A DNA stretch of 64,000 bases from Magnolia sinica. Its lineage: Eukaryota > Streptophyta > Magnoliopsida > Magnoliales > Magnoliaceae. The number at the start of each line of letters is the position of its first letter. Position 1 is the first letter of the stretch. The notes beneath the pieces were generated by a model. That model was not told the DNA's origin. It did no database searches and saw only the letters and a program-made list of their open reading frames with translations. Positions 1 to 64,000 of this stretch are shown piece after piece. The translations under genes and the position numbers were made by a program. The DNA lies in NCBI RefSeq assembly GCF_029962835.1, contig NC_080577.1, forward strand, positions 6,076,001-6,140,000. The letters are read 5' to 3'.

Positions 1-30
1 CCATTGATCTCATGGGTTGAGTTCATGGTC

Positions 31-90
31 GAGTCTGGGTTAAGTATAAAACTTACAAGTGAGTTTGGGTTAAGTATAAGACTTGCAAGT
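31..90. repeat. 30-bp tandem duplication
   Basis: Two adjacent 30-bp units (31-60 and 61-90) starting GAGTYTGGGTTAAGTATAA differ at about three positions. A partial third unit may start at 91. The rest of 1-226 shows no gene. Confidence 0.7.
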
Positions 91-226
91 GAGTTTTGAC
101 ACAAGCAATCAAAATATTTTAGTTCAAGGTTTAAATTAATGAGCTCCCAGAGCACATGGTCTTATGCTATCTTAGATAAGCTTGAAAAGAGTTTTAGAAA
201 AATTCCAAGTACACATTGTCTTTAAT

Positions 227-841
227 TAAAGGTGGGCACGGGACGACCCGTTCCGGCTAACTCAACTCGTCCAACTTGGTCCGATCCGACTCGACCCGAA
301 CTGAATGGGTGAGTCGGTCTGAACCAAGTAAGCTTCGCCCAATCTGAACTCTAACCGAGTCGAGTTCAAGTCACCCAATAACTTGACCCTACTCTCTCTA
401 ATCCTACCCCAACTCGATCTCAACCTTTTTTTCTCCCTCCCTCATCCTCCTCTTCCAAGCCCGGCAACCACCCACTTCCATCACCCTCCTCCTCCTCTCC
501 CTCCCTCTCTCCCTCATCCTTGTCCTCTTTCTCTTCCAAGCCCGACAACCACCGACCGGCCACCACTATCACCCTCCTCCTCCTCCTCCTCTCTCTCCTC
601 TCCTCCCCACTCCCTCCCTCCCGCATCTTTCAATCCGACTCGGTGCCAACTCGATCCGACTCAGTACTTCTGACCGGATCGGATTCAGTCCGGATCAGTC
701 CGGGCTAGACCGAACTCAGATTGAGTTAGGCATGCTGGACTCGGTATCGAGTCAGATCGAATTCAGGTTAGGCCTATTTCAAAACCGGATCGAGTCAAGT
801 CAGCCCTAACTCGGTCCGACTCGACTTGGTGCCCCGCTCTA
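227..841. mobile_element. Non-autonomous hAT-type element
   Basis: The element is flanked by identical 8-bp direct repeats TCTTTAAT (219-226 and 842-849). Its ends are TAAAGGTGGGCAC on the left and, reverse-complemented, TAGAGCGGGGCAC on the right (10 of 13 match). An 8-bp duplication with TA-starting ends is typical of hAT transposons. The subterminal parts are rich in ACTCG/CGAGT words and the centre is a C/T-rich low-complexity tract (about 420-630). The open frames across that tract are compositional and no transposase is present. Confidence 0.75.
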
Positions 842-1054
842 TCTTTAATTAACAATAAAAAAAGAGGTCCATGAACAAAATGAATATTCTAATTTACAAC
901 TTTCATTGATTATAGAATAAGGACCTAAGGACCTTTTTGATTTTGAGGGAATAGGGAAATACCCTTAAAAAAGGTCATTATTACCTTTTCCCCTGTTTGA
1001 AATTTCAAATGCATTTTCTTCTCGAAGATTGGTCCAAAAAAGCTAACTTGCATT

Positions 1055-1468
1055 TGTGGACCCCACTGTGATGTGCATGACATATCCACACTGTCCATCT
1101 GTTTTATTAGTAGATTTTAGGGCCTAAGTCCAAAATTGAGACAAATGCAATACTCAAGTGGCCCATATCATAGGAAATAATGGCCTTAAACGTCCGCCAT
1201 TAAAAGTTATTTTGTTTATTGGGCCCACATTAATGTTTATTTGTCATCTAACCTGTTCATGAGGTCATAAAAACATTGATAAGGGGTAAACACAAATATC
1301 AGCTTTAGCCAAAACTTTTACGGGCCACATAAATTTTTATACGGCAAGCATTCAATTTCCACTGTTTCCTGTGGTGTGGTCCACTGGAGCTTTGGATCTG
1401 CCTCATTTTTGGGTTCATGGCCTAAATCAGGCTGTATTGGTATATCATATACATCACAGTGAGCCTAT
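1055..1468. mobile_element. Fold-back (long inverted repeat) miniature element
   Basis: The left half begins GTGGACCCCACTGTGATGTG and runs through the family words ATTTTAGGGCCTAAG and GGCCCATATCATAGG. The right half is roughly its reverse complement (CCTGTGGTGTGGTCCACTGG, CCTCATTTTTGGG, TACATCACAGTGAG). The centre carries the shared motif AACACAAATATCAGCTT. It is a member of the most frequent repeat family in the window. There is no coding capacity. Confidence 0.75.
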
Positions 1469-4062
1469 ATTCATTTGGCAGCCGTCCTTGATTTTAAGGC
1501 CAAAAAGCTAAGACATCGACATAGGCGCAGGAAATGATGGGGTAATTCCCTAGTAAGTAATTATTACTTATTTACCATGTAATTACCATTTACTTCAAAA
1601 ATCAAACAGGTCCTAAGGTACCCTGGGCTGGTTCATTGAAAGTCCAACTATGCCTAGCCAATTACCAAAAAACCCATACCTAGGCCCATGGAAAAACGTA
1701 CTTCTGCAACTTTGTCCAGGCCCACCAACCCGCTGAAGAACTGCCCAGGTTGACTGCGGTCCTGTACATGATCCAAACCATTCGTGGGTCCAATTAGCTA
1801 GCATGGTCGTGTCATGCACCTACATGAATCGATAACTCGGATGAGTTGGATGCGATTCATCTGAATCCACTCAGATTCGGTTAGGCCTGACCTGGTTTGA
1901 CAACATGAATCGCTCAGACGAGTCAGGCTAGACCGGATGAGTCACAGAGTCATCGAGTCTAAAATCCACGCTCGATAAAAGGCCCACCACATGAGTAGAC
2001 CGGCCTGACTTTGAACCCAGGAAATCTCTGATGAGAAGCTTCTTGTCACATTTCCTACACGTTGGCACGTGTGAGGGGGTGAATATCATCGAGTAGGTGC
2101 ACTTTTCATTCACAGGAGTAAGTAAATCGGTGCACGTAGGTCCCACTGTTTCCACCAATGGGAGACAGTTTGATGGTGGAAACTTGTTGGTTGAGCAACG
2201 GGAAAGGAAGGAAAAAAGAGGAAGAAAAAGCGTAGTACAATAGCTGTTATCATTTTCCTGTGCTCCCTTTCTTTCCGGCATGATGAGTGCGCACAGGCAT
2301 TTATTTTTAGGGACCGACTACGGTGTGCATTTGTCATCATTGACTGAACCATTATGACCGTTCACCATGGACCGTCTGAATCATGGGCCTCCCATGAGTA
2401 ACACAAGTGCACTGGTTGGATGATCCTAACCATCTGATTGCTGGAGCACTGTATGGATGGTGAAAACCTCATGAGTCCAAATCAAATTGGCACAATCAGA
2501 TGGCTGCAATCCGCATGATCAGAGCCCAGAGCTTGGGCTTGAAATTTAGGGCGGGACCCTAGCAATAACAAACGGTCTGGCTTGTTGGTCGGGTCCAATC
2601 CTCAAGTGGGTCTCTTTATATAAAATAAATGAATAATTTAAAGACATTTGTGAGTGGCTCTTATTTGAGGTACAGTTGTAGTTTATAGGTGCTTGTTGAA
2701 CTTGGGATCTTATTTGGAATGATCTAAAGTGCGCATGATTGAGATTTGTTGTGGATGGCTGATATCTAAAGAAAATTCTTAAATTTGAACTATTTCATAC
2801 ATTTGGCCATTTTTAAACGGGTGCCCTAGACCTAGCCTGCCCTATAAAAGTAGGGTTAAGGACGTTCTAGTCTGATTAGGGCCAGGGCCAGGTCTTAGTA
2901 GACTGCAGGTGGTTCGAGCTAGCTCTACCCTTAAGAGTGGTGGGCAAAACCACACCCAGTAGTCCATGATATCTAAATTGCTTATGATGAGACTTGTTAT
3001 GAGTGGATGATATCTTAAAGAAAATTCTTAAATTGAAGTCAGCTCACCTGCCCAGCCTTGCAAGGCTAGGGTTAGGATCTTTTTAGCTTGATTAGGATAA
3101 ATTGCCATGGTTAATTTAAGAGACTAAGGCAGGTCCAACCCTAGGTGTGGAGGTGGAGGCAAAATTACACGACGGGGCCCTGTAATTATGGCTAAGAAGG
3201 GAAAAACACCCATGGAAAAGAAGAGGCATGATGAAAAACAGCTCACCCCATCATTTCTACCTTCTTTCCTCCATTCCTTTCGGTTGTTGAGATCTCTTAA
3301 TTGGGACCGCAAAATATTATAAAATAAATGAATAGAAACGAATTATAGAGGTTTTCAACTTCCACACGTGTGTGACATCTTCCATCCACATTCAGGCACA
3401 CGTGCTAATATAGAACACAGATGTGAGATGGGATATTTCCATCAAGTGGGTACACTGTTTAGGTTGGTCATTTCACACCTCAAATCGCCCATAGCTCGCA
3501 AAACAAATAAACAATTAGAAAATATTTTAAAAACCCATTAATTCACTTCTGCACTTTGTGGCCCACCTGAAGAGTAAAACAGCAGATCCTTAGAGGGACA
3601 AAATCTAAGCATTTTCAAGTTACATCTAAAGCTCAGATCTTGCACGTGCGCCATATGTGTGGAATTAGTAAACCTCAGAATTACAACACCCTTCAAGATT
3701 AGAAATCCCTGAAACTATAAGATACATCAAACCATTTCCCCCCACCATGGGTAGATATCATATTATCCTATCCATCCAAAACGTGATCCTAGAAAATCAG
3801 GCCGCTCCACTCATTGGGTGGGCCATACTAGTACAACTCTCCATTGCTACTAACATCTGTCCATCCATATGTATATTGACCTGATTTTCGTATCAGGAAT
3901 CTTCATGGCGTGGCCCACCTTTTCTACAGATAAAATAATCTACATTGGCTGTAAAAAAAAAAAGTAGCTGTATGTATCCTAACTTATAATAATACAGCCG
4001 CTACATCAGATTATTTCTAAATAAGAGATAAAAATAATACTAAATGATTTCAAAGTATACAT
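1469..4062. other. Intergenic, repeats only
   Basis: No gene is recognised. The stretch contains a diverged direct duplication (2731-2881 and 2979-3100) and fragments of short repeats with words such as ATGGACCGTCTGAATCATGGG near 2360-2560. Poly(A)-rich runs lie at 3955-3963 and 4100-4120. Open frames at 1613-2352 and 3124-3312 lack any recognisable domain and overlap repeat sequence. Confidence 0.5.
2731..3100. repeat. Diverged direct duplication
   Basis: The segment 2731-2790 (words GATGA/GATTGAGA, GGATGGCTGATATCTAAAG, AAAATTCTTAAATT) recurs at 2979-3038. The following stretch with TAGGGTTA and CTGATTAGG recurs as well (2836-2881 and 3052-3100). The copies lie about 250 bp apart. Confidence 0.6.
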
Positions 4063-4068
4063 TTTATT
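4063..4068 (-). promoter_or_regulatory. Candidate poly(A) signal of the E6-like gene
   Basis: AATAAA on the minus strand, about 210 nt downstream of the stop codon of the E6-like frame. Position and motif fit, but plant poly(A) signals are degenerate, so this is only a candidate. Confidence 0.35.
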
Positions 4069-4279
4069 AGATTTTCCACCACTAAATGCAAATACATTGC
4101 AAAAAAAAAAAAAAAAAAAACCATACGAGTGCAATCAAAATCACAAAACAAACATCCTCCATAACTTAAACTTTAAAAGATCTAATGATAAATACTCCCC
4201 ATAATTTAAGTTTGATGATGAACTAATTCTTCAAATATCATTTCCATTCCTTTGTATGCTTGATCATGGACCGAACAAT

Positions 4280-5239
4280 CTATGGTAGAAACTCCTCTTC
4301 ATTTTCGTCTTCACGGTTTTGTTGCCCTTCCATGGAATTGTTATACTCATAGGCATTCTCATTATTACCATAATAACCTCTGTTATTGTACTTATTCTTA
4401 GGATCGACGTCCGTGGAGGACTCGTACCCCTGATTAATTCCCTTCCCAGAAACATACCCATTTCGGTAATTATCGTTGGCGTTGACGTTGTAGTAGTACT
4501 TTCCATGCTCCAGGAATCTGGTGTCGCTCATGCCGTACTGCTGGTTGTTGGGGTAGCTGGTGGTGGACTCTTTGTTCTTGTAGCGTTGCTCGTTTTCGTA
4601 CTGGCTGTTGGGGTAGCTGGTGGTGGACTCTTTGTTCTTGTAGCGTTGCTCGTTTTCGTACTGGCTGTTGGGGTAGCTGGTGGTGGACTCTTTGTTCTTG
4701 TAGCTTTGCTCGTTTTCATACTGGCTGTTGGGGTAGCTGTTGGTGAACTCTTTGTTCTTGTAGCGCTGCTCGTTTTCGAACTCGGTGTTGGGGTAGCTGG
4801 TGGTGGACTCTTTGTTCTTGTACGTTTGTTCGTTTTCGTACTGGCTGTTGGGGTAGGTGGTGGTGGACTCTTTGTTCTTGTAGGTTTGGTCATTTGGGTA
4901 TTCCTCAGTAGAGTACTTGGATGGTGAGTTGCTACCATTGTACTCTTCAGTTGAGAATTTTGATGGAGAGTTTACAGTATTGAACTCTGAATTGGAGTTG
5001 GTTGTGGTGGGGGTGAATTTTTCAGAGTCATGGCCGTAGAGGCCATAACCATGTCGGCTTTGCGGGATGACATCTTCTTGTTTTGGGGTGGGGACTTGTT
5101 TTTCTACGGATTCTGTTTCTTGAACGGTGTTGTAGCGGGATACCTTGCCGAAGAACTGGCTATCCCTCGCTTGAATTTGGAGGGAGGAGATGAGGATGAG
5201 GAGAATGAGGGAAAGGAGGGGTTTTGGAAAGGTAGCCAT
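4280..5239 (-). CDS. E6-like secreted plant protein
   Basis: This single-exon frame encodes 319 residues. Residues 1-24 form a clear signal peptide (hydrophobic LLSLILLILISSLQIQA), so the product should enter the secretory path and probably reach the cell wall. Residues about 118-232 are 20-residue repeats (YKNKEST, YPNSQYENEQ), rich in N, Y, E, K and S. They are followed at about 237 by MSDTRFLEHGKYYYNV, which matches the hallmark of the plant E6 family first known from cotton fibre (GMSDTRFLENGKYYYD-type). The tail is N/Y-rich and ends acidic. The start is chosen because the signal peptide begins right there and a TATA box lies about 75 nt upstream. The biochemical role of E6 proteins is unknown; they are associated with walls of expanding or fibre cells. 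Family assignment is good, function is not established. Confidence 0.88.
   Translation of the reverse strand: MATFPKPLLSLILLILISSLQIQARDSQFFGKVSRYNTVQETESVEKQVPTPKQEDVIPQSRHGYGLYGHDSEKFTPTTTNSNSEFNTVNSPSKFSTEEYNGSNSPSKYSTEEYPNDQTYKNKESTTTYPNSQYENEQTYKNKESTTSYPNTEFENEQRYKNKEFTNSYPNSQYENEQSYKNKESTTSYPNSQYENEQRYKNKESTTSYPNSQYENEQRYKNKESTTSYPNNQQYGMSDTRFLEHGKYYYNVNANDNYRNGYVSGKGINQGYESSTDVDPKNKYNNRGYYGNNENAYEYNNSMEGQQNREDENEEEFLP
4541..4900 (-). repeat. 60-bp in-frame tandem repeat inside the E6-like gene
   Basis: About six units of 60 bp (20 codons) in strict register. The units beginning at 4561 and 4621 look identical in all 60 bases, while the outer units differ at several positions. This suggests recent expansion from the centre by slippage or unequal exchange. 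Because the period is a multiple of three and the sequence lacks stops in other frames, the repeat also opens long spurious frames on both strands. Confidence 0.9.
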
Positions 5240-5311
5240 GGGTGAGAAAAAGAGAGTGAGAGAAAGAGAGAAAGGTTGCAGTGAAGTGAAGGAGAGATGT
5301 GATCATCCACA

Positions 5312-5320
5312 CCTTATATA
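5312..5320 (-). promoter_or_regulatory. TATA box of the E6-like gene
   Basis: TATATAAGG on the minus strand, about 75 nt upstream of the ATG at 5239. This leaves a 5' leader of about 40-50 nt. The expected leader region is rich in CTCTTT on the coding strand, which is common in plant leaders. Confidence 0.7.
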
Positions 5321-5375
5321 GAAGGATTCTTTCTCTCCCTCTCTCACAATTTTCTTGGGGGGTGGAAAGTGACAA

Positions 5376-7932
5376 TTAGAGTATAGGTGATGGGTGGGGC
5401 GGGGCCCTTAGAAGGGCACGTAAAAGAAAATGTGGTCGGTGATGATGGCAAACTAACTTGTGGCCCACACTAATTCCACCATTCACGAAGTCTCTATCCT
5501 TATGGATTAGAACCGTTCATCCAACCCCCCCACGCCAAGCTCATGTCCATTAGATAATCCTTAATATATTTTCAGTGGCCTGCGACTGCAAATAGATGGT
5601 TGGATCAAAAATAGGAAATGCTCACATATCTTGTTGGAGTTGTGTGGAGCCCACCGTGATGTGTAAATGCCATCTAACCCGTCCAGTAGGCGCGTCCTCC
5701 AATTTTGGGGCTAAATGCCGAAATCCAGCCACATCCTCAACTCAGGTGAGCCACACGGAGGAATAAAATGGGACACCACCATAGAAACTTCCAGATTGAA
5801 TGTGGGATCCGCAGGGTCGTTTATAAGCCATCCAATCCATTCATCACGTGTGTCCCACCAGTATGAAGGAACACACCTAAGATCAAGCCATTTCAACATT
5901 TAGTTGGGCTAGAAAAAGGGAATGTGTTGGTTTTAGGCATTATTGTACATTTCTCTCTGTAGTGCGTCCCACTGATGCAATATTTAGACGGTGTCCTGTC
6001 CATAACTAACTCTACAAATGGCTAGATCACCATGAAGGGTCCACGTGTGCGGCTAAGATTGTTAGATCACCAACCGGTCCTCTTTTTAGACAGGCTTGTA
6101 GATCAGAGTACCTATTGCCAGGATCGACAGCATGTGGCCCAGTGGTGCCCAATATGAAGAGATGGTCGGGTGATCTGAACTGACCATATTCTCTGTGACA
6201 TCATAAATGAACTAGGATCTATTAATTTCCCTTAAAAGATGATCCTGACCTTTGATTTTTAGATTTTAATGTGAGCCATACGTACATCTACAATTGGTAA
6301 TAGTTAAGAATCATCTGTTTCAGCTTATTAAAGTGTCCTTAGATGGCCCTTGAAGTACCGAATCTAGGACATGGACGACTTCGATCATCTGACAAGTGGG
6401 CCCCACTGGAGCGACATAGGCGGAGTGAATTCGTTAGGTGATGGAGGAGTCGGCAAAAGAATTCGAGTAATCTGTAGGCATGCTTTTGCCAAATTTTCTA
6501 ACGTGCGCGGCTGATGATGCGGGGATTGTGGGAAGTGGGACCAGAAAATAATAGCACTTTGTGCACGCTGCATGTCCTCCCTGAGCGTGTCCCATGGCAA
6601 ACCACCTCTCATAAGCTGTACACCTGGCATGTATTCACATCAATCCAGACCGTTGAAATCGTGGATCCCTTGTGGATAGAGCATGCCCTGAAAATTACAT
6701 CGATGAAAACGATCCTAACCGTTCTAATTTTCCCTCTGATAATTTCGACGGCTGAGTATTTCAGTTTTAAGTGTCCATTTTCTAGACAACAGTTGGATGG
6801 GTAAGATTGTTAGATTAGAGTGATTTAAGGGGCCCATTTGGATGGCCTAAGTAGGCTGTCACATGTGCTACATCTACTGTGTGGATTGCCACAAAATTAG
6901 TGGACCGTGAAAGACGCACACTGGACTTTTGTTTCTAGTCAAAAAGGAGGACAGAATGAGAGTCCCTTTTCATCCTGTGGAGTAGCGGTGTAAAATAGAC
7001 AGAAGGCTTCTTGACCTTTTACGCATTCGGTAGAACCGGTGAAGGGTAGAACCAACTCCCCAGAGTACAAGTGGCAGGAAAATGAATCAATCGGGTCCGT
7101 CCATCTAGCTTTCCTTACTTTGTAGGGTTGGTTTCTCCAAATTTATAAATATCCAATTAGCATATCCATCTGAAAGATGGCCTTCAAGCGATGGTGTGAG
7201 ATGAAAATAGTTAATAGCCAAACATTCATCCAGTTAAATTGATGAAATATGATAGACAAGATTTTATAATTGCTGTCATTTTTTTTTTAAATTTTCAAAA
7301 ACTATCCATCCGCGGTATATCCCTTTGGACAAGATTTTATAATTACACAAGTGATGTAGGTGGGCAATGGCCCGTGATGCAAGCAGTTAATTATAGACAC
7401 GTAGATAATCAAATAATTGATCTGAACCGTCCATTTCTATCATCATCCTAATCGTATAGCATTATTTCTAAAAAAAGAGAGTAATATGTTAATCCTAACC
7501 ATCAGATCAATGGCATGCAAAGCAGGTAGAGACATCAGTCTTAATAATCAGGTGGGCCACATGATAATTTCGGTGTACTTCATTACATAGCCACTACCTA
7601 ATGGTTTGCGTGCATCTACGGCAACCCATCCATCGCCCTTGGAATTCAAAGTATGATGGGTCCACATAACTAAGTGGGGAAAAGAGTTCATCAACCTAGG
7701 TTCTCAAGGGCTCTGCTGTTGATGGACTACTCAAGCTCAGCGGTCTGGATTTCCCCTCAAACATGGACCCAATCTTTCCTTCCTTTTCTCTCCATCAAAC
7801 GTCAGCGTCTGACAGTTGTGGGATTCTTAATCCATTGCGGAACCTGCTAGATCGTCCACTCAATCAGCCATTAGGGTCCTCAGCTGGGACGCGGTTTGGC
7901 TGGGGACCCAGCTAGCTTCTGTCAAAGTTCGT
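5376..7932. other. Intergenic, fragments of short repeats
   Basis: No gene is recognised. A short element related to the fold-back family lies at about 5644-5900, with inverted words GCCCACCGTGATGTG and CACACGTG/CACCTGAG-type borders. Further fragments with GGGCCCCACTGGAGCGACAT and CATCAATCCAGACCGTTG lie at 6390-6800 and 7480-7800. Open frames of 60-96 codons here have no recognisable domain. Confidence 0.45.
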
Positions 7933-8337
7933 AGGCCACACCATGATGTATGTGTTTTATCCACGCCATCCATTCATTTTCCCATATCATTTTAGGGAAG
8001 GGACCCAAAAATGAGGTAGATCCAAATCTCAGGTGGACCACACTATAGGAAACAGTGGGGATTGAACACTTACCCGTTGAAAACTTTTTGAGGCCACAGA
8101 AGTTTTGGATCAAGCTAATATTTGTTTTTTTTACTTCATCCAGGTTTCCGTGATGGAAAATAAACATTACAGTCGGCCCTAGGAAGTTTTAAATGGTGGA
8201 CATTCAGTCAGTACTGTTTTCTCGTGGTGTGGTCCACCTGAGATTTGAATCTACCTCATTTTTGGGTACATGTCCTAAAATGAGCTGGAAAAATGTATGG
8301 ATGGCGTGGATAAAAAAGATAATCATGGTGGGGCCAC
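7933..8337. mobile_element. Fold-back miniature element
   Basis: The left arm is GGCCACACCATGATGTATGT followed by GTTTTATCCACGCC. The right arm is its inverse, GGCGTGGATAAAAAAGATAA then CATGGTGGGGCC. Both arms carry the internal words AGGTGGACCACAC and GTGTGGTCCACCTGAG. This is one of the best preserved copies of the family, about 405 bp. The two arms can pair over most of their length and no protein is encoded. Confidence 0.82.
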
Positions 8338-9032
8338 GTAGCGTTGACATCAGATAGCTGGTTGGTGTTGGAGTCACTAGCCAAACTGTGTCCCCCAAGC
8401 TGAGCCGGACGCGGGGCGCGTTTGATGCAAAGATGCGTGCGTGTACACTCGTTTTCAGATTTTCTTGCCTAGAGTGGATGGAATGGGGTGAGCTATCAAT
8501 CGGATGGGTGTAGATATCACTCTTTATTTTATTTTTCAAATGACAATTGTTAACTGAAACGGTTGACCCATCAATCGGCTGCTTTTCAATTGTCAGTCTG
8601 CTTTTTCTTCGGTGTTAGTTCGTTGAAATGTTACGGCGTGATGTGCGGAAGGAATTATACGGCTCCCCTCCATCTTCGCACCGTACATATGCGTCTTTGG
8701 TTCTTATGATTAGGGCCTATATTCCAGTGATCCAGACCATTGGTCTGTTAGGGTCCCACACGGATGGGCCATGGCTCTGAAAATCTCCTCAATAAGACAA
8801 TGATAACCGTTTGATTTGTGTCCTGTTAATAGATGGTCAAAAAAAGGGTGAAGTGGTCCACGTTCACCAAAAGCTGGCAGCTAGGCCATGGTCTGTCCGG
8901 CGCCTAACTCTTGAAATGAAAGTGGTCCCAGGCGTACGAGCTACAAACAGAGTACCCGAGTATATCCTCGAGTCGGTAAGGGTTAAAAGGGTTAGTATAT
9001 CTGCCTACCCCGATTCAATCAGGTCGTGACCT

Positions 9033-9418
9033 TGGGGCTCACCTTGATGTATGTGTTGTATATCTACGCCGTCCATCCGTTTATCCAGCTCATTTTAGGA
9101 CGTGGGCCCAAAACTAATGCAGATCCAAATCTTAGGTGGACCACACTAGGAAACATTGATGCTTTAAAAACTTCCTAAGGCCCACAGTAATGTTTATTTG
9201 TCATCCAAATAAGTTAAAACAGACTTAGATGAATGCAAAATACAAATACGAGCTTGATCCAAATCTTTTCTGGCCCACAAGCAAACACCACTATTGCCTG
9301 TGATGTGGTCCACCTGAGATTTGGATCTGCTTCAGTTTTGGGCTATCATTTAAAAGGAGCTGGAAAAAAACGGATGGACAGAGTGGATATACAGCACATG
9401 TATCAAGGTGGGCCCCAC
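9033..9418. mobile_element. Fold-back miniature element
   Basis: The left arm starts TGGGGCTCACCTTGATGTAT. The right arm ends CATGTATCAAGGTGGGCCCC. Internal paired words are CGCCGTCCATCCG / CGGATGGACAG and AGGTGGACCACAC / GTGGTCCACCTGAG. Central motif ACAAATACGAGCTTGATCC. Same family as the element at 7933, less than 700 bp away. Confidence 0.82.
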
Positions 9419-11658
9419 GGACTGAATCCAACATTTACCTGTCCTCTCTTTCAAGAAATCCCGTCTGCAAACAACGTAGTTATATTTGAGCAGTAGATCA
9501 TTTTACACCCTTTTCTACATGCACCAGTTGTTGCAGGGGTGCAGGCCAACTTTAGTACGTGTGTGTCATCCAAACCATTTAGAATGGTCACGCCACTAGG
9601 ATATCCTATCAATTTAGTCCAAATCATCAGGTAGGCCACCATTTGAAATTGGAGGTTTTGAGTGGTTGTCCATTATTTTCTAAGGTGGCCCACTATTAAT
9701 TTGATTTTATGGGCATGATTGTCAGTCACGTAACTGATGGGAGGTTGCTTCAATTGAACGGAATACAAGGCAAATGCTTTTCTCGTTAGGGCTGTGACTG
9801 TGAGCAGCCTCTAGGGTGAGGGTGAAAGAGAGATAGGATACCGTGCGTCTGACACGTGTCAAACATCCGGTACGTTTATCACGCAAGATACACCATGATC
9901 ATTCCATTCCATGGACTGAAAATAACTGTCATAGTAACCAAACAGGTCAAACTTATATGAGAAGTCCAGTGATCACATGCGTTCGAATGTTCAAACCGTG
10001 TGGGCCCACTGGTAATGTTTTTGTTGATCCCAAACCGTCAATTTAGTTTGCCTCATATTCACCGTACATACCAAGAATAATCATATCCAAACCTCAGGTG
10101 GGACACACAATGGGGAGTATTTTGCAATCACACCTAAAACCTATATATATTCAGTGAAGCCCACCTGAGTTTTGGTGTGTCCTTTCATCAGGTGGGTCTC
10201 ACCTTATGAATGGGTTGGATGAAAAATACACAATATGGTGGACCCCACATTTCATTTGATGTTTCTATGATGGTTATCTCCTTCCCCAATGTCCACCATT
10301 TTTCCCTTTGGTGTGGCCCACCCGAGTTATGCATGGATGAGGCTGGATATTGGAATTTAGGGCTGATATTGGGGGCATATAATGAACGGGTTGGATGGCA
10401 CTCACACATAACGGTAGGCCCCATGCAGCTCGAACACATGGTAACTACCATAAGTTTCGAACGTATGTTATCGTCCTCCTACTTGAGAGTGTACTACCCT
10501 GATTTTTGGCACACAGCGTGCTCACAATCACCCTAACCAGATGAATGGACTGGATCTCTGGCACGTGTACCGTACGCACGGATCTCTTAATAGCGACTTC
10601 ACACTGTCAGAAGAGAGGTCGCTCATAATTCACGACCCTTGCTGCTAATGTTCGATTTTCCCTTTTACGACGACAAGAAGCAACCAGGGACGAGATTTCA
10701 TCTAATCCATTGGATTCCCCTTTCTACTATGCTAGTCACGTGACTGTGCCTAAGGCACATGGATCCCCACACGGAGGAATTATAGGATTCTCGACTCGAG
10801 GCTCTGCACATCAATCGGGGTTTTCGGTACTGACAAGTAGGGCCATGGTTAGGTAATCAAGATCATTGATTGGTTTGTCCCGTCCCACCATTGATGATGA
10901 ATCTTGATCATGACCCAAAAATGTTATGGATTGGAAGATAACATTCACCAATTTCTGGATTCCTTTCAGTCGACGGTTGTAGTCGTATGAACCATTTATT
11001 TGTAGAACAACGGTCTGAACTACTACCCCCCACTACAGTTCAAATCCTCGGGATCCTACAACTCCAATAGATGTGCTGTGTCTGCAACTGCTTACCCGTA
11101 TTTCATTGTATTTGGGTAAGACCATGATTTTAAGAGTCGGCAGACTCGGATCCACTAGTTCCACACTGAGTCAAGTATCGACTCATGCAAGTTGGGGGTG
11201 ATTTGGGATTGGGAGGCGACTCGTGTTATCAAAATGGATCCAGCACCACCAAAATCTGAGTCAACTCGGACGAGTCTATCCCACTCTTAAAGCCATGGGT
11301 AGGACCCCATTGGCCTATCTCAACTGCGGAAGGCACACTTTTGCTAACCAAGCGCCATGTGGGTGGAACCTTCGTGGGATCCACCCCATCTATCAGGTAA
11401 GCTGCCTCACACCCTGGAATATGAGAATCATGATGATCCAAAACTCAGGTACGACCGACCATAGGAAACAGTTTAGAAGGCTACACCACCATTAGTTTTT
11501 TAGGTAGGGCCGACCGCAGTGTTTTTATGCCATACAATCCTCATCAGCATGAAAGAAATTGCCCAAAGCTACTCCTCAAAAAACTCAGGTGGGCCATACT
11601 TCATCGATTTTGCCGATTTAGTTTTTTTTTTTTTTAATACTATTCTCTTATAAGTGAC
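9419..11658. other. Intergenic with a second palindromic repeat type
   Basis: At about 10081-10428 lies a repeat with inverted words (AGCCCACCTGAG, GGTGGGTCTCACCTTATGAA, GGTGTGGCCCACCCGAG), related in style to the fold-back family but differing in sequence. The rest, including 10430-11650, shows no gene. Frames at 10188-10536 and 11223-11495 overlap repeat-like sequence and have no domain. Confidence 0.45.
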
Positions 11659-12361
11659 TGATGTAGAGTAGTTTGCGGACAGTTTCATGGCTAAGATAGA
11701 TCAGAAAAGGTCAGATCGGAGGTGGAGGTGATCCGGACTGTCAAAACTTAAAACGGACGTATCTCGCAAATTGGAATGAGCTATCGAACGTACCATATAT
11801 GATTTTAGGGTAGGATGAGCTACTTTAGCCACCCAACCCTCACCCAACCCTGCTATGCCGGATTGCCTACACCGAATTTGCGAAATACCATCAAATCGAC
11901 GGTTGAAATCCTGTTTTAATTTCATTTTTACTATTTATAGTAACTACCATTAGGCTTTAGTAATTGCGCCCAACATGAAAAGTGCTTATAATAATTAGGA
12001 GAACATCATGGTTCGACCAAATATTACACTTACTATTTTTGGCCAAAAACAGTGTGCAGTAGTAGGAATCACAACCATATATAAACAATAAATTAATTAT
12101 TTATAGTAAGTTGCAAATTGTAGGAGTTTTAGTTGTAGTTTAATTCCAAAACTTCTTCCATGGCTTAGTATCCCTATTTAAAGGGGTGTAAACTCATTTA
12201 TTCATTCATGAATCAAATTACAAAATTTATAGAAATTATTTTCTATTTTCCTTATTTTTTCCTCGTGGATTTGAGAAGTCTTTGTGAGGAGTCCAAAGAA
12301 GCTATGTGGATTCGGAATAGTTATCTTTGAGGAAGACGGTGATTGACCTCATCCTGTGTCA
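11659..12361 (+). mobile_element. Solo LTR, Ty3-type (family A)
   Basis: Begins TGATGTAGAG and ends CCTGTGTCA, flanked by identical 5-bp repeats GTGAC (11654-11658 and 12362-12366). The 3' part (CTCGTGGATTTGAGAAGTC, GAGGAAGACGG) resembles the LTRs of the array at 12460-16280, so both are one lineage. No internal region remains. This is a fossil left by LTR-LTR recombination. Confidence 0.85.
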
Positions 12362-12398
12362 GTGACCCACCTGAGTGATGAATCAACCTGCATTTTGG

Positions 12399-12459
12399 GA
12401 CACCCAGATCCATAGCTCAACTGGTAGACTGAGTGGAGATACCTCGTTTCAACGCTTGA
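12399..12459 (+). mobile_element. tRNA-derived SINE, 5' piece
   Basis: Starts GACACCCAGATCCATAGCTC, with an RNA polymerase III A-box-like word TAGCTCAACTGGTAGA. It is the left piece of a SINE cut in two by the LTR array; the right piece is at 16281-16396. The whole SINE plus insert is bounded by the 14-bp target duplication AACCTGCATTTTGG (12385-12398 and 16397-16410). A second copy lies at 21142-21290. Confidence 0.85.
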
Positions 12460-13119
12460 TGATGTAGAACGTATCACAGATACGTTCCCAGCATGGTTGA
12501 GCCAAAAGAAGATGGACGGTGAATTAACCATAACTTTTAATCTGGGTATCATTATGTGGCGTGCAACCTATCAATCTTTACTAAAACGGGCCATCCGAGG
12601 TGAATCGACCTACAAAGTGGGTCGCATCTGTCCGTTTCGTCAGAAAAAGTGCACTTTCAGCTCAAAAACGAATTTTTAGAAAAATTTTACTATTTTTAGT
12701 AATTCCGAATTTTTTAATATTTTTTAGAGTTTTAGATTTTTTTTCCTTTTAGAAATAACTTTTAGTTATACTAGGACTTTTCTAGAGAAAGTTTATTTGC
12801 AATTTTTATTTTTAGAAATTAGGCCTTAGAAGAGTTTTATTAGAATTAGGATTTTTATTAGAGTTAGAATTTTGCTATTTTTGGTAGTTACGAATTTTAA
12901 TTTATTTTTTTCTATATTAATGGTGTAAGGACACACGTTATAGAATCATCAATTGTTTATCAATAAATTTCGAATTTATTAGAATTTATTTCTATTTTCT
13001 GCTTTCTTTCCTCGTGGATTTGAGAAGTCTCTGTGAGGAGTCCAGAGAAGTTCCGTGAATTTAGAATAGTTATCCTCTTGAGGAAGATGGTGCTCGACCT
13101 CACGTCCTCCCCTGCGTCA
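12460..13119 (+). mobile_element. LTR 1 of a Ty3-type three-LTR array
   Basis: About 660 bp, TGATGTAGAACG to CCCCTGCGTCA. Preceded by CTTGA (12455-12459), which recurs after the last LTR (16281-16285). The following TGGTATCAGAGC at 13123 is a primer-binding site for initiator methionine tRNA, as usual for plant LTR elements. Confidence 0.9.
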
Positions 13120-13746
13120 GTTTGGTATCAGAGCGAGGTTTCTCCCCGAATCGATGGTTCTAACAACGGGTCGAGCAACAATCCTATGAGCGGTGCTCCA
13201 AGGAATTTAACTTTAATGGCAGTAGCTTTTGAAGCGGTACAACGAGAGAATCGGCAAGCCATGTAAGGGCTGCAGGCTTCCATCGATCGCATGACGGATC
13301 GTTTGGCGGAGGCCCTAGGGCAGCTCCGTGTTTATGGTGGTGATCCACTACCAGCAATTGCTGGAATTCGTAATTATATTGATCGTAGGGCGATGCTATC
13401 AATGAACCACAGGATGGTTCAAGAATTCAAGATGAAAGTCGATCTTCCTAATTTTAATGGCCAACTCTACTTCAAGGACTTTTTCGATAGTTGCTTGTAG
13501 TCGAACGTTTCTTCGACTATATGAACATCATAGAAGAAAAGAAAGTTAAACTCGTGGCCTACAAGTTGACAGGCAAAGCTTTGATACCAAACTGACGCAG
13601 GGGAGGACGTGTATTGTGTCAGCTCAAGAGCTTAATGCCAAGTACAAAAAAAGGGCTAATGAACATCGGCGTCAGAAGTTATCTCAGACTCATGTGCCAA
13701 GTCTCTTGCGTAACTCGAGGACGAGTTTTTTTCAAGTCGAGGGGTC
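13120..13746 (+). mobile_element. Internal region 1 of the array (short, broken)
   Basis: Contains the primer-binding site, the first part of a Ty3-type gag region and the 3' end of the internal region with a purine-rich run before the next LTR. Most of an ordinary internal region is absent. At 13580-13610 there is a roughly 30-bp inverted copy of the LTR-end/primer-site junction. It is a fossil with several breaks. Confidence 0.85.
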
Positions 13747-14396
13747 TGATGTAGAACGTATCACAGATACGTTCCCAGCATGGTTGAGCCAAAAGAAGAT
13801 GGAAGGTGAATTAACCATAACTTTTGATCCGGGTATTGTTATGGGGTGCTCAACCTATCAATCTTTACTGAAACGGGTTATCCGAGGTGAACCGACCCAC
13901 AAAGTGGGTCGCATCTGTCCGTTTTGTTAGAAAACGTGCGCTTTTAGCTCAAAAATGAATTTTTAGAAAAATTTTATTATTTTTAATAATTCAGATTTTT
14001 TTAATATTTTTTAGAGTTTTAGATTTTCTTTCCTTTTAGAAATAACTTTTAGTTATACTAGGACTCTTCTAGAGAAAGTTTATTTGCAATTTTTATTTTT
14101 AGAAATTAGGCCTTAGAAGAGTTTTATTAGAATTATGATTTTTATTAGAGTTAGAATTTTGCTATTTTTGGTAATTACGAATTTTAGTTTATTTTTTTCT
14201 ATATTAATGGTGTAAGGACACACATTATAGAATCATCAATTATTCATCAATCAATTTCGAATTTATTTCTATTTTCTGCTTTCTTTTATTGTGGATTCGA
14301 GAAGTCTCTGTGAGGAGTCCAGAGAAGTTCCGTGGATTCAAAATAGTTATCCTCTTGAGGAAGACGGTGCTCGACCTCACGTCCTCCCCTGCGTTA
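13747..14396 (+). mobile_element. LTR 2 (shared middle LTR)
   Basis: About 650 bp, same family as LTR 1 and LTR 3. By eye it differs from LTR 3 by around 5-6 % in the first 230 bases, so the insertion is old (millions of years by usual plant rates, inferred). It ends right before a second primer-binding site at 14400. Confidence 0.9.
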
Positions 14397-15630
14397 GTTT
14401 GGTATCAGAGCAAGGTTTCTCCTCGGATCGATGGCTTCTAACGACGGGTCGGGCAACAATCCTATGGGCGGTGCTCTAGGGAATTTACCTTTAACGGCGG
14501 CAGCTTTCGAATCGGCGTAGCGAGAGAATCGACAAGTCATGCAAGGGCTGCAGGCTTTCATCGATCGCATGGTAGATCGTTTGGCAAAGACCCTAGGGCA
14601 ACTCCGTATTTATGGTGGTGATCCACCACCGCCAGTTGCTGGAATTCGTAATTATACTGATCGTAGGGCGATGCTATCAATGAACCACAGAATGGTTCAA
14701 GAATTCAAGATGAAAGTCGATCTTCCTAATTTTAATGGCCAACTCTACTTCAAGGACCTTCTCGATTGGTTGCTTGAAGTCGAACGTTTCTTCGACTACA
14801 TGAACATCATAGAAGAAAAAAAAGTTAAACTCGTGGCCTACAAGTTGATAGGCAAAACTTCAGATTGGTGGGAACAACTTCAACTTGATCGGACGAGACA
14901 GATGAAGGTGCCAATCCGCACCTAGCCGCAGATGAAGAAGTTATTGTACATGCGATTCCTCCCTCAAGATTACGATCAGGTATTATTCCAACAAAACCAA
15001 AATTATTATCAGGATAGTCGATCAGTAAAAGGTTATGCAGAAAAATCCTATTATTGGTCCGTGAGAAACGACTTCATCAAAATGCAGTTGCAACAGACCA
15101 CATGATTTATCAGTAGCGAACATGTGACCTTTATAGGAATGGAAAACCAACACAAGACTTCTAAAGTTGAGGAACAGTCTCTCACAATTGAACAGGCTTT
15201 TGTCAAATAATCTGAGGAAACAAGACATATATCCATTAGTTGAAAATGAAGAATATATGGAGCTTGTGAATATCCCAGAAGATTTGAAGCCAATTTTGCA
15301 GGAGTTCAAGGAGATTGTGCTCGATGAACCCCCCGATAAATTGCCTCCCATACGAGATATACAAAATTACGTTGATCCCGTTTCAGGGGCAAGTCTGCCT
15401 AATTGCCCACATTATCAGAAAAAATATGAGATCTTGAAGACAGATGTGAAGGAACTGATCAATATTAGTCAAGTCAAGGAAAACATGAGTACGTGTATTG
15501 TGTCAGCTCAAAAGCTTAATGCCAAGTACAAAAAAAGGGCTAATGAACATCGGCGTCAGAAGTTATCTCAGACTCATGTGCCAAGTTTCTTGCGTAACTC
15601 GAGGATGAGTTTTTTTCAAGTGGAGGGGTC
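14397..15630 (+). mobile_element. Internal region 2 of the array (broken)
   Basis: Carries the primer-binding site, a gag region of Ty3 type (recognisable words YGGDPPPPVAGI, FNGQLYFKDLLDWLLEVERF, TSDWWEQLQ), a short remnant of the pol region near the start of reverse transcriptase (words LPPIRDIQNYVDPVSGASLP), and the 3' end with a purine run. Protease, most of reverse transcriptase, RNase H and integrase are not seen. A non-functional fossil with many breaks. Confidence 0.88.
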
Positions 15631-16280
15631 TGATGTAGAACGTATCACAGATACGTTCCCAGCACGGTTGAGCCAAAAGAAGATGGATGGTGAATTAACC
15701 ATAACTTTTGATCCGGGTATCGTTATGGGGCGTGCAACGTATAAATCTTTATTGAAACGGGCCATCCGAGGTGAACCGACCCACAAAGTGGGTTGTATCT
15801 GTCCGTTTCGTCAGAAAACGTGCGCTTTCAGCTCAAAAACGAATTTTTAGAAAAATTTTACTATTTTTAGTAATTTCGAATTTTTTAATATTTTTTAAAG
15901 TTTTAGCTTGTCTTTTCTTTTAGAAATAACTTTTAGTTATAATAAGACTCTTCTAGAGAAAGTTTATTTGCAATTTTTATTTTTAGAAATTAGGCTTTAG
16001 AAAAGTTTTATTAGAATTAGAATTTTCATTAGAGTTAGAATTTTGCTATTTTTGGTAATTACGAATTTTAGTATATTTTTTTCTATATTAATGGTGTAAG
16101 GACACACATTATAGAATCATCAATTATTCATCAATCAATTTCGAATTTATTTCTATTTTCTGCTTTCTTTCCTTGTGGATTCGAGAAGTCTCTGTGAGGA
16201 GTCCAGAGAAGTTCTGCGGATTCGGAATAGTTATCCTTTTGAGGAAGACGGTGCTCGACCTCACGTCCTCCCTTGCGTCA
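15631..16280 (+). mobile_element. LTR 3 of the array
   Basis: About 650 bp, TGATGTAGAACG to CCTTGCGTCA, preceded by a purine-rich tract GTGGAGGGGTC. The 5-bp repeat CTTGA follows directly. The shared outer CTTGA pair shows that all three LTRs and two internal regions occupy one insertion site. Unequal recombination between copies would give this pattern. Confidence 0.9.
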
Positions 16281-16396
16281 CTTGAGGTCTTGGTATCGTT
16301 CCCAAGCGGGGGTGGCTAACATGGAGTGTGTGTACTGATATGGGTGTGTACTAACAAGCTAACCCAAAATAATAATAATAATAATAAATTAAAAAA
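16281..16396 (+). mobile_element. tRNA-derived SINE, 3' piece
   Basis: Continues the SINE after the LTR array. GAGGTCTTGGTATCGTTCCC is the B-box-like region, then GGGGGTGGCTAACA and a tail of CTAACAAGCTAAC plus AAT repeats and A-run. It matches the intact copy at 21142-21290 and ends at the 14-bp target duplication 16397-16410. Confidence 0.85.
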
Positions 16397-16410
16397 AACC
16401 TGCATTTTGG

Positions 16411-18857
16411 ATCAAGGTCGAAAACAGGGTGGCGAACCCGATGGTCGGTATGATTTCATGCACATAAAGTCATTTCCCCTGCATTAGAAAAAACGGGCGC
16501 CCTCTGGATACTTAAGGTGAGTTATGCCAATTGCGCCGGTTTTTTAAATTCGGGTACCCTGTCATTCTTTATCTGGTCCGTTTGCACTAGTTTCAAGCAC
16601 TGATTACACTATCTGGTATTGGCGTTAAAATCGGCTCCATGACATGTTTGATACTGACCATGCCTTTTGTATGGTTTTTACATAATACATATATAATTAA
16701 ATAACAAATAACGTTGAAATAAAAAAATCACACATTCAGCACCCCTTCTGGTAGTCGAGTTGGGTGACCTACCTAGCCCCATTTTTGAAAATCAGATCCA
16801 AGTCTGTAGACCAACTCCTACCTGATTAAGTTTGAAAGAGACTCATAGAATGAACTTGCTGGCTCAGTCGGGCAGCTGCCTTGATGCAGACTCACAGTGG
16901 CTCCAGACTGCAGACAACTCACCTTTTTTTATGAAAGAAATAAGGCCTTCAAAGGAACCAAACTTCAAAGTTTTGATATTTTCTCTTTTAATATTGTGAA
17001 TGATTATTTCATGTGATCCTTTTTACCTTTCAACCACTAATATGTTATTTAATAATTGTTAAATATCGAGTCGAGTCATGTGACAACTCTATTCTTCGAG
17101 TTGACACAACCTGGCTGAACATGAGTCGAGTTCCAAGTCTTCAAGAATTTGAACTGTGTTCTAAACAAACTGCATACCTGGTATGTCTACTTCTACATGT
17201 TAACAATAGGGTGTTACTAGCCCTGTCATTGTGCCCATGCTGACAGTGCAGCCACCACCTTGGAGTTTGACTGGGGACCCTACCAGAAATTAAAGAGTCA
17301 GGGTCTAAAATTTGGACCCATCAGATGAGATCCAGCACCAAAAGTACAACCCAGTTTTTAAATGGGTTGTGACTAGATCTCTCAAAATCAACCAAACATG
17401 ATCCCAAAATGGAACCGACCCAAACCCAACCCAGTCTCAGGCCCAACCCTGTTTTTCAAACTGTTGGATCATTGTAAAACAGACCCCACCCAGTCTTGGA
17501 CCCGACCAAGACCAAGTAAATTACTACAAGTCCAAGGACAGTGGAAATTATAAAACTATTTATAATTACTAAGTCTAATTAGGAAAACTGATGGGAAAAT
17601 TATAATAGGTGGATTCGCCAATTGATGTGAAAGTTGACAGGATTTGGCGGAAAGAAAATTGTACATTTGAAATTTGACAATCAATTATTGTATGTCATCA
17701 TTTCCTCGTCTATCTACCAAACTGGCGAAAAGGCAAAAGAAGACCTCGAAGAAAGTTGAGTCTACTCACCCGTGTGAACCGTGACTACAGAAACACATGC
17801 TACCAACGCACACATGCATGGGATCTGGGGCATACACCACATAGAGAGACCTACCGTGCCTAAAACTGACCCAGACCCTACCCATGACACTCATACAATG
17901 GATCTGGATCCCTCCCATACCAGACCCTCCAAGCCATCAAATTGATGGGATTAGCTTATCTTGACTTGGATCGAAGATCTGACCAAGATTTTAATGGTTT
18001 GGATCAGAGGCCAAAATACAGACCCAATTATTAAATGGGCTGGGTCCAGGACTCCTTCTCAACTGGCTTTTCTGCTCACCAAAGCAATCACAAGGTGTGT
18101 CAGAACCTTTCTAAGTGTGCTGGAAGGAGCTCCACATTCCCTGAGAGGAGAGGATTTATATACTTTGGGTTTTATCTTGTACAAGTGGATGAGTGATCCA
18201 AACCATAGGTCTGAGGGGACCACCATGGATGGATCATGCTCCAAAAATGTGTGCGCTAACTCTATCAATCAAATTGTGGCCTGCAAATGGATGGTTAATA
18301 AGAGATACAGTAATGGCCATGTTCAACCAGGAAAAAAAAGAAGCCCAGCTTTGATGGATGGGATCTTCCAGTGTGATATTTTTAGGTCATGGGACATCCA
18401 GAGCAGAACACATCAGACAAACCTTTTGGTTTGAACTAATTTCCTCCTGCTTACAAAAAACAAAATAAAAGAAGAAACAGGAATTACATTTTCCTCAACC
18501 CAAGGATATTCAGTCTCCAAAGATTTTCAGTGTAATTCAATATGTGACCAAGTGCAGCCCATGGTTCAGTGATCCAGACCATTGACAAAATGGCCCCAAT
18601 GTGGACAGGTCATGCCCTAAAAGTTATCGGTAGACAAGACTGGCATGCACAAGACAGAAAGAATACAAACATAACGCAGCAAATAGAAGATAAATGCTCG
18701 TAATGGGTATATGTACACAATAACAAAGATGAGTTATACCTTTTTCAAGTTATAAGCCAAAAACAATCCCATTATAGTCTTTTCCTAGCTTCCTTTTCCC
18801 ATCAAGTATATGCAGTCTTTTTTGAAGCGAATCAGGTATATGAGGTCTTCCAAACAA
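16411..18857. other. Intergenic, nothing assigned
   Basis: No gene is recognised. A stretch rich in ACCCAACCC / GGGTTGGG words (17280-17520) may be a diverged repeat. At 18110-18420 and 18550-18650 there are fragments of a repeat with words GATCCAAACCATAGGTCTG and CCCATGGTTCAGTGATCCAG, related to the palindromic element at 19209-19468. A 157-codon open frame at 17961-18434 runs through this repeat and is not believed. Confidence 0.45.
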
Positions 18858-28559
<9,702 letters not shown>

Positions 28560-28705
28560 TTCCTTTGCGCTGGGATTCGTGAGAGGAGCAGCACCTGAAG
28601 CTCGAGTGCAACTAACGACTGAAGTAGGACTCTGGAAGGGCGATCGGGTACGGGATTCATGCATTCGTCAGTCGGTCAGGGGGGCAGATCAGGTGTTACC
28701 CTTCC

Positions 28706-28980
28706 CGTGGGGCCCACTTTTATCCACTCCGTCCATCCGTTTTCCAGCCCAGTTTATGATGTGTTACCAAGCATTAACAAGATCAAAATTTCAGGTGGAC
28801 CACACCACGGGAAACAGTGGTGATTGAACGCCCACCATTAAAAACTTCAAATGGCCCACTGTAAACAGATCCATAATATTTATTTGCCGTCCAACCCGTC
28901 AATAATGTCAAATAAACCTGAACATGGGAAAATACAAATATCAGATTGATCCAAAACTCTGTCCCCAAACGGCGAGGGTA
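28706..28980. mobile_element. Fold-back family, left half only
   Basis: Starts GTGGGGCCCACTTTTATCCA and contains AGGTGGACCACACCACGGGA, CGCCCACCATTAAAAACTTC and AATACAAATATCAGATTGAT, that is the left arm and the centre. The right arm is missing. It lies about 40 bp upstream of the longer possible start codon of the coiled-coil gene, so it may form part of its promoter or leader. Confidence 0.7.
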
Positions 28981-28999
28981 ACACGTAATCGGCTCCGGT

Positions 29000-29350
29000 T
29001 AGCTGGATGCTATAATCTACAAATTTACTCTGTCCATCTGTTTTGCAAGATCACACCCTCACATAAATCTAAATTTCAGGCAGAACCAGAACTCATGTGA
29101 GCCATACACCACGAAACAGTGGGGATTGAACGCCTGGGGTGACAGAAGTTGTGTGTCAGGATGATATTTGTGCCTACAGTTTATCTGAGTGGTAATAAGC
29201 ATATGAACGGATTGGATGACATATAAAAAATCATGGTCAGCTCCAGAAAGGTTTCAATGGTGGACATTTCCGTTTACATTGTTTCATTTGGTGTGGTGCC
29301 TGATTTTTAAATTCCTATTCTATTGTGGCCTTTCAAAACCGATGGATGGA
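29000..29350. mobile_element. Diverged fold-back-like element
   Basis: Words ATGTGAGCCATACACCACG, CAGTGGGGATTGAACGCC and TCAATGGTGGACATTTCCG are in fold-back order. A related copy lies at about 38195-38450 (GTGAGCCATATCACACG, GGGATGGAACGCC, TACAGTTTATGTGAGTGGTA). Confidence 0.5.
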
Positions 29351-29546
29351 ATGGATTTGTCACGAATCTGTGGGTCCACACAGCCCCGGGCACAGTCATA
29401 TCTATGTAACGTGCCCAGGGTCACAGGCAATTTGCTTCCATAATTTGGAAGGCGAGTAACTTGTTACTCGGGCTGGGTACGACGCTTAATGCTCGGGTTG
29501 GCTTGCTCCGCGGACGCGGATTGTGTCCTACCCCTGCCCGGACGGT

Positions 29547-29973
29547 AGGGGTCCACCGTGATGTAAGTGTTTTATCCACGCTGTTTGTCCAATTTCTCAT
29601 ATCATTTTAAGGTATTATCCTGAAAATGAACAGGTCCACAGCTCCAATGGACCACACCAAAGGAAGATGTAGTGATAATGACACCCACCCTTGAAACCTT
29701 TTTGAGGGCCACCATAATGTTTTTTAACCATCCAACATATTCATAAGGTCATGTAGACGTGGATTAAGTGAAAAAAAAATATATATATATATATATCAGC
29801 TTGATCCGAAACTTCTCCACTTCCTAGGAAGTTTTTAACGGTGGACGTGCAATCCCCACTCTGTGGTCCAATTAAGATCTAAACGTGCATCATTTTTTTG
29901 GCTCATTCCTTAAAATAATCTGAGAAAAATGATAAACAATGTGGATAAAATACTTACATCACGGTAGGTCCCA
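29547..29973. mobile_element. Fold-back miniature element
   Basis: Left arm AGGGGTCCACCGTGATGTAA then TTTTATCCACGCTG. Right arm ATGTGGATAAAATACTTACA then TCACGGTAGGTCCC. A short (AT) run (29777-29797) sits before the central ATCAGCTTGATCC motif. Confidence 0.8.
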
Positions 29974-30185
29974 CAGAGGATGCAATCTGCATGCGGCAAA
30001 CTTGGCATATATTAACACAAATTAAGCCGGCTAAATTATGAAAGCCATTATCATCAGGTCAAAGCATAAGAAGTTATTTAAACAACTATAGCTCGTGTGT
30101 GGTGGACGCTTTTTTTTTTAAAATAAGATGGTTGGATAATTTTTTCCTATCAAATAAATGCATGATAATCTAATTGTTAGATAAC

Positions 30186-30818
30186 CTCAAGGGATAACTG
30201 CATCAAATCCATGAATCTTCTCAGGACTCATCACAAAAATATTTCGAATCCATGAGAAAAGAAGAGAAATGAGATTACAACTCTTTAAATAAGTCTACAA
30301 ACCTTAGGGTGAAGTTTCGAAATTATACTATAATTGAAATTCTTAAAAATCGCGACTTACTATAAATAATAAACTTACTGTTTATAGACTGGACCTTAAG
30401 ATTTTTCGACCAAAAATAGTGTCTATTTGGCTCAACCAGGCTATACTCCTAATTATTAAGCACTACTCCTAATTATTAAGCATTTTTCATATTGGAAGCA
30501 ACTCCTAAACTCAAACGGATTAAGGGGTATAACCAAACTAAAACTTACTATAAATAGCAAAAATGAAATTAAAACAAAATTTCGACTATCGATTTGATGG
30601 TATTTCACAAATTTAGCATGGGCAACCTAGCATGATAGGGTTGAGTGACTAAAGTAGCTCGTCTTATCATAAAATTATATATGGTATGTTCGATAGCTCA
30701 TTTCAATTTGCAAAATATATCTATTTTAAGTTCTGACAGTGCGAATCACTTCTGTCATTGACCGGGCTTTTTTTGATCCATCTTAGCCATGAAAATGTCT
30801 ATGACCTGCCTTACATCA
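30186..30818 (-). mobile_element. LTR relic, Ty3-type (family A)
   Basis: On the minus strand it begins TGATGTAAGGCAGG and shares long stretches with the solo LTR at 11659-12361 (gene-strand words GAGCTATCGAACATACC, TTTGATGGTATTTC in reverse). ATAAC occurs at both borders (30181-30185 and 30819-30823). The far terminus does not show the usual family end, so that side is eroded. Confidence 0.7.
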
Positions 30819-31194
30819 ATAACCAAATAAGCCTCGCTTTTGGTTCCTTGTACACCTCATTTGGTGCCCATATTAAGAAGGGTTTGCTTTGAGTTATTTC
30901 TATTCCATATCAGTAATTTCTGAGTAATTTTCTTTTTACCTGTTCATAAATACCAAAATCATAATTCTAAAGAAACGGTGGGAAAGGAAACATATTTCCT
31001 TGAGAAATTTTCTTTTAATTGTTGAAAGGAAGGGGAAACTAATTTCCTATGCAATTAAATATTTTTAAAAATCAACTTTTTATTTTCTCATCCGCACCCT
31101 CACAAAGGATCTTTCCTTTCCCTCATTTTCTGTCCTGAAAACTTTGTTGGATTGGCCACTAAACTACGTGGGTGGCTATTGTCCGTGCCCCATA

Positions 31195-32060
31195 AGCCCT
31201 ACCATAATATATGTAATTTATCCATGCCAGTCATTTATTCTTTCATATCATTTTAAAGTATGAGCTCAAAAATCAGGTAGATTTAAATCTCAAGTGGACC
31301 CATCACAAGAAAACAATGGTGATTAAACACATACTATTAAAAACTTCCTAAGCCTCACTATAATGTTTATTTGCCTTCCAACCTATTGATAAGGTCACAC
31401 AGACCTAGAAGAAATGAAAAAACACAAATATAACTTGATCAAGTACTTTGGTAGCTCAGAAGAAGTTTTGAATAGTGGGCATTCAATCACCATGGTATCA
31501 TGTGGTATGGTCCATCTACAAATTAGATATACATAATTTTCAGGCTCATGATATTGTTGGACGTAGGCCGGTGGGGCCCACTGATGAGCAATCACTAGTG
31601 GGTGAGTCTCATAAGTTTAGGCATCTTCCGGCCTTTTATATTTCAAATTCAATTTTGAATTTGATTTATGATAGGAGATAGGGATAAGACCGGATGATAT
31701 AGTCTCATCCAAACTTCTCTCCTTTCCTATAAAAAGGCATTCGCTCTCTCTCGCATTATGAAATACAATAAATTGAGAGTATAATCTGTCAATCTTAGCT
31801 TGTCCTTGGGACGATCTGATCCATAGATCGTAATCCGAGGCCACTATATACCGTAGGATCAGAGGTGTGACTAGTTCCATCTGCTCCAGTAGTAGATAGG
31901 TGAGCCGTTGAAGCACCATTCTTCTGCTTTGTGGGAGTTCCAAACTTCGTGTAGACCGTCAGATCTTGAAGGCTCACCTTCCGCGCTTTCCTACAGATAT
32001 AAGTTGATCCGACAAAATGGATAGATGACTTGAATAAAATACATACACTGTGGTGGGGCG
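31195..32060. mobile_element. Fold-back element split by a solo LTR
   Basis: Left arm CCCTACCATAATATATGTAA to the right-arm word TTCAGGCTCATGAT (31195-31554), then after the inserted LTR the right arm resumes at 32001 with AAGTTGATC, AATGGATAGATGACTTG and ends ACATACACTGTGGTGGGG. The pieces give an element of ordinary family length (about 420 bp). Confidence 0.75.
31555..31995 (+). mobile_element. Solo LTR, copia-like ends
   Basis: 441 bp, TGTTGGACG to TCCTACA, with perfect 5-bp flanks GATAT (31550-31554 and 31996-32000). It contains CCTATAAAAAGGC (about 31728) as a promoter-like TATA and AATAAA near 31769. Ends of the TGTTGGA/TCCTACA kind are common in Ty1/copia elements; with no internal region the class is inferred only. 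Orientation from the TATA/poly(A) order. Confidence 0.8.
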
Positions 32061-32139
32061 AGTATACATGCTGATACAGGCAGCGTCAATAGGAGTCCAC
32101 ATCTAACTTTGTCACGGACCTTGTGTTTTCCCTTTTTTA

Positions 32140-32353
32140 GTGTCTGTGTTAACTTATAAAATGGTTGGATCTCAAATAAACATTACAGGGGGACCTAAGA
32201 AGGTTTCAACGGTGGGCATTATTTTCTCCACTATTTTCTGTGGTAGGGTCTACTCGAGCTATGTATCTACCTCATTCTTTGGCTCATGTCTTAAAATGAT
32301 CTCGCCAAATGGATAGATGATGTGGATATAACACATACATCATGGTGGGCCTA
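32140..32353. mobile_element. Fold-back family, right half only
   Basis: Words CTAAGAAGGTTTCAACGGTG, CTACCTCATTCTTTGGCTCA, TTAAAATGATCTCGCC and the end ATACATCATGGTGGGCC correspond to the right arm. The left arm is absent. Confidence 0.65.
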
Positions 32354-32509
32354 CATTACTTGGTGACCTTGCTCCAGAAGCTACTCTTGCTACTCAACCT
32401 GCCAGTAATTAATCCCCTATTTTCAAAATTCAAAAAATCACTTGAGCCTGACATATGTTAACAAAAATTAAGGGTTGTATAGAAAACCTGTAAAGCATAT
32501 TTTCAAGTT

Positions 32510-33413
32510 TAAGGGGTGGCAATGGGCGGCAAGCAGGCCTTGTAAGGAGTGGATTAGGTGCGGCCTTTACCATGGGGCCCGCCGTGATGTATGTACTCTA
32601 AATCTATGCGGTTCATCTATTTTGGGAGATCATTTTTAGGAAATGAGCCCAAAAGTGAAGAAAATCCAAGTCTCAAGCGGACCATGTTATAAGAAACAAG
32701 TGGTGATGGTAACACCCTACCATCACGGCAAGGTTTCGGTAATGTTTTTTGCCATCGAATCTGTTGATAAGGTTACATGAACTTAGATGGAGTGATAAAA
32801 CAAATATCAGCTTGATTCATAACTTTTGTGGCCCATTAATGGTCAATCACAACTGTTTCCTATGGTATGGTCCACCCTTGAGAATTATATATGCTTTATT
32901 TTTAGGCTCATGACCTAAAATGATCTGGCAAAGTTGAGGGGACAGAGTGTATATAAAATACATGCATCAAGATGGACCCGACAGTAAGGGCCGCACCGTT
33001 TTGGGTGAGGCCAGGGCTGCACCTAATCCGGAATCTAGTCTCGGCATCCTAACCAGGTCATGCTTAGGCCGGTGATAAATGGCATAAGTAGGTCTAATCA
33101 TCAAGTGGGCCATCATTATAGAAAAGAATGAACCGTGTAAAGGCACCCACTGACGGCTCTTATTCTTTGACAAGTGTAATTTAAATACACTTCTTGGATC
33201 GGACCGGAACTATTTATATGCTCGGCTAACTAATGGTAGATGAACTATTAAAATAAATAAATAAAATCTTATATATGAGTACTTCAAACCTTTGATCATC
33301 TAAATCTGTTCCTAACTAGGCCAACCTGGCTCGCTTGGCCAACCAGGTCAAGGGCCTAAACTAAGGTTGAGCTAGGCCCAACCCAGCCCTAGTCCAACCC
33401 ATTGCCACTCCTA
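32510..33413. mobile_element. hAT-type miniature element with a nested insertion
   Basis: Ends TAAGGGGTGGCAATGGGC and, reverse-complemented from the right, TAGGAGTGGCAATGGGTT. Between them lie GGCC/CCAACC-rich subterminal stretches (GCTAGGCCCAACCCAGCCC). No matching 8-bp flank was found, so the class rests on the end sequence only. A fold-back element is nested at 32573-32982. Confidence 0.55.
32573..32982. mobile_element. Fold-back miniature element nested in the hAT-type element
   Basis: Left arm TGGGGCCCGCCGTGATGTAT, right arm ACATGCATCAAGATGGACCC, with central CAAATATCAGCTTGATTC. Outside it the surrounding element resumes with GGGCCGCACC, echoing TGCGGCC on the left. Confidence 0.75.
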
Positions 33414-36400
33414 AATTTATACACAGATGAAATTTTGAGTCGGATTCCACTACGATTGGTTCATAAAGAGAGCAGACTGAGTTGGAAGGTAAGTGCATGA
33501 TTTTGAGACTCGGCTGAGTCAACTCAGATTCGGTAGTACCCGAGCTGGTTTGATATCATGAGATCTTCTACCCCACCCCCAACTCAATCCTGAGTTTCAC
33601 CTTCTAAGGGTGACCGAGTTGATCCAAGGCACCTGGTTTTTTAAGTATGCCCGTGTATCAGTTTAGCCAGAAATTAGAGGACCCAACCCGCCCCACGACA
33701 TCCCTCAATAGGCCTTGCACCCCTAGTATTAGGCTTAGACTCTGGCCATTCCTTAATGTAAAGCAGGATCAACCTGCATTGTTGCAGTCCCTGTATCAGG
33801 CCTTTGGGCCAATCCATGGGCCTAAAATCACGCTGGAGTGAGCCCAGGTTGGAACCCACCTGGCCCAGCTCTCTAAGGGGCCTGAAATTAACAAGAGATT
33901 ATCCACTACCTTTTTTTTTTTTTTTTGGGTTTATGTTCCTCCCATGAGAATCAGTTGGGCCCACCAACAACTGTTGGAATGGAGGTCTGGACATGGCCCT
34001 GAGATCACTAGGATAGGATGATCAAACTTACATTTTGCACCGTTCACTTTAAGGCCTCTAGTTTTGTGCATCAAACATGGTTTATCGTGATTTTAGGGTC
34101 ATGTCCAATCCATGACGGATCCCATTCAAAGGTCCACATGATCATGGGTTGTTAGATGCGCATACTGAAAAATGGCACTTCAAACGTGATTTTGTTTTTG
34201 GAAGACGAGAATTCTTATTTCCTTCAATAGGGTACGCACCCACACACCAAGCCAAGAACCAAAAATCAAAAAGAAAAAGAAAACCTGTCTCCGAAATGAT
34301 ACAAACAGACGGGATGGGACATTAACAAGCTTTGCAATAAGCGCTTTTCAGGAATCTTAGATTCCAGGTGAAGAGTTATTATTTTACTTTTCTTTGGGAG
34401 AATGAGCACATACTTCCAAAGCTACTAAATATTTGACCTTTTTGAGATCCACCCTGATGTGCATGTTAGATTGAAACCGTGCATCTAGTATGGCTCTTAA
34501 TGTTTTCTAACGATCATCTTAATCTACTATTAAATTTGAGAGAGGGCAAAGAATAGAAAACGGAATAAAACTAGGTTTGTTCTCTCTTTGGAGATGCACG
34601 TAGTTAACCAAAAATGTGTGGGCTTGTGAGTTGTAGATTACTCAAAGGATTGTAGAGCTGAGCATGTCCTAGTTACTATTTTTAGTACCAGTTTTGCTTC
34701 ACGCAGGCACAACAGTCGATAGCATAAATCGGAACACATGCGATTTGCCAAACCTGTTTACCTAAGAGAAATGGTAAAGATAAAGAAAAATATCCCAATC
34801 GGTCTAAATTTTTTGGCGTGATAGGATTTGAAAAATTAGCAAGTTCCGGAATATACATTTGAACTTATTAAATAAGCAGGGGGTTGGAGAAAGAATGAGT
34901 GTTATGACTAATTATAAATAAAGTTAAACAAAGTAGTAAATGTACCATATGAGCTGATCAGCAACGAAGATGCGTAAGAGGAAAGAAGAGATTTGACATT
35001 GATCATCGTAAAAAAGATTGTTAGATATCTTTAACCTCAATCCTACTGTGCAAGATTTAAATTATTATATTGGTTGGATGATGCCTTTGAACGAATTGAA
35101 TTAACTTGTATATGAGATAGGTTTTGGATGAATAGCTTGGATTGACTAAATTGAGTTTGATGGGTTTGATCGGCTAGGTGGGCTAGATTGGTTGGGTATG
35201 ATGGATTCTACAAGATGGACTATGTTTGAAGAGTTTTATTGAGAAAGATGGCTTAGGCCAAATGGTCTAGGCTTTGAAAGGGTGGCTAGGTTATAGGGGA
35301 GAGATATCTCTCCTCTCCTCTTGGCTAGTTGGTGTAGGAATGAAATGGTGAATGCATATTTTTAGGTGGATGTTGTGTCATGGTAGTGATTTGGGTGAAG
35401 TTTGTGAGCAAATAGAGGCTTGAAGGAATGTTATTAGTTAAGGGAATGGGAGCACCATGTGACAACTTCTCTTTAGCTAGGGGGCTTGATATGGAGCATA
35501 AAAAACGTGAAAATTTAATAGTAAAATGGTCTTTCTGACCGAGTTATATAATTAAGATGGGGGTAGAATTCTCTTTCCTCTCATATGCTGCACTTTGATT
35601 CCATACGGCAGGCAGCTCATAACAAGTTGCTCGCAGCACACCATGTTCCGCCCATCTCATAAATTACTCTCAAATTTCACACTCAAAGATCACCTCGAAT
35701 TGCAGAACCATTCACATGGCGAGTGGCATGTCATGTGCCGGATGTGCCCTGCTATGTGGATTGACTTCAAATTTCATGGGGAGTCGTAGTGGGTTTTATA
35801 GATGCTTCTGATATTTTTAATTTAGACAAGAAATGGGTCCCCAGGGCATGAGATTGGATTTTTGGCTCAAATTTGGTTGAATTTAACTTAACATTTATCT
35901 TAGTTTTTAACATAAACTTAGAAGTTAGCTTAAGCTTAGGACTTAATTTGGAATTGGGCTTACTTTTGAGTCTAGTTTAAATATAAAACTTGACTTAATT
36001 TGCGAGGAAATTATAAATCTCACATAATCTAGATCCTGCTGCAACTAATCATCCAAGAGTTAGATGGTGATATGAATTTAACTAACTTTATAATAATTAG
36101 AACAACTAAAAATATTAAGTAAAACTTTTATTATAAATTAAAAACACACACAAAAAAAAAAAATATCATTAAAGAATTCCAATTTTAAAAAAAGAAAAGA
36201 AAAGAAAAAGAAAAGTACGACTAAAAAAATTCAAGTGATAAAACTATTATGAGTTTAAATCATAAAAGAATTCGAATACGAGAAAACAGAGAAGTATGAT
36301 ATAAGTGGTGTGAGCATACATCCCACTATAGTAGGACCATAACTCCAACGCAATGCATGTGAGTGGTGTGGTCCACAAGAATGGCATGCGTTCTGACGTT

Positions 36401-37740
36401 CCTTCATCGTGGCAGGTGGCACCTAATGTTCATATTTCGTCCGAAAGTTTCTGTAGTAGTCGTCTTCCTCCCCAACGTCTCTCATTGTTTCATTTGGTGT
36501 GGGCCACCTGAGTTATGATCAGACTAGATTTTTTGCGATATATGGTGAGGCGCATCTAATTGGATGGGTTGGATGGAACTTGAGCATCATGGAGGGGCCC
36601 ACTTGGCTCGAACATATATGGTATTTTCCATGCGTCCAACGCATGTGAACATTCCTCCTTCAGGCTGCTGTTCCCGCCTTGTCGCCTTCATGGTTGGACG
36701 GTCTGTAATATGCCACGTCGGTTGCAATGCCTTCAAACTATGGACTTTACGGTACTTCCATTTCTCGTGGTCCCCACCGTTGGATCTCGTGGCTCTCAAT
36801 CGTCGACAACGACACGTTGGATTTTTGGGTAATGGCAGCGCCGGTAATTACCTGTCAACGCATGCCCAAATATTACACCTGTACTCCGCTGGTGGCCCCT
36901 CACGCCAGCGTTTTGCCGGGGTCCATTGCTAACATGTGCGTTCCTCATCATTATTAAAAACAATGGTGGCGGTCCATTGCACTTAAATATCAATTAAGAC
37001 CGTCTGTATAGTGGGCCCTTTTGTATAAAAAGAAAAAAAGAAAAAGAGGAAACTTGCAAATCATACTAACCGGATGAAACCATCCATCAAATCTTTTGCC
37101 ATATACGAAATTAAAATGTTCAGTGGACCAAAATTGACCTCCATCAATATAAGATGGTTAAGATAATCAGAACAGTATTATTTTTTTTCCGTTTATACCC
37201 TACCCGCAATGGATATCCGAATTTGGACGGTCTAGATTGATGATCGTGTGTCTAACTGGTACGGGGATGAGTCATCATCACTTAAGATATAGTGGCAAAC
37301 GCATAGTGGTCTGACAAGTCAGGCAGCCTCACGTGAACGTAACACATTACTCTAACAAGAATAGTATCTTGAATCTGCCTACGGGAATTTAAACCCAAGG
37401 CCTTTCAAAATAAAGGCAAGTTTTAGATTCTGGCGAGTGGGGCCATTTTCTGTCATGTAGGCCATTGATCCCACCGTGGATGGACCATTCCTCAAAGTAT
37501 CCCTGAATGGAATATCCTGGCCACCAATCTTGTGATCTTTTTAAGTTGAATTTTGGACCATTGGTACTTTTCTCTCCTTAACCATTCGTTTCATGGGACA
37601 CGAAGTGAAAGATAACGGTTGTCCTATCTATGATATTTTGAGGGGATGGTCCAGTCACAGCTGGATGTGTAGAGCGCAGTATTGTTTAAGGGGTTGCTTG
37701 AATTGGTAGGATTTCAGCTGATAATTGTTGGAGGTAGATA
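33414..37740. other. Intergenic, nothing assigned
   Basis: An A/T-rich stretch with no recognisable gene. Poly(T) at 33909-33926; A-rich low complexity at 36145-36215 and 37025-37050. Palindrome-style words (GGTGTGGGCCACCTGAGTTA, CATGGAGGGGCCCAC) at 36490-36605 mark a fold-back-type fragment. Frames of 60-122 codons at 36564-36993 overlap each other on both strands and show no domain. Confidence 0.45.
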
Positions 37741-37976
37741 GGCATCTTATGGCATTATATATATACACACACACTCACACCCACAAGTTGTTGCAGTATT
37801 AATGAAAAGAATAAAGAAAAAATGAAAAGAATAAAGAAAAAACAGAGTTGTGAAATAAACAAACTCTCTCTTGAATGGGTGTGATCATCTCAAGAGGACC
37901 ATTGGAACCCTTCTTCCAGATTTTCCAGCATGATCATGGTAGATGACCATATGTGGTTAGCCCAATTCATTACAAT

Positions 37977-37978
<2 letters not shown>

Positions 37979-38039
<61 letters not shown>
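37979..38039. repeat. (TG)n-(TA)n compound microsatellite
   Basis: About 20 TG units followed by about 10 TA units. An imperfect tandem of AATGAAAAGAATAAAGAAAA lies nearby at about 37801-37842. The rest of 37740-39830 shows only repeat fragments and unassigned sequence. Confidence 0.9.
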
Positions 38040-40047
38040 CAGGCAATAGAGTGCCGCAATCAGGGCCTTAAAACAAATGTCACGCGAGAAAGTCCAGAGG
38101 CCGGGCAGCACATGATTGCATGTCACATGTGGACCTATTGGCCAGTGGAGAGCAGATTGCTTGTGAACCCAGGCACAGAGATATCTCTCTGCCAGGAGCT
38201 GTGTGGGGCCCATAGAGATCCACTTTTGAAAGTCTACAACAACACAAGATTCTAAAAATCAAGCAGATCTAAAGCTTAGGTGAGCCATATCACACGAAAT
38301 GTGGGGATGGAACGCCTTGCGGTGACATTAAGTTTAGTATCAGGATGAAATTTGTTCCTACAGTTTATGTGAGTGGTAATCATGGTCGAAGGTTTCATGG
38401 TGGCACTGGCGCAGAACAGGAGGGGTAGCTTGTGATTGCTACCTTACCAGAGGGTTGTGCTTTCTACCACATTATTGGTTTCCCATCTTACAATCTGTAC
38501 AGGTATTTTGGTTAACTTTTGAATGTAAGAATTCTATATGATGGGCCTCATTGATTAATTGTTTGGATTTCTCTAAGAGTTGGATAACATGATTGGGTGT
38601 ACTAGTGGACCCCACTCAATTGTGATTGGTCAAAAATAGCCTAAGATGAGGGGTTTCAATGGGTTACAAACTCTTGTCTAAAGGTGTAAGGTGTGGAAGA
38701 CTCGGTGTACAGAGATGTGTTACAACAGGCCCTTAGAAGCATTTTTAGCAAAATAAAGAGCATTTCGGTAATTTATGATCGAGCTGCATGGTTCTCATTT
38801 TTACATGTTAAAAACTTTCAAACTCTACTAGGGCATGATGTGGCATTCACTATTAAATCATGGGTGTGCTATTTGATGATCTCAAAACAAATTGTACAAA
38901 TCATGGGCTCTTATCTAGATGGATCGTAGAGTGATTTGATTTTGTAACTTGCTTATTGGGTGTATTTAATCAGCAATCATAATGAAAATATTAATGATTT
39001 GAATTCATGAGCCAACAAATGTTTGTTAATCGAAAGTTAGGACTGTTAAATAATTTTGAATTTTTAATGATGACCTAACTGTGTTTCCTACAACTTTGGA
39101 TTGTTTGATTGGGTTAATGTAAGCATGTATACTTTCCTGCCAGAACGGTTTCTTACCTTCTCTCCCACTGTCTTGCAAGCTACCTCCTCTTTGTTCTATA
39201 CTTTTTCAAGGAATATTATATATGATCCTTGACCCAAAGAAATTTACACCATCCATCGGTTAGTATTTGTATGCCTATGCCCATCCCTAGCAAGGATCTT
39301 TGGCCTTTTAATGTTCATATATTTCATTTTCTTAATTGACCATTTGTGGACGGCCACTATCCATTTTCTGCAGGCCCCATCATACCAAAGATCTGGATCT
39401 TGGAACCATGGGCCCCAACTGTGTAAACTGAGATCCCAGGCTCGTTTCCAAAACCGACCATGTTGGAGAGTAGTGGTTTATCTATTTATTCACATTGGAG
39501 TCGTTGTTATTGAAACTATCCCCGCATTCTTTTTCATTAAAAAATAAAAAATAAAAAAAAAATTGGAAAGATTGTGATTTACCGCCTCCTGTACTTGTTT
39601 AAATGTGTTACACATGTCTGAGATTAATTCCAATCATTCACAAGCTGCAACGTCAACGTCAAAAAGGGCCCTCCATTGGAGAAAGAAAGATAGGCATGTG
39701 GCATACATTGGTGGGCCACAGTCATGGGCACGTTTTTACGGTAGGTGGATGACCATAGAAGTTTGTGTCTTGCGTCTGTAATATATGATATTATTATGTT
39801 ATGAATCTTGCTTGTCTATTCAATATGCACACATTCAGGCGAATCAATCTGTTGCACAAAGAATTATCCATTGGACTAGTAAGGCTAGTTCGTCATGGAC
39901 GTTCAAGATAAGGGGTTTGGCCCTGGATTTCATAGTGTGGGAAATTTAGCTAGGAAGGAATGCACGCAGGTTTGATGAGAAGAGGGTGTCGACGGAAGCC
40001 ATCATTGGTAAAATATTCGGTTGTGGCTGAGAGAGGCAGGCATGAGG

Positions 40048-40689
40048 TGAGGCAGGGATTAACGTGACTTCCTCAAGATAACTACTCTAAATCCATGAAG
40101 CTTTTCTAACCTCCTCACAGAGACTTTTTGAATTCGCGAAAAAAAAAGCAAGGAAAATGGAAAATAAATTCTATAAATTTATAATTTGATTGATGATTGT
40201 GTAATATCTATGTACCTTACGCCATTAATATAGAAAAAAAAACCTCATATTTCATAATTATCAAAAATAGCAAATTTGTAACTCTAATAAAAATTCTAAT
40301 TATATTAAAACTCTTAAAAAGCCTAATTTCTAAAAATAAAAATTTGAAATAAACTTTTGCTAGAAGATTCTTAGCATAATTACAAGTTATTTTTAAAAAG
40401 GAAGAAAATCTAAAACTCTAAAAATAGAAAAATATTAAAAAATTCAAAATTACTAAAAATAGTAATTTTTTTCTAAAAAATTGTTTTTGAGCTGAAAGCG
40501 CGTGTTTTCTTACGAAATGGACAGATGCGACCCACTGTGTAGGTCTGTTTACCTCGGATGACCCGTTTCAATAAAGAGTGATAGGTTGTGCACCCCGTAA
40601 TAATACCTAGATCAAAAGTTACGGTCAATTTACAATCCACCTTTTGGCCCAACCATACTAGCAACATATCTGTGACACGTTCTACATCA
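40048..40689 (-). mobile_element. Solo LTR, Ty3-type (family A), in LINE
   Basis: Minus-strand LTR of the same lineage as the array at 12460-16280: begins TGATGTAGAACG and ends CCCTGCCTCA. Perfect 5-bp flanks TGAGG (40043-40047 and 40690-40694). Inserted in the LINE. Confidence 0.88.
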
Positions 40690-41292
40690 TGAGGTTGTTG
40701 GTTAAAGTAGGAAGACCCTGTCTAAACGGTAACTATCCAATCCTTGAGATTGGAAGGTATTAAGTGCAAAGACAAAATGAGATTACGGATCATTAAATGG
40801 TCCAGGCCAAAGCTGAATTGGCTCAAACTAAATGTAGATGGCTCTACTAGGGGGAATCTAGGTGAAGGGGGAAGTTATTTTCCCCTTCCACAACTCATAT
40901 AGGCGGGTCACTAACACCACCATGGAAGCACATGCCCTAATAGATGGTTTGGAGATTTGTGGGTTTATGGGGCTATCTAACATTGTTGTAGAAATAGACT
41001 CTCGAATTACAGAGGCGGCTTCCAACCCCTAAGTCGTACCTTCATGGAATATCTGGTATCGATTAGGTGCCATATATTCAGCCCATTCGGCAATCAATTA
41101 ACTTCAAAATTACTCATATCTTGCCTGAAGGAAATGCAGTTGCAGTTGTGGATGCTCTAGCAAGGATGGGTAGTGGTGGATGGCTTAATAAAAGATATCT
41201 TAACAGATTGGAGATCCCTAGTCCGGTGAAGGGTCTTATCACCATAGACAATGCTGGTTTGGGTACAATTAAAAAGTGTTAATTGATGACTC

Positions 41293-41881
41293 TGTTGTAT
41301 TTTAAATTGTTTTAAAATATTTTAATGTTTCAAAATATCCGTTGGGATGGATCATGACTGTGGCCATAGGTGCGCATGTGCCCTACGGATGTGTCTTTTC
41401 ACTGAAAGGTTATATCCCTTCAATTTTTGTCTTGAAAAGTTGTGTCTTTTGAAGCCTAAGGGTCATACCACTTGGGTTTAAACCCAATAGTCATAACCCT
41501 TTGTGAAAGGGTGTCTTCACAAAGTCTATAAATAGACTTTCTCTCATCTGTTTTTTTTTTTTTTTTTTTAAATAATAAGAAAAAGTTTGTTTTATATTAA
41601 AAATACGGTTTAAGTGTTTTCTAGTTCGGGTTAAGACTACAAAGTGGTTCGAGCTTCTGCAGAGTGAGTGCACCGCTGGGACGGGGTCATAGTTGTTGTA
41701 TCCTGGAGGTCGATTGCTCTGGAAACCTATTGCACTTAGGATGCTGTCCAAGGGGAGCAAATTCGATTTCAAGCCGAGTGACTCATGTCATGCCTCGACT
41801 TCTATAAACCGATAAGTTTTCTCTTTTTCTCAATTTAAATTTACTTTATGTAAATAGTTTTTCAAACTCTATATCTCAACA
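41293..41881 (+). mobile_element. Solo LTR, class uncertain, in LINE 3' UTR
   Basis: Begins TGTTGTATTTTAAATTG and ends ATATCTCAACA, so the ends form TGTTG/CAACA. Flanks GACTC and GATTC match at 4 of 5. Contains CTATAAATAGAC (about 41526), a good TATA box, which sets the orientation. The ends are of copia style. A T-run at 41552-41570 is part of it. Confidence 0.65.
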
Positions 41882-42949
41882 GATTCTCTGTAAGCGGTTT
41901 TTTCTCGATACTTGAACTCGCCTTTAAGTTCTCTTTTTTCTTTATAGCTTCTTAGTTATGGGCTCTTTGAGTGAGGTGCGCTCCGGGTATATGATAGGTG
42001 AGGTCGTCATTCATCTTTGTGGCGCCCACCTGAAATGTATTGTTGTTCATATTGATTAATAAATGAATAGTTAAAAAAAAATCAGGCATTTCAGTGCGTG
42101 TAAGACACCTTTCCGACACAAAATACCACTATCCTCCATATATGATTGCATACGTTGTTTTTTTGTTTTTTTTTTTGAAAATTCTTACATTATCTTGACA
42201 AAAAAGGATAATGCTTTGATGATCACATATACTTAACTATGATCATGTGGGTAGATAAGCCCTTATTCACAGACACAAGTTTCAGAAGCGATGGCCCAAC
42301 TTGTCATGCCGCCCCAGGAAACTCATCCAAACCCATTTTTGGGGCACAAAAACATGGCCTATGATTCAAAATTTAAAACCAGTTATTTTGGAATCTACAC
42401 TTCGTCCCAAAATAACCCCCATGGAGTAGACTGAAAACTTGAGTTTGTTTTGTTTTTTTTTTCAGAGAGGTGGAAACACACCACCTGTAACTTTGTAAAA
42501 AAAGGATATACAAACAGGTTCCTTCTGATGGGCACCACAAAAACAACGGGCCTCACCTATCATATAACTCCCACACAGCATTCACGAAAACTGGAGCTTA
42601 AAAACAACAAAAGAAAGGAGAGGCTGCAGTTTCCCAGTGTGGTATATGACCGTGTCTCCTTGAAAGATAACCCTCAACCTTTTGTCTTTTCTCCATGGAG
42701 TATCGACTATGGTGTATTTCTTCTTAACCATGTATTTACATGTAAACAATGAAAATGATAGAATTAACCAAATGAAGAGATTTTGGAGCATGGTTGATCT
42801 ACAATGGAGGCTATCAAATCAATAGATTGGATAAATCAATTATGGGCCCTGGTGTGGTACCAAACAGTTCCATGTCCATGACGAATAGGAAACTCTGGCT
42901 TTAAGAATGGAAAACCATGAAATGGACACAGCTTGAGTTAACCCCAACT

Positions 42950-43060
42950 CAATAGTTTAGTTGGTAGCGCACCGTTCTTATACAGCATTACCCAGGATCG
43001 ATCGACCCTCTTTACTGCATTTAGAGAGCAAGTAGCCCCAACATTCTACCCAAAAAAAGA
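42950..43060 (+). mobile_element. tRNA-like SINE or tRNA relic
   Basis: TAGTTTAGTTGGTAGCGCAC resembles a polymerase III A box, and CCAGGATCGATCGACCC lies at B-box distance and resembles it. A tail with AGTAGCCCCAACATTCTACC and A/G-rich runs follows. The cloverleaf is not convincing as a working tRNA. It is a different family from the SINE at 21142. Confidence 0.5.
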
Positions 43061-43203
43061 AAAAAGAAAAACATTTTGGGCTTACTATATAATATCTCAC
43101 ACTGTTACAACCTCATGTAAAATTAAAAGAAAAGAAAGAAAGAAAAAGAAAGAGCTTTCAAGGGTACTTTTTTACAAGAAGGATATGTCGGCGAATTTCG
43201 GGT

Positions 43204-43209
43204 TTTATT
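43204..43209 (-). promoter_or_regulatory. Candidate poly(A) signal of GLK
   Basis: AATAAA on the minus strand about 40 nt after the GLK stop codon, preceded by an A-rich stretch. Confidence 0.4.
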
Positions 43210-43248
43210 GGTTTTTTTTGGGGCAACCCTTAGATATTGTTAATGTTA

Positions 43249-45641
43249 TCAAGCACAAGATGGTGGTATTTTTGATATTCCTTGCTTTTGTAGTTCCACC
43301 AACACACCCTCCATAGATGGGGGCTTTAGTCCAAGAGGAAGTGGCAGCCATGGCTTTGCTAAAACATCTCCAATAGCTGCATCTACGGTCTCTTTTGACT
43401 GTTCAAATCCCAAAAACAACAGATGTAAATAAAGTTCCATACTATAAACAAGTACATGCTACATTATTTTGTTATAGAGACATATTGTTCACATATAATA
43501 ATGATGTATGTGAGCCTTAGCATACAATGTTTTTTTTTTTTTTTTTAATTTAATTATTTTAATTTTTTTTAACTTTCATCTTAGTCATGCAAAAGGTGGG
43601 CCACAACATAAATATGAACTAGGAGAAAACTGGACCCATTGAATCCCTTGATTTGGAAGGCATAGCCCACCTAATGAATGGACCATCCCACTTTTCTCCT
43701 ATAAAAATTTTCATGGTATGTCCCACCGTGTGCACGTTTAGGATACTCTTTAGAATGACACATTGGTATGAAAGCAAGCATTGTATGTGGAAGTTCATGT
43801 ATACACAAATGTTTGTCTCTGTCGTGGTCTTAAAAGAAATTAAAATAACTTGACACAGCAATGGTTGTTGAATGATGGCCAGGTGCACCTTTCTATAACC
43901 TAAGCTATTGCAATGAAAGAACTCTTAATTTGATGGTCCTTCCACCTCCACCTCCATCATCAAATTATATTAGCCATCTAGATCACCACATAACATTGGA
44001 CGGCTGCAAAACAAATCCTTTATTTGCTACCTAATATTTATACACATTCATTTAGAATTCATCTTGTTACTATGCCTTGCATATTGCTCTATGCATATTT
44101 TGATGCTGATTGAGCTGGTAATCCTTATATATCATAGACACTATGAGTGGTTATTGTGTTTTCTGGACCAAATCTTGTTTCTTGAACTTAGAAGAAACAT
44201 GCTATTGTTGTATGTTTGAGTGCCAGAACAAAAGATGAAGCTCTTGCTAATGTTGTTGCTGAAATTTGTTGGCTTCACTTGTAAGACTCTTATCAGGTGG
44301 GCCACTTATGATCATCAATTTAGATCTAATCATTAAATTATTTAGATTGAGAGATTCAATGGGCCCCACTACAGTTATAATCATTGCAAATAGGTTTGAG
44401 GCAGGATGCTTGAACCGGTGTCCCTATACACGGTTATTAAGCCGGATATAGAAATTTACGGTATGAAGACCATAGAAGAGAGAAGTATGATGGGTAAGCT
44501 TCTCTGTCCCTCTTTTCTGTAAATAAATGTCTTGATTCCCTCGCTAATATAATAGAGAAAACCTTAGTCCCATTGAAGGTTCTTCTAGAGGTGTGAAGTG
44601 AGGAAAATTAAAATTTTCATCGACGATATTGAGGCATCAGGAATGTCTTCTAAATCAAGTTGCTTTTGAGATTAAAGCTTTGAATCTTCATTATTGATGC
44701 ATAAATGATATCCATCAATTCCACAATAAAGATATAACATCACTTGCTCCTTTGTGACCTAAGAGTGTTTCTAAAACTTTCATCAACAGTGTAGTGTGAC
44801 AATTTGAGTGCGACAAACATATTTGAAGGAGCTTTGATCAAATCTGAATGTTGCTTCATACACAAACAAACCATTTTTAATCTGACTCACGACGTTCTTA
44901 TGCAGTCACACATGATCAATTCAAAGGATTTGATGTGTCTCAGTTTTGGCGGACGCAGATGTGCTTGCGGGAGGGTATTGAAATTCAAATTTCTAGGGTA
45001 TTTGTATACTGTTTTAATGGACAATTAAACAGCCATCTTGTAACTGATTTAAGATATTAACAGATGGCCTTGCCAATCTATGGTAATGGTGAGTAGGGGT
45101 GTACACGTTCCGAGCTAGCTTGATTGGCTCACTTGACTCGACTCGAAAAAGCTTGACTCGACTCGGATCGAAGCTGAGTTCGAGCCAAGTCGAGCTTTAT
45201 TTTTGGAGCTTGAAAATGAGTTCGAGCTTACCGCAGCTCGACTCGACTTGGATCAAATCCAACTCGAACTCGTCTCGACTCGGTTTGACTCGGCTCGACC
45301 TGGTACAAGGCACATATACCCTTTTTAAAAAAAAAAAAAAACCCTATTACCCTTTATTCATTTTCCCTTACCCGCACGGATGCCCGCCCCCTAAACCCTA
45401 ACCCATCTTCTCTCTCTCTCTCTCTCTCTCTCCGTTCCTTTCCTACCATCTGGACCAATCTCGTGCACCCCTCTCTCTCTACATTCGCCAGTGTAAAAAA
45501 AAATAAAATCAGAGAGAGAGAGCGAGAGATGAACGGAGAATTGTAGGAGCAGCGATGAAAAGTGTCTCTTCAACACCTGGTGATTACATCCACTTCAACT
45601 CCCAAGTTCCTCTCCACAAGATCTCCATACACACACACACA

Positions 45642-45689
<48 letters not shown>

Positions 45690-47205
45690 GTTGAATTTCC
45701 TGTAGTTTTGGATTTTCGGTTTCTATCCTTAGCACATTTGGTGCATTATTCAATATTTGCTATCGATTATATATTAGAATTGGATGCTGCTCGTTATTCA
45801 ATCTCGTGGTTCTGTATGATTTGGTTTTTCTTAGCTTTCTTTTATTTATTTTTTATGTTGCCGATTTTGAAATCAGTTAAACATATTGAAAAAAAATTAT
45901 CAAATAAATTGAGGTCACCTCTTTGATTAGTGCATAAAGCAAATTACCTTTCTCTATCCCTATTGTTCCTTGTGGGCCTCGAGACATCTCAAACTCGGCT
46001 TGAAAGCTCGAAGCTCGAAACTGGCTCGAACTGTTTCAATTGCTGGCCGAGCCAAGCCGAGCTGGAGATGTTGGCTCGGTCATCAAGCCGAGCCGAGTTC
46101 AAGCTGGATGTGCTTGGCGACCGAGCTGGGTTCAGCTCGACTCGGTTCAGCTAGATGTACACCCCTAATGGTGAGAGAGCAATTTCTCAAACTTGCTGCA
46201 TTCCAATTTGTTCAAAGCCCGTGTTCAATCCATCCATAATGTAATTATTCTGTGCGTTTATCTCGAAAATCAAATCCGATAAATAATACCCAAAACTCTT
46301 CCATGCACGTGGGAGATGATAGCCTGGACTTAGAAAAACTGGAAGATTGCAGAACCATCTCTCTTTAACAACAAGTATGCTAGGTCCGGTCTACCCATAT
46401 ATAGATAGACCTAGCATGGATGGCTTATCTCTAAAAAATTAGGCCTATTAAACAATCATATCCATCTAATCAGTGGACAACATCAAATGGATGGTCTAAA
46501 CTAAAAATGGTTAATGGTCAAGATATGATTGTTTGGCAGGTTTGATTTTTGAAACATAAGCCATCCATGCAAGGGCCTAGGAGATGGATGGAAACGACTG
46601 AAAAATAACCCTACTATGTGTGCTTTGGAGAGACGGCACAAGTACTAAGATAGTACGCTTTTGTGCTGTTCTAATGTCAAGAACAGAAAAGGCAGTGTAC
46701 GTATCAAAAACTTGGGGGACAGATATCAATTCCCAAAAGGGAGGGAGAAAACAGAAAATAGCTTCTTACCGGATGGAAGTCTATATGGTCGGATTGTCCG
46801 CTTGGAATGGGAATGCCGTTGTCTACTTTGCGCAATGCATGGGGTGGAATGCCTGGCACTGGAACTGTAATTGGAGTAGGAAATCTCTGCATACATTTCC
46901 TTGAAAGAGTAAAACTCTCCATATTCTAATCTATTTACATGTGCAAGAGATGTTTTATTTGTTACAGTTACCATGATATAAATGGAAGCTGTCTCTTGTG
47001 TTTTGTAGCAGTGACCAACATGTGATAGGAAGCTAGTAAATGAATCCAAGGGCTAACGGAAAAGATGCACAAATGCAAACAAAAGAGTAAGGAAAAGGCT
47101 GAGACAAATACCGGGGCTGTCATTGGTTGAGGGAAACAAGGAGTCCCTTGGGTGAAAGCATTTGGAGCCCAGCCATCTTTGGATACCTGAAGGGAAGAGT
47201 CACGT

Positions 47206-47266
<61 letters not shown>

Positions 47267-49564
47267 TTACATGCTGATGTGGAGGGTGCCAATAGGAAGG
47301 ATCCAGAGGAGGAGGAGGCACCCATGATGGTGGCGGTGGAGATGGCGAATGGACCAGATGTTTCGGCCACAGATGTACAATGGACTGATCTACGGTCGGA
47401 TGGCCCCACACGTGCAATGGCCTGAAATGCTGGAAGGCAGTAGGGAGAGGAAGAGGAGGGAATCCCATTGTAGGTGCAATCCAAGGACCCATATCTCTCT
47501 TCCCTCCACCCCCATACATTTGCCGCCTTTGGCTCCAGCTTGCCGCCCCTGCTTCCCTTGCTAGCGTATGCTTCCGATGCGACCGATATTTCTGTACATA
47601 ACTCACAATATTCAGCCTCTTCATGCTATTCTTTGTTTTTTCAATTTAAGTCTACATCTCTTATAACTTTCATTTCTCCCAATCATGACTCCGGATCAGC
47701 CACCATGTGTTCCAACATTGGGCCCACATGTTGAGATGATCTGATGATCTTAACCGTCCATGTCCTTGATGCTACCACATGCAGACCAGTACATGAAACT
47801 TGAATTGAAAAAAATTTAGATGGTTCACATTCAACCCAAAATCATAGGTAAGGATCATCCTTCCAAGTGATTGGGCCATATCTTATGGTACCAGTGAGAA
47901 GATGGCGGCTCCTAATATTGGACCATCTCTGCGTGTGGGTCAACAGGGCTACAGAAGATGGCAATCCTGAGTTATAGCCACATTGTAGATAAAAAAAAAA
48001 AAAACCAGAAGCTCCCCATTTGAAGATGGCCCCATTGTACAAGTTATTGCAACCAAACCCTACTAAATATTGCAAATATGAGCTTTAGAAGATCTTTCAA
48101 TTCATTAGAAAAAACCAAACAGCCATTTCTATATTTTACTTAGGACCTCCAATCTTTCAAACAAAACCCATGTTTTTTTAATATGTTTTCCTAAATTAAA
48201 AAAGAGAAAAATGTTTTTTTTTTTTTAAATTGTTATATCTACAAGCTTCTTCTATCCATTACCAAGAACAAGGCTGAAATTCTTTTCTATGTTTTTGGGA
48301 AGGAAAGGAAAAAAAAAAACCATGTTTCCCATCAATGAAAACAAAAACATTTAAATAAATAAATTATTAAAAAAAAAAGAAAAAGAAGAAGAAGAAGAAG
48401 AAAAAAAACCAATTCATATCTAACATCAGAAAAGAAAGGTTGAAAAGAAAATGAAAATAGATAAGAGCTTGAAAATTTCAAACGGTGTAGCAGATAGAAG
48501 AGAGGTCTATGTACTTGAAGATGACTGGCAATGTTATGGCGCGTAAGACAATCAATCCCCATAAGCTCCAAAATCCGTGAAGGCACTGCCTTATCCACTC
48601 CCAGCTGCTCCACCACTTGAACAAATCGACGGTGCAGGTCTGGCGTCCAATCCACCTACACACAATCCGATGAAAGTTCACAAACAAAAACCAAAAAAAA
48701 AAGGAATTTGGGATAAATGATCAGGTGGTCTCATTCCCACTACAACTCAGTCTGGACACTTGATTGGGACCGTTCATAAGGTCCAGAACACATTTCATGG
48801 GCTACCATTAAAAATAAAATAAAAAATCATATCAATTGGATAATCAAATCCATTGGTAAGATGGATTTTCTTTTTTTTAATTTCACCAAATCCCAATTAC
48901 CTCTCTTCCCTTTTCTCACAAGACCCGTATCTAACATGCACCTTCAGAGTCTTGTGCTCATCCAGGACCAAACCAACCCATGATTTTATTGATGCCTTTT
49001 TCCACACTCATGATATATGGGACCATCTATTTATCTTGTAATTCAGTTTTATTGTGAGAGAGAACCCTACTCGAATCTCCTTAGCAATAGTTACACCATG
49101 GGCTCATGTTAGCACGCTCACACACACCCCTCGTTAGTACTTACCTTCACTTTCTTCCTCCCTTGGGACCCTTTGGCCTGCACTATTGCCGGCTTCCGGC
49201 CTCCATCGCCATCCCACAGCCCAGAATTTGCTGATGTCGTGACTGAGTCCTCTCTCTTACTCGCCAACTTCTCTCCTCCACTTGATCCCTTCTTCTCCTC
49301 CACTTTCTCAGTCACAGTCGTCGGTGGCGACATAGTCACCTCCGACGATGACTCCACCGGGAATTCTGTGAGCATCTCTGGGTCCATCTCCAAATCTGGG
49401 AGTACATCTCCATCATCAATTCCGACGAAGAGATCATCGAAGTTGATATCGTCAAGCAAGTTTGCCGACAACCCGTCAGTGAAATCGTCTGCTGCAGCCA
49501 AGAAGCTTTCCATCTCTCCCTCCCTTTCATTCTTGGAGCTTCTAAGAGGTGATACTGAAAGCAT
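43249..49564 (-). CDS. GLK: GOLDEN2-LIKE (GLK) GARP transcription factor
   Basis: Exons on the minus strand: 49564-49145, 48655-48515, 47591-47271, 47186-47112, 46886-46770, 43398-43249. All introns are GT-AG and phase 0. The product is 407 residues, the usual GLK size. GLKs are nuclear activators of chlorophyll and light-harvesting genes and drive chloroplast development (known for the family). The start MLSVSPLRS and the acidic part with [20 protein letters not shown] match GLK N-termini. The GARP Myb-like DNA-binding domain is residues about 141-193 ([45 protein letters not shown]). It is followed by [10 protein letters not shown], where most relatives have AREAEAASW, a proline-rich centre (residues 215-293), and the GCT box (residues about 295-407: [43 protein letters not shown]). 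The last intron (3.4 kb) holds a hAT-type element. Confidence 0.95.
44080..44285 (+). mobile_element. Ty1/copia pol relic (RNase H region)
   Basis: Plus-strand frames show scattered words of the copia RNase H region: FDAD, AGNP, MSGYCVF, and [16 protein letters not shown]. Short and badly broken. It lies in GLK intron 5 opposite to the gene. No LTRs were recognised around it. Confidence 0.55.
45094..46167. mobile_element. Non-autonomous hAT-type element carrying host gene sequence
   Basis: 1074 bp in GLK intron 5. Perfect 8-bp target duplication ATGGTGAG (45086-45093 and 46168-46175). Terminal inverted repeat TAGGGGTGTACA on both ends. Subterminal zones (45110-45310, 45985-46150) are dense in CTCGACTCG / GAGCTCGAG words, as in the elements at 227 and 51822. 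The central 650 bp is different in style and appears to be captured host gene sequence (separate entry). No transposase. Confidence 0.9.
45380..45960 (+). pseudogene. Captured 5' part of a maspardin-like gene inside the hAT-type element
   Basis: After a leader-like C/T-rich stretch with AAACCCTAACCC and (CT) runs, an ATG at 45555 opens 24 codons including [15 protein letters not shown]. This matches my memory of the N-terminus of plant maspardin (SPG21-like alpha/beta hydrolase: ...[18 protein letters not shown]...). The match stops near 45626, where a (CA)/(CT) microsatellite begins. The following 300 bp has a T-rich intron look. So it seems to hold leader, exon 1 and part of intron 1. It is opposite to GLK and lacks the catalytic part, so no hydrolase can be made. 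The gene identity is from recall and unverified. Confidence 0.6.
47209..47264. repeat. (GA)28 microsatellite filling GLK intron 3
   Basis: 56 of the 84 nt of intron 3 (47187-47270) are a perfect GA run, read as (CT)28 on the coding strand. It starts about 6 nt after the 5' splice site GTAATAT. The 3' end is CTTCCCTTCAG. Adjacent exons 3 and 4 align with GLK proteins with nothing missing. Confidence 0.92.
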
Positions 49565-49719
49565 TCCAAATTATGTAAAATAACCAAAATCCTTGCACAT
49601 ATTAACATGACACACACAAAACGTGTATCTTGTTGATGGTGTGCATGCACATGGTGCTGCATGTAGACCTCATCGTCAGTTGGATTGGATCGAGAGAGAA
49701 TTATCTGGTTTCTCAGCAA
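49336..49719 (-). other. Upstream open frame overlapping the GLK start
   Basis: An ATG at 49719, 155 nt upstream of the GLK ATG, opens a 127-codon frame that runs past the GLK start in another frame. If the GLK transcript begins upstream of 49719, this frame could reduce initiation at the GLK ATG. The transcript start is not visible here. The peptide shows no domain. Confidence 0.3.
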
Positions 49720-50011
49720 GTCGACGCCGGAAATCTGATGAGAGGAGGGAGAGGGAATTTGGAACTTATGGTTTGGTTTGGTTGGGTTTTTGGAGTGTAG
49801 GAGTATTCGGAGAGTGGAGAGAGAGATTATGTATCAACCACAACTTCTTGCGACATTTATGAGAATTTGTTTTCTGGGTTTTGTTTGGGCTTGTATTTGT
49901 TTTTCTTTTCTCTCTCTTTCTGGATCCTGTGGACTTGTTTTTTTGAAGGCTTTTGAAAATCAGAAGAGCTTGTGAGCTTGGTTTTATTTTTTATTCTCTT
50001 ATTTCAGTGGC

Positions 50012-50014
<3 letters not shown>

Positions 50015-50070
<56 letters not shown>
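50015..50070. repeat. (GA)28 microsatellite upstream of GLK
   Basis: A perfect 56-bp GA run about 450 bp upstream of the GLK ATG, read as CT on the gene strand. CT runs are frequent in plant core promoters and leaders. A regulatory role is possible but not shown. Confidence 0.9.
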
Positions 50071-50072
<2 letters not shown>

Positions 50073-50690
50073 AAATAATGTAAGAGGATCTGGTTTTTCC
50101 GTCTACAGAGGAAGGGAAAAAGGATGTCGAGTGGACGTAATTATACTGGCCTTTTCTTATAATGACAGCTATCTTCTTTCCATGCCACACCTACGTTGGA
50201 CCCACCAGTTTTCTCCGCCCAATACACTGTACACATTGGGCACATGTACTGGTGATCCCAATCGTTTATATGGTGGGTCCATTGACGATGTGATATGCCC
50301 AGAAAAAAATCTACACCGTCTGATGATATTAACTGTCAGATTGGGCGTTGTTAAATGTGACACGTAGTTTGTAACTGTATATTTCAGTGACGTAGATTTG
50401 ACCATCTGATAGGGAGATAATGGCGCGTAGCCCATCGCTGTCGTGGCCTAATGGCCAATTAATGGATTTATTTACCGAAAGGTGGGTCCCACTTGCGCAA
50501 CATTTGGGGTCGGACAGGACTATTTTTTTTTTCGTTCGAGCATTATGCTCGGCAGGGAGATTGTAAAAGTACTGTTCCAGTTTTCAATCCGCAATCTGTA
50601 CACTGATCCACGTGGGGCCGTTGTTCACTGATCCAAACGGATGCGGATTGCGTCCTGTCCCGCCCGTCTATGGCGATAACGTGCAGTTCT

Positions 50691-51178
50691 GTAGGCGGGT
50701 CCATCATTGTTTAACTGTTTATCGATGCTGTACATCCCTTTATTTATATCATTTTAACGTATGAGCACAAAAATAAGTCAAATCCAACGCTATAGTGGAC
50801 CACACTATTGATGACTCTTTCATTCCATGCAACTTGCATTTAATGTTGCATGCAACCCAGCTTACTATTTGGCGTGGTCTACTTTAGTGATCTATCTGCC
50901 TCATTTTTTTACCTCATACGTTAAAATAATACTTCATTTGTACGCACATACATTAATACGACGTCCTAATTTAAGGTATATACATGAAAATGAGGCAGAT
51001 CTAACGCTCAATGGAATACACCAGATAATAAGCCTAGTTGCATTAAATGCAAAAGTCATATATGGTGTGGTCCACTTCAATGTTAGATATAACTTATTTT
51101 TGTACTCATACCTTAAAATAAGATGAGAAAAGGAATGAATGACATAAATAAATCAGATACATCACGATGGGCTCACCC
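50691..51178. mobile_element. Two short fold-back-type elements in a row
   Basis: Words TATCATTTTAACGTATGAGC, AGTGGACCACACTATTG, CGTGGTCTACTTTAGTG, CTGCCTCATTTTTTTACCTC make one short element (to about 50925). ATGAAAATGAGGCAGATC, GGTGTGGTCCACTTCAATG, ATACATCACGATGGGCTC make a second. Both are shorter and more diverged than the main family. Confidence 0.55.
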
Positions 51179-51280
51179 ACAAAATTGACTGTCTAGAGAC
51201 CAGTGGGATAGGACACGATCCTTATACGGGTGGAGGCAGGACAAAATACGCCTACGTTTGTGATGCGGATTGCATACCAC

Positions 51281-51662
51281 CCGCCTGTCTCCATTTTTCT
51301 TGGTATCATTTTAGGGTATAAGTCCAAAAATTAGGAAGATTCAAGGCTCAAGTGGGCCACATCACATGAAGCAGTGGTGATAATGATTCTCACTGTTGAA
51401 ACTTTCCTAGGGCCCATTGTAATGTTTATTTTTCGTCCAACCTATTCATAAAGTTATGTAGTCTTGAATGAATAGAAAACACAAATATCAGCTCCATCCA
51501 AAACTTCCGTGGCCCCTAAAAGGTTTTCACTGGCAACAATTTAATCCCCATTGTGTAGTCAACTTGAGCCTTTGATCTACCTCACTTTTGGGCTTATACT
51601 CTAAAACAATATGAAAAAAAGGATGGACGGTGTGGATAAGACCCATACATCACGGTGGCCAC
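51281..51662. mobile_element. Fold-back miniature element
   Basis: Left arm with TATCATTTTAGGGTATAAGT and CAAGTGGGCCACATCACATG, centre ACACAAATATCAGCTCCATC, right arm GGATGGACGGTGTGGATAAG then ATACATCACGGTGGCC. The extreme left end is not preserved. Confidence 0.75.
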
Positions 51663-51821
51663 TCAAAGCCCCTGCCTGTTCCCAACAGTGGTAGGATGCA
51701 ATGTGTTCCTTAAAATGATATGGAGAAAGGATGGATGACGTGTATAAATAGATGCATCTCGGTGTACTCGCCCACGGAACTGATCGTTCGGGGCTAGAGA
51801 TGGGCGGAGGTAGGACACAAT

Positions 51822-52437
51822 TAGGGGTGTACACCGAGTCGAACGAAGTCGAGCTGGCCTCAGCTTGACTTGGCTTGGCCACTAGCTAACCCTTGCTTGA
51901 ACTCAGCTTGGTCTTCAAGCCTGATTGGCCATCCTGGCTCGGTTCAGTCAGCAGCTCGGGCCAGTTCGAGCTAAGTTTGAGCTGAGTTCACCTGTGCAAC
52001 ATTTTCACAAACACATGGACTGCGCTTTCAAATTAAATCTCACTGTATGTAAAACAATAGTAGTGATTTTACAGATATTTTATCAAATACCCTCTAAACA
52101 ACATCAAAATTAAGGGAAAAAGGGTATTTGTTTCATATACATACCTTCCTTGCCACCAATCACACTTTGTTGAGTCATTTCATCAAACACTTGGTAAGCA
52201 ACATCAATATCAAAGTAACCGAGTCACCAAACTGATTTGATCCGAGTTTGATTCAATTTGTATTCGATTTGAGTCGACTCATGCTAGGGCCCGTTCGAAC
52301 TCGACTCAAACTCATTTTTGAGCTCAAAAAATCAGCTCAACTTGGCTCGAACTCAGCTTTGAACAGAGTCGAATCAATCTTTTTCAAGCCGGATTCCAGT
52401 GAGCTAACCAAGCTAGCTCAGTTTGTGTACACCCCTA
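51822..52437. mobile_element. Non-autonomous hAT-type element
   Basis: 616 bp, ends TAGGGGTGTACAC in both directions, flanks GACACAAT and GACGCAAT (7 of 8). Same family as 45094-46167, with CTCGAACTC/GAGCTGAG-rich subterminal zones. The central 200 bp (51990-52230) differs from the centre of the other copy. On the minus strand it holds an open stretch with VAYQVFDEMTQQSVIGGKEG, which faintly recalls a PPR motif and may be another captured piece (weak). Confidence 0.82.
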
Positions 52438-53880
52438 GACGCAATCTGCGTCTGTTGCAGACCACTTATATTATTGGCCCCACTGTGAATGGCCGATGGA
52501 CCAAAAATCTCTCGGCTGGAAAATTCTTAAACCTTATCGTCAGTGGCTAACAAAGAAACGGTCAAGAAAGCAAGTACAACATCGGTTCCATTCAGCCAAT
52601 AGAAGACTAGATATTCTACCGCCAGGATCTTTCACTCTACCAGATACTGTGGTGGTGTGCGCCAGCCACGGTGAGTCCCATCGAACCAGTGCTTTGGACC
52701 TCACATGTACGAACTTACCGTACAATCTCTAACCTGACAATGATATAATACCTCTGGGAGAAAAACTTTGATACTTTAGCGGAGCATGATGGATGATAGG
52801 CAGACACTATACAAATTAATAAACATTGTATACGTGTCATGCGTAGCCAGTGTATCAAACATGCGGTGAGTCTCTTGCACGCAGCATGGGGCTAAACGCT
52901 TCGTCATATATTTTAACGTGGAAATATCGCCCGTCACATTTGTGTACAAGGGTGCTGCAAAAACTATACATCCATCGCAGGCCAACATGAAAATATTTTA
53001 TTTAAGGTAGGTGTAACAACTTGGATTTTGTAACCACTTGATACCTTAATTTAAATTTTTTAATAATTTATTTATTTTTATTAATATAATTAAGGATTTA
53101 ATGTAAGTAAAAGCACTCTTAATGAAGAGATAGGTTGGTGGAATTTTATTTTTATTTTTTTTGTAATTTCTTACCTAAAAATTTTAGATTCAGCAAAAGA
53201 ATATAGTTGATTCATTCTGCGTCAATCATTTTAATCTAATGGAGAAGTTTTGGACAATATAGAATTATTTTTTAATAAGTTTCTGCAACAAAGATAATTA
53301 ACTATGAAAAATTCAATTGTTTCAGTCTAATGAGATCCGAATATATGGATCTTAAGGCCAAATTGTGTTAGAACCTCAAATCTTAGATTGGATTAATGAA
53401 TAAATTTCTCATAGTGATCTTTGAAATTTTATAGTTAATGATAATTCTGTCAAAAACAGTTCAACTATCAAATTATAGATGCAAGATGTTCGGATCTGAG
53501 CAATCCTTTAATTTTTTCAAATTTGACTATGAGGAAAATCATTGGATGGGTTGGACCCAATTCCATAATCAATGTAATCAATCAAAACTAAGAAACAAGT
53601 AGAAAATTCTATTTTTTTCTGGAAAAAATGATTTTTGTAACAGACAGAATCCATCCGATTTCGATTGATTGATCGATCGATTCGATCGATAGAAAGGGTC
53701 AATTTTTGTCCAATGATCAAATTCAAAAAATTCATAACCTGATTTGAGTAAATCGAACTCGAGATTCGATCGATTGAGAAGATTTTTGAGCGATCCTGAT
53801 CGATCGATGGTAATCAAAATTATCTAGTGAGTAAACTGATTTAATCCAACTACGCTCGATCAATCAACAAGCAGGGGTTC
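52438..53880. other. Intergenic, possibly an older LTR-like repeat
   Basis: No gene. TGTAACAACTTGGATTTTG at about 53012 resembles the start of the element at 53881 (TGTAATGTCTCGG), and the A/T-rich stretch after it could be an older related LTR into which the 53881 element inserted. No right end was found, so this stays open. GATCGATCGATT-rich words at 53660-53820. Confidence 0.35.
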
Positions 53881-56800
53881 TGTAATGTCTCGGAAAAATC
53901 CGTACAAAGAACCGAGTATCACCTCAGGCAGAAATACCTAAGGACTGTACCCTGTTGTAATTTAGATGAAACTTAATTAAGTGCTAAACTAAATTAATCG
54001 GTAGATTTAACTCGAACCATCATTTCCACAAATGGCAAGACCTAAAACTATCAATACTGCTAACTCAACACTACTTAAAAACCTAGGAGAAATCCCACGA
54101 GCCTGTGGCTCTCGGGAGTACGTTGAAACTTCATATCAGACCCGGACCGCGCGTCGAGAATCCGATGATCGCGAAACTATAGGGTTATGTCCACCTTACT
54201 GGGCTAAACAACCATCGCTGGAATCGAGCTCAGATGGTGTTCAGAAATATTCAATTTGAATGTTGAGTGAAGTATGTGAGAAACGCGAATATCCATAGAA
54301 AAGGTATTGAAACTTAAATGAATTGGGTCATTCACTCACAGGCGAAATTGAAGATTTTAGACGGTCAGTTTCTGACTTAACTTCACCCATGGGAAAAGAA
54401 AATTTTCTTACGCATATCCGTATATTTATGGTCCCGATCGAGTAAGTACAACCGTTGATCTGACATAGGTCATCCACGGTCGATCAGCCTATCCAATCAC
54501 GCCGAAATCACATCCTAGCATATATACATTGTCAGGGAACTTACCCTATAACGTATGTGAAAAGTGGACCTCCCTGTGAGCCCCGTTTGTCGAAAATAAC
54601 TGCCCAAAGGGTGTAATCCATGTATGTAGTGACCTTGGAGCCATTTACATCACTACTGGGCCTATATATAGCTCTTACACCACCCCATCTCTCTCTCATA
54701 CGAATTTCTCCAAACCCTAGGAGAGAGAAGAGAGAAAAAAAGAGAAAAGAGTAAGGAGAGGAGAAAATTTGAGAAATAGTTACTGTGATTCTCTCCCACG
54801 ACTCCACTCCCCGAATCACTTTCCTGTAACACTACACAACCTGTTTCGGCTACGATTTGGTTAAGAAATCCTAACCCTAATACTGTAATTGAGATCCAGA
54901 ATGGTTGTTTGTCAACCTAGCTAACAGATTCCACCATTAGGTACCCGACGTTCTGTTTTCAGGAACGTAAAATTTGAACCAAGTCCAAATCAAGTATTCC
55001 GACGAAAGGTGCGGACTATAAACGTTTAGGTTATGGTTTTCAATGCTTTCAATGTCAGTTAATAATTTATGTCTGACTTGATTGCTACTATATCGTCTTA
55101 GACACGCTGATTTTGATGTAATATATATGTATATACTACGTTGAATAAAAGATGCATCTCATGTGTTTGTTGAAATATTTAAATGAACATGTGAACCTGA
55201 TTTGTGCTTGCCATGACTACTAATCTGGGATTCATGGTTGTCATATGCATGATGACCTCTTTGTATAAGGAATTGTCATAATATATGTCGTAACTAATTT
55301 AGTCTATATATTTTGGTAAAGTGTAACTCAAGTGTTTGATAAATTGTCTAAATGAGAAATTGCTGATGATTTGTATTTATTAAGGGTATTAAGATAGGAT
55401 TCTCAATTACCTTATCCATATGTATAGTTTTCTTCATGTAATCTCAATTTCGTCTACGCAAGTTATGGATAAAATGCAAGTGTTAGGTATGGGCTCAATG
55501 TGTATGATAAAATGCTAAAATGAGCAATTTATTTAGATTGTTTGCTAAATGCTGAGATTATTATCACACGTGCCTACCCATTGCATCTGAGTAAGATTGG
55601 GGCTACAATATAGTCCAGGAAATCGGTAACAGTTTCTGTTCGGGTGACTAAATTAGTCTCACCACATTGGGTAACTCGACGAATCCGTGTCGTACGATGA
55701 TTGTCGATAGTGGTTAGGCCACAAGGGGTGTTTATGCGCTTCATGTCGATTAAGCCAATGTGTGCTCGTACCAATCGAACTTATCAAATAAACAGATTGG
55801 CCTATTATATGTTTACCATGTATGGACATCACTGCTTGAATCTAAGGTATCACTTAATAATGTAAAAGCCTGTTTCAACCATGGTACCACAATCTGCTAA
55901 GACTCATGAGCCGGGCATGGTGGTATGGGACACCGTGGTCGAGCGTCGGCCTACGCTGGGGTGACAAGTGTCCCTGTAGTGACCATTGAGCAACCCAAAC
56001 TTGTGAGCCGGGTATGGTGGTATGGGATACTGTGTTCGAGTTGTCGGCCTACGCTGAGGTGACGAGCCTCCCCGTAGTGACCGCGAGTATAAACTTTAAA
56101 TTTGCCTATCGACTGTTTTTCATTAAGGGTAATGCCCTACAACTTGCCTATCATATGTGATTAACTATGATTGACGACCCTAGATGGATACTTTGGTTTG
56201 AGTTAATGATACAAAGGGAGGTACCTTAGCTTCCCGAACCTGCTGTATGAATAAGCTTAATTAAGTACTCGGTTAACACGGCCATGCATCGTATTGCATT
56301 AGTTAGGATGTGCTTTTGGCAAGGAATGTGCACTTTAGGGAGTGTTGTCATATGCGAACTTGGTTATCGGAGTCGCTTGTGAGGGAGCTTTGTGCGAAGA
56401 CATACATCATTACCTGCATGTCATTCTTACATTAACAAGAGTAGCTAGGAAGTGATTGTTGTGTTGCTTTATCATTACTGTTTGATTGACTTGATAACAT
56501 GTTAACATTTGCCTTATATTACCACTGAGTTGATCAGTCACTCCCACCCTGGGACGGTGTTTTAAAACACCAACCAGACTCTATTGTAGATGCAGGTAAT
56601 GGGGAAGTCTATGCAGCGGAGTTGGACTTCATAGATGAGGAAGAAGAATTCTCCTACGTTCAGCTCTCAGGCAGGTCTATATAGACCTAGTGCTGATTCG
56701 ACGGGATTACGGGGACATATGCATTAGTTGGACACTTTACATTTTGATATTTTATCTATTTTGAAACAATACATGTATATATTCAACCCGGTTACATAAT

Positions 56801-57030
56801 TATACTCTAGAGATTGTGAAACACTTACCTGTTCAAATATATATGTTTCAGTCTTCCGCTTGCTTAATTTAATTATATCGAGAGTATGATATGTTATTTT
56901 GGTATAATCTCACTCATGTTTAACTTATTGATATGGATGAAATCTGAACATCATTATCTATATTGCATAAGTGATGTGCTAGATCTCGAGAGTAGAACTT
57001 TGCTCGACCCTCGAAATCCGGGACGTTACA
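53881..57030 (+). mobile_element. 3.15-kb LTR-like unit, probable solo LTR of a long-LTR Ty3 element
   Basis: Begins TGTAATGTCTCGGA and ends TCCGGGACGTTACA, so the ends form a short inverted repeat with TG and CA. Perfect 5-bp flanks GGTTC (53876-53880 and 57031-57035) point to integrase-type insertion. It contains CCTATATATAGCTC at about 54660, a good TATA box followed by a C/T-rich leader, and no recognisable protein region. Length and ends recall the long LTRs of the Del/Tekay group (inference). It looks old but structurally whole as a unit. Confidence 0.75.
55905..56090. repeat. Tandem duplication of about 90 bp in the LTR-like unit
   Basis: Two copies of a G/C-rich unit with TGAGCCGGGYATGGTGGTAT, GTCGGCCTACGCTG and GTAGTGACC (about 55905-55983 and 56005-56090). 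They contrast with the A/T-rich surroundings. Confidence 0.75.
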
Positions 57031-57643
57031 GGTTCGATTGCTTGAAAGTGGCTAAAAGTGTTCAAAGACTTGAAAAACTAAATTCGAATTTTCATTGATC
57101 TAAGATTGATCAAGGGCCCTCGAGCTGACTCAATTGTTCAACAGTCCCTTTTTTTTTTCAAATTTTAACTAAAGAGTTAATGTTGGGCTATCTTGCGGGA
57201 ATCAAATGTGAATCCCATTTATTGGTAGAATATGAGATTAAATTTGTTGAATGTTAAATAATCTTAATATAGATTTGAAGAATAAATTACAAAGTATCAG
57301 ATTAATTTAAGGATTCAACCCTACCACAAATAGGTGAGTGAGTCTCATATCTACATGATTAAAATAGATGATTTGATAATTGAGATTGTTATGATTGATA
57401 TGGTTGTTGTATGATTGTTGAAATGTTGTATAGTTATGATCATTGTTTTATGATATATGCCTTGAAAGGTTCTGATGAATGCTAAACACGCACATATGCC
57501 AATCATTGATATCATTAATCTGTATTTCCTTTCAGAGAAAGATATATCAGGTTGACTATATATATCAATGTATAGACATTGAGCATACATTAAAAATGCA
57601 TGCACACCTTGTGCCTTGAGTTTCTAGGAGAACTCCTTAGATG

Positions 57644-58305
57644 TAGGGTTGAAAGTCAGGCGGGTTCAACCCAACCGACCCGACATTGGGTTGGGCTTGG
57701 GAAGGATTTATTGGGTTTGGTCTTGGGCTTGGGTTATCAAACACTAACCCGATAAAACTTGGGTTGAGCTTGGGTTGAGGTCTTGGGTTGCCTGACCCAA
57801 CCCGAACCTGATCGATATATAATTGAGTGTAGATCATCTATGTTGAGGGCACGGGAAATTCTAGTGTTGTCGGGTCTCATTAGTCCATGTTATTTCCGAT
57901 GACCCAAGCTAACAAGATATGCCAAATTTCTCTCTCCCAAATAGATTGTGTGCTACACAAGACAACTTTTAAAGGAGTGGTTGTCCTATATTTTAGCTTG
58001 TTTATTTAGAAAAAATTAAGTTCTTTATGATAAATAATTACATATATATATATAATTAATAAAATCAAAGGTACAAAAAATTAGAAGTGTATAGAAATAT
58101 AATAAACTAATGTAATAACGAAAATATTAGCATGTATCCGCCCAACCAACCCCAACCAACCTGACCAACCTAACCGAGACCGCTTGGGTTGGGCTTTGGT
58201 TGAGAATTCCCAACTCGAGGTTGGGTTGGGTTGGGTTAGGGTTGAGGTATAGGAACCTTGGGTTGGGCTAGGATTGAGTACCAACCCACCCAACTTTCAG
58301 CCCTA
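57644..58305. mobile_element. Non-autonomous hAT-type element
   Basis: 662 bp, perfect 8-bp duplication CTTAGATG (57636-57643 and 58306-58313). Ends TAGGGTTGAAAGTCAGG and, reverse-complemented, TAGGGCTGAAAGTTGGG. Subterminal zones are made of GGGTTGGG / CCCAACC words and the centre is A/T-rich. A third sequence family with the same architecture as those at 227 and 45094. Confidence 0.88.
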
Positions 58306-58313
58306 CTTAGATG

Positions 58314-60139
58314 ATTACGCCTGTTAGATTTGTTACCAGATGCCCATGATAGTGGAAACCTACTCACGAAGTAGATGTATAATTACTCATATGTACTTAG
58401 GTAGATGTCTAATGGGTATAAATTGCTCATGCTTACCTATGGTGAATGTCTGAAGGATACAGTTTTCTGGTTGACAAATATCGAACTTAAGCAAGTGGAC
58501 AATAATCTGACTCGATATGCATATCATGACATCTCGGCATCCATGCTCATATTGCATACACACTATTTTAATTTGATCATGCTATCTTATATTATGCTAC
58601 GTATGAATCATGGTGGGTTCACTCGCTAGCCTGGCCAGCTAATGTTGTGGATTAACAACCGTACAAAGATATACAATGCCGAATGATTTAATCAGGTACC
58701 AGAGAATGAAGCCAGGTTGGCGGATGAAACTGAAGACCAATGGCTGTATTTGGCGGAAGACAAGCTCACTGCATTAGACGACTGAATTGATTTTGAAATT
58801 TATTTTAAGAGTTTTAGTTTCCAGTTATTTTAACTACTGCTGGTTTAATTAAATTTGAAAACGTTTATAATTATAACTTTATTAGATGATGATTGATTAT
58901 TTTAGTTGAATAAAGTTCTAAATTAGTAGATTTAGACCAATTTTGAAAATTTATTTTTTAAATAAGAATATTATAGATGAAGTATTATTAAATGATGTGA
59001 AAACAATATAATATATGAGTGTTAATGTGATGACAATTTAGAATATATGTAATTGTGCCTCTTAATAACTATATGATGGGTACATGGATTTATGCTCACT
59101 TAGTATATAAGTCTGAGGATGCACACTCTGTATCTGAAGCGTGGGGTGTGATAAGAAGTTCCACAAAATTGATGTGGTGCTGTAGGTTCTACATACACCA
59201 GGTCACTAAGTGGGGCACATGGTTTGTTATCAGTTCCGTTTATATGATGCGGTCCACGGTGGCGAGGGAACTGCCCAGAATCTTCCCTGTTGGAGATCCT
59301 AATAAACTAATCCCTAGCCTTTTGTTGGGCTAATGTTGTATTTTGCTTAACCATCTACTTTGTAGATCACTTTAGGATCATCCATTAATCTTGGACATCT
59401 TTGGTCCGAATATCATGAGTTGCTGCTTGCAGCCAGGCCTATCAAATAAATGACCTGGACCGTTGAACTCAGTTGTATTCCTACCACTTGTAAAACCATT
59501 CACAGCGCCACATGCATTCCTTACCACTTGCAAAGCTGGCACCTTTCCACCATTTACCTTTGGTTGAGAAAGATGGTAACATGTAAAGATTCAGTGGCTG
59601 GCTTATATATACACCGGATCGACAGTTGGCATTAGACATGATTAACCAGTTACAGCGAAGCAATGGTGGTGAGTGGGCCCCACCTTGAGCCCATAGGTTA
59701 GACCTTGGCTGACTCTAGCCCAATTAGGATAGAGTTGGCTTAAGTAAATGTCTCAGGTAGATATAGTACATGATTTGTTAAATCCATGAGCTTTTGTTGG
59801 CAAAGATGCCAACATAGCATACACTTATTAAGAAGGCAAGATGGAAGTGAAAGAAGATTATCCTAGTATCGTGTATATATATGGAAATATAATATCCTAT
59901 GTATATGCACCTCATATACCAAATGTGTCACATGTGCAATCATTCATATTCAAATACTTCATGTGTCATCATCTATCCTCAATTGATTTATCTATACCAC
60001 ATGTTGAATGCATATGTATTGCCATAAATTTTATATGCATGTACCACCATCTTAAACTATCTGCATATTTCACATTCCCTTTTTATGACCGGTGGATAAT
60101 AAAATAACTAGTCCTAAGGTTGTTAATGGGCTAGGCTAG
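58314..60139. other. Intergenic, nothing assigned
   Basis: A/T-rich sequence without a recognisable gene. CCAGAGAATGAAGCCAGGTT near 58700 vaguely parallels a segment near 56590 of the 3.15-kb unit. Frames at 59055-59333 and 59841-60107 have no domain. Confidence 0.4.
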
Positions 60140-60699
60140 CTGACGTAGAGCAGGTCACTGTCACTTTTAGGGAAAGGATAGACCAGCGAAGGCCTGATCG
60201 AAGGCTAAAGTGATTCGGACCATCAGAACCCTAAAGCAGGTGTAGCCACCTAACCCTGCTATGCTGGGTTGCCCATTCCGGATTTGCGAGATTCCATCAA
60301 ATTGAAGGTAGAAACACTATTTTATTTCCATTTTTATTATTTATAGTAAGTTTTAGTTCAATCATAACTTTTGATCCATTAAGTTTTAAGAGTTAAGACA
60401 AATTGGACACTTACTATTTTTGATGGAAAACCATGAAGTCTAGCAGAAATCATGGCTTTCTATAAATATATAGTAACTTTACTACTTATAGTAAATCATG
60501 AATTTTAGGAAGTTTCATTCTAAAACTTCTTCTTAGGTTTGGTATTACTATTTAAAGGGTTGTAAATTCGTTTTTATAATCAATTAATCTATTTTCAAAT
60601 TTATTAGAATTTATTTTTATTTTCCTATCTTCCCTCGTGGATTTGAGGAGTCTCGGAGTCCATAGGATGATCAACCTCATCACATCCATCCCTGCATCA
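60140..60699 (+). mobile_element. Solo LTR, Ty3-type (family A)
   Basis: 560 bp, TGACGTAGAG to CCTGCATCA, flanks CTAGC and CTAGT (4 of 5). The sequence follows the order of the LTR at 11659-12361 (TAACCCTGCTATGCTGGGTT, ATTTGCGAGATTCCATC, CCTCGTGGATTTGAGGAGTC). It is shorter than the others, so it has internal losses. Confidence 0.75.
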
Positions 60700-60704
60700 C
60701 TAGT

Positions 60705-63700
60705 CATCTGACTTTTAGGCCAAGCTCACCTTGAAGCATGCTTGGGCTAGACCATCAGACTGGAGGGCTAGGATTGGACTTAGAATTTAAGCTCGATTCT
60801 CAATTGAGCCAAGTTTGTACCATGTATAATAGCCTAACAGCTATGCCCACTGGGGTTTATGAGGCAATTTTGTAATACAATGTTAAAAATTCTCATTTAC
60901 TCTTCATGTTACTGCTCTAACTCATGCCGCTCCAATCTACACCCTCCGTCTCTCTCTCCAACCAAACCAACCCAGAACCTACCTATTGGCACCCTATAGC
61001 TAGCTCACATGACGTACATATCTTATTTACTACAATATGTTAAAATAATCAGTGTAGAAAACAACTTTACCGACATCCAAACACATCCTGAATGATTCAC
61101 GGGTGTTTGCCCACCAGACATATATATTCCACTTTGATGTATCGAGATAGTGATCCTTAGATCATGCAGATTATTTGGACATGACGTGTCCCCACCTGCC
61201 TAGCACATTTACGACCCTACGTGGGGTATACGAGACTCGGTACCTTGGGATGGTGACGGTCTGCCTCATGGCCACTGAAAGTCAAGGTCCACCATCCATT
61301 TGTTTACCAGACAAATATCAAATATCTAACGTACAAGTAACAAAATGTTACTTCTCATGTTACCGGCTTTTCCTATTTTCATAGTTACTGCTTTCATTTA
61401 TCTGATTTAGTTGGGCATCGACGCGAAGATAAGGACATGCACGTCATTCTCGCGTGATGCCTGCCTCTAAATACAGTTTCCATCACCTGCAGCAAGAGGC
61501 TGGAAAGGGAGACGATACCAGAGACAGCCATAACAACGGAGTATGGTAGAGCCATGTTGCTATATTGCACGTGGCACGATTATCATTCAATCAGAATCGC
61601 TTATCTAGTGGTACCCACTATGGATGGAAATCGATTCAAGATCGGCATAGATCAGATGATCCTAGCCATCTAAATAGTGGCCTTCAAACCAACGGTGCCA
61701 AAAAAAAAAAGAAAAAAAGTTAATGGTAGTGCTGAATGGTAAAGATAACTGATGGCTACGGTTTTTTAGTAACTATGATTTTTTAAAACATTGATCATCC
61801 GTAATGAGGCCCACTAATTGGACAGTTCAGATTCATTGATAACCTGGGATTCTACTATATTATTGTTCATGCGCTACAGCATCATCTATCGGTTGGAACA
61901 AGGCCAGGATATGAGAAATGTCCTTCCATTGCCAACTCAAGCATTGAAAATGGAAAACCTATCCATCTCTATTTCGTTCTAATCAAGACTCATGAAATAC
62001 AGCGACTTTGATGCTATCTCCATTCCTGTCAAAAAATTCGGTCTGATTTTGGTGGTATTAAAAAGATTCCGAGCTATAATATCATCAGAAAATTACATGA
62101 TGTAATGCGGACCTTTTGCAAGGTCTACAAGTGGCATTAGCCAATGATCTGAACCGTTCATCCGGTTATCCCTGTCATGGATGACATCACCCACAACGGT
62201 AACAATTCAATTCAGTGAGACTTGACCATTGAACATTGGGATTCAATTCAGTGACACTTCATCAATGAATGTTGGGGATTTGTACTTAAAAATAAAAAAT
62301 AAAAATTGGGTTCCTATTTTGCTGTCGAACCGGTGATTAGAGGTTGCGTGCGTAACATCTGACCTACCCAACATGCTTGATCCGGCATGTTGGGCAGATG
62401 CCCTAAAACTCGGGTCAATCCATGAATCACTTCGGCCACACAAAAGAAAACAGTGTACAACCGCCCAAAGACCAACAAATTCAAGTGGTGGGTCCACGTT
62501 GTGTGTATGAAATTTAACCCGTTCAAAAAATACGCCCCACTATAATGATAGGATGCTCCAAGAATCAGGCCAGTCTAATCATCACGTAGTCTCCATTATG
62601 TGAATTTGCAGATTTTTAGGGTAATATTACATTAATTTCTATGTTGTGACCCACCTGATGGTTGGATTGGTCTGATATTTGGGACTTTTGGCATCATAAT
62701 GAGATATACTTATTCCACCGGTTTCATACCATGCACGCGCTGCATGAACCCCACCGTAGCTAGGTCCCACCACTATTGTACCCGGTCCTTATTTCAATAT
62801 TTTAAATTTAATTATTAAACTTTAAACACCAAAGCCACCCAAGTTAAGACTCGATCTGGTCTTTGAGTCAACCCAGTCTTACTAGAAATCCAGTTGAGTC
62901 CCGAGTGTTGGGATTTTTGAACAATGTATCCAGCCTAGTAGGTCAGTTTTTTTTTTTTTTTTGAACAATGTATCCAGCCTAGTAGGACAGTTCGTTTAGT
63001 TACAAGGATGCTGTTTTTAAGATTAGGCCATTTTTCTTCCATTTTAGATGACAGGCTAATAATGAACGGTCAGCATTAGTGATACGGTCACCGTATCTGG
63101 TTATCCAAATAGCGTGGGTTCCTAGTTTTTTTTTTTTGTTTTTTTGGGGTAATTCACGTGTACAAGCTGTCCATGCGTTTTCACTTTAAGTCAGGACTCG
63201 GAGGTGCGATATCTAGAGAGGCGCTGGTCCATGTTTTACAACTCAGACGGGCTGCCAGGTATCTGGACCACATTGGATATGGGACCACCCTTTAAAACTT
63301 AGACTGGGTACTACCCCTACCAGAAGGAAGACAGACTAAAGTAGAATTTGAATCTTGCTACAAGTAAGAAAATACTGCTTGTTGGAATTTAATTGGACCA
63401 CATTATCACCTTGCATTTAGTGTTAGGAATATTCAATAATAACGTGAACCAATCAAAATGCAGAAAAATAAAATTTTCTTGCTGCAAACGAAGGATCTAA
63501 ATTATATGAAGTATGTTGGATTGTCCAGCTGTATTCCACGAGCTCACCTCTGATAGAGGCCCGTGAACTAACTAAATCGATCCTGGCACGTAGTATCAGT
63601 TTCCTGTTGCATCCTGGCAAGGGTAGTACCTAATCTGGCCCCTTTAAAATAGGCCAGTCTATCCGCAGGAGCTATAACTCAAGTGGACCACACCAAAGAA

Positions 63701-64000
63701 AACAGCTAGGGATTGGAGGGAACATCCACCGCAGAAACATTTAGGTAAAATTTAATGTGGAAGATGCCGTTGATATGTCATCCAACCTTCAATTAAGTTT
63801 TAGGAGTGATTATAAGGTTCCTCAACTAGTGTGTCCCACCAGAGTTTCTAATGAATGGAATTCTTGTTTTTGTATTGTTAAAATGACAATATATACCAGA
63901 TTCACGGTTTAGATTTTACATACACATCACAAGTGAGTGACCCAGAAAATACAATAATTGGCCATTTGAATATCAAAATATTGGAAATTCATTTAATGGT
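60705..64000. other. Intergenic, nothing assigned
   Basis: No gene is recognised. A 31-bp direct repeat (62917-62947 and 62961-62991; one difference) is separated only by a T-run. Fold-back-style fragments (GTGACCCACCTGATGGTTGG at 62645; AACTCAAGTGGACCACACC at 63675) occur. Frames of 60-84 codons have no domain. Confidence 0.4.

Follow-up and report, generated by a model that had tools for sequence, protein, structure and literature searches.

A hAT-type element in the last intron of a GLK-like gene of Magnolia sinica, probably carrying the 5' part of a maspardin gene

The GLK-like host gene

A 64-kb stretch of Magnolia sinica DNA, referred to below as the window, contains a hAT-type element of 1074 bp (45094-46167) within a predicted gene that we take to be GLK, a chloroplast regulator; both the gene name and the C-terminal box of the protein are putative assignments.

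43249-49513, minus strand: GLK-like host gene, predicted, with six coding exons
49513-49145, 48655-48515, 47591-47271, 47186-47112, 46886-46770 and 43398-43249, minus strand: coding exons of the GLK-like gene

The exon model was drawn by eye from the sequence and comprises five GT-AG introns (489, 923, 84, 225 and 3371 bp); its frame stays open over 390 residues up to the stop. In the predicted protein, Pfam identified a Myb_DNA-binding domain at residues 123-173 (E 1.4e-7). Of the five introns, the element occupies the final one, which is also the longest (46769-43399, 3371 bp, minus strand), and its inner reading frame is on the plus strand, antisense to GLK. The first-pass annotation of this DNA had already placed it in the largest GLK intron and antisense to the gene, and the open six-exon model bears this location out.

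Intron 3 of the same gene (47187-47270, 84 bp) consists mostly of a (TC)n tract of about 57 bp at 47209-47265, and length variation of this tract might affect splicing. Elsewhere in the window, the open reading frames at 13550-13930 and 15137-15850 were seen by eye to have a long near-identical protein stretch in common (FQVEGSDVERITDTFPA.LSQKKM onward), and the frame at 14521-14925 in the same region is presumably gag-like; this may be a duplicated part of a retroelement. On the minus strand, an open frame of 340 residues with repeated SYPNSQYENEQ.YKNKEST units was observed at 4280-5302, which presumably resembles a plant E6-type protein.

Ends of the element and target-site duplication

45086-45093, no strand: target-site duplication, left copy, ATGGTGAG
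45094-45105, plus strand: left terminal inverted repeat, TAGGGGTGTACA
45094-45320, plus strand: left subterminal region, rich in GAGC/CTCG, inner border approximate
45979-46167, plus strand: right subterminal region, rich in GAGC/CTCG, inner border approximate
46156-46167, minus strand: right terminal inverted repeat, the reverse complement of TAGGGGTGTACA
46168-46175, no strand: target-site duplication, right copy, ATGGTGAG

The two ends carry an exact terminal inverted repeat of 12 bp, past which the identity stops, and they are flanked on the outside by an 8-bp target-site duplication, ATGGTGAG, with all eight positions matching. The ends had been called hAT-type in the annotation, and both exact matches uphold this. 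To be counted, a candidate had to combine an exact 12-bp inverted repeat, a span of 150-5000 bp and a flanking 8-bp repeat with at most one mismatch; the chance background came from 200 surrogates generated by a first-order Markov model of the window. All surrogates together yielded six such cases (0.03 per window) versus three in the real window, namely the element itself, a second copy with identical inverted repeat at 51822-52437, and a stretch of CA/AT repeats at 37763-38021. Furthermore, the densest 200-bp stretches of GAGC, GCTC, CGAG and CTCG in the window all overlap the ends of the element at 45094-46167, which is a genuine transposable element.

Terminal inverted repeats of hAT elements start according to the rule YARNG, and the repeat found here starts with TAGGG, in agreement with this rule. 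Elements of the Mutator type have a 9-bp duplication and long inverted repeats, and this type was ruled out by the 8-bp duplication and the short repeat. The duplication also agrees with nTnnnnAn, which is given as the canonical target consensus of the hAT element Hermes (PMC2803484).

The element had been described as having no transposase. None was recognisable: the longest stop-to-stop open reading frame overlapping the element has 139 amino acids, and a Pfam scan, confined to the 123-amino-acid frame starting at 45555, gave no family.

A second member of the family

51822-52437, minus strand: second member of the element family, 616 bp, same terminal inverted repeat, orientation opposite to 45094-46167

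The first-pass account of the element had not included this copy. Its flanking duplication (GACACAAT/GACGCAAT) agrees at seven of eight positions, and of the consensus nTnnnnAn it has only the A. At the left end, homology to the second member covers 45094-45226, with 111 of 134 aligned positions identical, and at the right end 46124-46167 is alike at 35 of 44. Local alignment of the two members gave no match longer than these end segments, and forced global alignment showed no convincing similarity in the centre. Since the ends can be aligned and the centres are unrelated, the ends are what identifies the family. The annotation had proposed looking for copies of the element with and without the centre, and the one other member within the window lacks it. 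This settles the matter in part, as the sole member compared, with 80-83% identity at the ends, may belong to another subfamily.

Make-up of the centre

45321-45554, plus strand: leader-like tract with telo-box AAACCCTAA at 45393 and CT and GA repeats, left border uncertain
45555-45626, plus strand: ATG-opened frame of 24 codons, resembling the N-terminus of plant maspardin (provisional sequence)
45627-45688, plus strand: (CA)n(CT)n microsatellite, where the first intron would be expected to begin
45689-45978, plus strand: T-rich part of 290 bp (44.5% T), interpreted as intron-like

The centre differs in composition from the subterminal DNA, as had been stated before: GAGC or GCTC was counted 8 times in the 227 bp of the left end and 9 times in the 189 bp of the right end, versus 3 times in the 658 bp between them. 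The leader-like tract and the ATG-opened frame that had been proposed for the centre were both located. The tract may be a captured promoter or 5' UTR, and its telo-box and CT-rich stretch could be native to the element subfamily. No GT donor is visible at the expected start of intron 1 near 45627; speculatively, a CG-to-CA change at the expected donor would account for the missing GT. The T-rich part fits an intron, as T-richness is typical of plant introns.

Likeness to maspardin

The frame starting at 45555 was compared with a provisional sequence for the N-terminus of plant maspardin. Over the 24 codons and two further codons, 19 of 26 positions are alike, and the ATG aligns to the initiator Met of this sequence. 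This alignment scored 96, whereas the next-best place in the six frames of the 64 kb reached 26 and ten shuffled queries 23-33. Beyond about 25 codons the likeness is lost, and the microsatellite and T-rich DNA follow. A cloning primer for sweetpotato maspardin (IbMas) encodes MKGVF after a BglII site (PMC4264881), of which three of five residues are alike in the MKSVS of the element; this is the one piece of outside support for the identity.

Searches with the 24 codons gave no family in Pfam and, among PDB sequences, a single match at chance level (RIB27A, E 0.84). A PDB search with 144 residues of the provisional maspardin returned 36 sequences with E up to 0.01, which were alpha/beta-hydrolases and related enzymes and none of which was named maspardin. 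These matches fit the maspardin family; in each sequence the best match begins at residue 18 or later, so that the N-terminus lies outside them. A degenerate DNA pattern for GDY..QVPLHKI had no matches in two contig collections, and since these are viral and prokaryotic, the blank result carries little weight. The subterminal pattern of the element was absent from viral contigs, the element had no match among plasmids, and maspardin peptides searched as text had no match in open-licence literature.

Taken from the alignment, the 24-codon frame is likely the maspardin N-terminus that the first-pass annotation had named. The score, the shuffled queries and the primer speak for the name; as the comparison sequence was itself provisional, the likeness counts as a strong lead and does not amount to a test against a database.

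Origin of the centre

Probably, the element is a non-autonomous hAT element (Pack-hAT) into which the 5' part of a maspardin gene was copied from genomic DNA and which was moved into the GLK intron. The element's own sequence would then be confined to the two GAGC/CTCG-rich ends, and the middle, from about 45321 to 45978, would derive from a maspardin (SPG21-like) gene of the host, whose leader, start codon, first coding exon and beginning of intron 1 would have been copied as genomic DNA. A hAT transposase supplied from elsewhere would then have carried the complete unit into the last intron of GLK, creating the 8-bp duplication. The ends, the duplication, the location, the kinship to the second copy and the lack of the centre there were observed directly. 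The maspardin source of the centre, its capture from genomic DNA and a transposase acting in trans are what we infer. We favour a genomic template because the likeness does not extend past about 25 codons and gives way to intron-like, not coding, sequence. Insertion of a processed cDNA was rejected, as the likeness runs into microsatellite and T-rich DNA and not into the downstream codons of the provisional maspardin.

For the route of capture, replication errors during repair after excision have been suggested (cited in PMC3260210), and fusion of neighbouring elements was proposed for Pack-TYPE elements (PMC8903248); a 2026 review still leaves room for an undiscovered alternative mechanism (PMC13317346). 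In a composite variant, two family elements flanking a maspardin 5' region would have been mobilised as one unit. This model is in print for Pack-TYPE elements (PMC8903248), and another family member is found about 5.7 kb away within the window, but this neighbour is oppositely oriented, whereas 12 of 15 local hAT pairs of maize share one orientation (PMC8903248). No remnant of an internal inverted repeat rises above chance either: the best match, at 45462, has 9 of 12 positions, and at least 9 were reached in 114 of 200 shuffles. Fusion is thus without positive support, even though none would be expected if the internal ends had been deleted, and we regard it as possible but rather unlikely. 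A different explanation dispenses with capture altogether and takes the centre for native filler of a hAT subfamily with a coincidental likeness to maspardin. The 24 codons had no database match in Pfam, PDB or the viral and prokaryotic contigs, and CT, GA and CA repeats as well as the telo-box form part of the centre, which would suit such filler. The only other member in the window lacks this centre, however, and a coincidence would have to produce a score of 96 against at most 33 in ten shuffles together with an ATG aligned to the initiator Met of the provisional maspardin, so that native filler appears improbable.

Capture of maspardin DNA by the element, as preferred here, leaves its present effect to be considered, and most likely there is none, the element being an intronic passenger removed by splicing. 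Given an open GLK frame and an intronic element, a neutral passenger is explanation enough. A donated promoter or antisense transcript had been suggested in the annotation: the captured 5' region might still be an active promoter, from which a transcript antisense to GLK tunes GLK expression. The antisense direction of the inner frame and the telo-box and CT-rich leader-like tract upstream of the ATG point this way, but the sole plus-strand TATA[AT]A in the element, at 45768, falls within the intron-like part instead of preceding the ATG, and with a neutral passenger sufficing, an active promoter is considered highly improbable. It is a very long shot that the hAT element moved a complete 5' unit of a housekeeping gene (promoter, leader, ATG, exon 1 and the start of intron 1) which, in antisense position, still works as a promoter, so that antisense or chimeric RNA would lower or re-time GLK and hence chloroplast development.

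Relation to published gene capture by hAT elements

Compared with Pack-MULEs, the element would act alike, as an element with terminal inverted repeats that shuffles gene pieces, and it differs by its 8-bp duplication and 12-bp inverted repeat; the Mutator-type features named above were not seen. Capture had been called less well known for hAT elements than for other types. This is fair, but published cases already exist for grapevine and maize (PMC2528002, PMC3260210, PMC8903248). Gene capture is described as a rare feature of the hAT superfamily (PMC3260210).

In the Ac/Ds family of maize, two Ds2 and nine Ds-l4 elements were found with gene fragments, of which Ds2-22 and Ds-l4-354 keep introns (PMC3260210). 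Like the element described here, these two are non-autonomous hAT elements with a host gene fragment that includes an intron, which indicates a genomic copy. Their donor genes were located in the maize genome, whereas the donor here is a putative maspardin gene; their inverted repeats have 11 bp and not 12 bp (PMC3260210), and the piece in Magnolia would be a 5' end that includes a leader and a start codon. Pack-hAT elements were also reported in maize (PMC8903248), with hAT inverted repeats around captured coding DNA and less repeated DNA inside than at the ends, as here, although the captured gene is another one. Hatvine-6 of grapevine is a hAT family with captured host DNA, the members of which have common inverted repeats and differ in much other sequence, a pattern that is shared here; their variable parts often match host DNA, both genic (exons and introns) and non-genic (PMC2528002). 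According to the same source, Hatvine-6 members have transposase coding sequence in common, whereas none was seen in this element.

Among the matches listed in a search of open-licence literature, no paper dealt with maspardin inside a hAT element or with a hAT element inserted in a GLK intron. The element adds one clear case to the published examples of hAT elements with captured genes. Once a parent gene is located, comparison at both borders of the captured piece could help to decide between errors of repair and the fusion of adjacent elements.
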